Shown here piece after piece: positions 1-64,000 of a DNA stretch of 64,000 nt. The notes beneath the pieces are model-generated. The model searched no databases. It was not told the DNA's origin and saw nothing but the letters and a program-made list of their open reading frames with translations. Positions within the stretch are counted from its first letter, which is position 1. Every line of letters begins with the position of its first letter. Source of the stretch: Thraustochytrium sp. TN22 (Eukaryota; Sar; Bigyra; Thraustochytrida; Thraustochytriidae); assembly GCA_013306675.1 (NCBI GenBank), contig JABLUY010000025.1:1-64000 (forward strand), in the 5' to 3' direction. Both the position numbers and the translations under genes were made by a program.

Positions 1-57
1 GGCGGCGCGCGGCGCGGCAGACGGCATCGGCGGCGCGCGGCTCGCGGCTCGCGGCGC

Positions 58-103
<46 letters not shown>

Positions 104-182
104 GGAGGAAGGGCGGCGGCGCGGAGGAAAGAAGGGCGGCGGCGGCGGCGGCGGCGGGCAGCAGCGCGGCGGCAGGGGCAGG
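1..182 (+). promoter_or_regulatory. GGC-repeat leader of the IleRS gene
   Basis: G-rich leader directly upstream of the isoleucyl-tRNA synthetase start. It contains an uninterrupted (GGC)n run at about 61-102 and a second at about 136-157. The G-rich strand is the coding strand. No TATA-like box is visible. Promoter function is inferred from position only. Confidence 0.5.
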
Positions 183-3100
183 ATGGCGGGCGAGGAGGGG
201 GCCTCGTTCGAGGCGGCCGGCGAGCGGTTCTCGTTCCCGGAGATGGAGCGCGAGATGCTGGAGTTCTGGGAGAAGACGGACGCGTTTCAAAAGAGCATGC
301 AGCAGTCGCTGGAGGAGGGGCGGCCGGAGTACACCTTCTACGACGGCCCGCCGTTCGCGACCGGCCTGCCGCACTACGGGCACATCCTGGCGGGCACGAT
401 CAAGGACATCGTGACGCGGTACGCGCACCTGACGGGCCACCACGTGTCGCGGCGGTTCGGCTGGGACTGCCACGGGCTGCCGGTGGAGTACGAGATCGAC
501 AAGAAGCTCGGCATCACCGGCAGCGATGACGTGGCCAAGATGGGCATCGACAAGTACAACGCGGAGTGCCGCAGCATCGTGACGCGGTACTGCGGCGAGT
601 GGGAGCGCGTGGTGAAGCGCATGGGCCGCTGGATCGACTTCAAGAACGACTACAAGACCATGGAGCCGTGGTACATGGAGTCGGTGTGGTGGGTCTTCAA
701 GACCATCTACGAGAAGGACCTCGTGTACAAGGGCTTCCGCGTGATGCCGTACTCGACCGGGTGCACGACGCCGCTGAGCAACTTCGAGGCCTCGTCCAAC
801 TACAAGGACGTGGACGACCCGGCGGTGGTGGTGTCCTTCCCGCTCAAGGACGACCCGGAGGTGGCCTTTGTGGCGTGGACGACCACGCCGTGGACGCTGC
901 CGAGCAACATGGCCCTGTGCGTGCACCCGGACTTTGACTACGTGCAGATCAAGGACCTGGCGACGGGCAAGCAGTACATCCTGGCCAAGGCGCGGCTCGC
1001 GCAGCTGTACCCCAAGATGGCCAAGCAGAAGGACAAGTACAAGGGCGGCGAGTTCGAGACCGTCAAGGAGTTCAAGGGCAAGGACCTGGAGGGCAAGACG
1101 TACGAGCCGCTCTTCCCGTACTTTGCGCACTGGGACACGGCCTTCCGCGTCGTCGTGGACACCTACGTGACGGACGACTCCGGTACGGGCATCGTGCACA
1201 ACGCGCCCGGCTTTGGTGAGGACGATTACCGCGTGTGCATGGAGCAGGGCGTCATCTTCGCGGGCGGCGAGCTGCCGTGCCCGGTGGACGCGGACGGCCG
1301 CTTCACGGCGGAGGTGACGGACTTTGTGGGCCGGCACGTCAAGGAGGCGGACCAGGACATTTGCGCCAAGCTCAAGGGCATGGGCCGCATGGTGCAGAAG
1401 AGCTCCATCATTCACTCGTACCCGTTCTGCTGGCGGTCCGACACGCCGCTCATCTACCGCGCGGTGCCGAGCTGGTTCGTCAAGATCGACCCCATCAAGG
1501 AGCAGCTGCTCAAGAACAACACGGAGACGTACTGGGTGCCGGCGAGCGTCAAGGAGAACCGCTTCCACAAGTGGCTCGAGCAGGCGCGCGACTGGAACGT
1601 CTCGCGCAACCGGTACTGGGGCACCCCGCTGCCCATCTGGATGAGCGAGGACGAGCAGGAGATCGTCGTGGTGGGCTCCATCGAGGAGCTGCAGCGCCTC
1701 TCGGGCCGCGAGGTGACGGACCTGCACCGCGAGTCCATCGACGACATCACCATCCCGAGCCAGCAGGGCAAGGGCGTGCTGCGCCGCATCCCGGAGGTGC
1801 TCGACTGCTGGTTCGAGTCCGGCTCCATGCCGTACGCGCAGGTGCACTACCCGTTCGAGAACAAGGAGCGCTTCGAGAACGGCTTCCCGGCGGACTTCAT
1901 CGCCGAGGGCCTGGACCAGACGCGCGGCTGGTTCTACACGCTCATGGTGCTGTCCACGGCGCTCTTCGGCAAGCCGGCCATGCGCAACGTTATCGTCAAC
2001 GGCCTCGTGCTGGCCGAGGACGGCAAGAAGATGAGCAAGCGCCTCAAGAACTACCCGGACCCCATGATGATCGTCGAGTCCTACGGCGCCGACGCCCTCC
2101 GCCTCTACATGATCAACTCCCCGGTCGTGCGCGCCGAGCCGCTGCGCTTCTCCGAGGAGGGCGTCCTTCAGAACGTCAAGGAGATCTTCAACCCGTGGTA
2201 CAACGCCTTCCGCTTCTTCACGCAGAACGTCGCGCGCGCCGAGCGCGACCAGGGCTGGACCTTTGACCGCTCGCGCGCCTTTGAGCTCGCGCGCGGCTCC
2301 ACCAACATCATGGATCGCTGGATCCAGGCGGCCCTCAACGGCCTCATCAAGTTCGTGCGCGAGGAGATGGGCGGCTACCGCCTCTACACGGTCGTGCCGC
2401 GCCTTGTCGACTTCATCGACTCCCTCACCAACCTCTACGTGCGCCTTAACCGCGGCCGCCTCAAGGGCGGCGCCGACGTCACGGCCGAGGACACGCAGAC
2501 CGCGCTCTACTGCCTCTACACCGTGCTGCTGCAGCTCTCCAAGCTCATGGCGCCCTTCACGCCCTTCTTCACCGAGTACCTCTACCGCCGCCTCGCGCGC
2601 CCCGAGGACGAGCGCCACGCCTCCGTGCACTTCCTCGGCATCCCGGACGTCGACGAGACTCTCATCGACGAGAAGATGGTCAACCGCGTGCGCCATCTGC
2701 GCGAGATCATCGCCGCCGGCCGCCTCGCGCGCGGCAACGACCTCCCGCTCAAGCGCCCGCTCCGCGAGCTCATCATCGCCAACGCCGACCAGGCCATCCT
2801 CGACGACATCATCTCGCTCGAGGAGTACATCCGCTCCGAGCTCAACGTGCGCAAGGTCACCATCACCACGGCCGAGCAGGACTTCGCGCGCCTCACCGCC
2901 AAGGCCAACGGCGCCGTCCTCGGCCGCGCCCTCGGCAAGAAGTTCGGCCCCGTCATGAAGGCTGTCGAGAAGCTCTCTCACGAGGACCTCGTGCGCTTCC
3001 AGGAGGAGGGCACCATGGTCGTCGAGGGCCAGACGCTCTCCCTGGACGACGTCTACGTCAACCGCGTCGTTGTCGCTGACGAGTCCAAGTACAAGGCCAA

Positions 3101-3662
3101 GGTCACCCCGTCCAACGTCGTTGTCGTGCTCGACACCTTCTTCGACAAGACTCTGCTCTTCGGCCAGGTTGCCCGTGAGGTCACCAACCGCGTGCAGAAG
3201 TTGCGCAAGGCTGCCGGCGTCAAGATCGAGGACGTCCTTGACGTCTACTACGCCGCCGAGGGCGATGCCGAGGCCGTGCAGATCGTCCATGACGCCGTCA
3301 AGGCCGAGCAGGACTACATTGTCTCTGTCATCCGCCAGCGCCTCCACCCGGCCTCGGTCTGCCCGCCTTACGCGTCCGTTCTCGCCAGCGCCACCGACGA
3401 GGTCAACGACACCCAGTTCACCGTCACGCTCTGCGTCCCGGGCCCCGTCGTCGCCAAGCCCGAGAACCTTGCCAAGTCCCTCGGCGTCGACGCCTCCGTC
3501 GCCGCGGCCCTCACCTCCTGCATCGCCTCCATGGACTTTGCCTGGCTTTCCTCCGAAGCCACCTCCTCGCTCGAGCTCACGCTCGACGGCAAGCTCTTCA
3601 AGCTCGAGGCAGGCAAGCACTACTTTCTTAGTATCCACGACGCCGTCGATGCTCAGCAGTGA
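183..3662 (+). CDS. IARS1: Isoleucyl-tRNA synthetase, cytosolic type
   Basis: Charges tRNA-Ile with isoleucine in the cytosol. It is a single uninterrupted frame of 1159 residues, matching eukaryotic cytosolic and archaeal-type IleRS length. The class I HIGH signature reads HYGH at residues 64-67 and the KMSKS loop reads KMSKR at about 616-620. The large CP1 editing insertion lies between them, with the typical tryptophan-rich stretch WTTTPWTLPSN. The C-terminal anticodon-binding and extended domains are complete to the stop. The start is the first ATG after a GGC-repeat leader and sits in a purine-rich context. Codons in the 5' half mostly end in G and in the 3' half mostly in C, without loss of frame. 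It converges on the CMP-Kdo synthetase gene. Confidence 0.97.
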   Translation: MAGEEGASFEAAGERFSFPEMEREMLEFWEKTDAFQKSMQQSLEEGRPEYTFYDGPPFATGLPHYGHILAGTIKDIVTRYAHLTGHHVSRRFGWDCHGLPVEYEIDKKLGITGSDDVAKMGIDKYNAECRSIVTRYCGEWERVVKRMGRWIDFKNDYKTMEPWYMESVWWVFKTIYEKDLVYKGFRVMPYSTGCTTPLSNFEASSNYKDVDDPAVVVSFPLKDDPEVAFVAWTTTPWTLPSNMALCVHPDFDYVQIKDLATGKQYILAKARLAQLYPKMAKQKDKYKGGEFETVKEFKGKDLEGKTYEPLFPYFAHWDTAFRVVVDTYVTDDSGTGIVHNAPGFGEDDYRVCMEQGVIFAGGELPCPVDADGRFTAEVTDFVGRHVKEADQDICAKLKGMGRMVQKSSIIHSYPFCWRSDTPLIYRAVPSWFVKIDPIKEQLLKNNTETYWVPASVKENRFHKWLEQARDWNVSRNRYWGTPLPIWMSEDEQEIVVVGSIEELQRLSGREVTDLHRESIDDITIPSQQGKGVLRRIPEVLDCWFESGSMPYAQVHYPFENKERFENGFPADFIAEGLDQTRGWFYTLMVLSTALFGKPAMRNVIVNGLVLAEDGKKMSKRLKNYPDPMMIVESYGADALRLYMINSPVVRAEPLRFSEEGVLQNVKEIFNPWYNAFRFFTQNVARAERDQGWTFDRSRAFELARGSTNIMDRWIQAALNGLIKFVREEMGGYRLYTVVPRLVDFIDSLTNLYVRLNRGRLKGGADVTAEDTQTALYCLYTVLLQLSKLMAPFTPFFTEYLYRRLARPEDERHASVHFLGIPDVDETLIDEKMVNRVRHLREIIAAGRLARGNDLPLKRPLRELIIANADQAILDDIISLEEYIRSELNVRKVTITTAEQDFARLTAKANGAVLGRALGKKFGPVMKAVEKLSHEDLVRFQEEGTMVVEGQTLSLDDVYVNRVVVADESKYKAKVTPSNVVVVLDTFFDKTLLFGQVAREVTNRVQKLRKAAGVKIEDVLDVYYAAEGDAEAVQIVHDAVKAEQDYIVSVIRQRLHPASVCPPYASVLASATDEVNDTQFTVTLCVPGPVVAKPENLAKSLGVDASVAAALTSCIASMDFAWLSSEATSSLELTLDGKLFKLEAGKHYFLSIHDAVDAQQ

Positions 3663-4206
3663 TGCAAGCGCGCGCGTGACCACGACTCAAAAATTAAAAA
3701 AACACACACACAGATTCTTTCACGTGACACCGTGACGGCACTCGTCCATGTGCAAATACTCATCCATGTGCAAACGAGACAGAGCTCGAGGGCAGAGCGT
3801 GAGCGCCAGCAATCATGCACACATGGAGTGTAGCTATTGCCGCCGAAGTCAACGTGTAGCCGCCATCCAAGTCGCCAGCGAAGTCAAACAAGCAGCCGCC
3901 AATGTGCATACACTCGTCCATGTGCAAACGAGACATAGCTCGAGGGCAGAGCATGAGCGCCAGCAATCATGCACACATGGAGTGTAGCTACTGCCGCCGA
4001 AGTCAACGTGTAGCCGCCATCCAAGTCGCCAGCGAAGTCAAAGAAGCAGCCGCCAACCATGTCAAAAACCGTAGCTGCCAACGAAGTCAAGGTGCAGCCG
4101 CCATCGAGGTCAAAGCATAGCCGCAAATGAAGTCCACTTCAAAAGAGCCCAAACTCGGTCAATCGAAAGCTCTCACGACAGTTTTCTACGACTCTCGCTG
4201 TCTTTC
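3663..4206. other. Intergenic spacer between convergent genes
   Basis: Lies between the 3' ends of IleRS and CMP-Kdo synthetase. An A-rich tract at about 3688-3705 follows the IleRS stop and may take part in 3'-end formation. Most of the rest is a tandem duplication, listed separately. No gene seen. Confidence 0.6.
3748..4055. repeat. 154-bp tandem duplication
   Basis: Two adjacent copies (3748-3901 and 3902-4055) differ by only a few bases. Each contains ATGTGCAAACGAGACA-like and GAAGTCAACGTGTAGCCGCC segments. Beyond the second copy, shorter diverged GAAGTCAA...GCAGCCGCC motifs continue to about 4125, so the array grew from a smaller unit. It is not coding. Confidence 0.85.
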
Positions 4207-5047
4207 TCACTCTAAAACTTCGCCCGCTGCAACCAGGCGCCGCGCCAGCTCAAGTTGCTCTGGCGTGTCAATGCCGCTGTGAAAAGCGCCACGGACAACC
4301 TCGACATGCACACGATGGCCCGCTTCAAGCACGCGCAGCTGCTCCAACTTCTCCTGGTCCTCGAGGCGGCTGGGCGGCAACCGGCTGAAGACGCGCAAAA
4401 AGTGGAAGCGAAAGGCGTACAGGCCCAGATGCCGCAACACCACGTGCGCATCGTCCAGCGTCAGGTCGCGCGGGAATGGGATGAGCGCGCGCGAAAAGTA
4501 CAGCGCATTGCCGTCCGGGGCGCAGACCACTTTGACGACGTTCGGGTCCGACAGCGCCTGCACGGAGCCGCGCCACTCGAGCGCCACGGTGCCCATCTCG
4601 CAGCGTGGCCTGGCGCGCATTGCGGCGACGAGCGCCTCCACATGCTCCGGGTTCACGAACGGCTCGTCGCCCTGCACGTTGACAACCAGGTCGTCCCTGG
4701 CCAGGCCCATGCCCTCGCACGCCTCCAGGACGCGGTCCGTGCCGGACGCGTGCGCCGCGCTCGTCATGACGGCGCGCGCCCCGAAGCCCTGCGCGGCCTC
4801 CAGCACGCGCTCGTCGTCCGTGGCAATCACCACCTCGTCCAGGCCCTGCACGCGGGCCACCTGCTCGTACGTGCGCTGCACCATGGACTTGCCCGCGATC
4901 TGCTCGCGCCCGCGGTCGTTAGGCTCCCTCGCCGCCGCGTCCACGAGACCTCGAGCGCCGCCGCCGCGCCCCGCTTACCTGCGCCAGCGGCTTGCCCGGC
5001 AGCCGCTGCGACGCGAAGCGCGCCGGGATGCACGCCACCACGCGCAT
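4207..5047 (-). CDS. kdsB: CMP-Kdo synthetase (3-deoxy-manno-octulosonate cytidylyltransferase), one intron
   Basis: Activates Kdo with CTP to CMP-Kdo. Exon 1 (4979-5047, 23 codons) encodes the nucleotide-binding start PARFASQRLPGKPL. Exon 2 (4207-4899) continues IAGKSMVQRTYEQV, exactly as in bacterial KdsB. The joined protein is 253 residues, the family's usual length. Also visible are SGTDR (about 75-79), NVQGDEP (97-103) and a C-terminal SGIDTPEQLELAR. The intron is needed because exon 2 alone lacks the PAR...GKP loop. The N-terminus starts directly at the Rossmann strand, so no targeting peptide or membrane anchor is visible, unlike the anchored plant enzyme. Kdo in eukaryotes is known from plant RG-II and algal walls or scales; its use here is unknown. 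Transcribed divergently from MUS81. Confidence 0.93.
4900..4978 (-). other. Intron of the CMP-Kdo synthetase gene (79 nt)
   Basis: The minus-strand donor is GTAAGC right after the codon for Gln23. The acceptor is GCGAGCAG right before ATCGCGGGC. A CCTAAC branch-like motif lies about 22 nt upstream of the acceptor. Splicing joins two halves of a conserved motif in phase 0. Confidence 0.88.
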
Positions 5048-5325
5048 GCTGGCGCGCCCGCCCGGGGTCGGCGTCGGCCTCGCGTCGGCGTCGGCCTTCG
5101 GGTGCCTTCAGGTGCCTTCAGGTTTGGATGTGGCGCCGGAGTTGCGCGGGAGCGCCCGCCCCGCCCCGCCCCGGCCGCAGAGCCGCAGAGCCGCATCGCG
5201 CGCGCGGCGCCGCGAGCGCGCGCTCCGGACGCGGCGGGGAGGCGGCGCCGGGCCGCGGCCGGCCTGGCCTGCGCGCCCGCGCTGCGGAGGCGGGCGCGGG
5301 CGCAGAAGCGACGCCGGAGACGGCC
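5048..5325. promoter_or_regulatory. Divergent promoter region, CMP-Kdo synthetase / MUS81
   Basis: 278 bp separate two divergent starts. It is very GC-rich and holds a direct repeat GGTGCCTTCA at about 5101-5120. No TATA box is visible. A shared promoter is inferred from the arrangement. Confidence 0.5.
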
Positions 5326-6016
5326 ATGGCGCCACGTAACGACCGCGCCGCGCGGGTGGAGAACCAGGTGCTCATGGACTACCTGACGGAGAGGATCACG
5401 GCGGAGGAGCAGCGATCCAACCCGACGCACATTGTGCGCCACCTGCGGTCTGCGAAGCGGGCCATCAAGGAATACAAGGAGGTGCTGGACTCGGAGGAGG
5501 AACTCCGCAAGCTGCACGGCGTCGGGCCGCGGATCGCGCACATGCTCATGAACGCGCGCGCGCGCGCGCTGGGCATGAGCACGACGACCATCGCAGCGGC
5601 CGGCCGCTCGCAGGGCGTCAAGCGCTCAGCGAGCGCGCTCTCGTCGACCTCCTCGAGCAGCGCGACGACCGCGTCGAAGCGCTCGCGAGGCATCACTGCA
5701 GAGTCCTCCCTCACCTACTCGGTCTTGCGTGTGTTGCGCATCAAGGCGTCGGAAGGGGTACAGGTCACTGACACGACCCTTTTCGACCTGGTGGCCGCCG
5801 ACCGTCAGGAGAGGAAACTCCGCGCGACGGACATCTCGCGCACGTTGGGCGCCTTCAACCAGGTGGCGCTCAAGGGCCTCGCGTCGCGCCTGCGCGATCC
5901 GCGTAGCGGTCGGGAGGCGCTGCAGCTCTCTGACGCAGGCCACAAGCTCATGACTGAGGTCATGCAGGCCCGTGGCGTGACCAATCGCACGGTCCAGACG
6001 GCCGTGTCTTTTCCTC

Positions 6017-6049
<33 letters not shown>

Positions 6050-7620
6050 ACTCTTCGTCTTCCTCTTCCTCGTCTTCCTCGTCGTCCGCGTCCTCCTCCG
6101 CGTCATCATCACGACCATCATCCCTACCCTTCTCCACGTCAATGCCGTCGTCGGTCGCAGACACCGACGGCACCAGGGCTGCCGCACACACGACCATTGT
6201 TGCGCAGAGGTCATCCTCCTTTTCCGCCTCGCAGCAGACGGCCTTTGTGGCGCAGCAGTCATCCTTCTCCGCCTCGCAGACCACAGCGCTCTCGTTCTCA
6301 CAAGCCTCCATGTATTCATCGACCTCGCTGTTCGAGGAGGACGAAGATCAGGACCAGGACCAGGACGAGGACGGGGACCGCGCAACAGTGGCGCTGGGTG
6401 GCCTCGCAGGGTCGCAACAGCTCGGAGACGAGGGCGACGAGAGCGATTCAGCGGAAGGCGTTTGCGTGATCCCTGCGGGCGCCATGCAAAAGGAGGACGA
6501 TGTAATTCTAGTGGACGACGACGATGACCAAGTTTCCGCGACCCCCATTCCACTGCCGAGCGGTCCAACGGCGGAGGCGACAGCGACAGCGACGATAACG
6601 GCAACGACAGCGACAATGACTACGAGCACGCAGATGTGCTCCTCCTCAGACTACACCTCGCCAATGGTGTCGCGCACAAAGAGCTCAGCGGCGCTGGCGG
6701 CCGCCACCCGGCCTGGCGGCTCGTTCGCGTACACCCCGATGCAGCGCGCCGAGGTGACGCCGCGGCCTGCCGTGCAGGGCACAACGCCGCCGCTCATGCA
6801 CAGCCTGGGGCGTCGCTGGGAGCTCGTGCTCCTCGTGGATAACCGCGAGGCGTGCGGGCGGGACCGCACGATCTTCCACAGCAAGCTGCTGGAGCGCCAA
6901 GTGGCGGTGGAGACGCGCTCGTTGGCACTTGGCGACGTGATGTGGATTGTGAGGCAGCCGGGAGAGACCAACCAGGAGCGCGAGTTCGTGCTCGACTACA
7001 TTATCGAGCGCAAGGAGGTGGCGGATTTAGCGAAGTCTATCAAGGACGCCCGGTACAAAGAACAAAAGTACCGCCTGCACCGGTGCGGGCTGTCGCGCGT
7101 CATGTACCTGGTCGAGGGCAATCCGTCGCGCCAGGCTCTTCTGCCGTCCAAGACGCTGCAAACGGCCATGACGGAGACGCAAGTACGGGACGGCTTTGCG
7201 CTGGTGCAGACGGAGAACACACGCGAGACCGTCGACTACCTGTCGCGTTTGCACCGGCTGATCGCGTCCATGACGGTAGACGCTAAACCAGGCACCTGGG
7301 AGGGTCCTGATCAATCGCCGGAGCGCTCGTACAAGGTGTTTAGCGAGATCAATGCCAAGGGCAGGTTAAGTACGGTGGGCGAGATCTTCGCGGCGCAAAT
7401 CAAGCAGATCAAGGGCATGAGCGGCGCGCGCGCGGCGGCGCTCTGCCAAAAGTACCCGACGCCGAACGCGCTCCTTCGTTACTACGACGTCGAGCTCAAC
7501 AATCTCCCGGTGGACTACAAGCGCCGCATCCTCAGCACGCTGTCGATCGAGGGCAGCGCAAAGCGCCTTGGAAGGAGCGTGTCGGAGCGCACCTACGATG
7601 TCTTTAATCACCGCGCATGA
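5326..7620 (+). CDS. MUS81: MUS81 structure-specific endonuclease subunit
   Basis: Catalytic subunit of the MUS81-EME1 nuclease, which cuts branched recombination and replication intermediates in the nucleus. The protein has 764 residues. The N-terminal helix-hairpin-helix reads LRKLHGVGPRIAHML. A winged-helix segment follows, then a long serine/alanine/acidic linker (about 225-450). The XPF-type nuclease core carries DNREACGRDR and the catalytic ERK triad at 561-563 within IIERKEVADLAKSI. The C-terminal HhH2 is near 690-750. The start is the ATG in GCCATGG at 5326; the frame is open further upstream, but that part overlaps the antisense CMP-Kdo synthetase gene and resembles nothing. The expanded linker makes it longer than human MUS81 (551). 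Converges on SMC6. Confidence 0.95.
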
Positions 7621-7736
7621 AGATGCGTGGATCGACGAGAAGTGAACGAGCAAAACTAAATGTGGCGCGTTATCTTGTCGCTTTGTGTGTTCTGTGCTTT
7701 GGCAGTGTTGAACCAAGCTCTTTGTTAGCCAGAGCA

Positions 7737-10700
7737 TCAGGAGAGCGTGGACTGCTGCGCGCGGCCAAAGTCAGCCTCGGGCGGACGCATACGGATCTTC
7801 TTGATGTCGGGCGCGTCTGGAACAGAGGAGATGTCGTGCGGCGTGAGGAGAATGTACTGGCAGCGGTTGACCGAGATGGAGTTGTTGTTGCGCGCCGTAT
7901 CGACGATGAGCTCGAGCGAACTGCGGCGGTTGTCTTGGTCCATGAAGACGTCGAACTCGTCCATGACGCGCCACGGCGAGCGCATGACCTTGGCGAGCGC
8001 CATGAGGAAAGACAGCGAAGTGAAGGAGGACTCGCCGCCGGAGAGCTGGCCGGCGTCCTTGGCGTTGGAGGCCTCCTCCGCGGAGGCCTGCGACATTTGG
8101 GAGAGCTGGCTGTCCGCGGCCTTGTGCCAGGAGAAGTTGAGCGAGCCGGATTCATTGTCCAGGTGAATGTTGCCGCCGTGGCCGCGGTAGGACAGGTTGG
8201 CCTCGAACTCCCTTTGCAGACGCAGTTGGCAGAGCTCGCGCAGCTTGTCCACGTTGTGCTCGCGTTTGACGCGAGAGTGCTTAAACTTCTTGAGAATGAC
8301 CTTTTGGTTGTAAACCTTCAGCTTCTCAGTCTTGTACGCCTGCTTGGCGAGGGCGTACTCGCTCTTGAGCCGCTCAACGATCGAGTCGATAGACTCGTCG
8401 CCGTACTGGGTGTTGAGGCTCTGCATGTCCTTCTGCAGCGAGGCCTGGAAACTCTTGATCTCCGCATCCACCTGGCTGAGGGTCTTTCGGGGATCAACTT
8501 CCACCTCCTCGCCGTCCGTATACTGGAGAGCCGCCGTGCGGGCCTGCTCGGCTCTGGACTTTTTGGCATCGCGGTCCTCGCCCTTCTCCGCGAGATCCTT
8601 CTCGGCGCGCGCGAGCTTGGCCTCCGCGCGTTGCAGCGTGATGATATCGGCCTCGGTGCCGCTCTTGATGCGGTCGAGCTCCTCCTTGACGGCCTCCAGC
8701 TTGGTCCTTAGCTCCTTTTCCTTGATGGTCGCGTCTTCCATAGAGCGGTGAAAGTCCTCGGCCTCGCGTTCGTAGCCCTCCAAGTCGAGACGCAGCTGCT
8801 GCAACGCATCCCGCTGCGCGACAATGTCGAGGTCCAGCTGCTCAATGATCTGGCGGATGCTCTCGCGCTCGATCTCAAGCGAGTCGTCACCTGTCACGCT
8901 GGCCTCGGCCTCGTTGAGCTTTGACTCGAGGTCCCGGATGCGTGCTTCGCTCGTCGCAGACTGCCTTCTGAGGTTATCATGTTCCCTCTGCCACTGCTGC
9001 AGCTCGTTTTTCTTGGCCGCGAGGCGACCCTCGAGCTGGCGCAGAACCTGCGTGGCGCGGTCTTTGTCCGACTTGGCGCGCATCAGTTCGCGCTGCGCGT
9101 TCTCCTGTGCGAAACGCGTGTCCTCGACGAACATGGAGTCCGTGCCGCGCTGGCTTGGAGGGCCAGCCTCCTTGTACTGGCCGCCGCTCTTGGTAAGCGA
9201 GTAGGCATTGGCGTTGGTGTCAAAGAGCTTCTTGAGGCCGGGCGGGCGCATGTCAAAGGCGACGGCGACTGCGTCCTTGGGCTCGCACAGGCCGAAGCGC
9301 TCGAAGCCGGAGGTGTCCACCAGCGCGTTGAAGGCGTTCGGGTCCGTGAACTCGAGGACGTCCATGAAGCTGAGCACGCCTTCGACATTGCTTCGGAACC
9401 GCCTGTTGTCCGGGATCTCGTACGGCCTGGATTGGAAGTTGCTGACAATCGCGTTCGGTGGCCTGACCCTGGCCTGCCTGCAGAGTTCCTTCAACACGGC
9501 GAGATCATGCGTGGAGTTGAGCGCGAACTGCCGCAGAGCATTCCGCAGGGCGTGCGCCACAGGAAAGCGCCAGCGCTGGTCCTTGAGCTTGCAGCTGAGA
9601 CCGATGTGCACGGGCGGCTTCGAGAAGCGTGCCATGTTCTGCTCGATGAGGCGAAGGATGATCGGCAGCTCCGGGCCGAACGCCGCGGTCGGGTCCGAAC
9701 TGGCCGACCGGAGGTTGCGCAGGTTGCTCTCGACTTCGCGGATCTCCCTGTCGGAGTCCTGCACGCGGCTTTTGGCGTCGCGCAAGTCCTCATCGTCCTG
9801 GTAGGTGTCCTCCTCCATGCGCGCCTTGATCTGTGCGTCCAGCTGGTGCAGACGGTCCGCCGCATCGTTGAACAACTGGCGTTGCTGGTCCAAGGCGCTG
9901 CGATGCCGTTCCGCATCGTTCATCGCGTTCGCGTTCTTTTGCTGAGCGTTGCGTACAAGATCTGCGCGCTTTTGCTCCTGCTTGGCCCGCTCATTCAGTA
10001 TCTCCTCAACGAGCTTCTCCTTGGCGCCGCACGCGTGCTTGGCCTTCCTCCAGCGCTCGCGGCTCGCGGCGTACATGGCATTTGCGCGCTTGACGACATC
10101 CTGCTGTGCCTCGAGCGCGTGGCCGTGCTCGTTGACGGTGGCCTCGAGCGCGACGTGGCCCTCGGAGACGCGCTCCACCTTGGCCTTGGCAGCATCATGC
10201 GCCTCGGCGCGCTCGTCGCGCTTGCGCTGGAACTTTTGGAAGGTTTCCTCGGCCGCCTCGAACTGGCTGACAGTGTCCCGCGCCATGATCCAGACCTTCT
10301 CCTGCTGCGCGGTTTTGAGGCGCTCGCCCTGGTTCTCGAGCATGCGCACGCTTTCGAGCTCCTGCTTGGCGCTCTTGATGCGGTCTTCGAGCACGCCGTA
10401 GTTCTGGCTGCGCTCATTGACTGCGCGCTTCGCCGAGCCTCGATCGCGATACTCGGCGTCGAAGAGGCGCCTCAGGTCCTCCAGGTTGGTGGCCTTCATC
10501 CACACCTTGAATTTGTCCTCGGCTTTGCCGCGTAAAAAGGACTTGCTTGTCTCCTGGTCCAGGATGCAGGTCGGGTTGTCCACGAAGATGTTGAAGTGCC
10601 GCATAATCTCGTCGATCTTGCGCCGCTGCGTCGAAATGCACTTCTTGGTCTCGGCGTTGAGCAGGCGGAACGACGAGGCGCCCGACAGTTTGAGCGTGCG

Positions 10701-11228
10701 CTCGATGCGGATGGTCTTGCCGAAGGTCTCCGGCTCGAACGCGAACGGGCCCTCGTTGACCAGATCCACCGCCACCACGGCGTCGGAGCGGCTGCCGTGC
10801 CGGATCAAGTTCGACAGGTTTGAGGCGCGGTTCGTGGTTCGCGCGCTCAGGCCGAGGCAGATCTGCAGCGCCGCCACCACGGCCGACTTGCCCGAGCCGT
10901 TCTGGCCCGTGATGAAGTTGATGTGCCGCCCCAGCTTCACCTGCAGCTTGCGGTGGCACATGAAGTTCGTGCACTCGATCTGCTTCACCTTGCCAGCCTC
11001 GTCCATGATGTCCACGTCGTCCACGCCGCCCTCCTCCTCCTCCTCCTCCTCCTCCTCGCTGCTGTCTGGCGGGCCCTGCGTCTGAGCCTGCGCCACGCCC
11101 TCGGCGCCGACGCCGCCGGCCTCCTCCTCCATCTCGGAGTCGTCCTCGCCCGAGTCCGCCTCGTCCGGCCGCGGCGCGTGCTCCTCGTCCTCGTCCTCGA
11201 GCATCTCGCCCTTGCGCCCCCGCTTCAT
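7737..11228 (-). CDS. SMC6: SMC6, structural maintenance of chromosomes protein 6
   Basis: ATPase subunit of the SMC5/6 complex, which works in recombination and rDNA and replication maintenance. It has 1163 residues from the ATG at 11228; an in-frame ATG at 11312 would add 28 basic residues of poor quality. An acidic N-terminal tail (to about residue 79) precedes NFMCH, diagnostic for SMC6 over SMC5, and the Walker A GQNGSGKS (108-115). Coiled coils flank a hinge near the middle, at about 500-680. The C-terminal head has the signature LSGGES (about 1062-1067) and a Walker B with VMDEFDVFMD, where SMC6 has DEFDVYMD. Convergent with MUS81 and divergent from the RAD21-like gene. Confidence 0.95.
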   Translation of the reverse strand: MKRGRKGEMLEDEDEEHAPRPDEADSGEDDSEMEEEAGGVGAEGVAQAQTQGPPDSSEEEEEEEEEGGVDDVDIMDEAGKVKQIECTNFMCHRKLQVKLGRHINFITGQNGSGKSAVVAALQICLGLSARTTNRASNLSNLIRHGSRSDAVVAVDLVNEGPFAFEPETFGKTIRIERTLKLSGASSFRLLNAETKKCISTQRRKIDEIMRHFNIFVDNPTCILDQETSKSFLRGKAEDKFKVWMKATNLEDLRRLFDAEYRDRGSAKRAVNERSQNYGVLEDRIKSAKQELESVRMLENQGERLKTAQQEKVWIMARDTVSQFEAAEETFQKFQRKRDERAEAHDAAKAKVERVSEGHVALEATVNEHGHALEAQQDVVKRANAMYAASRERWRKAKHACGAKEKLVEEILNERAKQEQKRADLVRNAQQKNANAMNDAERHRSALDQQRQLFNDAADRLHQLDAQIKARMEEDTYQDDEDLRDAKSRVQDSDREIREVESNLRNLRSASSDPTAAFGPELPIILRLIEQNMARFSKPPVHIGLSCKLKDQRWRFPVAHALRNALRQFALNSTHDLAVLKELCRQARVRPPNAIVSNFQSRPYEIPDNRRFRSNVEGVLSFMDVLEFTDPNAFNALVDTSGFERFGLCEPKDAVAVAFDMRPPGLKKLFDTNANAYSLTKSGGQYKEAGPPSQRGTDSMFVEDTRFAQENAQRELMRAKSDKDRATQVLRQLEGRLAAKKNELQQWQREHDNLRRQSATSEARIRDLESKLNEAEASVTGDDSLEIERESIRQIIEQLDLDIVAQRDALQQLRLDLEGYEREAEDFHRSMEDATIKEKELRTKLEAVKEELDRIKSGTEADIITLQRAEAKLARAEKDLAEKGEDRDAKKSRAEQARTAALQYTDGEEVEVDPRKTLSQVDAEIKSFQASLQKDMQSLNTQYGDESIDSIVERLKSEYALAKQAYKTEKLKVYNQKVILKKFKHSRVKREHNVDKLRELCQLRLQREFEANLSYRGHGGNIHLDNESGSLNFSWHKAADSQLSQMSQASAEEASNAKDAGQLSGGESSFTSLSFLMALAKVMRSPWRVMDEFDVFMDQDNRRSSLELIVDTARNNNSISVNRCQYILLTPHDISSVPDAPDIKKIRMRPPEADFGRAQQSTLS

Positions 11229-11839
11229 CTCGCCCTCGCGCGCCCTCGCGCGCCCTCGCGCGCCTGTTTCTCTTTGCCGCCTTGCGAGGAGCGCGCAAGG
11301 AGGAGCGCGCAAGGATCGGAGGAGCGCGCAAGGATCCCTGCTGCCGCCGGCGCTCGGCGCGGCCGCCTGCGCGCGCCGCCCGGGCGCCCGCGCGCCGCGC
11401 CGCCTCCCTCCCGCCGCCCGCTGCCGCCCGTCGGCCGCGCGCGCTTGCGCCGTGGGGGCGACTGGGATTTGATTTCAAATTTTCCTCCTCTACGCCGCCG
11501 CCCCGCTTCGAGTCGAGTCGAGTCGAGTCGCCGGCGACAGTTAGGCGCCCTTGCGCGCCGTGGCGCCCTCTTGCGCGCGCCGCGCGGCCCTTGCGCGCAA
11601 GTCGGGCCCTGCGCATTGCGCCCTTGCGGCCGCCGCCGCAAGGGCGCGCGCGCGGTGGTTAGGCGCGCCGGCCACTTGCGGCGCCGGCGCGCAAGTGGCC
11701 GCCGCGCCGCCGCCACTGCCGAGTTTCGCCGCGCAAGTGGGCGCCAACTGCCGCGAAGTGCCCCGCGGCCGCCACGCCGGCCGCGGCGCGGCGCGGAGGG
11801 GCGGCGCGGCGCGGCGCGGCAGGCAGAGTCCGGACGCGC

Positions 11840-11871
<32 letters not shown>

Positions 11872-11925
11872 GCGCGCCTCTCTCTCTCGGCGGCGGCGGC
11901 GGCCCCTTCCGTGGCGCGGCGCGGC

Positions 11926-11984
<59 letters not shown>

Positions 11985-12101
11985 AGGGGCGGCGGGGGAA
12001 AAACCCTCCCGCGCGCCGCGTTCAAACGAGCAGGCGGGCGCACAGCGGCGGCGGCGGCGGCGGCGGGGCGCCCGCGGGGCGCGGAGGAGAGGGCGGGCAG
12101 G
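11229..12101. promoter_or_regulatory. Divergent promoter region, SMC6 / RAD21
   Basis: 873 bp of extreme GC content between two chromosome-structure genes. Near SMC6 there are three AGGAGCGCGCAAGGA-like repeats (about 11288-11338). In the centre is a (GAGTC)n cluster (11511-11530), followed by many CCTTGCGCGC variants (about 11545-11660). Next to the RAD21 start is a long (GGC)n run (about 11928-11984). Co-regulation of the pair is inferred. No gene within. Confidence 0.55.
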
Positions 12102-14462
12102 ATGTTCTACTCAGACATCATCCTCGCGAAGAAGGGCCCGCTAGGGAAGATCTGGCTCGCGGCGCACTGGGACAAGAAGATCAGCAAGGCGCAGGTGTTC
12201 CAGACGGACATTGAGCGGTCGGCGATGTCGATCAAGGGCATGGGCGTGCCGCTGGCGCTGCGTCTGTCGGGCCACCTGCTCCTGGGCCTGGTGCGCATCT
12301 ACCAGCGCAAGGTCAAGTACCTGTTCACGGACTGCAGCGAGGCCATGGTGAAGATCAAGATGGCCTTTCGACCAGGCGTGGTGGACCTGCCGTACGAGGG
12401 CGCGGCCACGGCGCAGGCCAGCGGCACGACGATGGGCGCGCCCACCGTGGCGGAGTTCGAGATGATCCACGACGAGGACGACTTCGAGGGCGTGGAGCCA
12501 CAGCTGGACGAGTGGATGCAGACCACGCTGTCGGCGCAGAACGTGTCTCGCAACGTGGACATCACGCTCGAGATCACGCCGCGCGCGGCGCAGATGCGCG
12601 GCTCGCGCGGCTCGCGTAGCTCGCAGGGCAGCGTCGGGCCGCAGGGCGTCGACGATAGCGACGACGAGGACGAGGAGCCGCAGGAGTGGACGCCCTTTGA
12701 GTTCGACGCGGGCGGCGGGGGCAGCGCCGGCTTTGGGTCCGCCGGCTCTTCCTCGGCCGGCGATGTCGAAGTAGCGCGTGACGCGCCGGAGCGCCGCACG
12801 AGCGTGGCAGCGCTCGACACCTCGGCCGCCTCCATCTCCAAGCTGGCGCCGGGCGGCGCCGGTGCGGAGGGCGTCACCACGCCGCGCGCGCAGGCACAGC
12901 TCGAGACGGCCTCGGCCGCCTCGGCCGGTCCCGAGGCGGAGGGCGACGCCTCACTGCTCACGCCGGGCCGCCCGAGCATCGGCGGCGCGAGCGGCGCAGC
13001 GGGCGCCGACCTGAACGTGCGCATGGACGACGATGACGACGAGGCCCGTGCGGACTCGGACGACGACCAGCCCATGGTCATGCCGGACGACTCGGACGAT
13101 GAGGCGGAGACCGAGCGCGAGCGGCGGCCGGAGCAGGACTCGGACTCGGACGCCGAGCGCCGGCAGGCCGAGGGGGGCGCTGCGGGCGCCGCGACGCCCA
13201 TTGCCGTGACGATGGAGACGGTCGAGACGGAGCCGGCCGAGGAGGCCGCGGCGGCGCCCAAGCGCAAGCGGCGGCAGAAGAAGCAGGCGCGCCAGCCCAA
13301 GGCGGCCGACGCTGCGCCCGCGCGGCGCAAGCGCCGGCGCCTCGGCGTGCTGGACGCCGCGCTCACAAGCGAGGACCTCATGGCGCCCGAGGCGGAGCGC
13401 ACGCAGCCCCGCGTGTTGTCGCGGCGCCGCCTGGCGGCGCGCGCGCGCGAAGAGGAGGGCGTCCTGGCGAGCCGGCTGCTCTTTCTGGAGCCGCGCGGCT
13501 CGCTGGACGACGCGCTGCAGCTGTGGAGCCTGGGCGGCCTTGCGGACGAGGTCCGCGAGCTCTTTGCCGCGCACACCGAGGACGCGCTGCCGTATCCGAA
13601 GCGGCGCCAGCGCAGCGGGAGCGAGGCGCCGGCCGGACCCGAGGAGGAAAAGAGCGCCGCGGCCGACGACGAGGACGGCGGCGACGCCGAGGACGCCGAG
13701 GCCGTGCGCCGCGCCTCGTATGCTGGGAGCGATGGCGACCTGCTGGAGACGCGCCTGGGCGATGACCAGGAGGACGGCCCGCTCGTGGAGCGCCGCGCCA
13801 GCTATCGCTCGCGCAGGACGTCGGCATCCGTGCTCGTGGCGCCCGTGCAGCCTGAGCAAAGCCACGACGACGAAGACGACGATGTGCCGGCGCGCATGGA
13901 GCACGACGACGACGACGACGACGAGGCGGAGACGGGTACCGCAGGCGGCCTCGTCTTTGGCGCCGGCGGCGCCTCGGCCTCCGCAGCCTCGAGCTCGCGC
14001 GGCTCGGTGCGCGGCGCGCTCGCGCCCGGCCCCGAGGTCGGCGGCGACGACGACGACGACATGCCAATCGTGCCGTCCGACGACGACAGCGAGCCGGGCG
14101 ACGTCATGGCGCCACCGTTAAGCGATGACCAAGACAGCGGAAACAACGCTGAGGAGGATGAAGTCTCGCAGGCCAGCTCCGATGATGACCCGGAGGAGGA
14201 AGCGACGGAGCACAAGTGGCACAAGCGCACGGCGCGAATGATGCGCCTCTGCAAGGGCATCCTTGAGGGCGAAGACTCGATCACGTACCAGCAGCTTGCT
14301 GAGAACCGCAACAAGCGCACGGTGGCCAGCTGCTTCTTTGAGATCCTCCAGCTCAAGACCTGGGACCGCATCGACCTCGCACAGGATGAGCCGTACGGCG
14401 TCATTCAGATCGCGCGCGGACCCAAGTTCGACGACCCCATCCCGACCACCACCTCCGGCTGA
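12102..14462 (+). CDS. RAD21: RAD21/SCC1-type kleisin subunit of cohesin
   Basis: Closes the SMC1-SMC3 ring and is the separase target. It has 786 residues. The N-terminal kleisin domain (1 to about 105) starts MFYSDIILAKKGPLGKIWLA, with SGHLLLGLVRIYQRKVKYL, characteristic of Rad21/Rec8. The C-terminal winged helix (about 705-786) contains RTARMMRLC and ASCFFEILQLKTWDRI. The long middle is acidic and low-complexity, with a lysine/arginine-rich patch KRKRRQKKQARQ (about 385-400). The start is fixed by the conserved N-terminus. I cannot separate mitotic RAD21 from meiotic REC8 from this alone; RAD21 is favoured by the N-terminus. Confidence 0.92.
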   Translation: MFYSDIILAKKGPLGKIWLAAHWDKKISKAQVFQTDIERSAMSIKGMGVPLALRLSGHLLLGLVRIYQRKVKYLFTDCSEAMVKIKMAFRPGVVDLPYEGAATAQASGTTMGAPTVAEFEMIHDEDDFEGVEPQLDEWMQTTLSAQNVSRNVDITLEITPRAAQMRGSRGSRSSQGSVGPQGVDDSDDEDEEPQEWTPFEFDAGGGGSAGFGSAGSSSAGDVEVARDAPERRTSVAALDTSAASISKLAPGGAGAEGVTTPRAQAQLETASAASAGPEAEGDASLLTPGRPSIGGASGAAGADLNVRMDDDDDEARADSDDDQPMVMPDDSDDEAETERERRPEQDSDSDAERRQAEGGAAGAATPIAVTMETVETEPAEEAAAAPKRKRRQKKQARQPKAADAAPARRKRRRLGVLDAALTSEDLMAPEAERTQPRVLSRRRLAARAREEEGVLASRLLFLEPRGSLDDALQLWSLGGLADEVRELFAAHTEDALPYPKRRQRSGSEAPAGPEEEKSAAADDEDGGDAEDAEAVRRASYAGSDGDLLETRLGDDQEDGPLVERRASYRSRRTSASVLVAPVQPEQSHDDEDDDVPARMEHDDDDDDEAETGTAGGLVFGAGGASASAASSSRGSVRGALAPGPEVGGDDDDDMPIVPSDDDSEPGDVMAPPLSDDQDSGNNAEEDEVSQASSDDDPEEEATEHKWHKRTARMMRLCKGILEGEDSITYQQLAENRNKRTVASCFFEILQLKTWDRIDLAQDEPYGVIQIARGPKFDDPIPTTTSG

Positions 14463-14919
14463 GCGACCGACCGCCTTCGCGCGAGCACGAGCCAAAGCAT
14501 CATGGGCGCACCTGCAAACAACACAACCTAACGAATGCACAGCAATCCAAACCAAAGCAATTCTCGATTCTCTTTTCCTTGAAGAAGCAAAAGCAACGTC
14601 GAAGCAAGAGCATGCATGCAATTGCCTGCTTGCCAAGTCCTTCACCGCACAGACTTGTGACTGCCAGTGCCATGGCGGCATTGCCCTGCACGCACTGCAC
14701 CGTGACTGCGCTCAGCCAGGCGCTGGTGATGGGCGGCGCTGGTGGATCGCACATGTCCCCAGTGACGCCCCGTGACCGTCGTTGGCAAGTTTCGGATTCT
14801 TCTTCTTCTCCTTCTTCTCTCTCTCTCTTTCTGCGAGTCTCTCGCGCTCAGGCTCGACTCGACGAGTCACGGGCGCGGCCAGAACCTGAACGCGGACGCG
14901 GCGGCAGAAGAGGGCAGCG

Positions 14920-14966
<47 letters not shown>

Positions 14967-15019
14967 CGCAGGGGGCGGCTGCGACTCACCCGCGAGCGCG
15001 CGGCGAGCCAGGAAACATC
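14463..15019. other. Spacer and leader upstream of the amphipathic-helix gene
   Basis: Holds the RAD21 3' region, then a pyrimidine-rich tract of CTTCTT/CTCTCT (about 14797-14842), a CGACTCGACGAGTC palindrome-like motif (about 14854-14868) and a (GGC)n leader (about 14921-14964) before the next start. No gene seen. Confidence 0.5.
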
Positions 15020-15877
15020 ATGATGGAGGACCACGACGAGAGCGTGGTGGCGGAGGCGGTCCCGGCGCCGCGCGACCAGGCCGACGAGGCCACCGGCGAG
15101 CGGCTGCTGCTGCCGGAGGAGCCGCCCAAGGCGGCGGCGGCGGCGGCAGCGGCGACGACGACGGCCGCGACGGCGACGGCTTCCACGCCTGCTGGTGCGT
15201 CGTCGTCGTCGCTGCGCATGGACGCGGCCGGGCGGCTGGCCGGCACGGCGGTGGACGACGTTGCGGAGGACATGGACCGCACCAAGCTGGACGACTACTA
15301 CTCGAATGGGCCGTCGTCGACGAGCTTCGACGACGGCGAGACCGAGGGCAGCTTCGAGCAGCGGTCCGGGCTGGACGGCGCCATCCCGATGGACAAGATC
15401 AAGAATGGCGCTGCGAACGCATGGAACCTGTGGCAGTGGGGCGTGTCCAAGGTCGCAGACCAGGCCAAGGAGGTGTCGGAGCGCCTGAACGAGAACGAGA
15501 ACTTCCGGCAGGCTGCCGAGCGCGCGGGCTCGCTGTATGAGGAGCGGGTGAAGCCCGGGTTCTCGGCGGTGCGCGAGGGCGCCGCGAGTGCGTACGAGAA
15601 GGCACGGCCGGCTGTGGAGAACATGGCGGAGCGCGCCAAGCCGGCGCTGCACGAGTTGTCGACGCGCGCCGAAGAGGGCTGGCACACGACGCGGGAGAAG
15701 GTGGGCCAGCTTGGCGAGGCGTGCCGGCCGGGTCTGGAGCGCGCCGCGGAGTCCACGCGCACGGCGATCGAGCGCGCCACGGACTCGGCGACGACCGCCA
15801 TGGCCGGCTCCAAGGGCGGCGCCGCGAAGAAGAACGACGACGACGACGACCCGGACGCGCCGTACACGCAGATTTGA
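15020..15877 (+). CDS. Amphipathic-helix repeat protein of unknown function
   Basis: 285 residues, not assigned to a named family. Residues 1 to about 75 are acidic then alanine/threonine-rich. A more ordered block, with FDDGETEGSFEQ and NAWNLWQWGVSKVAD, spans about 95-155. From there to about 265 run successive 11-residue-like amphipathic helices (EERVKPGF, YEKARPAVE, AERAKPALHE, REKVGQLGE), as in apolipoprotein, perilipin or LEA proteins that lie on membranes or lipid droplets. The tail is KKNDDDDDPDAPYTQI. There is no signal peptide or membrane span. Two adjacent ATGs (15020, 15023) could start it. Peripheral membrane or lipid-droplet association is only an inference from helix chemistry. 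Convergent with PGAM5. Confidence 0.8.
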   Translation: MMEDHDESVVAEAVPAPRDQADEATGERLLLPEEPPKAAAAAAAATTTAATATASTPAGASSSSLRMDAAGRLAGTAVDDVAEDMDRTKLDDYYSNGPSSTSFDDGETEGSFEQRSGLDGAIPMDKIKNGAANAWNLWQWGVSKVADQAKEVSERLNENENFRQAAERAGSLYEERVKPGFSAVREGAASAYEKARPAVENMAERAKPALHELSTRAEEGWHTTREKVGQLGEACRPGLERAAESTRTAIERATDSATTAMAGSKGGAAKKNDDDDDPDAPYTQI

Positions 15878-16209
15878 TTTGCTCCGGACAACGCAAGCAC
15901 TCCACGGAAAGTTGACAGTAATTTGCCAGCAAACCAGCAGGCAAGCAGGCAAGGCAGGCAAGGATGCAGCGACAGTCCACCTCACGTACCTTAGGGTAAC
16001 TACTACCGCCTGCCTGGCTGGGAGCCGGCCATCATCGCGGCGTCTGTCTGTCTGTATGAAGAAGGCTCGGACACATTTCGACACGTTCTGCTCAGCTTGT
16101 TTGGGTTGCCTTGCTCTCTGCCCTGTTCTTGCGCGCGCTGTCTATGTTGGTCTGGCGCTCTGAGCTCGCGACCAAGAAATCGCTTGGATTGTTGGCTGGT
16201 ATGGAGCTC
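15878..16209. other. Spacer between convergent genes
   Basis: 332 bp of 3' flanking sequence with imperfect GCAGGCAAGG repeats (about 15935-15965) and a CTGTCTGTCTGTATG tract near 16045. No gene seen. Confidence 0.5.
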
Positions 16210-17100
16210 TCATGAGTAGGTGACCTTGGACGGGGGCAAATGGCCGGTGTCACCCATGTTGGACACCGAAACGCTGCCATTGTGCGCAATGCGAATGACG
16301 GTAATGCCGGTGTTGTAAATAGCGAAGCGTAGCCAGGCCGCAGGGTCGAGCTGCAAGGCGCGGCAGACAAAGTAGCGGATGACGTTCCCGTGGCAAACGA
16401 GCAGCTCGTGCGTGTCGCGGTCCTGGTGCAGCGGTGCACGGTGGATGAACTTGCGAAAGGCGGCCTCAATGCGGGCGCCGTCCTCGTGGCATTCCGCCGC
16501 GGTCGGCTTGTAGGTGCGCGAGGCCGGCACGGGCTGGATCGGGTGGCCCTCGCGCAGCATCTGCTCCACGTGCGCCGGCGGCGGGCCTCCCGGCATCTTG
16601 GCGAGCTCCTCCATGATGAGCTCCGCCGTCTCTGTGGCGCGCTTCTGGTCCGAGTAAAAGACGGCGTCGAAGCCAAAGTCGCCGGCCTCGGCCAGCGCGC
16701 GCAGGCGCTCGCCGGCCAGCGTCGCCTGCTCGCGGCCCAGGGGCGTCAGCTTGCACGCCGCGTCCCACTCGAGCCACCAGTCCTGGTCCACGCCGTCACT
16801 CTTGGCAATGTACGCGGCGCGCTCCGCCTGCTCGTACTGGCCGTGGCGCACCAGCACGATGGTCCTGCACGGCGTCGTCGTCTGCGTCCCGGACGCGCGC
16901 GACTTGCGCCGCTGCGCCGCCCAGTGGCCCGGCCGCGCCTCGCTCACCGGCGCCATGCGGTCCCAGTTCACCTCCCACGGCGCGCCCGCGCCCTCCGTGC
17001 CGCCGCCGCCCGCCGCCGCCAGCGCCACGGCGCCGCCCGCGCCCGTCAGCCCGGCCAGCCCGGCCAGGCCCAGCCCGCGCCCCAGCAACCGCCGCGCCAT
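16210..17100 (-). CDS. PGAM5: PGAM5, mitochondrial histidine-type Ser/Thr phosphatase
   Basis: Phosphoglycerate-mutase-fold phosphatase of mitochondria, known in animals to act in mitophagy and cell-death signalling. It has 296 residues, close to the 289 of human PGAM5. Residues 4 to about 32 form a glycine/alanine/leucine hydrophobic segment fitting the N-terminal membrane anchor. A PGAM5-type multimerisation motif, NWDRMAPVSEARPGHW, lies at about 45-60. The phosphohistidine loop is VLVRHGQY with His86. LTPLGREQATLAGERL follows, and the second catalytic histidine is in LVCHGNVIRYFVCRAL. All catalytic features are present. The start is the first ATG and gives a complete anchor. The channel-like gene lies downstream in the same orientation, 593 bp away. 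Confidence 0.93.
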   Translation of the reverse strand: MARRLLGRGLGLAGLAGLTGAGGAVALAAAGGGGTEGAGAPWEVNWDRMAPVSEARPGHWAAQRRKSRASGTQTTTPCRTIVLVRHGQYEQAERAAYIAKSDGVDQDWWLEWDAACKLTPLGREQATLAGERLRALAEAGDFGFDAVFYSDQKRATETAELIMEELAKMPGGPPPAHVEQMLREGHPIQPVPASRTYKPTAAECHEDGARIEAAFRKFIHRAPLHQDRDTHELLVCHGNVIRYFVCRALQLDPAAWLRFAIYNTGITVIRIAHNGSVSVSNMGDTGHLPPSKVTYS

Positions 17101-17692
17101 GCCGCCGCGCGGCGACCGGGACCTGGGCGCCGGCGAGGCCGGGGACGACGGCGACGAGGGGGGGAGGACGCCCCGCGCGACCGCGGCCCGCGCTCGCGCT
17201 GCGCGACTTTTTCAAGTGGCACGAGCTCGCACGAGCTTGCGGTCTGGTGATGAGCCTTGAGCGTCCGAGACAGGCTCGAGTCCGAGTCGAGTGTCGCTGA
17301 CCGCGAGCCGCACAAGGCTAGCCTAGGGCCTAGCCTAACTTGCTCGAGGCTGCAGGCGATGAGGATGACTGTCGACGGCGGCTGCTTCGAGTTCAAGGTT
17401 GCTCTTGCCACGGTGATCGTTCTTTGCTTGTGAGTGTCCTTTCCTCTCTCTCTCTCTCTCTTTTTTCTCGCTCCTCGCGCACCGCGGAAAAGTCGTGCAG
17501 CTGGTAGTCAAGCTTTTCCGTTCGCTTGGCCGTGCAGTGCCTACGCATACGAAGGAAGAGGATCATCAGCAAGGCCGATTCAATCAAAACGTGCATCGTT
17601 CAAGGAGCACTACCTGACAGTGAGTTCATAGCAATCGGTTGCGGAGAATTGCGAAAACATCAATGAACATCGCTTGGACTTGGGTTATAGAA
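17101..17692. other. PGAM5 upstream region and ion-channel gene 3' flank
   Basis: 592 bp. Contains CTCGAGTCCGAGTCGAGTG near 17274-17292 on the PGAM5 promoter side, a CT-run (about 17442-17460), and the plus-strand motif CCTGACAGTGAGTTC (about 17613-17627), which recurs exactly near 32225. From about 17637 on it is the start of the 1.4-kb duplicated unit that carries the ion-channel gene. No gene seen. Confidence 0.5.
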
Positions 17693-19016
17693 TCAGGCCT
17701 TGGCATCGTAGCTGGCGTCCGCAACGGCCGCAGAGCCACCGGTAGAGCTCCGGGTCTGATGCTCGTAGAGAAAGCGACCGAGCGAGAAGAACACGTGCAT
17801 GATGAGCCAGGCGATGAAGAAGAGATTGATGCCTGCAAACGCGACCCAGGTGTCGAAGACAAGGTCCTCAACCTCGTTGAAGATGCGCACCTCCTCCTGG
17901 TCGACGGAGAAGACGAGCACGACGACGGCGGCGAAGCCGAACATGGCGAGGCGGTAGGTGTCCGCGAAGGTGGCACGGGAGGACTTTTGCATGGCGGAGA
18001 TGCTCATGGCGACGAGCAGGGAGATGCTGAAGCTGAGCCAGGAGGACTTGTCCGTGAAGAAGCTGACGGATCCCGGCGCCAGCATGGCGAGCAGGAGCGG
18101 CTGCAGGAACTCGTAGATGACCGGAAGGCCGACGGCGCGGCGCAGAAAGACGTCGCAGGAGACCGTGCTGTACGTGTGGCGCTTGCCAAAGCCCGGGTTG
18201 GTGGTGAAGACGAGCGCAGGCGTCTTCCAGTAGGACCAGCGCCGGCTGAGAATGGGCTTGACCTCCTCCTCGCGAATGGCAGAGCACGAGGGGTCGACGT
18301 AGGTGGCATTGAAACTGGTGTGGTGATCCGTGTGCCGCAAATGGCCCACGATGATGCCCTGATTCCACGGGACAAAGACCAGGTAGCGGCTGTCCCAGTT
18401 GCTCGTGAACTTGACCTGCAGTTTGTGGAAATCGAAGGGAAACATGGCGCCGCCTTCCCCCAGCGGGTACATGAGCGACGCCATGCGGCCCGTGGTCTCG
18501 TTCTCGCGCAGGGGGTAGACGCCGTGGAGCTCGTAGCAGTAGACAATCTTCTGCTCGTCGTAGTCTAGGCGCGCCCACTCGTGCGTGGCCACATCGCCGA
18601 TGAACTCGATCCACGGCGCGTACTCCTGCACGTAGACGTTGGTGTCCTCCTCGGCACCGTTGCCCACCTTGACGCAGTGCGAGCCATCGCGCGTGGCGAT
18701 ACGATCCTCCTTTTGGATGCCGATTGACGCCAGCGGCACGCGCACGTACAGGAGCACCTTGGCAATGAAGGTGCTCGTCTCAATGTCGATGCTGTGGATG
18801 CCAATCACCTGGCACCGCACCTCTGCCAGCACCGGCGGCTTCACCTTCTCCTTCCAGAACTCGAACCACGTTGAGGATCGCTCTGTGCCGCGTGTCAGTA
18901 CTTGCTATAGCCGCTTAGGCCGCGAGCCAGGCCCACCCGCCTCACCAAACCGCACCAAGCCGCACCAACTCACTGTAGATGTTCGCCTCGTTCGGTGGCG
19001 CCCTGATCTGCGCCAT
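17693..19016 (-). CDS. Pentameric ligand-gated ion channel-like protein, copy 1 (one intron)
   Basis: Join of exon 1 (18974-19016, MAQIRAPPNEANIY plus one base) and exon 2 (17693-18882), giving 410 residues. The extracellular beta-sandwich carries VIGIHSIDIETSTFIAKV (beta1 region) and the family's FPFD motif (GAMFPFDFHKLQVKF, about 158-172). Four hydrophobic segments follow near 267-290, 295-312, 324-341 and 364-382, the family topology. The two cysteines of the animal Cys-loop are absent, as in many prokaryotic and protist members. No N-terminal signal peptide is visible, which is unusual for this topology, so an upstream exon cannot be excluded. Ligand and ion selectivity cannot be read from the sequence. 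It is one of a direct tandem pair with 20460-28795. Confidence 0.82.
18883..18973 (-). other. Intron of ion-channel copy 1 (91 nt)
   Basis: The donor is ACA|GTGAGTTGG and the acceptor GGCACAG|AGCG, with a TACTGAC branch-like motif about 13 nt upstream of the acceptor. The exons join in phase 1 to make a lysine codon. The paralogous gene keeps identical donor, branch and acceptor sequences. Confidence 0.85.
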
Positions 19017-20459
19017 TTTCGCGCGCGAGACGAGCGAACGAGGGATGCAAGGGCAGCGGTGCAGCGAAGAAGGTCTGCTTCCCTCTCGCGGCGAATTTGT
19101 ACACGTGCAGCGTCCGATTTTGGAGGACGGAGTTAACTTGGAATGGGGATGCCTCTGGTACGCGCCCCAACGGTGCAGGGGGGGTGGGGGGGGACCCCTT
19201 CGGCTCCACTTGAATACCGCGTAGCCGCTGCCGCGCGCTCGACGCCGCGCCAGAGCGCGCAGCGCGCAACCACCGAGCCAAGGCGGCCGCTGCCGCGATG
19301 CCGCGATGCCCGCCGCTGGCAGGGGAAAAACCTACGGCCGGTGAGGCCCGGGGGGCGTAACTGTCTTTAGAACGCCACAACAGGAATAGATGGAACGCGG
19401 CGACCAAATGACGGTTCCATGGTTCCAGCTGGGATCAGGATGACTCAATGTTGATGGATGCAAGGAAAGGAGATTGTTCCATTGTAGTGTGATCAAAGCA
19501 AGGTATGCTGAGTTGTCATCCTTGTTCGATTCCGTAAGATTTCCATCGATTTATCAAGGCCCAACAAATCCTCAGGCTTTGACGCATTGCGAGGCCATTT
19601 TGCATCAGCAGACAGCCCGCGCCAGACCTCACCTGAGCGCAAAGAAAAAAGCTGGTCAACGATGAGAGAGCTCGCAAATCTTGGTGGGCAAGGTAGGTCC
19701 ATATGCTTGCCGCCTTCACAAGGCTCGCTCACGTTGCCAGCGAGCCATATTTAAGGAACGTTTCATGCAGGTGTGAGGGCGGTCACGGTCCGAGTCCGGC
19801 GGCGCGTTCAACTTCCAAGCAGATGTGATGGGCGCCCGGAGTCGAGAAAAGCAGGGAGGGTCCGGCCAGTCACTCCCTCCTCCTCGAGAAGTCCCTCGAA
19901 AAGTCCTCCGAAAAAATGTGTGTAACTTTGCGAGCGCAGAGGGGATAACGCTGTGCCAGCAAGATTGCATGCGCTTGCAGGCCGCTGTGCCAGCAAGATT
20001 GCAGGCGCTTGCAGGCACAAGGTCGACAATTCCCGTCTCCTTGCGGCACAGGTCGACTTGGGGTGGCCAGCGGTGGAAAAGCTCTTCGACGGCAAGCAAG
20101 TCGGTTGCTCTGGGCCTAGCTAGCTAGCTAGCTAGGCACAGAAGGCTGGAGGGCGCTGCGGAGGTGGAGATCTGTTTGGTAGAGACACATGCAGTGCGAC
20201 CCGGCCGGCGGCGGGCTCAAATTAGCTCTTTTGGCTGGCAGCTGAGGTTCCTTTGCTTCTGTCGACTTGGTGGCAGTGAAGATGTGATGCTGAGGGAGCA
20301 TCTGACGCAGTCGAGCAGCCATCGTTCTGTCAGCGAGGTTTATAACACTTCAGGTGGGCCACACTTGTCAGTTTACTTGTGGGGCAGGCTGCAGTGAAGG
20401 CCTGGTTGCGGAGCATTGCGAAACCATCAATGAACATCGCTTGGACTTGGGTTATAGAA
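19017..20459. other. Spacer between the two ion-channel genes
   Basis: 1.4 kb. The first ~100 bp is the promoter side of copy 1 and ends the duplicated unit near 19110. A G-run lies at about 19179-19193. Two direct repeats of GCAAGATTGCA...GCGCTTGCAGG lie near 19960-20015, and a (CTAG)n run at about 20117-20136. From about 20403 the sequence is again the duplicated unit (3' flank of copy 2). The only open frames are short and resemble nothing; I see no gene. Confidence 0.6.
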
Positions 20460-23400
20460 TCAGGCCTTGGCATCGTAGCTGGCGTCCGCAATGGCCGCAG
20501 AGCCACCCGTAGAGATCCGGGTCTGGTGCTCGTAGAAAAAGCGACCGAGCGAGAAGAACACGTGCATGAGGAGCCAGGCGATGAAGAAGAGATTGATGCC
20601 TGCAAACGTACCCCAGGTGAGGAAGACAAGGTCCTCGACCTCGTTGAGGATGGGCACCTCCTCCTGGTCGACGGAGAAGACGAGCACGACGACGGCGGCG
20701 AAGCCGAACATGGCGAGGCGGTAGGTGTCTGCGAAGGTGGCACGGGAGGACTTGTGCATGACGGAGATGCTCATGGCGACGAGCAGGGAGATGTTGAAGC
20801 TGAGCCAGGAGGACTCGTCCGTGAAGAAGCTGACGGATCCCGGCGCCAGCATGGCGAGCAGGAGCGGCTGCAGGAACTCGTAGATGACCGGAAGGCCGAC
20901 GGCGCGGCGCAGAAAGACGTCGCAGGAGACCGTGCTGTACTTGTGTTGCTTGCCAAAGCCCGGGTCAGTGGTGAAGACGAGCGCGGGTGTCTTCCAGTAG
21001 GACCAGCGCCGGCTGAGAATGGGCTTGACCTCCTCCTCGCGAATGGCAGAGCACGAGGGGTCGACGTAGGTCGCCTCGAAGATGGTGTGGTGGTGCTCGT
21101 CGTACAGCATGTCGTCCACAGTGACGCCCTGATTCCACGGGACAAAGACCAGGTAGCGGCTGTCCCAGTTGCTCGTGAACTTGACCTGCAGCTTGTGGAA
21201 ATCGAAGGGGAACATGGCGCCGCCCTCCCCCAGCGGGTACATGAGCGACGCCATGCGGCCCGTGGTCTCGTTCTCGCGCAGGGGGTAGACGCCGTGGAGC
21301 TCGTAGCAGTAGACAATCTTCTCCCCGTCGTCGCTCAGGCGCGCCCACTCGTGCGTGGCCACATCGCCGATGAACTCGATCCACGGCGCGTACTCCTGCA
21401 CGTAGACGCCGTTGCCCACCTCGACGCAGTGCGAGCCATCGCGCGTGGCGATACGATCCTCCTTGTCGATGCCGATGGCCGTCAGCGGCACGCGCACGTA
21501 CAGGAGCACCTTGGCATGGAAGGTGCTCGTCTCAATGTCGATGCTGTGGATGCCAATCACCTGGCACCGCACCTCTGCCAGCACCGGCTGCGTCACCTTC
21601 GCCTTCCAGTAGTTGAACCACGTTGAGGATCGCTCTGTGCCGCGTGTCAGTACATGCTATATCCCAATCACACCTCTATGCTTACTCGTATCCGCCTACC
21701 ACGCGGGGGTCCCTCGGTGACGCCCGGCACAGGGGGCACTAAAGCGTATTAAGAGGGTACTTTACTCCCGATTTGCTCCAAAAAAGTGGCCTAGAGTCTG
21801 GCGAAGTTAGTTCCGCATTCGATCAAAAACGCAGCGATGGGGCCGAGCTTGAAGAGGCCCACTCGAAGCGACCCAAGGCTCCTGCCCCCTATTCATTTTG
21901 GCCGAAGGCGTGGTGGTTAGGATGAGATGAGCTCGGCAGTTCGCCCAGAGCGGCTTTGGGGGGAGCTCGCGCGCGACTTCGTCGCGGAGCGCGCTGGAGC
22001 CGCAGGCGCTGCGGCGCGCGGCTGCAGGCGGCCCTGGCGGGTGCCTTGTGCCTGCTCTCAGCTCGCACGCCCCTGCCGCAGCGCTTGGACGTGGAGTCGG
22101 GCCCGCACTGCGACATCATGGCATCGGCGAGGCCTAACCACCGCGTGGAGGACGACAGCGACAGCGACAGCGACAGCGAGTTCGTGCCCCTGGACAAGCG
22201 GGACACAGGGGACGAAGACGAAGAAGGAGAGGAGCTTGGCGACGAGGATGCTCGTGCTGAGGCCGCTGCGCAGCAAGACTTCGAAGACATACTTGCGTTG
22301 GTCGACGAACCGACGCGTGGTGCGAGTGCATGTTCGAGGTCGGCCTCATTCAGCACAAGACCGTTCCGGGGCTCGCAGTCTCGCCGGATGGAGTCGCTCG
22401 CGTCCGGCTTCCAGGCGCGGAGTGCGACGCATCGTCAGTACTATGCAGCGTCGAGATCAAGACGCGCGTCGCGCCTGGAGGCGCGGTAGACGCACGTATC
22501 GTGAGCACCCAGATGAACACGTGGGGGACGAGACTTGGTGGAAGGCCATACCTGCCGAGCACCGCGCGCAAGTCTTGCACCAAGCTGTGGTCCTCCAAAT
22601 CGATCACGTGCTCTACGTTGCTGCCAGCACGAGTTCGTGTTTGTACGCCTGCCTCGTTGAAGTGCCTCCGGACGCCCGGCTCGCCATGGAGCGCGCTCTG
22701 AAACCGTGGGCGGACAAGCTCACGACATGGGCGCACCAGAGCATCGACAGCGGGTGCGCCGCCCAAGCCACCTGCCATCTTCGGCGAGGAGGAGGGGGCG
22801 GTGCTGAGCTCGCACTTCCGGCTGTGGCGCGCCATGCGCAAGCTTGTCGCTCTGAAGGGGCCCATGCGGCCCGTGCATGTCATCAAGTGCTTACCGCAGG
22901 AGCTATACAACGTCGCAAAGGGCGGCGTCGACGGAAGCACACAGTACGTGGAGCAGATCACCAACACGCAGTGCATGAATCTGAGCTGCGACCAGAACAT
23001 CGCGTTGCGCACGTACAAGCAGCTCGTTGTCAACGCCATCGTGGTCTACCGCTACTTACAGGCTGCGAGGAAGAGCAACCTCGAAGACAGCGACGGGCTA
23101 AAGGCCCTCCGCGACAAGGTGAACCGCTCTGAAGCGCTCAGCACTGTCTCGTTCCGCCTCACTGTCGACATGGTCCGTCACGTCTACAGGAGCAGGCAGC
23201 TCGATACGGCGCAGGTGGAGTTCAACATGCAGCCAAGCATGCCCAAGCCCACTGGGCTCACCAGGGAAGCGGCGAGGGACCTCGTGACCGCCGGTAAGCG
23301 CAAGCGAACCCCCGAGTTGCAGAAGTTCTTCAACCACGGCCAAGCCCGCGACATCCGCCTCGATGCCGCACTGCAACATGACTCAGAGGCAGCGGGAAAG

Positions 23401-26400
23401 GCATCCTTCAACGCCAACAACAAGAGGATTCCCGCCAAGCGGCTCTGCGTCATCTGCGGCAAGCAAACGCACCGTCGTTGCACCATCTGCGGTGTGCCTC
23501 TGCACGTGTTCATGAGAAAGAATGAACGCACAACCTGCTTTTCCAAGTGGCACACGCGCGTGCGCGTCGAGCCTCACGAAGGCTTCAAGAAGCGCAAGAC
23601 AAACGTCAACGGAACACCTTCGCCCATTTGCCTCGATCATGTCGATTCGAGCAGCGCCAGTGCCTCGTCCGGTACCCCTACAGCGCAGAGCAGGAACGAC
23701 CACGTAGCCCAAGCCAGCTACACCGACACCCCATCAAGCCATAGTTCAAGATCCTCTCGCAGCAGCCTCAGCACGAGTCCATCGTGCCCTTGATGCAGCC
23801 CAAGTTGGCCTCAGCATCCGCACAGGCCAGTCGGAAGTGACCAACACTTTACGCTTCCATACAAACCCAGTAGTTGAAAGTTCCAAAAATGATTAGAATC
23901 ATGATAGCAACAGGTCAGTCGAGCGCAAGCAGGAGAGCCGATTTACTAGGGATAATATCCCAATCCCATCGCCCTAGACGGAGTTTAATCAGGATAGCCA
24001 TATCCCAATCCCATCGCCCTAGACGGAGTTTAATCAGGATAGCCATATTATCCCTAGTAAATCGGCTCTCCTGCTTGCGCTCGACTGACCTGTTGCTATC
24101 ATGATTCTAATCATTTTTGGAACTTTCAACTACTGGGTTTGTATGGAAGCGTAAAGTGTTGGTCACTTCCGACTGGCCTGTGCGGATGCTGAGGCCAACT
24201 TGGGCTGCATCAAGGGCACGATGGACTCGTGCTGAGGCTGCTGCGAGAGGATCTTGAACTATGGCTTGATGGGGTGTCGGTGTAGCTGGCTTGGGCTACG
24301 TGGTCGTTCCTGCTCTGCGCTGTAGGGGTACCGGACGAGGCACTGGCGCTGCTCGAATCGACATGATCGAGGCAAATGGGCGAAGGTGTTCCGTTGACGT
24401 TTGTCTTGCGCTTCTTGAAGCCTTCGTGAGGCTCGACGCGCACGCGCGTGTGCCACTTGGAAAAGCAGGTTGTGCGTTCATTCTTTCTCATGAACACGTG
24501 CAGAGGCACACCGCAGATGGTGCAACGACGGTGCGTTTGCTTGCCGCAGATGACGCAGAGCCGCTTGGCGGGAATCCTCTTGTTGTTGGCGTTGAAGGAT
24601 GCCTTTCCCGCTGCCTCTGAGTCATGTTGCAGTGCGGCATCGAGGCGGATGTCGCGGGCGTGGCCGTGGTTGAAGAACTTCTGCAACTCGGGTGTTCGCT
24701 TGCGCTTACCGGCGGTCACGAGGTCCCTCGCCGCTTCCCTGGTGAGCCCATTGGGCTTGGGCATGCTTGGCTGCATGTTGAACTCCACCTGCGCCGTATC
24801 GAGCTGCCTGCTCCTGTAGACGTGACGGACCATGTCGACAGTGAGGCGGAACGAGACAGTGCTGAGCGCTTCAGAGCGGTTCACCTTGTCGCGGAGGGCC
24901 TTTAGCCCGTCGCTGTCTTCGAGGTTGCTCTTCCTCGCAGCCTGTAAGTAGCGGTAGACCACGATGGCGTTGACAACGAGCTGCTTGTACGTGCGCAACG
25001 CGATGTTCTGGTCGCAGCTCAGATTCATGCACTGCGTGTTGGTGATCTGCTCCACGTACTGTGTGCTTCCGTCGACGCCGCCCTTTGCGACGTTGTATAG
25101 CTCCTGCGGTAAGCACTTGATGACATGCACGGGCCGCATGGGCCCCTTCAGAGCGACAAGCTTGCGCATGGCGCGCCACAGCCGGAAGTGCGAGCTCAGC
25201 ACCGCCCCCTCCTCCTCGCCGAAGATGGCAGGTGGCTTGGGCGGCGCACCCGCTGTCGATGCTCTGGTGCGCCCATGTCGTGAGCTTGTCCGCCCACGGT
25301 TTCAGAGCGCGCTCCATGGCGAGCCGGGCGTCCGGAGGCACTTCAACGAGGCAGGCGTACAAACACGAACTCGTGCTGGCAGCAACGTAGAGCACGTGAT
25401 CGATTTGGAGGACCACAGCTTGGTGCAAGACTTGCGCGCGGTGCTCGGCAGGTATGGCCTTCCACCAAGTCTCGTCCCCCACGTGTTCATCTGGGTGCTC
25501 ACGATACGTGCGTCTACCGCGCCTCCAGGCGCGACGCGCGTCTTGATCTCGACGCTGCATAGTACTGACGATGCGTCGCACTCCGCGCCTGGAAGCCGGA
25601 CGCGAGCGACTCCATCCGGCGAGACTGCGAGCCCCGGAACGGTCTTGTGCTGAATGAGGCCGACCTCGAACATGCACTCGCACCACGCGTCGGTTCGTCG
25701 ACCAACGCAAGTATGTCTTCGAAGTCTTGCTGCGCAGCGGCCTCAGCACGAGCATCCTCGTCGCCAAGCTCCTCTCCTTCTTCGTCTTCGTCCCCTGTGT
25801 CCCGCTTGTCCAGGGGCACGAACTCGCTGTCGCTGTCGCTGTCGCTGTCGTCCTCCACGCGGTGGTTAGGCCTCGCCGATGCCATGATGTCGCAGTGCGG
25901 GCCCGACTCCACGTCCAAGCGCTGCGGCAGGGGCGTGCGAGCTGAGAGCAGGCACAAGGCACCCGCCAGGGCCGCCTGCAGCCGCGCGCCGCAGCGCCTG
26001 CGGCTCCAGCGCGCTCCGCGACGAAGTCGCGCGCGAGCTCCCCCCAAAGCCGCTCTGGGCGAACTGCCGAGCTCATCTCATCCTAACCACCACGCCTTCG
26101 GCCAAAATGAATAGGGGGCAGGAGCCTTGGGTCGCTTCGAGTGGGCCTCTTCAAGCTCGGCCCCATCGCTGCGTTTTTGATCGAATGCGGAACTAACTTC
26201 GCCAGACTCTAGGCCACTTTTTTGGAGCAAATCGGGAGTAAAGTACCCTCTTAATACGCTTTAGTGCCCCCTGTGCCGGGCGTCACCGAGGGACCCCCGC
26301 GTGGTAGGCGGATACGAGTAAGCATAGAGGTGTGATTGGGATATTATCCCTAGTAAATCGGCTCTCCTGCTTGCGCTCGACTGACCTGTTGCTATCATGA

Positions 26401-28795
26401 TTCTAATCATTTTTGGAACTTTCAACTACTGGGTTTGTATGGAAGCGTAAAGTGTTGGTCACTTCCGACTGGCCTGTGCGGATGCTGAGGCCAACTTGGG
26501 CTGCATCAAGGGCACGATGGACTCGTGCTGAGGCTGCTGCGAGAGGATCTTGAACTATGGCTTGATGGGGTGTCGGTGTAGCTGGCTTGGGCTACGTGGT
26601 CGTTCCTGCTCTGCGCTGTAGGGGTACCGGACGAGGCACTGGCGCTGCTCGAATCGACATGATCGAGGCAAATGGGCGAAGGTGTTCCGTTGACGTTTGT
26701 CTTGCGCTTCTTGAAGCCTTCGTGAGGCTCGACGCGCACGCGCGTGTGCCACTTGGAAAAGCAGGTTGTGCGTTCATTCTTTCTCATGAACACGTGCAGA
26801 GGCACACCGCAGATGGTGCAACGACGGTGCGTTTGCTTGCCGCAGATGACGCAGAGCCGCTTGGCGGGAATCCTCTTGTTGTTGGCGTTGAAGGATGCCT
26901 TTCCCGCTGCCTCTGAGTCATGTTGCAGTGCGGCATCGAGGCGGATGTCGCGGGCTTGGCCGTGGTTGAAGAACTTCTGCAACTCGGGGGTTCGCTTGCG
27001 CTTACCGGCGGTCACGAGGTCCCTCGCCGCTTCCCTGGTGAGCCCAGTGGGCTTGGGCATGCTTGGCTGCATGTTGAACTCCACCTGCGCCGTATCGAGC
27101 TGCCTGCTCCTGTAGACGTGACGGACCATGTCGACAGTGAGGCGGAACGAGACAGTGCTGAGCGCTTCAGAGCGGTTCACCTTGTCGCGGAGGGCCTTTA
27201 GCCCGTCGCTGTCTTCGAGGTTGCTCTTCCTCGCAGCCTGTAAGTAGCGGTAGACCACGATGGCGTTGACAACGAGCTGCTTGTACGTGCGCAACGCGAT
27301 GTTCTGGTCGCAGCTCAGATTCATGCACTGCGTGTTGGTGATCTGCTCCACGTACTGTGTGCTTCCGTCGACGCCGCCCTTTGCGACGTTGTATAGCTCC
27401 TGCGGTAAGCACTTGATGACATGCACGGGCCGCATGGGCCCCTTCAGAGCGACAAGCTTGCGCATGGCGCGCCACAGCCGGAAGTGCGAGCTCAGCACCG
27501 CCCCCTCCTCCTCGCCGAAGATGGCAGGTGGCTTGGGCGGCGCACCCGCTGTCGATGCTCTGGTGCGCCCATGTCGTGAGCTTGTCCGCCCACGGTTTCA
27601 GAGCGCGCTCCATGGCGAGCCGGGCGTCCGGAGGCACTTCAACGAGGCAGGCGTACAAACACGAACTCGTGCTGGCAGCAACGTAGAGCACGTGATCGAT
27701 TTGGAGGACCACAGCTTGGTGCAAGACTTGCGCGCGGTGCTCGGCAGGTATGGCCTTCCACCAAGTCTCGTCCCCCACGTGTTCATCTGGGTGCTCACGA
27801 TACGTGCGTCTACCGCGCCTCCAGGCGCGACGCGCGTCTTGATCTCGACGCTGCATAGTACTGACGATGCGTCGCACTCCGCGCCTGGAAGCCGGACGCG
27901 AGCGACTCCATCCGGCGAGACTGCGAGCCCCGGAACGGTCTTGTGCTGAATGAGGCCGACCTCGAACATGCACTCGCACCACGCGTCGGTTCGTCGACCA
28001 ACGCAAGTATGTCTTCGAAGTCTTGCTGCGCAGCGGCCTCAGCACGAGCATCCTCGTCGCCAAGCTCCTCTCCTTCTTCGTCTTCGTCCCCTGTGTCCCG
28101 CTTGTCCAGGGGCACGAACTCGCTGTCGCTGTCGCTGTCGCTGTCGTCCTCCACGCGGTGGTTAGGCCTCGCCGATGCCATGATGTCGCAGTGCGGGCCC
28201 GACTCCACGTCCAAGCGCTGCGGCAGGGGCGTGCGAGCTGAGAGCAGGCACAAGGCACCCGCCAGGGCCGCCTGCAGCCGCGCGCCGCAGCGCCTGCGGC
28301 TCCAGCGCGCTCCGCGACGAAGTCGCGCGCGAGCTCCCCCCAAAGCCGCTCTGGGCGAACTGCCGAGCTCATCTCATCCTAACCACCACGCCTTCGGCCA
28401 AAATGAATAGGGGGCAGGAGCCTTGGGTCGCTTCGAGTGGGCCTCTTCAAGCTCGGCCCCATCGCTGCGTTTTTGATCGAATGCGGAACTAACTTCGCCA
28501 GACTCTAGGCCACTTTTTTGGAGCAAATCGGGAGTAAAGTACCCTCTTAATACGCTTTAGTGCCCCCTGTGCCGGGCGTCACCGAGGGACCCCCGCGTGG
28601 TAGGCGGATACGAGTAAGCATAGAGGTGTGATTGGGATATGGCTATCCTGATTAAACTCCGTCTAGGGCGATGGGATTGGGATAGCCTGCTCTAGCCGCT
28701 TTGGCCGCGAGCCCGCCCGCCCGCCTCACCAAGCCGGTGCGCACCAACTCACTGTAGATGCTCGCATCGCTCGGTGGCGCCCTGATCTGCGCCAT
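20460..28795 (-). CDS. Pentameric ligand-gated ion channel-like protein, copy 2, intron expanded by transposons
   Basis: Join of exon 1 (28753-28795, MAQIRAPPSDASIY plus one base) and exon 2 (20460-21634), giving 405 residues with no internal stop. The layout equals copy 1: FPFD motif, four membrane segments, no Cys-loop cysteines. Differences from copy 1 cluster in the extracellular part. A six-residue gap falls after GNG, the stretch before HHT is replaced (VTVDDMLYDE versus IIVGHLRHTD), and the TM3-TM4 linker differs. The membrane segments are almost unchanged. The intron is 7,118 nt instead of 91 nt because three transposon copies lie inside it, but donor, branch-like motif and acceptor are intact. 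Whether the intron is still removed cannot be read from the sequence. Confidence 0.75.
21663..23954 (+). mobile_element. DNA transposon copy 1 (2,292 bp), piggyBac/YqaJ-like
   Basis: One of three equal-length copies. The 5' end reads CCCAATCACACCTC and the 3' end CGATTTACTAGGGATA, so both ends terminate in a CCC/GGG-type tip with only very short terminal inversion. It is flanked by ATAT on both sides (21659-21662 and 23955-23958), read as a 4-bp target duplication. The CCCTAG tip recalls piggyBac ends, but piggyBac duplicates TTAA, not ATAT. No reverse transcriptase, capsid, integrase or long terminal repeat is present. About 0.45 kb of 5' non-coding sequence precedes the coding part. It shows no difference from copy 3 at the protein level. 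Confidence 0.85.
22118..23793 (+). pseudogene. Transposon protein, copy 1: acidic N-terminus, YqaJ-like nuclease motif, CF..WH finger; frame-disrupted
   Basis: Coding similarity runs from MASARPNHRVEDDSDSDSDS (22118, acidic N-terminus) to the stop at 23793. A nuclease-like block follows the acidic part: EVGLIQHKTVPGLAVSPDGV (from about 22333) with VEIKTRV (from about 22450), the SPDG...(E)xK layout of YqaJ/lambda-exonuclease PD-(D/E)XK enzymes. A WWKAIPAEHRAQV stretch typical of the same fold comes next. The C-terminal part (open from 22745) has PVHVIKCLPQELYNVAKGGV and ends in a finger, CVICGKQTHRRCTICGVPL...CFSKWHT, as at the end of piggyBac proteins. The conserved blocks lie in different frames with at least three frame changes, too close together for introns. 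I see no DDE/D transposase core. Confidence 0.7.
23955..24048. repeat. Two 41-bp mini-units separated by ATAT
   Basis: Two identical 41-bp units (23959-23999 and 24004-24044) sit between transposon copies 1 and 2, each bounded by ATAT. A third, inverted unit lies at 28641-28681. Each starts CCCAATC, like the transposon 5' end, and ends TTTAATCAGGATAGCC, resembling the transposon 3' end TTTACTAGGGATA. They look like minimal derivatives or relatives of the element, or solo remnants of an older insertion. Confidence 0.75.
24049..26340 (-). mobile_element. DNA transposon copy 2 (2,292 bp)
   Basis: Inverted relative to copy 1 and in direct orientation with copy 3. Flanking ATAT at 24045-24048 and 26341-26344. 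It differs from copies 1 and 3 at about three bases that I can see, two of them changing residues in the C-terminal coding part (a Thr to Asn and a Gln to His). Confidence 0.85.
24210..25885 (-). pseudogene. Transposon protein, copy 2; frame-disrupted
   Basis: Same coding blocks in the same relative frames as copy 1, so the disruptions predate the amplification. Residue differences are MPKPNGL for MPKPTGL and NHGHARD for NHGQARD. Confidence 0.7.
26345..28636 (-). mobile_element. DNA transposon copy 3 (2,292 bp)
   Basis: Head-to-tail with copy 2, sharing a single ATAT (26341-26344) between them; the other flank is ATAT at 28637-28640. The shared junction fits insertion of one copy into the target duplication of the other, or unequal exchange. 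Its deduced protein segments are identical to those of copy 1. Confidence 0.85.
26506..28181 (-). pseudogene. Transposon protein, copy 3; frame-disrupted
   Basis: Same blocks and same frame changes as copy 1; no residue differences from copy 1 in the parts compared. Confidence 0.7.
28641..28681 (-). repeat. Third 41-bp mini-unit, inverted
   Basis: Reverse complement of the units at 23959-24044, bounded by ATAT (28637-28640) and ATAG (28682-28685). Host intron sequence (CTAGCCGCTTTGGCCGCGAG) resumes just after it. Confidence 0.75.
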
Positions 28796-29857
28796 CTTCG
28801 CGCGCGAGACGAGCGAACGAGGGCTGCAAGGGGCAGCGCGGCAGCGCAGCGCAGCGAAGAAGGTCTGCTCCCCTCTCGCGGCGAGTTTGCACACGTGCAG
28901 CACAGGCTGCGCGCCGCCATCATCACAGATGATCACACCGCACGTGCATAGTCTGCAGGGCCAACGTTACTACTAGAGTAGCTACTAGCTAGGCTACTAG
29001 AGCACGCGCTGGGCGCTAGGCGCTGGGCGCTAGGCGCTGGCCCTGGCAGGCGCCGCACGAGCCTCGTCCTCGCAACCCGAGCACCACTGCGAGCCCTGCT
29101 CTGCTCTGCTGCACTCGTGCCGAGTCCGGCCACGGCCAGCAGCAGCCAGAAGGGGTACCCATGCCGCGCGCCGCCGCTGAATCCCTCCGCGCGCAGCAGC
29201 CTGCCCGTCCGTGCCCCCGCTCTCGGCCCCGCTCTCCTCCTCCTCTTGGACCTCTTCCACAACCCCGCGCAGCCTCAGCCTGCCAGTGGCCGGCCGTCAC
29301 CGCGCGCAGCCTCGGGTCCGCGCACGCGGGCACGCGGCGCGCACCCTCGCACACCCCTAGGTGCGCCGGTGGCGGGCGGTGCGGCGCCGGCGCGCGCCGA
29401 AGTCGGGCAACCCTAGGCGCGCGCGCCGCGAGCAGGGCCAAGCAAGGCCAAGCAAGGCGAGGCAGCCAAGCAGGCGGGCGCAGGCGGGCGGCGGCGCGCA
29501 GCCAAAGACCAGAGACCTCATCGGTACGTGCGCGGCGGCGGGCGGCGCGGCGGCGGCGGCGGCGGCGGCGGCCCTGGGCGGGCCGCCGCGGCGCGCGCTG
29601 CGGCCGCGCCCGCGCGCCTGCGCTTCTCCGTAGGCGGCGCCCCGCGCGCTCGCTCGGCGGCGGCCATGGAGGCGGGCGGGCGGGCGGCGGGCCGCGCCAC
29701 ACGGCTGGCGGCGCGACGAGCGGGAGCGCGGCGGCGCGGGGCGCCCGCCTAGAAGATCGCCGAGGAGAAGCGCGGGCGCGGCGGGGTGAGGAGGAGAAGA
29801 GGGGACGGAGGACTGACGGACGAGGGACTCGCGCAGGCGTTTCTTGCATTAGCAACC
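28796..29857. promoter_or_regulatory. Divergent promoter region, ion-channel copy 2 / eS17
   Basis: 1.06 kb. The first ~110 bp next to the channel gene match the corresponding region of copy 1, ending near 28905. Then come ACTAG/CTAGG short repeats (about 28971-29000), GCGCTAGGCGCTGG repeats (about 29010-29040), and a G-rich leader with (GGC)n near 29548-29570 before eS17. A 5'-UTR intron of eS17 ending TTCTTGCATTAG at 29852 is possible but unproven. No other gene seen. Confidence 0.5.
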
Positions 29858-30229
29858 ATGGGCCGCGTGCGCACCAAGACGGTCAAGAAGTCCGCCAAGG
29901 CGGTGGTGGAGCTCCACTATGCCCGGCTGACGCTTGACTTCCAGACCAACAAGCGCCTCTGTGAGGAGGTGGCCGTGCTGCCGTCCAAGCGGATGCGGAA
30001 CAAGGTCGCTGGCTTTGTCACCCGCCTCATGAAGCGCATTGACCGTGGCCCCGTGCGCGGCATCTCGCTCAAGCTCCAGGAGGAGGAGCGCGAGCGCCGC
30101 ATGGACTACGTGCCGGATGTTTCCGCTATTGAGCTCGACACCATCGAGATCGACGCCGACACCATGGACATGCTCAAGGAGATGAAGGTCAACATCCCCA
30201 ACGTCCAGGTTGCCCGTGCCCGCTTCTAA
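29858..30229 (+). CDS. RPS17: 40S ribosomal protein eS17
   Basis: Component of the small ribosomal subunit. 123 residues starting [11 protein letters not shown] in a CAACCATGG context. Strongly conserved segments are visible: [27 protein letters not shown] and [18 protein letters not shown]. It lacks most of the C-terminal tail of the 135-residue animal protein, ending [12 protein letters not shown]; short tails are common outside animals. A (CCAG)n-type tract follows in the 3' flank. Confidence 0.97.
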
Positions 30230-30747
30230 TCGTAAACCACACCTACTCCTTTGAAGTCGCGTTGCAATCGTGCGCCAGCCAGCTAGCCAGTCAGCCAGCC
30301 AGCCAGCCAGCAAGCAAGCAAGCAGCACTTGTCGTAGAATTTGTCTTGCTTCGCGGTCGCAGGCTTTGTCACCATGGCCTGGGCACACCAGCAGTCCTTC
30401 TTGCTGATCGCCTCGGCGCCTCTTGCCTTGATGGCTGCTCTCCGCTAGCTCTAGTACGTTGGTTGACCTTGGGCCTCTTTGTCTTCATTCGCCACCGTGA
30501 CAGCGGCGTCTGTCTCCGAGTCCGGGTCGAAGTCCGTCCGCTTACGAGTGAGCAGGCCAGGCCTTTGCCCGTGTCAGAAGCTCTAGAACCAGTCGCTCGG
30601 CGCCGACCAGAGCTGCCAGCGGCAGCAGGACGGGGTTGCGTCGCAGAACTCCTCCTCGACTGGCTGGAGGGCGGGCAGAGCGTGGCGGCCAAGACTTGGC
30701 AGACACGGGCAGGCGGGCAGGCGCGCGGGACAAGCGAGCGTGACGGG
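30230..30747. other. Spacer between eS17 and the TPR gene
   Basis: 518 bp with a CCAG/CAAG tetranucleotide tract at about 30275-30325 and CCGAGTCCGGGTCGAAGTCC near 30517. The frame of the next gene is open through much of this stretch but without recognisable protein. No separate gene seen. Confidence 0.5.
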
Positions 30748-31893
30748 ATGAGCGGGACGAGCCCTCTGGCGCGCGATGGCGAGGCCGCGCGCGAGGCGCT
30801 GCAAAAGGTGGCCGGGAGCGCGGCCCTGGTGGACCCGTCGGAGCGCGAGATCAAGGCCGTGCTGGTGCCGGCGGACGTGTCCCAGCCGATGCGCGAGGTG
30901 ACGCTGCGGCAGGGCAAGGACGCGGCGCTGGGCTGCTTCGTGGACCACTGCAAGGCGCACTTTGGGCGGCAGACGCTGGCGGGCGAGCAGCTGGCCACGT
31001 ACCGCGAGCAGATTAAGCAGCACAACAAGAACCAGGACGTCTCGGACGCCATGCTGCAGGGCCTGGCGGAGCGCACCATGGTGGACATGGTGGTGCTGCA
31101 CCCAAACCGCGCCGCGACGGGCTTCGTGTCGGTCAACATGTACGTGGACGACAAGGGCATCGCCAAGGAGCTCCCGCCGAACCCGCGCGCGAGCTCCATC
31201 GCCGCGGCCTGCGGCCAGACCACGCAGGTGCTGGGCGACGCCTTCATCGGCAAGCAGTTTGACGACGAGCAGGGCTTTTACCGGCTGGACTTTGGCCTCA
31301 AGGACCTCGACACCTCGCTGCCGTGGATGGCCTTCGCCAAGGCCTTCAACCGGCGGCCGGAGGCGCAGGTCTCGGCGGCGCAGCTCAAGCACTTCGCCGA
31401 GCAGGGCGCGCTGGCGCCGCAGCCCCCGACGGCGGCCGAGAAGGCCGCCACGCACAAGAAGCACGTCGAGTCCAGGAACGTCATCGTGCTCAAGGAGAAG
31501 GGCAACCGCCTCTTTCAGGCCGGCAAGATCACCGAGGCCCTCGACACCTACTCGGAGGCGCTCAGGTTAGCCGGCGTCACGGACGTCAGTGCCGAGGCGC
31601 TCCCGCATGCGCAGGAGAGCCCCGTGCTGCATGCGCTGCTCAGCAACCGCTCCGCCTGTCTGCTCAAGGAGGGCCGCGCCGCGGAGGCCCTGGCCGACGC
31701 CGAGGCCTGCGCGCGCGTCAAGCCCTCCTGGCCCAAGGCCTACGGCCGCCAGGCCGAGGCCCTCGCCGCGCTCGGCTGCACCGACGAGGCTCGCGCTGCG
31801 CTCGAGAAGGCGCTCGCGCTGCTCAAGACCGACGACCCGGCGCGCTCTGACTTGCAGACGCGCCTTGACAACCTGCCCGCTGCCTCATCTTGA
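30748..31893 (+). CDS. TPR-domain protein with a conserved-looking N-terminal region
   Basis: 381 residues from the ATG at 30748. Residues about 30-225 form a globular-looking region I do not recognise, with MVDMVVLHPNRAATGFVSVN, LPPNPRASSIAAACGQTTQ and FYRLDFGLKDLDTSLPWMAF. Residues about 250-375 are tetratricopeptide repeats: LKEKGNRLFQAGKITEALDT, LLSNRSACLLKEGRAAEALA and PKAYGRQAEALAALGCTDEA. That is the class I, STI1/Hop-like arrangement used by Hsp70/Hsp90 co-chaperones. A co-chaperone or scaffold role is inferred from the TPRs only. Codons move from G-ending to C-ending along the gene. No signal peptide. Confidence 0.85.
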   Translation: MSGTSPLARDGEAAREALQKVAGSAALVDPSEREIKAVLVPADVSQPMREVTLRQGKDAALGCFVDHCKAHFGRQTLAGEQLATYREQIKQHNKNQDVSDAMLQGLAERTMVDMVVLHPNRAATGFVSVNMYVDDKGIAKELPPNPRASSIAAACGQTTQVLGDAFIGKQFDDEQGFYRLDFGLKDLDTSLPWMAFAKAFNRRPEAQVSAAQLKHFAEQGALAPQPPTAAEKAATHKKHVESRNVIVLKEKGNRLFQAGKITEALDTYSEALRLAGVTDVSAEALPHAQESPVLHALLSNRSACLLKEGRAAEALADAEACARVKPSWPKAYGRQAEALAALGCTDEARAALEKALALLKTDDPARSDLQTRLDNLPAASS

Positions 31894-33038
31894 CGTGAAT
31901 GTTGATATTGAATGAATGTGAGATCAAACTTCATCAAATTCCAACTCCGAATCCAACTTATCATCAACGACGCGAAGAACACGTGCCGGCCGCAAACAAC
32001 GTGCTCATCAACGACATGTGCCGGCCGCAAACAACGTGGCATGCGGCCACTGGCAGTCGTGCAGCTGGGCTGCAGTGCGTGCGCCGCGCGCCCCATGCCC
32101 CGCGGGAAAAACCCCAAGCGGCCCAAGCACCTTGCTGCGCGCGCGGCGCCGCGGCCGCGGATGGTTGACCGCCGCCGTGCCACCGTGACTGGCACCGTGC
32201 CTTGGTTCTTCGCAAGTCTCGGTTCCTGACAGTGAGTTCCTCTCCCCTTCCGCCATGGCCGCCCGCGCTCCCTCCCGGCAGTTCGCTGCTCGCCATTGCT
32301 TCTGCGACGCTGTCCGTGTCCGCTCGCTGGCTGGCTGGCTGGCTGGGCTTGCGGCGCCTTGCGCAGCTCGAGCCTCTGGGCTGCCTCCTGGAGCCTCGCG
32401 CACAGCCAGCCGCGCAGCGTCGCGCGCAGCGCCTCCCTGCGCAGAGCACTGCGAGCAGAGCACTGCGAGCAGAGCAGAGCAGAGCAGAGCAGAGCAGAGC
32501 AGAGCAGAGCAGAGCAGAGCAGAGCAGAGCAGAGCAGAGCAGAGCAGAGCAGAGCAGAGCAGAGCAGAGCAGAGCAGAGCAGAGCAGAGCAGAGCAGAGC
32601 AGAGCAGAGCAGAGCAGAGCAGAGCAGAGCAGAGCAGAGCAGAGCAGAGCAGAGCAGAGCAGAGCAGAGCAGAGCGTCAGCCCGCCTCCAGCCGGCCGGG
32701 CCCGACGAATCACCCCCCGCTTGGCCGCTCCCGGCCCGGCCTGCGCGCGCCGGCGAGCGCGGCTCCGCGCTAACCGCAGCAGGCGCGGCGCCGCGCTCTC
32801 GTTCGTCACCATCACCGCCGCCCGCCCTGGCGGCCTTTGCGCGCCTTTGCGCGCCTTTGCGCGCCTTTGCGCGAGGTTTGCGCGCCTTTGCGCGAGGTTT
32901 GCGCGCCTTTGCGGCCTTCGAAGCCAAGTTGGCCCGCTAGTAGTTAGCGGTGGCGGCTGGGAAGAGCAGCGCGGCGGCTGGCCACCGGCGGTGGCGGCGG
33001 CGCGGCGCGGCGGCGGCGCGGGCAGTTCGAACTGGCGC

Positions 33039-33081
<43 letters not shown>

Positions 33082-33269
33082 GGGCGCGCGGGCGGAGGCC
33101 AGCGGCGAGCGGCGGCGCGGCAGGCCGCGGCCCTGGCGGCGCTGGCGGCCGCGCGGGAGCGAGGCATTGGCGGCGGCGAGGCCGTGGCGAGGCGCGGCGC
33201 AGGGACCGCGGCGAGCGGCGCGCGCGAGAGGGAGAGGGAGAGGGGCCGGCGCGAGCGGCAGGAAGAGAG
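31894..33269. other. Long spacer with microsatellite and GGC leader
   Basis: 1.38 kb between two plus-strand genes. Includes two direct ACGTGCCGGCCGCAAACAACGTG-type repeats (about 31980-32040), the motif CCTGACAGTGAGTTC (about 32225-32239), the (AGCAG)n tract listed separately, a run of GCGCCTTTGCGC units (about 32832-32915) and a (GGC)n leader (about 33039-33080). Long open frames across it come from low complexity. No gene supported. Confidence 0.55.
32468..32675. repeat. (AGCAG)n pentanucleotide microsatellite, about 41 units
   Basis: About 205 bp of essentially perfect AGCAG repeats. All reading frames through it are open and would give a five-residue repeat (SRAEQ on the plus strand), which explains several spurious long open frames. 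Confidence 0.95.
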
Positions 33270-34328
33270 ATGTCGCAGGACGGCGACGGCGAGGCGCAGG
33301 CCGCGAACCCGCTGGGCACACAGACGCTGGAGAAGCTGGCGGCGCTCGAGGTGAACGAGGCATGGGGCGACCTGAGCGACGACGAGGATGACATGGCGCT
33401 GGGCGGCCTGGGTGGCGGCAGTGGGCTAGCCGCGGCCGGGGCCGCCCGCGGGCAGGCCGACGAGGACGACTTCATCGCGCCGACCAAGACGGCCGCGGCC
33501 CTGCCGGTCGCCGGCTCGTCCAAGCCGGTGATCGCTAGCCAGAACAGCTTCCACAACCCGCTGGAGGACAGCGACGATAGCGAGGACGAGGAGGAGGAGG
33601 ACGCCGACGAGGACGCCGACGAGGACGAGGACGCCGACCCGGAGGGGATCGAGCGGCCCATGTCGACCGCCTCGGAGAGCGCCACGTCAAGACCGGAGGG
33701 CTCGGACACGGCGGCGAACGGCGGCAAGAAGTCCAAGAAGAAGAAGGGCAGCAAGGGCGTGCAGAGCATGAACCTGGAGGAGTTCGACGCGCTGCTTACC
33801 GAGGTGGTCGCGGAGCAGGGCGGCAAGCTGCCTGCCGTGGCCGAGGACGCTGCCGTGGCCGTAGACGCCACGGCCGCTCCTTCGGCGGGCGCCGGGTCGG
33901 ACGACGCGCACGCCGCCGCTGCGGCCGAGTTCCTCGCCAAGGAGATCGGGCTCAGCGTGCAGACGGAGAACGCGGCCTCCGCCTCGGCCAAGAAGAAGAA
34001 GAAGAAGAAGAGCAAGGGCCGCAGCGCGGCGTCCTCGCCCGCGTCCGGGATGACCTCGGCCGCGCCATCCCCCATGGCCGCGGACCCGCCGGCCACTGCG
34101 GCGGGGAACGCCGACGCCGACGCTGACGCCGACGCCGACGTGGCACCCGAGTCTAGCGAGGACATCAAGAAGCTCATTGCCGCGCGCACCAAGGGCAAGA
34201 AGAAGACCTCAACCGCCTCGGCCGCACAGAAGGCGGCCGCTGCGGCTGCCGAGGCCAACAAGGCCCGGGCCGCGCTCAACAAGAAGAAGAAGAAGGACAA
34301 GCCCACGTACGCGCCCACGGCAAACTAA
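33270..34328 (+). CDS. Acidic/lysine-rich low-complexity protein of unknown function
   Basis: 352 residues. Residues 1-60 contain LEKLAALEVNEAWGDLSDDE; then DDFIAPTK (about 67-74), an Asp/Glu-rich block (about 105-128), a lysine stretch KKSKKKKGSKG (about 150), a short ordered stretch MNLEEFDALLTEVVAEQGGK, and a second lysine run. The C-terminus has SSEDIKKLIAARTKGKKK, alanine-rich helix, then KKKKKDKPTYAPTAN. Alternating acidic and basic tracts fit a nucleolar or RNA-associated protein, but no family is recognised. The ATG lies in a purine-rich AGAGATG context after a GGC leader. Convergent with the leucine-rich-repeat gene. Confidence 0.75.
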   Translation: MSQDGDGEAQAANPLGTQTLEKLAALEVNEAWGDLSDDEDDMALGGLGGGSGLAAAGAARGQADEDDFIAPTKTAAALPVAGSSKPVIASQNSFHNPLEDSDDSEDEEEEDADEDADEDEDADPEGIERPMSTASESATSRPEGSDTAANGGKKSKKKKGSKGVQSMNLEEFDALLTEVVAEQGGKLPAVAEDAAVAVDATAAPSAGAGSDDAHAAAAAEFLAKEIGLSVQTENAASASAKKKKKKKSKGRSAASSPASGMTSAAPSPMAADPPATAAGNADADADADADVAPESSEDIKKLIAARTKGKKKTSTASAAQKAAAAAAEANKARAALNKKKKKDKPTYAPTAN

Positions 34329-35205
34329 CTGCTGTACCTATCCATCATTACACACGTCAAGACGAAGACGACCAGGCCCTCTCTGTCGCTCCCATCAAAC
34401 GGGGGAGAGCGAGAGAGAGGGAGAGGGAGTCACCTGCAGCGCGCAGTATTTCTCTTATCCTATTGCTTTCTTTCTCTGACGCGGCGAGGTGCACAATGTG
34501 GGAAATGCAGGATTGCATCTGCTTGCTTACATCTCTTTACACGATAATGCGACCGACAACCGAGGACATGGACATGGCGTGGCGCTCAGGACATGGCCAT
34601 GGCGTTGCGCTCAGGGGCGTTGCGCTCAGGACATGGCCATGGCGTGGCGCTCAGGACAATGGCCAAGGCGTGGCGCTCAGGACATGGCCAAGGCGTGGCG
34701 CTCAGGACATGGCCATGGCGTGGCGCTCAGGAGGCGTGGCGCTCAGGACGGCAACGCAACCACGACAAGATTCTAGAGTATTATCATTGAGCACAATGCG
34801 GAATCTACTTACAAACGTACACGGCGTGCCGATCAGGATCAGAAAAGACCGATGACGCTTTGCTTGCGAGGGGTCGCGGCTATGACAACGATGACGAGTG
34901 TATACAGTGTGTGTGTGGGGGGGGGGGGGATGGGGCGAGCGAGTCTTTCCCGGCACGCCATTTACCCGGCTCCTCCTCGCGAGCGTGAGGTTGTATATAT
35001 GTGTTCGGGTGGGCGGATGGGTGAAGAAAGGCATGGGCTGACGTTGGCATTTACGGTGTCGGCAACCTTTGCCATTGCGGTCGGCAGTGAGTGGCCCTTG
35101 CCCTTTGACTTGGACCGACTGACAGACTTGCAGCGAGCAGAGACTCTTCTGCTTGCTGGCTGCAGTGGACGGCTGAGATTGCACGCATCACTCGGCTCGC
35201 TCAGC
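34329..35205. other. Spacer between convergent genes
   Basis: 877 bp with GAGAGAGAGGGAGAGGGAG (about 34408-34427), a 25-bp minisatellite (listed), and GTGTGTGTGGGGG (about 34908-34929). Open frames here are repeat-driven. No gene seen. Confidence 0.55.
34563..34748. repeat. 25-bp minisatellite
   Basis: About six full and two truncated units built on AGGACATGGCCATGGCGTGG followed by CGCTC. Some units have CAAGG for CATGG and two lack the middle, so the array varies by internal deletion. Confidence 0.85.
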
Positions 35206-36861
35206 TCATGAGGAAATGACAGAGATGCGCTGAGAAAGTGCCTTGACCTGCTCGAGACTGACTTGCGGGCACCAGCGCACGCAAATGGTGCGTATTGCCG
35301 GGAGATGGCCGAGCGGGAGGACATCGCGCAGGCTGCTGCAGCGTGTGAGGTTGACGTACTGGAGCGCGGCGCAGGACTGGAGTGCGGCGACGGACTCCAA
35401 GGTGGCGCAGAAGCCGAGGTCGAGATGCGACAGCGCTGCGCAGCCGCGCAAACTGGCAAGGTCGACGAGGTTGGAGCAGCCAGTGAGCGAGAGAGAGCGC
35501 AGCGCGGCGCAGCCAGAGAGCTGCACAGACTGGAGGCCGATGCAGCCGCTGAGGAAGAGGTGCTCGAGCGCGGCGCAGCGCGACAGCGCGTCGACAGCGA
35601 CGACCGAGTAGCAGTGGCTGAGGTCGAGGAAGCGGAGGCGGTCGCAGGCGGCGAGCGGGTCGAGGCGTGCGAGCGAGTCGCAACTGGCGAGCAGCAGTCG
35701 CTGCAGCGAGCGGCGGCAGCCGTGGAGCGCGGAGATATCTACAAGCTGATCGCAGGAACTGAGGTCGAGGCGCTCGAGGCGCGACGGGAGCTGCGGGCAG
35801 GCGAGCAGCTGCGAGCAGCCCTGCAGCGTGAGGCGGCGCAGGCCTTCGATGCGCGCGAGGTCGCGCGCGGCCGAGCCGGCGTCGACAAAGAGAGAGAAGC
35901 AGAGGCTGGCGTCAAGCTCCTCAAGCTTGGGGCAGCACTGCAGACCGTCGAGCGAGGCGAGCCCGCGGCAGCCCGCCAGCACGAGCGAGCGCAGCTCCTC
36001 GCAGGCGGCGAGCGGCGCGACCGAGGTGAGCGCCTCACAGCCCTCCAGGCGCAGGTCGCGTAGGTCCCGCAGTGCGGCGAGAGGCGAGAGGTCCTCGAGT
36101 GCGTTCAGACTGAGGTCGAGGCGCGTGAGCCAACGGCAAGAGGCCAGCCCGTGCAGGCCGCGTTGACCGGCGCCGCGCAGCACGAGCGCGCGCAGCACGA
36201 GCGGCTCCAGCGCCACGTCGAGCATGTCGGCCACGTTGGCGTCGCGGCAGTCCAGCGCAATGCCCTGCACATACCAGCGCCGCCGCACGTTGCGCGAGAC
36301 GAAGCAGCGCGCCAGCTCGGTGCGCCCAAACCAGCGCAGGGGCTCCATGTGCAGCAGATCCAGCTCGCGGCCCCACAGATCGGCGCTCGCATCCCGGCAC
36401 GTCAGCGACGCCATCGCCACGCTCTCGGGGTTCAGGTAGCTCAGCACCAGCTCCCACAGCCCGGGCTCGTGGCTGCGCAGCGCAAGAAGCGACGACTCTT
36501 GCTCCAGCTGCTGCTTTGCCGGCCGCACCCGTGCCTCTCCTGGCAACACGGGCGTCGCGCCCTCGGCCTTTTCCTCCTCCTCTTCCTCCTCGTCGTCGCT
36601 CGCGTCGCGGGTCGCATCCTCGGCCTCCTGCAGGTGCCGCGGAATGCGCCGCTCCTGGCGCGCCGACGCCCAGTACGCCTCGCGCTTGCCGGCCGGCGAG
36701 GCGGCGCCGCCGCAGTGGAAGCAGGCCGCCTGATCTTGGAGCACACGGACGCCGTGCCCGTACGAGACGCCGGCTACCAGCAGACTATCCATGCACTCGC
36801 CGCATACCCCAACGCGGTGGTCCATCTCCAGCATCTTGTCCAGCACCGGCTCGAGTGCCAC
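35206..36861 (-). CDS. F-box-like protein with cysteine-type leucine-rich repeats
   Basis: 551 residues. Near the N-terminus are two CxxC pairs (C20/C23 and C47/C50) that could bind zinc. An acidic linker (about 88-100) precedes an F-box-like helix set, with PGLWELVLSYLNPESVAMAS and LTCRDASADLWGRELDLL (about 130-175). From about 215 to 545 run some 13 leucine-rich repeats of the form L..LDLS.C..L.DL..L..C, the plant/FBXL cysteine-containing type. F-box plus LRR proteins usually choose substrates for SCF ubiquitin ligases; that role is inferred. The F-box match is moderate and not diagnostic. Glu repeats mark the linker. The reading frame is whole. Confidence 0.85.
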   Translation of the reverse strand: MALEPVLDKMLEMDHRVGVCGECMDSLLVAGVSYGHGVRVLQDQAACFHCGGAASPAGKREAYWASARQERRIPRHLQEAEDATRDASDDEEEEEEEKAEGATPVLPGEARVRPAKQQLEQESSLLALRSHEPGLWELVLSYLNPESVAMASLTCRDASADLWGRELDLLHMEPLRWFGRTELARCFVSRNVRRRWYVQGIALDCRDANVADMLDVALEPLVLRALVLRGAGQRGLHGLASCRWLTRLDLSLNALEDLSPLAALRDLRDLRLEGCEALTSVAPLAACEELRSLVLAGCRGLASLDGLQCCPKLEELDASLCFSLFVDAGSAARDLARIEGLRRLTLQGCSQLLACPQLPSRLERLDLSSCDQLVDISALHGCRRSLQRLLLASCDSLARLDPLAACDRLRFLDLSHCYSVVAVDALSRCAALEHLFLSGCIGLQSVQLSGCAALRSLSLTGCSNLVDLASLRGCAALSHLDLGFCATLESVAALQSCAALQYVNLTRCSSLRDVLPLGHLPAIRTICVRWCPQVSLEQVKALSQRISVISS

Positions 36862-39089
36862 GTGCCCGCAGAAGAAAGGAGCCCGGTGAGGCGGGTTGGG
36901 CGGCCTACGCCCCTGGCGGCCGCGGCTCGTGTGCCGAGCGGGCCGCCGGTCGGGCGCGTGGAGCTGCCTGCCTGCCTACCTGTCTGCCTGTCTGCCTGCC
37001 CGCCCGCCCGCCCGCCGGCCGGCCTTGGCTGCCTCTCGCCGCGCCGCGCCGCGCTGCGCTGCACAGTCGCCGCCGCGGCAACGTGCACAACGACCGCCCC
37101 TCCTGTTTGTCACAGTGTCGATGTCGGCGACGGGAAAACTCCCCCCCCTGAGGGCCGCCTGGGCTGAGCGCCACGACGCTGCTGCTGCTGCGGCTGCTGC
37201 TGCTGCTACTGCTGCGCCGCTGACGCCCACGCCCACGCCACCGCTGCGCCTGCTCGCGCTCGCGCTCGCGCTCGCGCTCGTGCTCGCGCTTCTAGGGTCC
37301 GGGCTCGCGCTGCTCGCCGCGCGCGCGCTCTGACAGTGAGTGCTCCTGCCTTGCCCAAGGCTTGCCGGTCTGCCTCCTGTGCGCGCGCGCCGAGTTCTGT
37401 CGCCGCGTCGAGCAGAGGAGGCCCGGGGAGGGAAGTGAGGCGCAGTGCCGCGCTGCGTGAGCCCGAGACTCGACTCTACTCTCAGTACTCTGGCCGGCCG
37501 CGATGGCGATTACCACTGGCAGGCAGCTAGCTGACCCTGACTGTCAGCTCGCTCGCGTGTGCGCGCCGGTGCCGCGCGCGCCGTGGCGGCCGTCGTGCCA
37601 CCGTGCCGCGCGCAAGCTTTCCCAGCTGGGCTTGGGCGGTGCGCGCCGGCGGCGGGCCGCAACCGGAGCAAGCGCCACCCGAGCCAATTCGAATTTGGTC
37701 TGCATGCGCCGCTGCGACCTGCCTGCCAGCTGATTTGAAATTCAAACGGGGCGCGTCGGACAACCGTGGCCGCCAGCTAGTAGCAGTCGAGCTACTCGAG
37801 CTAGAGCTAGCCTGCCACCGGCACGACGTCGAGTCCCACTGGCTGCCCGGCTGGGCAAAGCCCGACTCGGACTAGAGGCTCTCTCCGAGTCCGAGTCGAA
37901 GCTAGTCTAGTCTTGCCTCGCTTCGCTTCCTCGCTTCGCTTCGCCTCGCCTCGCCTCAGCTCGCCTTGCAAATAAATGTGCATCGGGGGCAGCGGCTGGC
38001 TCGCCACCGGCCACAGCGGCGGGCGGGCGGGCGAGACGAGTTCGAGTCGGAGTCGGGTCGGGCGTGGCCGAGACGCCGCCGGTGCCGGAGTCGGGCGCGA
38101 GCCCTGACGTGGCTCAATCAAGCCTTCAAGTTGAGCGGCTGGCCCGCGCCGGCGGCGAGGTCGCAGCGGCGGCCGTTGAGCTCCAGCGCGCCGCTACCGG
38201 CGCCGTCGAGTCCCAGACTGGCTGGTGGTGCTCGCCTCACCGCGCGCGCGCACTCGCTCACGCACAGCGCGCCGCGCGCCGCCGCGCCCCGCGGGGCTGG
38301 TGCAGAAGGCGGCGCCGGCCCGGTCCGCGAGCAGGTCACTGTACGTTGGCGAGCTTCAGGCTGAAAGCTGGCGAGGAAAGCAATGCAATGCAATGCAAAC
38401 GCGCAGGTGCAGGCCGTCAGCCTCTGGCCGTGGTGGCGGCCGGCCAGCCAGCCAGCCAGCCAGCCAGCCTGCCTGCCTGCAGTGGCCGACTCGGACTCGG
38501 ACGCCGCCCACGCCTCTGAGACGACACGCCGCTTCGTGGGCTCGAATTCTGTGCGCGCGACGTTCCTCTCGCCGCGCCAGGCTGCCTGGCTCTGCTCACT
38601 CTGCTGAGTCGGTGAGCTCAGGTGGCTGGCGACACGATGACGCTTTCCAGGCAGGCGGCGAGCGGCCAGGCCCTCGCGGAGGCGGAAACGCTGCGCGCTC
38701 CAGGCACGCTCGCGAGGAATGTCGGGCGGATGGCAAAGGCACGGGGCGGTGAAAGAGGCAGAGCCCGCGCTGAGCTTGAGTGACGAGCCAGAGCTTCGCG
38801 GGCGGCGCTGCCACGCCGCCGCCACCCACGGAAATGTTTTCGGGAGTTGGTGCAGTGACTTCGAATACGAAAAGGGAAAGAAAGGCCGCAGCCGCAGCCG
38901 CTGCCCGCCCGGGCTGCCGTAGTCTTGAGGCTGGCCCTGTCCACGAGCCGTGGCTCTCTGACTGACGGACAGTGCTGGTCACAGCCTTGCGTTCAACGTC
39001 ATGCTCGTGAGGAGGAGGAGGAGGAGGAGGAGGAAGAGGAGGAGCCTGAGGAGGTGACGAAGGTGTGGCGAGGGTACTGGTCCGGCGGC

Positions 39090-39199
39090 CAAGGCTAGGC
39101 AAGGCTGCCAAGGCTGCGCAAGGCTGGCGCAAGGCTGGCGCAAGGCTGCGCAAGGCTGCGCAAGGCTGCGCAAGGCTGCGCAAGGCTGCGCAAGGCTGC
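39090..39199. repeat. 10-bp tandem repeat (CAAGGCTGCG)n
   Basis: About 11 units, some lengthened to CAAGGCTGGCG. The more uniform units are at the right end. Not coding. Confidence 0.85.
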
Positions 39200-39513
39200 A
39201 TCAAAGGAGTCGTTCCAGGAAACGCGGTGTGCACGACGCCGTCGTGCATCTTGTCCAGCCGGCGCACTACGAGAGAACGCGAGATGCCGCGAGATCTCGC
39301 AGGATCATCGAGATAACCCCGCCGGATCATCGAGATAACCCCGCCGACCATGTACCAACAAAAATTGCGCGATGAATCTATGAAAATGCGCGATGAATCT
39401 ATCTTGCGTCCGGCTCGAGCTTCGACCAAAACGTTGTTTCGTTGCTTTACGACGACAAGGAAGCCTTGTACCAAGGCTCATGACGGAGTCAGGAAGCGAT
39501 CCTGCTTGACACG

Positions 39514-39760
39514 CCTCGGCCAGCGACGGAAGCACGATTCAAGTTTGATGCAGAAGGATAGCTTCGGCCCGTGCGGCAGTGGACACGCCTCGGTCAGCGA
39601 CGGGAGCACCAATGCAGAACGGCTGCTTCGGCCCGTGCGGCAGTCGAACACGTCATTTGGCCAAGGGAATGGTGCAGCGACGCGAGCACCATTCAAATTT
39701 GATGGAGAAGGTCTGCTTCGACCCGTGCGGCAGTGGAGCCGCGGTTTTGAGATGGTGATA
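39514..39760. repeat. Imperfect ~70-bp tandem repeat, three units
   Basis: Each unit contains CAGCGACGGGAGCACCATTC-like sequence, then GATG.AGAAGG, then CTTCGGCCCGTGCGGCAGTG. The middle unit lacks about 10 bp and the third begins with a different spacer. The CCGTGCGGCAG core also occurs in the coding repeats at 58240-58490. Confidence 0.75.
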
Positions 39761-40106
39761 CCACCCATGATGTAGACTGCTCATCGTCGATGGACCACGA
39801 CGTCCTCGCCTTTTGTTGGTCTCCACATTTCGCGCACGCTGCATGGCACCTCAACCATCTAGAAGCACGCACGTCCAACATCAAGCTCTGCTTCACATGG
39901 ACGCACGCAGAAAAGGCCAATGTATCAGGCAGGCAGACCAAACAAACACAATGAAACAAACTATGGAACTATGACATCAGGAACGAAAAAAGGGTGGGAA
40001 AGACCGGGGAAAACGAAAAGGAAGAGCCGTGGTTTCTACTGGTTGTGTGATCACCGAAGCTGACCTGTTCAACCAAGAGCCACGGTCGAGGGTAGCGAAA
40101 GCGCTT

Positions 40107-40140
<34 letters not shown>

Positions 40141-40163
40141 CTCCCAGATTGAGTGCGAGCATC

Positions 40164-43115
40164 TCAGACCCAGCGCTCAACGTCCTGCTCGTGGAGGTGA
40201 GGATTACGCATCATGGTGGTGAGGACGCCCGGATGCACGGTGGTGGCGGTAGTGGCCTTGTCGTAGACCTGGTGCAGAATGTGAGCGCGGTCCGGGCGGT
40301 CCTCAATGCACTTAAGAAGCATGACAAGGAGGTCCTGCCACTCGTGCACGTGAAGGTTGCGCGAGGAGGAGTCTACGAGCTGGAGGAGGTTCTCGAGGTC
40401 CACGACGGTACGGAAGGACTCGTCAAGGTCCAACAGGGTGGCAACGCTGTAGAGGTTGGGCTCGTCGCAGGAGACGGCCGTGTGCACAATGTCGCGCACC
40501 TCGTCCAGGCTAAAGGCGTAGCCAACACGGCGCATGGTAAAGACGAGGAACTCAGCGGCATCCTCGGAGAAGCTCGGGTAGCTGACAGCGCGGCACATGG
40601 CCTCGACGAAGACCTCGCGGCTCGGGTGCACGCCGGCGTCCATGATCACCTCGGTGGCCTCAATAGCCTCGGACTCGAGCGCCACGGTGAGCGCCTCGTT
40701 GAGGGCCGAAGCGACAAGGTCGTCGGCGTGCGGGCTGCTGTCGTTGTCGTTGTCGTCGTCGTCATCCAGGTTGGCGACAGAGCTGCCGCCAAGAGCACTG
40801 GCGGCGCCAAGAATTTCATCCGAGGGCATGTAACGCAGCAGCATGGCGAGCGTGTCGACGTGGTTCTCGCGCGCCGCAACCACCACGAGGCGCGGCACGA
40901 GCAGGCGCACCTCGGGGCGCGCGTGCATGATGAGGTGCTCGACGATGCCGGTGTGGCCGCCCTTGGTGGCGATGGCGAGCGCCTGGGCCTTCTCGTCGCC
41001 TGAGGCGCGGCGCATGCCGTCGGAGCCGCGGCGCGCGGCGCGGCCGCGCGACTTGCCGCTGACCTTGGCGAACCCGTGGCGCACGCGGCCCCAGGCGCCA
41101 CGCGTCCAGCCTTTGCCGCGGCGCGGCGCGCTGCTGGCGAGGGAGGTGACGGCGCTCTCCGCGTCGGTGCCATTGCCCTCGTCCGAGGACAGCGAGCGCG
41201 ACGAGAACTGGCGAGGGTCCATCGAGGCGTACGAGGCCGCGGACGAGGAGAACCCGGGCGTGGCGTTGGCCTCATCGAGTCCCAGGTAGGTTTCGACGCC
41301 GATGTTGAGGAGCGTAAGCGCGCTCTTGCGCGCGCAGATGGGATCGCCCTCCTCGAGAGTGTTAAGGAAGATCTTGAAGAGGTCCTCGGTGCGCTTGGAC
41401 AGCGTCATGGGCGCGCCGCAGCGCGTGCGCTCGAGTTGTGCCAGGCCCTCGATGCCGCGCGCGAAGGCCTCGCGGTGGACATAGCCCGGCGACCGCGCCT
41501 CGTCCACGAGCACCTCCATGGCGCGCGCCACGGTGCGCGTGACGAGGTTCTCCGCAGCGGCGGCGGCGAGCTCTCCGGCCGAGGGCGGCGCCGGAGCGAC
41601 GAAGGCCTTCTTGCCGTGCGCGAGCTGCGAATGCTGCTGCTGCTGCAGCTGCTCGGCGGCCGCGGCCGCCCAGGCGCTCCCGGGCGTTTGCACGGCATGC
41701 GCGCGCGCGAGTGACTGGCGGCGCGCGTTGAAATCGCGCATGCTCGAGGCACTCAGGCACGAGGAGTCCGACTCCCCGGGCTCCAGTGCGGAAGCCGAGG
41801 CGTGGTCGCCGCGGCGCGCAGGCGCGGCGGAAAGCCGGCGCCCGGTGCGCGAGGCCGAGGACGTGGAGTCAAGGTTTCTGCGGCCGCGTGCCTCGGCCAC
41901 GGCCTGCGCGGCGGAGCGCTGCGCGCGCGCGCCCAGGTCCTGTGAGGCAGCTGTGGCAAGCACGGTGCGCCGCCGGCGCACGCGCTTGACGGACTCCTGG
42001 TCGAGCGCGCCCCAGTCCTCGCGCAGCTCGAGCTGCTCGAGGATCCACTGCACCGAGGCCTCGTTGCCGCGCGAGATGGCCGCCTTGAGCGCCACGGCGC
42101 AGGCTTCGAGGAACGCCGGCGAGCCCTCAGGGTACTTGCGCATAAACTCGTTGAGGATCTGGTGCGTCGCGTCCTTGGCCTGCGCCGCCTCCGCCACGGC
42201 CGCCCACCCGAACAGCGAGGGGTCGGCGCCGTGCTCCAGCAGCGTGCGCACCATGCGCAAGTCGCTGTTGATGGTGGCGGCGATGAGCGCCGTGCACTTG
42301 GCAAAGGTCGTGCGCAGCATGGGCGAGCGCACCGCGCGCAGGCCCTGCATGGACAGCGACATGCCCCACCACATGTACTGCGCCTCGCCGTCGCACACGC
42401 TCAGGTTCGGGTCCAGGCCGCCCTCGAGCGCCAGCTGCACCATGTGGTGCGCGCCCTGGCGCGTCAGCGTGAGCAGCAGCATGCCCGGGTGCCGCCCGCA
42501 CTGGCAGTTCGACAGGTTGCCCTTGAGCTCGTCGTAGATGGAGTCGGCGCCCGCGACCGTCGCGCCGGCGCGCTCCAGCAGCTGGCGCGTCATCTCGCGC
42601 CTTCCGCTGAGCATGCAGTACAGCAGCGTCTCGTCGATCATGCGCGGCGAGATGGCGGCGCGCACGCGCCCGTTCGGCTTGTCCGCCGCGAACGTCTCCA
42701 GCACCTGCGCCATGAGGTCGGCGTCATCCGTCTTGCGCGCCAGCACGAAGCGCGCCTTGGCCATCTCCGCCTCCTCCGTCGAGCTGCGCGGGACCTGCGA
42801 CCCCTTGCGGGTCCCGCGGCGCCGCGGCGGCTTGAGCCTGAACGCCGGCTTGACGCCCTCCACGATGAAGCGGTCCGCCCCGCTGCCCAGCGCCTCGTCC
42901 TCGCCGCCGGCCGACGAGGCCCCGGTCGACGACGCCCCCGTCGACGACGCCAGGCTCTCCTCCTCGTCCGCCGTGTCGCCCAGGACCACGGCGTGCCCGT
43001 CCTCGCTCCAGAGGGTCACCAGCCGGTCCTCCGAGAAATGCACGCGCTGCCGCCGCCGCCGCCGCCGCTGCCCGCGCCGGGGCTCCTCGCCCAGCGCCGC
43101 CACCATGGCCGACAT
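40164..43115 (-). CDS. Ankyrin-repeat protein
   Basis: 983 residues from the ATG at 43115; an upstream in-frame extension is arginine-rich repeat translation and is not used. The N-terminal region includes RVHFSEDRLVTLWSED (about 25-40), resembling a docking (RVxF-like) motif; this is weak. Ankyrin-type helices appear in several places: SGRREMTRQLLERAGATV, QGAHHMVQLALEGGLDPNL, NSDLRMVRTLLEHGADPSLF (about 165-300), then GHTGIVEHLIMHARPEVRLL, NHVDTLAMLLRYMP and AIEATEVIMDAGVHPSREVF (about 740-860). The middle is serine-rich and probably disordered. No membrane segment, so an intracellular scaffold is likely; partner unknown. The start codon follows a CCTG tetranucleotide tract (on the plus strand). 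Confidence 0.82.
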   Translation of the reverse strand: MSAMVAALGEEPRRGQRRRRRRQRVHFSEDRLVTLWSEDGHAVVLGDTADEEESLASSTGASSTGASSAGGEDEALGSGADRFIVEGVKPAFRLKPPRRRGTRKGSQVPRSSTEEAEMAKARFVLARKTDDADLMAQVLETFAADKPNGRVRAAISPRMIDETLLYCMLSGRREMTRQLLERAGATVAGADSIYDELKGNLSNCQCGRHPGMLLLTLTRQGAHHMVQLALEGGLDPNLSVCDGEAQYMWWGMSLSMQGLRAVRSPMLRTTFAKCTALIAATINSDLRMVRTLLEHGADPSLFGWAAVAEAAQAKDATHQILNEFMRKYPEGSPAFLEACAVALKAAISRGNEASVQWILEQLELREDWGALDQESVKRVRRRRTVLATAASQDLGARAQRSAAQAVAEARGRRNLDSTSSASRTGRRLSAAPARRGDHASASALEPGESDSSCLSASSMRDFNARRQSLARAHAVQTPGSAWAAAAAEQLQQQQHSQLAHGKKAFVAPAPPSAGELAAAAAENLVTRTVARAMEVLVDEARSPGYVHREAFARGIEGLAQLERTRCGAPMTLSKRTEDLFKIFLNTLEEGDPICARKSALTLLNIGVETYLGLDEANATPGFSSSAASYASMDPRQFSSRSLSSDEGNGTDAESAVTSLASSAPRRGKGWTRGAWGRVRHGFAKVSGKSRGRAARRGSDGMRRASGDEKAQALAIATKGGHTGIVEHLIMHARPEVRLLVPRLVVVAARENHVDTLAMLLRYMPSDEILGAASALGGSSVANLDDDDDNDNDSSPHADDLVASALNEALTVALESEAIEATEVIMDAGVHPSREVFVEAMCRAVSYPSFSEDAAEFLVFTMRRVGYAFSLDEVRDIVHTAVSCDEPNLYSVATLLDLDESFRTVVDLENLLQLVDSSSRNLHVHEWQDLLVMLLKCIEDRPDRAHILHQVYDKATTATTVHPGVLTTMMRNPHLHEQDVERWV

Positions 43116-45010
43116 CCCCGCGGCCGGCCTGCCTGCCTGCCTGCCTGCCTGCCTGCCCGCTGCGGCTCTGCTCCTGCCCCTGCTCCTCGCTCGCCAGCTC
43201 GGGCCGCTTCTTGTGCCTGCCGGCCCGCTCGCGCGAGGCGGAGGCGGCCGCCGCGCCGCCCGAGCGAGCGAGCGCGCTAGCGGGCTTGCGCCGGGCGCGC
43301 TAGCGCGCCGCGGCGAAGCGTCCGCTCGCCGAGGGCGGGCGGGCGCGCGCCCGCTCTTGCGCTCTCGCGCTCTTGCGGCGAGCGAGCGAGCGAGCGAGCG
43401 AGAGAGAGAGAGGCGCGGGAGCGTCGCGTGCAGGCGCGGCAAGGCAAGGCCAGGCCCTGCACGGCAATCCAGCCCTTGCACGCGTGCACGCGCGCCCTCG
43501 CCCACTCAATCGCGCGCCGCCCGCGCCCAGCGCCGCCGCGCCGCGCTGCGCCGTGCCGCGCCGCGCCGTGCCGCGCCGCGCCGTGCCGCGCCGCGCCGTG
43601 CGTGCCGCGCCGCGCCGCGCCGCCGCGCCGCCCGCGGTCTGCCGCCGCCGCCGCGCGCGCGCGGTGCAGTGCCGAGCAGCGGCCGCGGTGGCGCGCCGCC
43701 CCGTTTTATCCTGGTCCACCGACCCCCCGGCCGCGTGCGCCTGGCGCCGCCGCCCCGCCGCCGCGCCGCGCTCGCCGCGCCGCCGCGCCGCGCTCCCCGC
43801 CGCCGCGCCGCGCCGCGCCGCCGCCGCCGCCGCCGCGCCCCCGCCGCGCGCCGCGCGCTGCCGGACTGCCGCCTCGCCGCGCCTGCCGTGCCGGCTGGAC
43901 GGGCCGAAAAGGGAGGCGCCTTGTGGACAAGGCGGATGGATGGATGGACAACAAGGCACCCGCGCCCGCCACCCGCGCAGCCGCCGCCCTCCCGCGCGCG
44001 TCGCCTCGCGCGCGGGCGGGCGGGGCGGGGCGGGCCGCGGCCGCCTGCCGGCGCGCGAGCCGGCCGCTCCGCGCGAGCTCCCGCGCGGCGCGGCGCGGCG
44101 CGGCGCGGCGCGGGCGGCGGCGCGCGGCGAGCTCGCTGGCGGCTACGCGCCTCGTAGGCGGAACGCTAGGCCTGGCGAGCCCGCCCGCGCGCGCAGGGCC
44201 GGCGCCGGATCTGCGCGCAGCGCGTGCCGCGATGGCGAGCAGCGGTCACGGCAGCGCTGCAGCAGCAGCAGCTGCAGCGCGCTTCCGTGGGGCTGGCGGA
44301 GACCAACCAAAGTCCGGCAGTCTGGCGGCAGAGTCAGCTGATCGCCGCGACTCGCCGCCGGGCCTCGGCCGTCGCGGTCACGGTCCGCCGTCCGGGGCAG
44401 GCAGCCTGGATGGAGGCAAGCGACGGCGAAGGCGAACCGAGCCCTCGAGGCGGCGAGCCGGGCGAGGACGAGCACTGAGCACTCAACGCGCAGTCAAGCT
44501 AGGCCTAGCTTAGCTGGGCTGGCCAAGGTGGCCCGCGACGCGCCGCGGCCGGCCGGCCGGCCGGCCCGTCGCCGCGCGTCGTGGCTGGTGGAGCGAACTG
44601 ACTGGTGGAGCCTCGGAGGCGTGTGGGAGACGCGCGGGTGGCCGGCCACTGGCGGGTGGTGGAGGGCTGCCACGGCGCGTGGCACGTGGCAGGCACTGCC
44701 GAGCGGTGACTGTACTGCAGCAGTGCAACGGCGCAGGCCGCGCACAGCCGCGCACTGCAGTGCAGTGGTTGGCAAGCGTTCCGGGGCCGCGAGCAGGCTG
44801 CCTCAGCACAGCGTGGAGATTCTGTGGTGGCACTGGCCGCGAGCAGGCGCCGAGCACAAGCGGGACGACCCCGAACCCGGGCCGGACCGCGAAACTGCGA
44901 TCTATGAAAACATCGGTTGCTTTTCTTGATTTCTACGGCCGGCCACCACTGGCAGCCAGCAGCTTGGCACTGTCAGTTTGCAGTGCTCGCCAAGTTCAGC
45001 TAGCTTGGCA
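43116..45010. other. Spacer upstream of the ankyrin gene
   Basis: 1.9 kb. (CCTG)n at about 43129-43160 and (GAGC)n near 43380-43400. A 15-bp array of CCGCGCCGCGCCGTG lies at about 43548-43612, and CCG-rich tracts (GGC on the ankyrin coding strand) at about 43735-43850. GGCC-rich palindromic stretches sit near 44550. A plus-strand open frame of about 94 codons at 44232-44513 has no recognisable features and I do not call it. No gene supported. Confidence 0.5.
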
Positions 45011-46702
45011 TCAGACGAGCGTGGTGAGCTTGGCGGCGCGGTCAATGACAGAGGCGACCGTGTCCGGGACGCGCGGAGGAACGAGGTCGTGAACGCGCGA
45101 GTCAGATTTGTCGACCTTGTCGTCGTCAGGCTGGTGGCCCTCAAGGGTCTCGTCGTCCTGGTGCTTGGGGTCTTCGTCCTCGGGCACGCGCGACGTGGAG
45201 GCGGTGTCAATGAGGTAGAGCGCGTGCTCGTAGACCTCGCAGATGGTGCTGTACTCGACGCTGGTGGTGCCGAGCTCGTTGCCCGCGCTGAGCTGCCAGT
45301 GGCGCAGGTGCTCCTTGCAAACCTCAACGCGCGCCTCGCGCTGCACGCGCGCGGCGATGGCGCCAATATCTCCCAGAAAGTACATGGCGCGCCGCACCAC
45401 GTTGGCGTCGCCCTTGCCATAGCAACGCACGGACTCCATGCACATGGACAGCAGGAATGAGAAGCCGCGCACAGGCGCCACGAGGCGCAAACGGCCCTCC
45501 GAGTCCTCCGCCTGGCACGGCGCAAAGGCCGAGACCGTGAGGCGACTGAAGACGACGCTCAGCGAGTCGAGCGCCTGGATCGCCGTCTGCGGGTCGTTCG
45601 TGCCGGGCGAGAGCGCGCGCACCGCAATGTCGGCCAGCTGCTGCACGCCCAGCGAGACGTCCTGCTCGCGCGCGCGCCGAGCCGACAGCTCCACGCCGTC
45701 GTTCGCCAGGTCCCACAACACGCGAGCCACGTGGTTGCGCGCGCCGCCCGCCCCGTGTTCACGCGTCGTGCTCGAGCTCAAGAGGCCCTCATGCGGCAGC
45801 TTACGCGCCTCGTGCGGGTACTTCTCCTCGATGCGCCGCTGCAAGGCATCGCCGTCGCCATCGCGCGGCCACACCCACGCGATCAGTGTGCCTTCCGTCA
45901 CAAACTCGCCGTTGTGACACGAAAAACGCACAATCACGTCCAGCTCGCACGCGCGCGCCGTCACGTCATCCAGCTTGAAGGCCGTCACATACCCGCTGCT
46001 GCACGCCAAGGCGCGGTACGCGCCGGCGGGCACCATCGGCAGCTCCCGCGCCGTGCCGTCGTCCTCGTCATCCAGCAGGTGCAGCCGCTCCGCCGCGCGC
46101 CACGCCGACCGAGCTGACTTGACCAGAATGTTCTCCAGCCGGAGGCTGTTCACAAAGTACTGGATGAAGTACACGAACATGAAGAGCACCGCCGCCACGT
46201 GCAGCGCCAGCACGTTCATCGCCACGATCGGCACGAAGCCCTCCGCCTCGTCCGTCTCCGTGTACACGTTGCTGCGCGTCACGTACGCGTACGTCCACGC
46301 CCCCAAGTTCACCGCAAATGACTGCTTCGACACCGGGTCCTTTAGGAACTCGTCCAGCAGCCGCGGCGAGTAGTTCACCGACGCCAGCTGGATCGCCACC
46401 ACCGTCAGCGAGAACGTCAGCGTCGAGATGGACACCGTCGCCGACGTCACCATCGACAGCAGGTCCGCCGCGTCCGACGCCGTCCCGGCGAAGATCAGCA
46501 CGCACGCGTGGCAGTTCGGCGGGCTCAGCTCGCGCACGTCGTCCGCCGAGATATCCGCCGACGCCAGGCACAGCAGCGCCGCGAGGCCCCCGTTGAACAC
46601 CAGCGACACCATCGGCAGCGCGTAGAAGGACGCCGCGAAGTGCCGCACGCACCCCTCGCGGTCCGCGCGACTCGGAATCACCGACGGCATGTCGTCCCCC
46701 AT
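45011..46702 (-). CDS. DUF2254 family membrane protein
   Basis: 563 residues. Matches the predicted bacterial membrane family DUF2254: two N-terminal membrane segments (SFYALPMVSLVFNGGLAALL, about 23-45, and a second near 70-95). Then comes the family core TFSLTVVAIQLASVNYSPRLLDEFLKD, split here by convention into TFSLTVVAIQLAS and NYSPRLLDEFLKD. Two further hydrophobic spans include MNVLALHVAAVLFMFVYFIQ. The soluble C-terminal part contains DIAVRALSPGTNDPQTAIQA, the family's other signature. The ATG at 46702 (MGDDMPSV) is preferred because the open frame upstream is arginine-rich leader translation. The tail (about 520-563) is acidic. Function is unknown even in bacteria. A eukaryotic copy suggests old lateral transfer or wide protist distribution; codon usage now matches its neighbours. 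Confidence 0.88.
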   Translation of the reverse strand: MGDDMPSVIPSRADREGCVRHFAASFYALPMVSLVFNGGLAALLCLASADISADDVRELSPPNCHACVLIFAGTASDAADLLSMVTSATVSISTLTFSLTVVAIQLASVNYSPRLLDEFLKDPVSKQSFAVNLGAWTYAYVTRSNVYTETDEAEGFVPIVAMNVLALHVAAVLFMFVYFIQYFVNSLRLENILVKSARSAWRAAERLHLLDDEDDGTARELPMVPAGAYRALACSSGYVTAFKLDDVTARACELDVIVRFSCHNGEFVTEGTLIAWVWPRDGDGDALQRRIEEKYPHEARKLPHEGLLSSSTTREHGAGGARNHVARVLWDLANDGVELSARRAREQDVSLGVQQLADIAVRALSPGTNDPQTAIQALDSLSVVFSRLTVSAFAPCQAEDSEGRLRLVAPVRGFSFLLSMCMESVRCYGKGDANVVRRAMYFLGDIGAIAARVQREARVEVCKEHLRHWQLSAGNELGTTSVEYSTICEVYEHALYLIDTASTSRVPEDEDPKHQDDETLEGHQPDDDKVDKSDSRVHDLVPPRVPDTVASVIDRAAKLTTLV

Positions 46703-48264
46703 TTCCGCCCGCGCCCGCGCCCCTCCCTCCCGCCGCCGCCGTCCACTTGCCGACCGCGAGCGCCGCCGCGAGCCGCGCCGGCGACCTCGCTTGGCTTTGC
46801 CGCGCCGTCTGCGCAGCAGCACTCCGAGTCCTCCAAAGGCAGGCCCCCAGCGCTGCCCGGCTGATGGATGTTGAGTCTGCTCGACCCTGAGCCTCACTCC
46901 GCGCCACTGGCCGCCTCGCGCCTCGCGCCTCGCCGCTCCGCCTCGCCCGTCGCGTCGCGTCGCGTCGCGTCGCGCTGCGCTGCGGCGACGGCGCGGCCTT
47001 GTCGGGCCTGGCGCCCAGGACGTCCAGGTCCGGGTCCGGGCCCGGGTCCAGGGCCAGGAGCTGCTGGTCCTGCTCTAGCCCAAGCGCCTGGTCGTGCTCC
47101 TGGGCCGCGCGCGTCGCGCCAGGAGGCGAATCAAAGCCTGCCGTCGGCGATACGAAGCGCTCCGACAAGGCGCGGCCGTCGATACTGCAAGCCGCGATCG
47201 TCTCGTGCAGGCAGGGGCGGGTGCCGGGCTCGCCATGACAGACCCGCCATCGTTCAGGAGGTGCTGGCGTGGTGGTGGAGGGTACCACCGTGCTACGCCT
47301 GTGCGATCACGGTCGTCTGCAGGGGTTTCAAGCTGCGTTTTCGTTGGAGGGCCTGCCGTCTCCTACAAGTAGTTGTCTAATACTTACTGAAGCGTGTGCA
47401 GAGGCGCAAGGAGAGTGATCGACGGCTCGCAGATGACAAGCGGCGGGGCGAGCTTGCGAGAAACCTCAAGGGCGGTCAGCGCTCGAGCCGGGCGCGATCG
47501 CTTCGCTACTTGGTCGCTTCGCAACTTGGACCGTGTCGCACTGCGGCGCACGAGCTCCTTCTTGGCCCGCCGAGTGCGCTTTGCAAGCTTGCGCTTCCTA
47601 CGATTCGACGATCGTCTTCTCTTCTCTACGCCATCGTGTATGCAAGCGCGGACGCCTCCCGTTCCAAGTTCGTAGGTCCCGAGACACCCAAACGACCTGC
47701 TGCAAGCAAAGCAAGAAAGACGTCGCGTTGGTGCGCGTGCCGTGCAATCAAGTGCTCTTGCAAGGCGCCTCCGACATCGCACTCCGGCGGCTGCTCCGGG
47801 CGTCGTGTCTCTCGCAAGGACTCGGCAAGTTCTCCAGCCCGCTCAAGGCGCTGGTGGGACGGCTCTGGTCCCAGCTCGTGCTCGCGGCCTTTCTGCTGTA
47901 TGAGTGAGGCTTCCCCGCGACTGTCTCTCGCGTTGTCCTCTTGAGACGAGCTTGAGCAGCGATTCCCATGAACAGCTGCGCCGCCACTCTTGGCCCAGGC
48001 GGCACGTGGTGCCACGACTTGCTGCTCGCCTCTGGCGCCGCGACTTGCTGCTCACGTCAGCCGCCAGCTTCACTCCTCGTGACGCAAGCGCGAGCCCTTT
48101 CGGCCGAAGGTTCAAAGCTCGGGTAAAGGGGGTGACTCAAACAGAGCCTCGCTTCTGCGCGCAGTTACGACTGCAGTTGCGCTTGTCAGCAGTCAAGAAA
48201 CCAGATTGCTTTTGTGACTTTGACTTTCAAGAGAAGGGCGCTGTCGTGGCAGCATGCCCTCTAG
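46703..48264. other. Spacer between the DUF2254 gene and the unknown-gene array
   Basis: 1.56 kb. Next to the DUF2254 start are CGCCGCCG tracts, then (CGCGT)n at about 46949-46974 and GGTCCGGGTCCGGGCCCGGG (about 47029-47050). From about 47,300 the composition drops in GC and codon-like structure disappears. This marks the change into the accessory array. No gene seen. Confidence 0.5.
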
Positions 48265-49401
48265 CTAGGCTGCGCACGACCCGGAATTGGCATCCTGTGA
48301 AGCTTTCTTCTGCCTTTTCGCAGCGACCGCGGTCGCGCCAGCGCCGCCACGCACAAGGCTAGTCAGCAAGCGATTGACTTGCCCGAGGTGGCTGGCAACC
48401 TGCTGCTCAAGCTGCTCCGCCTGCACCCTCACATCCTCATCGCTCTCGCTTTCGGAGCAGTCGCCATCGGAGATGGAGACGTCTTGGTTGCTGTTGTTCG
48501 GACGGCCGCAGCCTTCCTTTGCATCGTCCCTGTTCTCGCTCGTGTTGCTGTGCAAGCCCTCGTTTTCCTTATCCTCCCCTTTGGCAGCATCATTCCCGTC
48601 CTCAAGCAGGCCAGCAAGCCGCAGGCTGAGCCGAGCAGGGCGATGCAGCACCCGCGTCTCGCACCGCGCAAGGACACTCTCTCCGCCTGCCGCAGCACCC
48701 TTCCCGTCCTCCTCCTCCGTCGGTCCCTTCTTCGCGCCCCTCGCACTTTCGAAGCCGCGACACTTGCGGCCATCGTCCATGCCGTCCTGTGCCTCGGTTG
48801 CTTTCGTTCGACCTTCACCGCTGACCTCTTCGTCTGTCAGATCAAGCACCTCGGACTCGACCAGGAGCGCAGCGCTTCGGTCGAGCACCTCCAGGCGCTC
48901 CTGCTCGTACTGCTCGTTCTCGGCCAGCAGCGTCATCCGCTGCGCAAAGGCCGCCAAGTGGTTGCTTGCCTCTTCACCGAGCTGCTCGTAGACACCAGCA
49001 ACTTCTACGCTCCCGAGGTAGCCCACCGCCGCAAGGGCCTGATTCTGCAGAAGCAGGAGCACCCTCGTTTCTACCAGCTCGGACAAGAGCGTCACGCGCT
49101 CATTCTCGAGCGCTTCGTGCACGGATGAACTCTCTTGCAAGGCTTTGCGCTTCACGTCGAAGAGCTGGACAACCCAGCCCACATACGCGTCAACCAGGTC
49201 GACCATCGAGAGGGCGCTCGTGTGACGAGTCTCCCAGAGCATGAGTTTCTCAGACGCGGTTCTCGCCAGCTCGCTGGAGCTTCCAGCGGCATTCAGCCAT
49301 GCGCGCCGGGCGCCACGCTGCCGTCTGTCGAACTCATGCAAAGCCGTGGCCTCCACTTCGGCACGACTGGGCCAAGGCCAAGCAGCTGGTCCGGGCTCCA
49401 T
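48265..49401 (-). CDS. Array gene B: coiled-coil protein of unknown function
   Basis: 378 residues, not recognised. A helical N-terminal half (about 1-190) contains WETRHTSALSMVDLVDAYVG and YEQLGEEASNHLAAFAQRM, whose equivalents NRHTSAVPM and PERLGEKAS occur in the next gene, so the two are paralogues. Then comes an acidic, lysine-rich low-complexity region (about 190-310), and a short C-terminal coiled coil with VRVQAEQLEQQVASHLGQVN before KRQKKASQDANSGSCAA. No signal peptide or membrane span. Lower GC and mixed third positions compared with the housekeeping genes. An upstream motif CGCCCATCGCCCATCGTCC (49696-49714) is shared with other array members. Confidence 0.75.
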   Translation of the reverse strand: MEPGPAAWPWPSRAEVEATALHEFDRRQRGARRAWLNAAGSSSELARTASEKLMLWETRHTSALSMVDLVDAYVGWVVQLFDVKRKALQESSSVHEALENERVTLLSELVETRVLLLLQNQALAAVGYLGSVEVAGVYEQLGEEASNHLAAFAQRMTLLAENEQYEQERLEVLDRSAALLVESEVLDLTDEEVSGEGRTKATEAQDGMDDGRKCRGFESARGAKKGPTEEEDGKGAAAGGESVLARCETRVLHRPARLSLRLAGLLEDGNDAAKGEDKENEGLHSNTSENRDDAKEGCGRPNNSNQDVSISDGDCSESESDEDVRVQAEQLEQQVASHLGQVNRLLTSLVRGGAGATAVAAKRQKKASQDANSGSCAA

Positions 49402-50236
49402 GCGCGGAGCCGTCCCTCGTAGCCGAGCCTTGCAACAACAAGAGTCTTCCTGCGCTCTCGGACCAACTGCAAAGAGTGAGCAAGCACCTCACCTCTCGTC
49501 CCGCCGTGCAGTCTCTTTCGACGCCCTCCTGCCCACGGCAGGGCTATGAAACCAGGTCTGATGCCGGGCCACGGCCCCGTGCTGCGCGGTCTGCAGGCGT
49601 CCTTCTGCCTCCCAAAGCACCGGCGGGCGGCCAATTGCGCGAGCGAGAAGGCGTTATCTTCATCGCTTGTTCGGGACTCGCCAGCCGACCGTTCGTCGCC
49701 CATCGCCCATCGTCCAGCCCAGCTGGGACTGGCCAACCCTGCGCGCCGTGAATGCGCGCCGCGTGTCTGCACCGTGTCTTTGGGCCGCGCACGCTGTCCC
49801 CCGCACGCCATTGCTGAGCGAATGAGAATGACTCCTCGGAATGGCCTTCCGAGTCAGTGGGCTGGCTTGGCAGAGGGACTCTCAAGATGATATGCGCAAT
49901 ACACAGCCGGCGCGCACCATGGACAAGAAGCTGGGTCCCCTGAACATGGCTTGATCACGTTCACTCCGTCAAATGCATCTTCCAAGTTGCTACGCTCAGC
50001 TTGATGGTTCGCCAGGTGGCGGCGGTAGAGACGCTGAGGCGTGCTCTCGCCCATGGCGTCCAGGTGAGAAAGGGAGGCGCTGCGCACATTCCTCGTGCAT
50101 GTCCAAGCTTTGCAGGCAAGCTAGCACGTGACCATGTTCTTTGATCAGCTCGCGCGTCTGAGCTCGGCAGATCACGTCTCCGAGGCCCGGCCGAAACCTC
50201 ATCTCCCTCACGTACGGCGACACTCTTGAGGCGTAG
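49402..50236. other. Spacer between array genes B and C
   Basis: 835 bp holding the gene B upstream motif at 49696-49714 and the gene C 3' flank. Short minus-strand open frames (for example about 49996-50316, overlapping the end of gene C) resemble nothing. No gene called. Confidence 0.5.
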
Positions 50237-51001
50237 CTACCGCATCGCCGACAGTCCCGTACGGAGGCGGCGTTTGGCAGGCCGAGCCTGCGTTTCAAAT
50301 CTATTGCTCCGCTCATTTTCTTTGTTCACCGGGCTTGACTTGCCTCTCTCAAGGGGTTGCTGGGCATGTCCCGCCTCCTCGCGCCCAGCGTCGGCGCTCA
50401 GGCACCGACACATGTGCTCTTCAGCTTCCCGGTTCCTGTAGTAATGCTTGCTCGATTGCAAAAGGTCAACTTGCCATTCGCACATTTCAACGATGTGCTT
50501 GGCGTAGGACGACAAGAGCATGCTTGCCTTCTCCCCGAGCCGCTCGGGCGAGGCAACCAAGGGCATCCAGTTGAAGGATAGCGCGAGCTGCAGATGCATG
50601 ACTTGCGCATGCAGACTCCGCAGAATCGGGGGGAGCTCCTTCACCAACTCATCGCAATCCTCCTGCAGCCAGGGATGGCTCCAAGCGATGCGCTGAAGAC
50701 CGTCCAGGACTTCGTCAAGCGTCTCCGCAACCCACTCCACAAAGACCATGGCAGTGCAACCCATGGGAACCGCGCTCGTGTGCCTGTTCTTCCACCACGT
50801 GAGCTGCACGGCGACGTAGTACGCAAGCGTATTCCTAGTGCTCATTTCGCAGAGCCAGGCGAGCTCGTCGTCTCGCAGACTTGTACCAGTTCGTGCAACG
50901 ATCCAGGTCGACGTCCTCTGGGCAGGGGCAAGCTCGCTCATCGCAACACGCTCCAGAACGGCTGGAGTGCTTGCTTTGAACCCGAGGAGCACCGCGCTCA
51001 C
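50237..51001 (-). CDS. Array gene C: helical protein related to gene B
   Basis: 254 residues, not recognised. The central part aligns by eye with gene B: LTWWKNRHTSAVPM against LMLWETRHTSALSM, then a helical stretch, then PERLGEKASMLLSSYAKHI against YEQLGEEASNHLAAFAQRM. It ends in a basic tail (ARPAKRRLRTGLSAMR) instead of gene B's acidic extension. The first ATG at 51001 is used; a second at about 50941 is possible. The motif TCCATCGCCCATCGCCCATT lies about 180 bp upstream. The short length could mean that a C-terminal exon or segment was lost. Confidence 0.65.
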   Translation of the reverse strand: MSAVLLGFKASTPAVLERVAMSELAPAQRTSTWIVARTGTSLRDDELAWLCEMSTRNTLAYYVAVQLTWWKNRHTSAVPMGCTAMVFVEWVAETLDEVLDGLQRIAWSHPWLQEDCDELVKELPPILRSLHAQVMHLQLALSFNWMPLVASPERLGEKASMLLSSYAKHIVEMCEWQVDLLQSSKHYYRNREAEEHMCRCLSADAGREEAGHAQQPLERGKSSPVNKENERSNRFETQARPAKRRLRTGLSAMR

Positions 51002-51716
51002 CAGGAGCTACGACTGCCGGCCTGACGTGCCAGGGTGGCGTGGCTGCCCAGCACGCCGATGTGTCAATGCTGATCTACCGGGCGGCAGGCGCCGTCTCTG
51101 GCATGCAGCCGTCATGCAGCCGTTCGGCCCGAGCAGTTGAGCGTTGCTTTGCGTGCGAAGCTGGACAGGCCATCCATCCATCGTCCATCGCCCATCGCCC
51201 ATTGGCCCACCCCAGGCGATCAGGGCGCGCGACGCAGGCCCCAGACGGTCGCGCATCATGCAAGCGCGTCGCCGTGCCCTTGCACCGGCGCCGTCTGGTC
51301 CCCGGGACGCGCCGTGACCCGCCAGGACGGGCTTTGTTTGCATTGCACCCTCTCGCGAGGTCGCTGACGGCCACATTGGCAGCACGCTGGTCGCACTGAC
51401 CGTCGCACCGGCAAGCCACTTCAGCCAAAGGTCCACGGATGGCACAGACCGGCCGATACGAAGAACCGCGAAACCGCTGTCGAGATGAGGCCAACCAGCA
51501 GCCTGCTCTGAGATCACTTGCTCGCCCAGTCCCCCACGCCACTATCGTAGGTACTGGTACCCGCAATCGACGCCAATGGCCGGGGTGCCTCCAAGTCCGA
51601 GTCCGATGACAAGTCGCCTCCTCAGGCTGGTGCAGTCACTTTCGCTCATTCAATGTCTTGAAACAAGTACCGGTACTTACAGTTTACATGCCTGGACGTG
51701 AGGCAAGTTTTTGAAA
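51002..51716. other. Spacer between array genes C and D
   Basis: 715 bp with the gene C upstream motif (51184-51203) and a CCAAGTCCGAGTCCGATGAC stretch at about 51590. Nothing else recognised. Confidence 0.5.
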
Positions 51717-53834
51717 TTAAGCAGCCTCAACGTTGCGCGAGGCCGGCGGCTGACTTTTGCTCGTGGCTGCGTCGGGCTCGGAAGAAGTCTTCGCAAGGTC
51801 GTTTGCTACTTCGATGAGCGCCTGTTTGATTGCTTTCCCGACGGAGGTGCACAATAGCCGGCGCGCCTTGAGATGCTTGTCTCGATCCTGGCGCGCGTCT
51901 GCAAGCCTCTCCTTGGCATGCTTCAGACGCGCAGCGTGCTTGCTTTGCTTGCGCGCCGAACGCTTCTTGATAGCTGCCAGCTGAGCGTACTCCTCCTCCG
52001 CAGTCTTGAAGGCGCGGATGCTGCGTCGGGTCGCCTTGTTTGCGCTGTAGTTGATCTTGCAGCAGTCCTTGATTGAGCCCAGCAGCATATCGGCGAATAC
52101 GCCTTCCTGTGCCCCATCACCCGATTGGTTGCTCGGGCCCAACGAAACAGCGCTGGCGCCCGGCGGGGCAGGTGCACCAGGCTTCTCTCTGGCAGCTGCC
52201 ACGGGATCGCTGCTGTCCAGGGAGGTCTGCACTATTGCATCTTGGTGCATCGAAGCACCTTGGCCTTCACCACACCTTGGTTTGGGGCTCGTCTCTGCCG
52301 ATAGAAGGGGCTCAGGCGCCAGCGGCAAGCTGGTAGCGACGGAGGGCTGGTGCGAATCGGTTTTGGCGTCAGCGCTGATCTTGGGCCCGCCGTCTTCAGT
52401 CTCGCTGGCATGGGCTCTGACCATGGAGACGGGGCTTGTATCCATGCTGCCCCCGGTTCGTCCCGATTTCTGTTGGACTCGATGCGCCTGGCCTAGCTCC
52501 GTACGCTTGCCTTCCCTGGCGGTTGGCAGCTCGACACAGGCGGCACTCGCCTGCTTCTGCATTGGATGCACAGGCGTCGCTGCAACCAGCTGCTGCTGCT
52601 GCGCTGCTTTCTGCTGGAAGGAAGGGCCACGGTTCACAGACTGTGCTCCAAAGCTTTCGGGGAGCTTCACGGCTGCCGCGCCGAAGCCCGAGAACGGGCC
52701 CGTCTCGGATGTTGTGCTGTGCTGCTGGATCTTCTGCAGTTCGATAAGGGTCGCAAAGAACTCTTCTGTCTCCCGATAGTGGGACGTTGTCGCCGAGACG
52801 GTTTGCTTGAAAGCTGTTCTGATTGCGTTGAAGCCCTTCATCTCCGCCGACGTGAGGCGAGGGACACGCGCATTGGAAGGGTCGCCTTCTTCCATCTCTT
52901 TCTTCCAAGCGCTTGCCTGTTCGTCGTATCGCGACATCAGCCTTCCTCGCGCCTGTTGGAGAGCTGTTGCCGCCTTTCGGCAGCCGGCGCGCCTGCTCCG
53001 CATGGACTCGAGCATTTTGGAAATCCAATCGCTAATAAGCTCATCGTCCTCTACGAGGATCCCCGTCGTTTTCCCAATCAGCACGTTCAGGCCCTGATCG
53101 TACGCGGCAAGGTCTGTCGACCACCTTGCAAAGGTCGCTTCGAACTCCAAGAAGATGTACGATCCTTGCCAGTAGGCCGCGCAAGATTTGTTTGACTGGG
53201 TGGCAGCCTTGATTTGCGGGAGCCTTGAAGGCATCTTCACAAGGTCCATTGCCTCGAGCGTGGCCGTTGCGACTTTACAAGCCTCCAAGTGGCTGCCACT
53301 TTCCCAACCCTCGCAGAGAGCTGCGACCCGTGCCATGGCCAAGCGAGCTTGCTCCCTGTGGTGGTGATAGGCCTCCTGGTACGCCTTCATCTTCTCGTCG
53401 CTGTCCAGGATGGCCTCTGAACGCCGCTTTGTGTTGGCGCTGTGCGTCCCTGGCGTCGTCGCCTGGGGGCGTGCAGCCGGGCGCTGAGATGCTCCCTTCG
53501 CCAATGAAGGGCTCTGCGTGCAGGCGCGCATGTTGTGTTTGGGCTTGGCGAGCCGCGCGCAGAACGCTTGCTGCCGATTGTATCGCTGTGCGCTTCGTTG
53601 CTGCGCTGAGGCTTCGGTTGCCATGGATGGAGGCGCATCATCGGCATCTCCTTCGGCGCCCGCGCTGTTGTCTGCTCCACCGCCCGGGGCTCTCATCGCC
53701 AGCGCACCAGGACTCTCTTTGGCGCCAGACGCTCCCGGCTCTTTCTTGCCGACTAGAGCAGCTCTTCCCGCTCCTGCTCCCGTTGCTCGCTCGACGCTCC
53801 TTGTGCGTGCTGCTGCGTTGAGCCTGCCCTTCAT
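51717..53834 (-). CDS. Array gene D: coiled-coil protein sharing a C-terminal domain with gene E
   Basis: 705 residues, not recognised. Residues 1 to about 135 are low-complexity and basic. A helical region (about 145-370) starts DEKMKAYQEAYHHHREQARL and includes QIKAATQSNKSCAAYWQGSY. A glutamine/serine/proline-rich linker (about 380-575) follows. The last ~120 residues are a lysine-rich helical domain shared with gene E: TRRSIRAFKTAEEEYAQLAA, IKKRSARKQSKHAARLKHAK, CTSVGKAIKQALIEVANDLA, and the shared end NVEAA. The basic coiled coil could bind nucleic acid or microtubules; this is speculation. First ATG used; later in-frame ATGs (MRAPGGG, MATEAS) are possible. Confidence 0.75.
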   Translation of the reverse strand: MKGRLNAAARTRSVERATGAGAGRAALVGKKEPGASGAKESPGALAMRAPGGGADNSAGAEGDADDAPPSMATEASAQQRSAQRYNRQQAFCARLAKPKHNMRACTQSPSLAKGASQRPAARPQATTPGTHSANTKRRSEAILDSDEKMKAYQEAYHHHREQARLAMARVAALCEGWESGSHLEACKVATATLEAMDLVKMPSRLPQIKAATQSNKSCAAYWQGSYIFLEFEATFARWSTDLAAYDQGLNVLIGKTTGILVEDDELISDWISKMLESMRSRRAGCRKAATALQQARGRLMSRYDEQASAWKKEMEEGDPSNARVPRLTSAEMKGFNAIRTAFKQTVSATTSHYRETEEFFATLIELQKIQQHSTTSETGPFSGFGAAAVKLPESFGAQSVNRGPSFQQKAAQQQQLVAATPVHPMQKQASAACVELPTAREGKRTELGQAHRVQQKSGRTGGSMDTSPVSMVRAHASETEDGGPKISADAKTDSHQPSVATSLPLAPEPLLSAETSPKPRCGEGQGASMHQDAIVQTSLDSSDPVAAAREKPGAPAPPGASAVSLGPSNQSGDGAQEGVFADMLLGSIKDCCKINYSANKATRRSIRAFKTAEEEYAQLAAIKKRSARKQSKHAARLKHAKERLADARQDRDKHLKARRLLCTSVGKAIKQALIEVANDLAKTSSEPDAATSKSQPPASRNVEAA

Positions 53835-54354
53835 GCTGCTGGCGCTCGACTGCCTGCTGTGTCAGCCGGCGGATTGCGTGACTGCAGCAGCGCTGCCGCT
53901 CGCGCAGCCATGCCTGCCGCGTCTCGCGCAACGGCCGCTTCGCCGCATCCGCTCCACGCGCGCGTTGCAGCCCGCTCAAGCTTTTCCTTGCGCGCAGCCC
54001 AGGCATCCGATCCAGCATCCGATCCAGCCCCATCAACCATCACCCATCGACAGACCCACCCTTGTCGCCTAGCGCGCCAGCAAGCACCGCGCTACCTTGT
54101 GGCTGTCCGCCGCCGCACCGCCCGCAGCCGCCGGCCGATGACTCCGAGGGACGCGGCATGACCCACCAGGATGAGCTGTCGAGCTTTGCTTGCGCCTTGC
54201 AAGGGATCGCCGTGATGTTGAATGGTGTGCACTGGTCGTGGGCCACTTTCGAGCCACGATTTGAGGACCTCTTCTCTATGCTGTGACTTTTCCCACCTCG
54301 TTCCAGCTCGACAACGCGAATGATGCTTGTATAATTTGCTAAGAATGTCCGTCT
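53835..54354. other. Spacer between array genes D and E
   Basis: 520 bp. Upstream of gene D are GCATCCGATCCAGCATCCGA (from 54003) and ACCATCACCCATCGACAGAC (54036-54055), also found upstream of gene E. No gene seen. Confidence 0.55.
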
Positions 54355-56964
54355 TCAGGCGGCTTCGACGTTGCCCGAGGTCTGTCGCCGACGTTTGCTT
54401 GGAGGTGCGGAGCGCGTACTCATGTTCGCTGGTGGCACGGATGTGCCTGGTGGGACTTGCGCGAGGTCCATGGCAATCTCCCTGAGCGCCTCTTTGACTG
54501 CCAACCCAACGGATTTGCAGAAGTGCTGCCGTGCCTTGAGATACTTGTCACGCGTCTGCCGCGCTTCTTCGAGCCTCTCTTTAGCATGCAGCACCCGCGC
54601 CGCGTGCTGGCTCTGCTTAAATGCCGAGCGCTTCTTGATGGCGCTCAGCTGGGCCAGATGCTCTTCAGCGGCCTTGTAGGCGCGAATATAGCGTCGGGTT
54701 ACCTGGTTTGCGCGATCGTTGAGTATGCAGCATTCCTTGAGGCTACTCAGGAGGCTGTCCGCGGAACCGCTTGCCCGTGACTCAACGAGGGGCGAGGTGC
54801 TCGTTTCACTGGTTGTCAGGCCAGAAGCGCAGGATGCGCCGCTCTCGGCGTCCGACGAGGTCGATGGAGCGTCAGCGGAGGCAGTCATGGTGGCGCACTT
54901 CTTCGAGGCGCTCACCGCGTCGACACACATCGCATCAAGTCTGGTGTTTGTCTGTCTGGGAGGCATACGTTCAGTCGCCAAGGTTTGACTGGCAGCGGCT
55001 GAGTTCTTTTGCGTGTCAGGACGAGCAGCCTTGGGGCTGGCTTCAAGAAGCTCTGTCGCGCTATTGCCCTCCTCCTCCGAGGACGAAAATTCATCCTCGC
55101 TTGAGCTGAAGCAACAGTCTTTTCGGCGATCGAGGCGCATTTGCAAGAGTTTTGCATGCATGCGCTCTTTGGTGGAAGGAGCCACGACGTCAGCGTCGTC
55201 TGCCTGATCGATGAAGGATTGCAGGATTTTCTTCGCTTCTTCCTTCTCTTGTTGTTGATGGTGTTGTTGCTGGTGTTGTTGCTGGTGTTGTTGCTGTTGC
55301 TGCTGCTGTTGCTGTTGTTGCTGTTGCTGTTGCTGCTGCTGATGTTGCTGTTGTTGCTGTTGCTGCTGTTGTTGCTGCTGTTGCTGCTGTTGTTGCTGCT
55401 GCTGTGACTCCTGCACCTGCTGGTGCTCCTGGTGCTCCTGCTGCTCCTGCTGCTCCTGTCGAACCTGCCGGACTACCCGCAGCTCCTGTGTAGACTGCTC
55501 CTGCTGCACCTCATCGTTCTCCAGCTGGAGCTGCTGCGTTTCCTGTTGCAGCGGTGGCGCCTGCTGTTGTGCCTGCTGTAGCTGCCACACCTGCTGCGCC
55601 TGCTGCACCTGCTCCAGCGCTAGCTCCAGCCTAAGATCCTGCTGCTGGTCGGGGTTCTGTATGTGCTGCACCTGCGAAATCTTCCGACTCTCGTGCAGCT
55701 TCAACAACGCATACATCTGCTCCTGCTGCATCTCCTGCAGCCATTGCTGCATTTGGCGCACGGGTTCGCGTTGCTGTAATACGTGCTGCCGCGACTGATT
55801 TACGTTCTTCCAGACCTGCAGCACCTGGTCACAAACTTGCTTCCATTCTCGCTGATGAGAACGATCCGGCCCAGTCAGCTTCCGGAGTTGAGAAGTAAGT
55901 GAGGTTTCAAAGTGCAGGAAAAGTTTCGCCGTGCGATTCAGACTGGTGATTTCAAGCTGGCCTAGAACTGGAGGTGGCTTTCCGTCGACGCGCCAGCCAC
56001 GGCTGCAAGGCGCTTCTGTCAGCCTTTCGTACGTGTTCAAGACAAGCTTGTGCATGGTTCCCAGAAATGTGACCACGCGACTAATGTACGAAGTCAACTC
56101 CGAAAAGAGCCAACACTCCAGCGCGTTGTGAGTGTCACCTTTCGCCCCACGATGAGCCCTCTCTAAGCAGGTCCGAAACAAGAGGAAGCTCTTGAGGTCC
56201 CAAGAGAAGCTTGACTCGTAGCGCACGAGCCGGAGCAGTTCGGTCCACGCGACAGCGTTTGACTTGGCCATCTTCAGGACAGCCGATCGCTCCGCGTGCG
56301 TCGAAGGCGCTGGCAAGTCCTCAAGCCGACGGAGCTCCAGGTGCGCTAGGAGGCACGTGCGTGTGACGCGAGAACTGCCGCATTGCATACGGAGGTCAGC
56401 AAGCATCAGCGCGATGAGGCGTAGTCTCTCAACGCGGCGACGGTACTCGTTCAAGAACAGCTTTGTCGACTGCTCGCTGTCCATCACAGCCTCAAGGGCT
56501 CTCGGAGCGGCCTCGGCGACGACCTCCGTTGCGTCGCTTGGGGGGAATGGGCTCTCCACCTGGCCGCCCGCTTCTCCGGTGATGAGCGAACTCGGGCTTC
56601 TCGAGGACCCTGAAGCCAAGTGGCGGCCTTGCACGTGGGACCGAGGCCTGTCTTTGGCCTGGGGAATCCCCACGCGAGACTGCTGCTGCCGCACGGGCCG
56701 CTCCTGCTTGCGATGCCGAGCTGAGTCTTCGATCATCTCGCCATTCGCCTCATGATCGACGAGTGCTGCCGTGTGCGCGCTACCGCCGCTGGCCGCCTGG
56801 CCCGTGTCGCGGCGCGCGTTTCTCAGCGCACGGGGATTCCTTGGGGCATGAGCCCTTTCAGCAGCCCTCCATCGTGCCGCTGCCTCAGCGTTTCGGGCGT
56901 TCACGTAGGCCTCGATGAAGTCGTTCAAGGCCACGGCCACCGTGAAGACGAAGTTGTTGCCCAT
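54355..56964 (-). CDS. Array gene E: long coiled-coil protein with expanded poly-Q
   Basis: 869 residues, not recognised. N-terminus MGNNFVFTVAVALNDFIEAY, then a basic low-complexity stretch. A helical block spans about 165-400: TKLFLNEYRRRVERLRLIAL, LLAHLELRRLEDLPAPSTHA, ELTSYISRVVTFLGTMHKLV. A very glutamine-rich region spans about 405-575, including a long nearly pure Q run written with mixed CAG/CAA codons (about 55240-55410 on the plus strand as CTG/TTG). A charged serine-rich linker follows. The C-terminal domain (about 745-845) is shared with gene D: TRRYIRAYKAAEEHLAQLSA and IKKRSAFKQSQHAARVLHAK, also ending NVEAA. An upstream motif lies at 57124-57143. Confidence 0.78.
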   Translation of the reverse strand: MGNNFVFTVAVALNDFIEAYVNARNAEAAARWRAAERAHAPRNPRALRNARRDTGQAASGGSAHTAALVDHEANGEMIEDSARHRKQERPVRQQQSRVGIPQAKDRPRSHVQGRHLASGSSRSPSSLITGEAGGQVESPFPPSDATEVVAEAAPRALEAVMDSEQSTKLFLNEYRRRVERLRLIALMLADLRMQCGSSRVTRTCLLAHLELRRLEDLPAPSTHAERSAVLKMAKSNAVAWTELLRLVRYESSFSWDLKSFLLFRTCLERAHRGAKGDTHNALECWLFSELTSYISRVVTFLGTMHKLVLNTYERLTEAPCSRGWRVDGKPPPVLGQLEITSLNRTAKLFLHFETSLTSQLRKLTGPDRSHQREWKQVCDQVLQVWKNVNQSRQHVLQQREPVRQMQQWLQEMQQEQMYALLKLHESRKISQVQHIQNPDQQQDLRLELALEQVQQAQQVWQLQQAQQQAPPLQQETQQLQLENDEVQQEQSTQELRVVRQVRQEQQEQQEHQEHQQVQESQQQQQQQQQQQQQQQQQQQQHQQQQQQQQQQQQQQQQQQHQQQHQQQHHQQQEKEEAKKILQSFIDQADDADVVAPSTKERMHAKLLQMRLDRRKDCCFSSSEDEFSSSEEEGNSATELLEASPKAARPDTQKNSAAASQTLATERMPPRQTNTRLDAMCVDAVSASKKCATMTASADAPSTSSDAESGASCASGLTTSETSTSPLVESRASGSADSLLSSLKECCILNDRANQVTRRYIRAYKAAEEHLAQLSAIKKRSAFKQSQHAARVLHAKERLEEARQTRDKYLKARQHFCKSVGLAVKEALREIAMDLAQVPPGTSVPPANMSTRSAPPSKRRRQTSGNVEAA

Positions 56965-57545
56965 GGCCAGCTGCTCTGGACAACGGGTTGCGCGTCTGCA
57001 GCGCGGGTGCTCGCACGGCCGCGGTCAGGCCTCTTCGCGCAACGGCCGCGCATCCGCTCCTTGCGTCCGGCCGCGCATCGCGCATCGATTTTCTGCGCGC
57101 AGCCTGGAAAGCATCCGATCCAGCCCATCGCCCATCGACAGACGCAACCGCAACGCCTCGGGCGTTGAGCTCCGCTCCGCCACGCCGTACAGATGAGCCA
57201 CTCGCCGCCGCGCCGCGCCCGCCGCCGCGCCGCTACGCGCGACGCGGCGATGACCCCGGGACGGACGATTGGATCAATGCCTGCGCTGCGTTGGCGCGGC
57301 CTCGACCCGAAGGCGCGCTGCCACTGCACTGGCAGGAGAGAAAAGCTCAGCCTCTCAGGCTGCGCTGCCGGGGTGCAGTGACTTATCCGCATCGAGGACG
57401 CTGGTGTGCACGTTGCAAAATGCAACTGGCCATGGCCGCGGGATCGGCACCGTTGCTATTGTCACTGCAGCGGCCAACGCGCAAAGGGCAAGTCCAGGCC
57501 GAGGGCTGGCGCAAGCGCAAAGTTGAGAATTTGATCAAGTCCGTT
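56965..57545. other. Spacer between array genes E and F
   Basis: 581 bp. Contains GCATCCGATCCAGCCC (57112-57127) and CCCATCGCCCATCGACAGAC (57124-57143), the best copy of the array's shared upstream motif. No gene seen. Confidence 0.55.
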
Positions 57546-58697
57546 CTACGCTGCGTTGGCAAAGTTGGTGCCGGGAGGAGCGCTTTGATGCGCGCGAGAG
57601 CGAGGAGGGGAATGCCAATGCCCGGCGAGGCGCGAGTTTCGCGACTTGCGACGAACCTTGCTGGTTGCCCAAAGAACAAAGCCGGCTGCGGACGAGACGT
57701 CAATCTGACTCGTGGTCCTGCTGATGATGCTGATGATGCCCTTGTACATGCCTCTTTGCATCTTGAGCGTGACCTTGCGGTGCGTCTCCCAATGGTCCAC
57801 CAGCCTCTGTGCGCGAGCGACCTCGTGCAGCGCCTGAAAGCGGCAGCGCTCGATCTCGTCGCGCGCAGTATCCTTGGCCAGCTGAACAGCGGTTGTTCCC
57901 ACGCCAGGGGACCACCACAACGTCGTGTGCGCAGCAGATTCAAGAGTATTGACAAGGTCCGCCTGAATGCCGTCGATGCAGGCGTTGACATCCGACTCGG
58001 CGAGCTCGCGCAGCCAAGTTTCGAATTCGATAGGACCTTCAAGGGTGTGGATGTAAAAGCTTGTGCTTGGCAGGCGCCCATCCACGGTAAGGTCGTCTGG
58101 ATTGATGTCGCCGGGGACGTGCATCAGCAAGCGAGTTTGGTCGGAAGGGGCACGAGGCGTTGTCAGCCGGAATGCCTCCTCAAAGTACTCCGCAGCAGAG
58201 GGCCGGCGTGTTACAGCGGTCGCGGGAGGGGTCACGATCTGGCCGTGCGGCAGCGAGTTCGAAATGTTCGTGGAGGTGGGCAAGACCTCCGTGCGCTCCG
58301 TCGTGGAGCCGGCCAAACCCTGGCCGTGCGGCAGCGAGTTCGAGATGTTCGTGGAGGTGGGCAAGACCTCCATGCGCTCCGTCGTGGAGCCGGCCAAGCC
58401 CTGGCCGTGCGGCAGCGAGTTCGAGATGTTCGTGGATCTGGGCAAGACCTCCGTGCGCTCCGTCGTGGAGCCGGGCAAGCCCTCCCTGCGCTCAACCCGA
58501 GGAGCGAGGTCGCGTGTCCAAGGCTCGTGTACTCCCTGCCCGCGCCTGCGCGATGCAGCGACGCTCGTAGAGTCGTCGGGGCGCTCGCGCACGTGCAGCA
58601 CCGACTGCTGCCAGACCTTGCTTGCTCGCGCGCGGCGCTTCTTCTGCTGCTGCTTCTTCTTCTTCTTGGAGCGCGCGTCCTGCTGGGCGGGCTGCAT
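57546..58697 (-). CDS. Array gene F: unknown protein with a 27-residue tandem repeat
   Basis: 383 residues from the ATG at 58697 (MQPAQQDARSKKKKKQQQ); the frame is open further upstream to 58943 but that part is low-complexity. A lysine/glutamine start and HVRERPDDSTSVAASR precede about three tandem 27-residue repeats (STTERTEVLPTSTNISNSLP with HGQGLAG). The C-terminal half (about 175-350) is helical: FYIHTLEGPIEFETWLRELA, DVNACIDGIQADLVNTLESA, LHEVARAQRLVDHWETHRKV. It lacks the C-terminal domain of D and E, and its membership rests on position, orientation, style and a GCATCCGATCCAACCCC motif upstream. Not recognised. Confidence 0.65.
   Translation of the reverse strand: MQPAQQDARSKKKKKQQQKKRRARASKVWQQSVLHVRERPDDSTSVAASRRRGQGVHEPWTRDLAPRVERREGLPGSTTERTEVLPRSTNISNSLPHGQGLAGSTTERMEVLPTSTNISNSLPHGQGLAGSTTERTEVLPTSTNISNSLPHGQIVTPPATAVTRRPSAAEYFEEAFRLTTPRAPSDQTRLLMHVPGDINPDDLTVDGRLPSTSFYIHTLEGPIEFETWLRELAESDVNACIDGIQADLVNTLESAAHTTLWWSPGVGTTAVQLAKDTARDEIERCRFQALHEVARAQRLVDHWETHRKVTLKMQRGMYKGIISIISRTTSQIDVSSAAGFVLWATSKVRRKSRNSRLAGHWHSPPRSRAHQSAPPGTNFANAA
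58240..58490 (-). repeat. 81-bp tandem repeat inside array gene F
   Basis: Three near-identical units (four counting a partial) that keep frame and encode the 27-residue repeat. Units differ at single bases, for example Thr/Met and Thr/Arg replacements, so expansion looks recent. Confidence 0.85.
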
Positions 58698-59715
58698 GGC
58701 GGCGTCGGGTATGCAGGTCTGCCGGCCGCGCAGCGCGGCGCGCGGCGCGTCAAGAGACTCTCGCGGCCGCCCGGGATTCGATCTAGCATCCGATCCAACC
58801 CCACCCGTGCACCGCTCTGCCCAGGACGCGTTTGGCGCCGTTGCCCGGTGCCCGGCCCAGCGACTTCCCCTCGTCACGCGCCGCTGCGCACCAGTCCTTG
58901 CGCGGGATCTTTCCGCGCGCCGAAGCGTGGCACTGGCCGGCAAGCTCCTCTGCTCTGCTCTCGGACCAAGCGCCCCGTGCTCGGCGTGCTCAAAAGCGAG
59001 ACCGTGCGCGTATCCTAGTCACCCCCCTCGTGTGACGGGCTGTGACGGCATCATGATGGCATTCCTTTGGGCAGTCACGGCAGTCAAAGGTCCCTGCGGC
59101 TCGCCGCGCGCCGTTTGACCCCTTGACACACAAGCTCCAACGACCTTTCGCCCCGTGCTTTCGCCGCCATGCCTTGCCGTGCATCGTTGTTTGACCCCAG
59201 GACGGCCTTTCCTTCATCCTTCACGTCGCTGTCGCTCCGCTCCGAGTCCGCTCCGCTCCGTCGCCCCTGACGGGTTCAAGCCAGAGCCTCACTGACTCGC
59301 GGCCGCCCTCGGGCAGGCTGGCAGAAGGCATCTCTCCCCTCCGGCTGCCAGCGCGCCGCTTCTCCTTCACCTCCTCGGCCCTCGCCTTCAAGTCGCGGAG
59401 GCCATCGCCAGGCGGCGGCGCGCCCGGGTCACTCGCGAAGCCCACACCGCTCTGCGGGCCCGCACGGCCGCGCACACGGCGCACAAGGGGGGCGCGAGGC
59501 GTCCCCGAATTGGGCCGCTTGGAGTGGGATAGGCCGCCACTTTTTCCAGGCGGCGCGGCGCGGCAGAGCGCAGAGCGGCGCGGCGCGGCGGCGGCGCGCG
59601 CGCGGCGGCGCGGCGGGCGCGGCGGCGCGGCGCGGCGCGGCGCGGCGCGGCGCGGCCCGGGGAGGCGCGGCGCAGGCGCGCGCGGACTGCGCGGGCCGGC
59701 GCGGCGCGCGGCGCG
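58698..59715. promoter_or_regulatory. Divergent region between array gene F and the THAP-like gene
   Basis: 1.02 kb. The left part carries the array-type motif (58786-58802). From about 59,220 the composition jumps to very high GC, with CCGAGTCCGCTCCGCTCCG (about 59235-59255) and GGCGCGGCGC leaders before the next start. The switch marks the array's right border. No gene seen. Confidence 0.5.
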
Positions 59716-61542
59716 ATGGCGGACGCGGAGGGCGGCGGCGCGGGGGCCACAACCACGGGCCTCGGCGGCGGCGAGGCGCTCGCGCAGGAGCAGCTGGGCG
59801 CGCGGCCGGCGCAGGCGCCGGAGCAGGCAGCGCAGGCGGAGTCGCCGTCGCCGCCGTCGCCGCCGCCGCCGCCGCCGCAGGAGGAGGTGGAGGCGGAGGC
59901 GTTGGCGCCGGAGGAACAGCCGCAGTTGCAGGAGGTGAACGAGCATGAGCACCAGCAGGATGGCGTGGCGAGGGAGGACGTGCAGATGGATGTGGAGCCG
60001 GAGGGGCAAGAGCACCGCGATCACGTTAGCCAGGAATCGCACGGTCACCTGCAGCAGGAGCAACAGCAGGAGCAGCAGCAACAGCAGCAGCAGCAAGCGC
60101 AGCAGCAACAGCAGCAGCAGCCTCCGCCGCCGCCGCCACCACCACCTCCCCCAATGCATGAGCAGGACTCGCACGGGATGGCGATGCGGCAGGACAGCAT
60201 GGACAGGGACGAGGATGACGAGGGCAATGAAGACAGCGAGCGGGTGCAAGAGGACCAGGACGATGACATGAGCGCGCAGGCCGGCGGGGCGCCGGGCGGG
60301 CTGGCGACGGCCCGCATGCCGCGGCTCAAGAAGAGGTGTCTGTGCGACAGGGACGTGTGCAAGGTGCTGACGAGCGTATTCTCGCAGCTCGGCGACATTC
60401 GCGGCGGCTTCGTGGAGCTGCCGTCGCGCGACGCCAAAAACCAGCGTGACCTGAACGAGTTTTCGCGTGCGCGCTGGCTCGCCACACTCGGGCTTACCGA
60501 GGAGCAGCTGACCCGAGGCAAAGACAAGCGCCTGAGCAAGGCGCACTTTGCGAGCTCGCGGTTCGAAGGCAAACGCCTGGTGCGCTGGAAGCCCGCCACG
60601 AACATGACGCCGCCTGCCAACCTCTTCTCGAAAGACCTCAAGGACTTTGAGATCACTGTCCCGGATATTACCGAGGCCGACATGCGCGGCATGCTGGATC
60701 AATACATCATGGAGCGCGTTACTTTGCCCGGGCCTGACGGCCTCGGCGTCTCTGTTGTGGCGGGTGACATCCCATCCGAGCACCTCCACCATCACGTCAC
60801 CGAGGGCGGCGTACCGGACATGGCGGTAGGGGGTGCGCCTCCTCCCCCCCCTCCTCCGCCGCCGCCGCCGCCGCTGCCGCCGCATCCCCCCTTGGCTGCC
60901 ATGGGCAGCGTTCCCTCGGTCCTCAATGGCGGGCGCGTGGGCCAAGACGAGGATGAGAACCCGCATCCCCACGACGACACGGACCTGCATCCGGCGCCAG
61001 GGCCAGACGCTGGACAGGGCCAGCCTGAGCCTGGCATGGCCCCGCCGCCACCACCGAATGCACAGGGTCAGACGCAGACGCAGCAGCATCAGCAGCAGCA
61101 GCAACAACAGCAGCAACAAGCCGACCCATCGGTGCAGCAGAGTGGGCTCGGGTCCATTGTCAAGTCGCAGTACTCTGTGATGGCTTCGGCGCTGAACCGG
61201 CGGCACGGAGGGCCGACGACAATTCAGCTGCTCGACGTGGGCCAAGGCGCCATCAAGGAGCTGCACGCTGCGCGGCGCGCCATTCAAGAGCTCGAGCGCG
61301 AGAACAAACAGCTCAAGGCGGACGTACAGCGCCTCAAGAACGCACTGGACGACCGCATCGAAGCCGGTGAGCGCATCGGCAAGACGCTGCGCCGCGAGAT
61401 CTCCGTGCTCAAGTCCAAGAACGAGGCGCTTTCGAGCCGCGCCGACAAGGACCGCGACCGCCTCGACCGCTACAAGCGCCGCCTCGACGACCTCAACGTC
61501 GCCGACACCGCCTCGGCGGCGCGCAAGCGGCGCATCTTCTGA
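59716..61542 (+). CDS. Poly-Q/poly-P protein with degenerate THAP-like region and C-terminal coiled coil
   Basis: 608 residues. Residues 1 to about 200 are low-complexity (poly-P, acidic, poly-Q near 112-135, poly-P). Residues about 203-300 form the only conserved-looking block: KKRCLCDRDVC (C208, C210, C215), RARWLATLGL, then RLSKAHFASSRFEGKRL and PPANLF. The order C..C, W, (C)xxHF, basic, P recalls a THAP zinc finger, but the third cysteine position holds Ser274, so zinc binding is doubtful. A second poly-P lies at about 375-395 and a poly-Q near 455. Residues about 505-600 are a leucine-zipper-like coiled coil (AIQELERENKQLKADVQRLK). A DNA-associated nuclear protein is a reasonable but unproven reading. 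Confidence 0.72.
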   Translation: MADAEGGGAGATTTGLGGGEALAQEQLGARPAQAPEQAAQAESPSPPSPPPPPPQEEVEAEALAPEEQPQLQEVNEHEHQQDGVAREDVQMDVEPEGQEHRDHVSQESHGHLQQEQQQEQQQQQQQQAQQQQQQQPPPPPPPPPPPMHEQDSHGMAMRQDSMDRDEDDEGNEDSERVQEDQDDDMSAQAGGAPGGLATARMPRLKKRCLCDRDVCKVLTSVFSQLGDIRGGFVELPSRDAKNQRDLNEFSRARWLATLGLTEEQLTRGKDKRLSKAHFASSRFEGKRLVRWKPATNMTPPANLFSKDLKDFEITVPDITEADMRGMLDQYIMERVTLPGPDGLGVSVVAGDIPSEHLHHHVTEGGVPDMAVGGAPPPPPPPPPPPPLPPHPPLAAMGSVPSVLNGGRVGQDEDENPHPHDDTDLHPAPGPDAGQGQPEPGMAPPPPPNAQGQTQTQQHQQQQQQQQQQADPSVQQSGLGSIVKSQYSVMASALNRRHGGPTTIQLLDVGQGAIKELHAARRAIQELERENKQLKADVQRLKNALDDRIEAGERIGKTLRREISVLKSKNEALSSRADKDRDRLDRYKRRLDDLNVADTASAARKRRIF

Positions 61543-62683
61543 TCTCCTGTACTTCTCCCCGGCTTCTGAGCTACGACCTAGCCCTCCGAGTGAGCCCCGC
61601 TGCGATCTCTTCTCCCGCGCCAAGACACCTCTTCCCGACCGCTCCAGCCAGCATCCCACCGTTGCTGCCGACCTCGCCCCGCCTCCCTCTTCCAGCCTCC
61701 CGCCACGCTCCATCTTCTCTCCCCTTGGGCCCGAGGCCAGGCCGAGCCGGGCCCCGGTCCTCCTTTGTTCTAAAGTAAACAAGTCCTCCTCCTTCTTCTC
61801 TTCCTCGTCCTTCACTCCTCTTTTCCACAAACTTCGCTCCAACCGTCGAAATTAACGACGGCATGTTATTTTTCGAGCCGTGCGCCGCGCCGCGCAGCGC
61901 CGTGCCGCGCCGCGCCCCCGCGCCGCCGCCGCTGCCGCTGGAGCGATGCAGGTTTGGTTTGCGGGATCCGCCGTCGTTAGGCTGTTCATCACGACCCAAA
62001 GGATTCGTCTTCTCCAATTTTTTTCCCTCTCATGTCTGAGTCATGTCATGTCATGTCATGTCATGTCATGTGCTCAGCTCGAAATGTGCCGCCATCCAGC
62101 CGGCCGGCTCGGGGCTCTCTGCGCGCCGTCGCTGTTTGCGCGGTCTGTTTTGCCTCAACCCTCCCTCTCTCGCGCAGTCAGTCTCAGCAGACGCTCCGGC
62201 CCGCGCTCCTGCCACGCCAACCAAGCGTGCGCGCGAGGGCAAAAGCGGGCGCGGCCCCTCCTCCTCCTCTTCCTCGCCCTGACGTGCACTGATTGATTCT
62301 GCAGGGCTCGGCGGCGCCGCGGCCAACGGCTAGCGGGCCGGGTCCGGTGGCACGCGGGCGCGGGCGGCGAGGCGCGGCGAGGCGGCGAGCGCCGGTGCGG
62401 AGCGCGGCGGACCGGGCGGCGTCCGGCGGCGCGCCGCAGAGAGCGCGAGCGGGGCGGCGGCGGCGGCGGCGAGCAGCAGGTCCCGGTCCAGGTCCAAGCG
62501 CGCGCGCGGCAGAGCGGCGCGCGGCGCTGGCGCGGCGGCGAGAAGCGCGGCGCGGCGCGGCGCGGCGGCGGGAGGGCGGCGCGGCGGCAGCAGCGGCGCG
62601 GCGAGCAGCGGCGAGGCGCGGCGCGGGCGCGGCGCGGGCGCGGCGCGGGCGCGGCGGCGGTTGCGGCGCGCGGCGGCGGCGGC
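61543..62683. other. Spacer and leader upstream of MNS1
   Basis: 1.14 kb. A pyrimidine-rich 3' flank of the previous gene, then (CATGT)n (about 62042-62073), then a probable intron end (CACTGATTGATTCTGCAG, to about 62304) that may close a 5'-UTR intron of MNS1. A long GGC/GCG-rich leader (about 62340-62680) follows. No other gene seen. Confidence 0.5.
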
Positions 62684-64000
62684 ATGGGGGACCGCTCGTA
62701 CCAGCGGCGCATGGTGGCGCAGCGCGAGGCGGAGGCTCGGCGCGAGGGCCTGTGCCGCGTGCTGTCGGAGGACTCGCGCGTGCAGGAGGTGAACAGGTGG
62801 CAGCAGAAGGCGGACGGGCAGCGGTACAGGTACAAGGTGGAGCAGCTGGAGGAGGAGCGGCGGCGCGAGGAGGAACTGCGGCGCGCGGAGGTGGAGGCGC
62901 GCGTGCGCGAGCGCGAGAGCGCGCAGGAGGGCGCGCTCGCGGAGCAGCTGCGCAAGAAGCGGCAGGAGGACAATGCGGACGCCAAGCGCGTGGAGCTCAT
63001 CATCCAGAGCGACCCGCGGCTGCGCGACCTGCAGCGCAAGCTGAAGCTCGCGTACGTGACCAAGGAGCGCACGGAGCAGCTGAAAGAAAAGGCGGAGTTC
63101 GAGTACAAGGCCAAGGTGGAGGAGGTTGAGATGGACCGTGCGATGATGGATGCCATGCGCGAGCAGGAGGAGCGGCGCGCGCGCGAGGAGGCGAGCAGGC
63201 AGGAGTGGATCCAAAAGTCCAAGGACGACCTGCTGCGGCAGATGCAGGAGCGCAAGCAGATGCACCGCGCGCAGGCCACCGAGGAGTACGAGGAGGACAG
63301 GCGCAACGTGGAGGCTGTGATCGAGCAGATCATGCGCGAGGAGCACGCTGCCATGGAGGAGAAGCGCCGCCAGCAGGAGGAGACGCGCGAGCTCCTGCAA
63401 AAGTACCAGGTCCAGTACGAGCAGGAGAAGGCCGCGCGTCTGCGCGAGGAGCAGGAGCACGAGCGCCGTATTCAGGAGTACCGCGCCGCCGTGCACCAGC
63501 GCGCCGAGGCCGAGGCTGCCAAGAAGGAGGAGGAGGCGCAGCGCCAGGAGAAGATTTACCGCGAGATGCTGGCGCAGCAGGAGAAGCTGCGCGCCGCCGA
63601 GGAGGAGCTCCTCGACATTCGCGAGACGCTCTCGCTCGAGGAGGTGGAGCAGCGCGAGCGCGTGCGCGAGGCCGCGCGCCAGGAGCGCATCCGCCAGATG
63701 AAGCAGGAGATGATCGCGGCCAACGAGGCGCAAAAGCGCTACAAGTCCGCCATTCAGCAGCAGGAGGCGCTCGAGGAGCTCGAGTTGCGCCAGAGGATGC
63801 TGGACCAGTACGAGCGCGAGGCGGAGCGGGAGCGCGAGGCGGCGCGTCGCCAGGCCGACCAGATGCGTGCGCATCGGGACGCTATCGAGCAGCAGCGCAA
63901 GGACCGCCTCGAGCTTTACTACCGCGCTCAGGAGCAGGAGAAGGAGGAAGCTGCACGTCAGCAGCTTGAGGATGACTTTCGCGAGCGCGTCGTGCGTGAG
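62684..64000 (+). CDS. MNS1: MNS1, axonemal microtubule inner protein (5' part, cut by window end)
   Basis: 439 codons are open to the window edge; vertebrate MNS1 has about 495 residues, so most of the gene is here. The whole protein is charged coiled coil. Family landmarks align by eye with animal MNS1: LRDLQRKLKLAYVTKERTEQ (human LRELEKKLKAAYMNKERAAQ), NVEAVIEQIMREE, the RIQEYRAAVHQRAEAE region, and RQERIRQMKQEMIAANEAQK. MNS1 lies inside doublet microtubules of motile cilia and flagella, so the organism should build a flagellum. Coiled-coil similarity can mislead, but the order of landmarks supports the call. Start: first ATG after a GGC-rich leader, MGDRSYQRRMVAQREAEARR. Confidence 0.82.
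   Translation, partial: MGDRSYQRRMVAQREAEARREGLCRVLSEDSRVQEVNRWQQKADGQRYRYKVEQLEEERRREEELRRAEVEARVRERESAQEGALAEQLRKKRQEDNADAKRVELIIQSDPRLRDLQRKLKLAYVTKERTEQLKEKAEFEYKAKVEEVEMDRAMMDAMREQEERRAREEASRQEWIQKSKDDLLRQMQERKQMHRAQATEEYEEDRRNVEAVIEQIMREEHAAMEEKRRQQEETRELLQKYQVQYEQEKAARLREEQEHERRIQEYRAAVHQRAEAEAAKKEEEAQRQEKIYREMLAQQEKLRAAEEELLDIRETLSLEEVEQRERVREAARQERIRQMKQEMIAANEAQKRYKSAIQQQEALEELELRQRMLDQYEREAEREREAARRQADQMRAHRDAIEQQRKDRLELYYRAQEQEKEEAARQQLEDDFRERVVRE

Follow-up and report, generated by a model that had tools for sequence, protein, structure and literature searches.

Three copies of one 2,337-bp mobile DNA element, very probably nested one inside another, in a single predicted intron of Thraustochytrium sp. 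TN22

In the stretch of DNA analysed here (64,000 nucleotides of Thraustochytrium sp. TN22, contig JABLUY010000025.1, positions 1 to 64,000, hereafter the window), one predicted intron is 7,118 nt long and is filled with transposon-like bodies and short units bounded by the same four bases, when the corresponding intron of a neighbouring paralogue is predicted at 91 nt. The question raised by this locus is what these units are and how they came to lie together. The reading adopted here, with a probability of about 0.9, is that a young mobile DNA element is present in the window as three complete copies, nested in a single intron.

The anatomy of the array is confirmed in the sequence (Table 1). 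Three bodies of 2,292 bp are present, the first (+) and the third (-) identical in sequence and the second (-) differing from both at 3 of its 2,292 positions, together with three 41-bp units, one of them inverted. All junctions read ATAT except the last, which reads ATAG, so that the flanks of the outermost copy are unequal. The unit order, body lengths, junctions and coordinates given by an earlier sequence-only reading hold; its count of three transposons plus three mini-units was abandoned, since a body, an ATAT and a 41-bp unit make up one element. In bracket notation the array is parsed as A( B( C ) ), with A (+) outermost, B (-) inside A and C (-) inside B.

Table 1. Positions of the nested elements, their junctions and the two predicted introns in the window
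Feature	Position	Strand	Basis
Paralogue intron (91 nt, predicted), empty site ATAG at 18907-18910	18883..18973	-	motif and sequence comparison
Intron with nested elements (7,118 nt, predicted)	21635..28752	-	donor, branch-like and acceptor motifs matching the paralogue
Left outer junction of element A, ATAT	21659..21662		sequence
Body of the outermost element, A (2,292 bp)	21663..23954	+	sequence
Internal ATAT of A (left-hand target duplicate of B)	23955..23958		sequence
Element B 3' terminal 41 bp (mini-unit of the earlier reading)	23959..23999	-	sequence
Internal ATAT of B (left-hand target duplicate of C)	24000..24003		sequence
Uninterrupted full-length element C (2,337 bp)	24004..26340	-	41-bp end 24004-24044, internal ATAT 24045-24048, body 24049-26340
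Right-hand target duplicate of C	26341..26344		sequence
Element B body (2,292 bp)	26345..28636	-	sequence
Right-hand target duplicate of B	28637..28640		sequence
Element A 3' terminal 41 bp (inverted mini-unit)	28641..28681	+	sequence
Right outer junction of element A, ATAG	28682..28685		sequence

Element ends were mapped by exact-pattern searches of the genome assembly, their flanks were recorded, and 5' and 3' ends were then paired by distance; all counts beyond the window come from this one assembly. In total 127 outer 3' ends (73 + 54) and 115 outer 5' ends (55 + 60) were mapped. Pairing resolved them into 94 complete copies, all exactly 2,337 bp long except for one of 2,341 bp. Copies with an altered end are missed by exact patterns (for example at the 5' end of the long C81 copy and the 3' end of the C109 copy), and the outermost copy of the window, split by a nested insertion, is not among the 94. 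Both ends of the element start with CCCAATC; the matching inverted repeat lies on the outer end of the 41-bp unit and is absent from the other end of the body, which in the fetched loci is usually followed directly by ATAT and the 41-bp unit in the same orientation. Because ends are paired at a fixed distance and CCCAATC is found at both of them, the mobile unit is the body plus ATAT plus 41 bp, 2,337 bp and not 2,292 bp, and the mini-units are the 3' ends of split copies. Two separate mobile elements, one of 2,292 bp and one of 41 bp, each inserting at ATAT, would fit the ATAT boundaries of both in the window and the extra tandem 41-bp units found elsewhere, but they are very improbable given that 94 of the 115 5' ends pair at one distance and orientation, nearly all at 2,337 bp, that the terminal repeat is placed as described, and that nesting explains the seemingly free 41-bp units of the window. 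Copy number and arrays are probably under-counted, because element ends lie at contig edges (C451:30-62, C413:32-63, C70:89399-89431) and a run of N lies inside one copy (C111:399702-404384).

Among the four bases flanking the element, the central TA was present at all 242 mapped ends. The 5' flanks (n = 115) were ATAT in 83 cases, CTAT in 12, ATAG in 10, TTAT in 5 and ATAA in 5; the 3' flanks (n = 127) were ATAT in 92, ATAG in 13, CTAT in 12, ATAA in 6 and TTAT in 4. Repeated targeting of ATAT, proposed by the sequence-only reading for the window, is thus supported genome-wide, and the genome search for further copies that it had suggested returned these five flanks and not unrelated tetranucleotides. 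Flanks were identical in 80 of the 94 paired copies, mostly as ATAT, and unequal in 14, with mismatches at the first or fourth base only. For the 60 paired insertions lying outside other copies, 49 had identical flanks, 13 of these non-ATAT, and neither value was reached in any of 20,000 flank shuffles. Since identical flanks exceed every shuffle, the element makes a true 4-bp target duplication. A strictly ATAT duplication was rejected given the CTAT, ATAG, ATAA and TTAT variants, and a duplication of TA only was rejected as matched non-ATAT flanks beat 20,000 of 20,000 shuffles. Another mechanism, with a TA-duplicating Tc1-like transposase or a recombinase exchanging short coupling sequences, would agree with TA as the sole invariant and with the unequal outer bases of 14 paired copies; it is considered unlikely in view of the 13 of 60 identical non-ATAT flanks, of the DDE-like protein encoded by a longer relative (see below), and of the profile scans of that protein, in which no recombinase family was matched. 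A pure 4-bp duplication leaves the unequal flanks unexplained (14 of 94, and the outermost copy of the window), and these could result from overhang bases of the element that are sometimes retained after integration. For piggyBac, a 4-nt flap derived from flanking DNA is described in the available text of PMC7351741, and the 14 unequal pairs bear on the survival of donor overhang bases through integration.

The host intron was delimited from a donor GTGAGT, a branch-like TACTGAC and an acceptor GCACAG common to the occupied intron and that of the paralogue, and the motifs and coordinates match those of the sequence-only reading, which had set the same signals around 7.1 kb against the 91-nt intron. 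Its naming of a channel gene found no such match: no family reached the Pfam cut-off for either paralogue, and a PDB search with one of them gave only an endolysin at E 0.045. The two are a tandem pair of similar genes (17693-18904 and 20460-21656, minus strand), in both of which a short first exon precedes the intron. The clean paralogue does provide the empty site, as had been proposed, but not a perfect ATAT. Because this empty site reads ATAG, the outermost insertion was probably not made at a perfect ATAT. When the three elements with their duplications (3 x 2,341 = 7,023 nt) are subtracted from 7,118 nt, an intron of 95 nt is left.

The element contains a single ATAT, at position 2293, 41 bp from its 3' end. 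This internal site holds 17 of the 115 5' ends (16 at ATAT, one at CTAT), 7 in the orientation of the host copy and 10 in the opposite one, a count in which 5' ends beside an extra tandem 41-bp unit are indistinguishable by flank from true internal-site insertions; both inner copies of the window sit there. The remaining 5' ends comprise 7 abutting the outer end of another copy, 2 in TTATAT-spaced tandems, one in a 41-bp end, one near a 5' end and 87 elsewhere. Self-targeting, suggested earlier for the duplicated target of the element, is therefore retained, with the internal ATAT and not the duplicated outer flank as the favoured self-target (17 against 7 of 115). The site lies within a short imperfect palindrome, GGATA...TATCC, and binding of this palindrome by the transposase may be the reason why it is favoured. 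In bracket notation 74 of 97 clusters balance and 23 do not; for clusters with at least two 5' ends, 14 of 20 balance, of which 13 are read as nests and the last as a tandem. Among the 23 unbalanced clusters are some contig ends, one copy with N, some ends missed by the exact pattern and several extra tandem 41-bp units (three at C189), which would be the expected residue of recombination between two directly nested bodies. Two arrays, L055 (C61:70433-75110) and L056 (C18:12775-17497), have no simple nested parse; in the former an insertion seemingly lies in the CTAT of a 41-bp end, the 35-bp core bounded by CTAT and ATAG being read in inverse orientation.

An array produced by misassembly, or by recombination between copies instead of insertion, has very little probability. 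Several contigs do end in element copies, one copy contains N, and tandem 41-bp units could come from recombination; body 2, however, has three private differences, the intron left after subtraction is close to the 91 nt of the paralogue, and 10 of the 17 internal-site copies are inverted relative to their host, which unequal crossing-over cannot produce. In the preferred order of nested insertions, A (+) would have entered an ATAG target in an intron of roughly 95 nt, B (-) would have entered the single internal ATAT of A, 41 bp from its 3' end, and C (-) the internal ATAT of B, each insertion separating the 2,292-bp body of its host element from the 41-bp mini-unit. Each step would likely be a cut-and-paste reaction by a DDE transposase on CCCAATC ends, with a 4-bp staggered cut at NTAN and a preference for ATAT; catalysis is deduced here, and the transposase would come from a 4.1-kb relative or from another copy that the assembly lacks. 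It is highly likely that three complete 2,337-bp non-autonomous DNA transposons were nested in the order A, B, C, probably by DDE cut-and-paste, and the nesting is apparently due to the tendency of the element to jump into one spot in its own sequence. With nesting through one internal site, the order of insertion can be read off and target choice by the transposase is open to a natural test; an element that inserts into itself at a fixed internal position could also do less damage to a compact genome.

Enrichment at the internal site was evaluated assuming 118 internal sites (115 5' ends; 116 protein matches of at least 97% identity) and an ATAT rate taken from 79,177 bp of other sequence only, where 20 ATAT were counted, that is about 9,600 per genome. 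Under these assumptions 16 of the 83 ATAT 5' junctions lie at the internal site where about 1.0 is expected (binomial P 6e-15). When 50%, 20% or 10% of the other sites are taken as tolerated, 2.0, 4.8 or 9.1 internal hits are expected (P 1e-10, 2e-5 and 0.018, respectively). Random insertion at ATAT, with nested copies over-represented through selective loss elsewhere in a compact genome, is less probable but keeps appreciable weight: the window is gene-dense, and enrichment is weaker if few genomic ATAT sites are tolerated, as at 10%. At 50% or 20% tolerance this explanation falls well short of the count, and the outer flanks of resident copies, which offer roughly double the number of sites at no greater harm, received 7 of the 115 5' ends against 17. 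Targeting of the internal site is likely, because the hits exceed expectation even with reduced tolerated fractions, though it is not cleanly separated from selection.

Longer relatives of the element are present in the same genome. Positions 1-650 of the short element match the long C81 copy (98.9%) and positions 653-2337 the long C109 copy (98.4%), and about 1.8 kb between positions 650 and 653 is absent from the short copies. As reckoned from the overlap of C81 and C109, which also gave the size of the missing part, the full-length relative is about 4.13 kb; the C81 copy spans 4,172 bp, including one extra 41-bp unit. Because both ends are common to the longer relatives and the internal coding sequence is missing, the short copies are, by sequence comparison, non-autonomous elements derived by deletion from one of roughly 4.1 kb. 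The more distantly related C239 has a single frame of 1,213 codons, and a genome search with the central part of its protein returned C81, C109 and C394 with the same score and an open frame of 998 codons, and C33 with one stop. The coding frame is interrupted ahead of GGVD in every copy read (three in the window, one at C111 and the long one at C109), and no intact transposase source was found among them. A 1,199-residue "open frame" at C111:400792 was rejected as such a source since it runs through a stretch of N, and C48 was rejected because it is a diverged copy whose deletion differs, the 3.1 kb examined showing no matching ends. An intact relative of 1,248 codons (L070:480-4226, C232) has the D1, D2 and GGVD motifs of C239 replaced, and is perhaps a domesticated, non-catalytic protein. 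Long open frames of 1,227 codons at L072 (C322, which runs off the contig edge) and C151:40727-42358 match the family proteins in part only. A scan of viral_contigs with alignment A1 gave 54 pattern matches, none of which was confirmed.

Around its first two Asp, C239 has weak matches to IS4-type transposases, below both curated cut-offs: PF01609 at E 1e-4, just under the cut-off, and the IS4 model NF033591 at E 1.3e-4, far under it. The D1-D2 spacing is 78 in C239 and C109, and the third Asp of C239 lies in GGVD, a motif also present in the window copies. D2 and D3 are about 458 residues apart, with a RecE/YqaJ-like stretch between them that PHROG 434 ("RecE-like recombination exonuclease") matches in C239 (E 1.1e-6) and C109 (E 2.9e-5), a match by sequence to the RecE/YqaJ family. 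PF09588 (YqaJ) was matched by C109 only, at E 0.013 and below the cut-off, with no row for C239; the best Pfam row for the C109 stretch was SgrT (E 3.5e-4), above PF09588 and likewise below the cut-off. The Pfam scan of the corresponding C232 stretch gave no row, and matches to the PDB exonuclease 3syy were weak (E 0.1 and 0.61). The catalytic motifs of RecE/YqaJ enzymes are the D in SPDG and E-x-K; putative counterparts, SPDG and VEIK, are present in C239 and C109 and replaced in C232. The nuclease-like domain and the DDE region share one frame in C239 and C109. A C-terminal Cys/His pattern is visible, with no zinc-domain model at cut-off; a phmmer search of C239 against PDB gave two chance rows only, and the predicted fold of the window fragment, with a mean pLDDT of 36, was too low to use. 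From these motifs and profile matches, the transposase seems to be a remote DDE enzyme of IS4/piggyBac type that bears a RecE/YqaJ-like nuclease domain between D2 and D3.

Comparison with piggyBac, as far as described in the available text of PMC7351741, shows three putative catalytic Asp, a spacing of 78 between the first two (D268-D346 in piggyBac), a third Asp in GGxD, a C-terminal Cys/His pattern and a 4-bp duplication in common, whereas PF13843 is lacking here and D2-D3 is about 458 residues instead of 101, with the RecE/YqaJ-like domain within. PF13843 (DDE_Tnp_1_7) was absent from C239, C232 and C322 (E up to 5) and from C109, C48 and C81 (N-terminal part; E up to 10), and hhalign against a PF13843 gene placed the IDDELVG stretch on a DEVL stretch with a probability of only 2.65%. 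The flanks at all 242 ends are other than the TTAA of piggyBac, and both ends read CCCA and not CC[C/T]T. Standard piggyBac membership was rejected on these three points (PF13843, TTAA and CC[C/T]T); judged by its sequence features, the element would work like a piggyBac-type cut-and-paste transposon, yet lies outside standard piggyBac.

The nearest printed phenomenon found is that of the coral CMITEs, given in the available part of PMC2872659 as piggyBac-derived MITEs with TTAA duplications and ends that conform to CC[C/T]T. They are likewise non-autonomous, with ends starting in CC, a fixed 4-bp duplication and tandem arrays of full-sized copies, and the CMITE-IN family arose when one copy inserted into a different element, as in the nesting seen here; the present element differs in its NTAN target (mostly ATAT), its CCCA ends and its repeated nesting at one internal site. 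With the ISL2EU group of PHIS transposons, as far as covered by the text available from PMC4482050, it shares an encoded YqaJ exonuclease domain and an AT-rich target, but there the YqaJ protein is encoded by an ORF separate from the DDE transposase and the duplication is a 2-bp AT, whereas here 4 bp are duplicated and the nuclease-like domain stands in the DDE frame in C239 and C109. Searches of the open-licence literature returned no piggyBac paper on thraustochytrids, none on nested MITEs, and for piggyBac with YqaJ only titles not about a transposase; the combination of features of this element was not found in print in that literature. An undescribed deep IS4/piggyBac-like DDE lineage, with a RecE/YqaJ-type nuclease in place of the piggyBac insertion domain, an NTAN target, and a landing site of its own, set in a palindrome that the transposase binds close to the 3' end, where new copies are caught, is a tentative and rather doubtful proposal; if true, such a self-made safe haven would spare host genes. 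A nuclease-like domain inside a DDE transposase also raises the question of whether the same protein processes the ends, opens hairpins or repairs the donor site.

An apparently separate piggyBac family is present in the genome: C398:74214-75338, C16:7745-8404 and C76:33366-33776 match DDE_Tnp_1_7 above the cut-off, C398 at E 1.4e-35 in the same scan as C109, C48 and C81.
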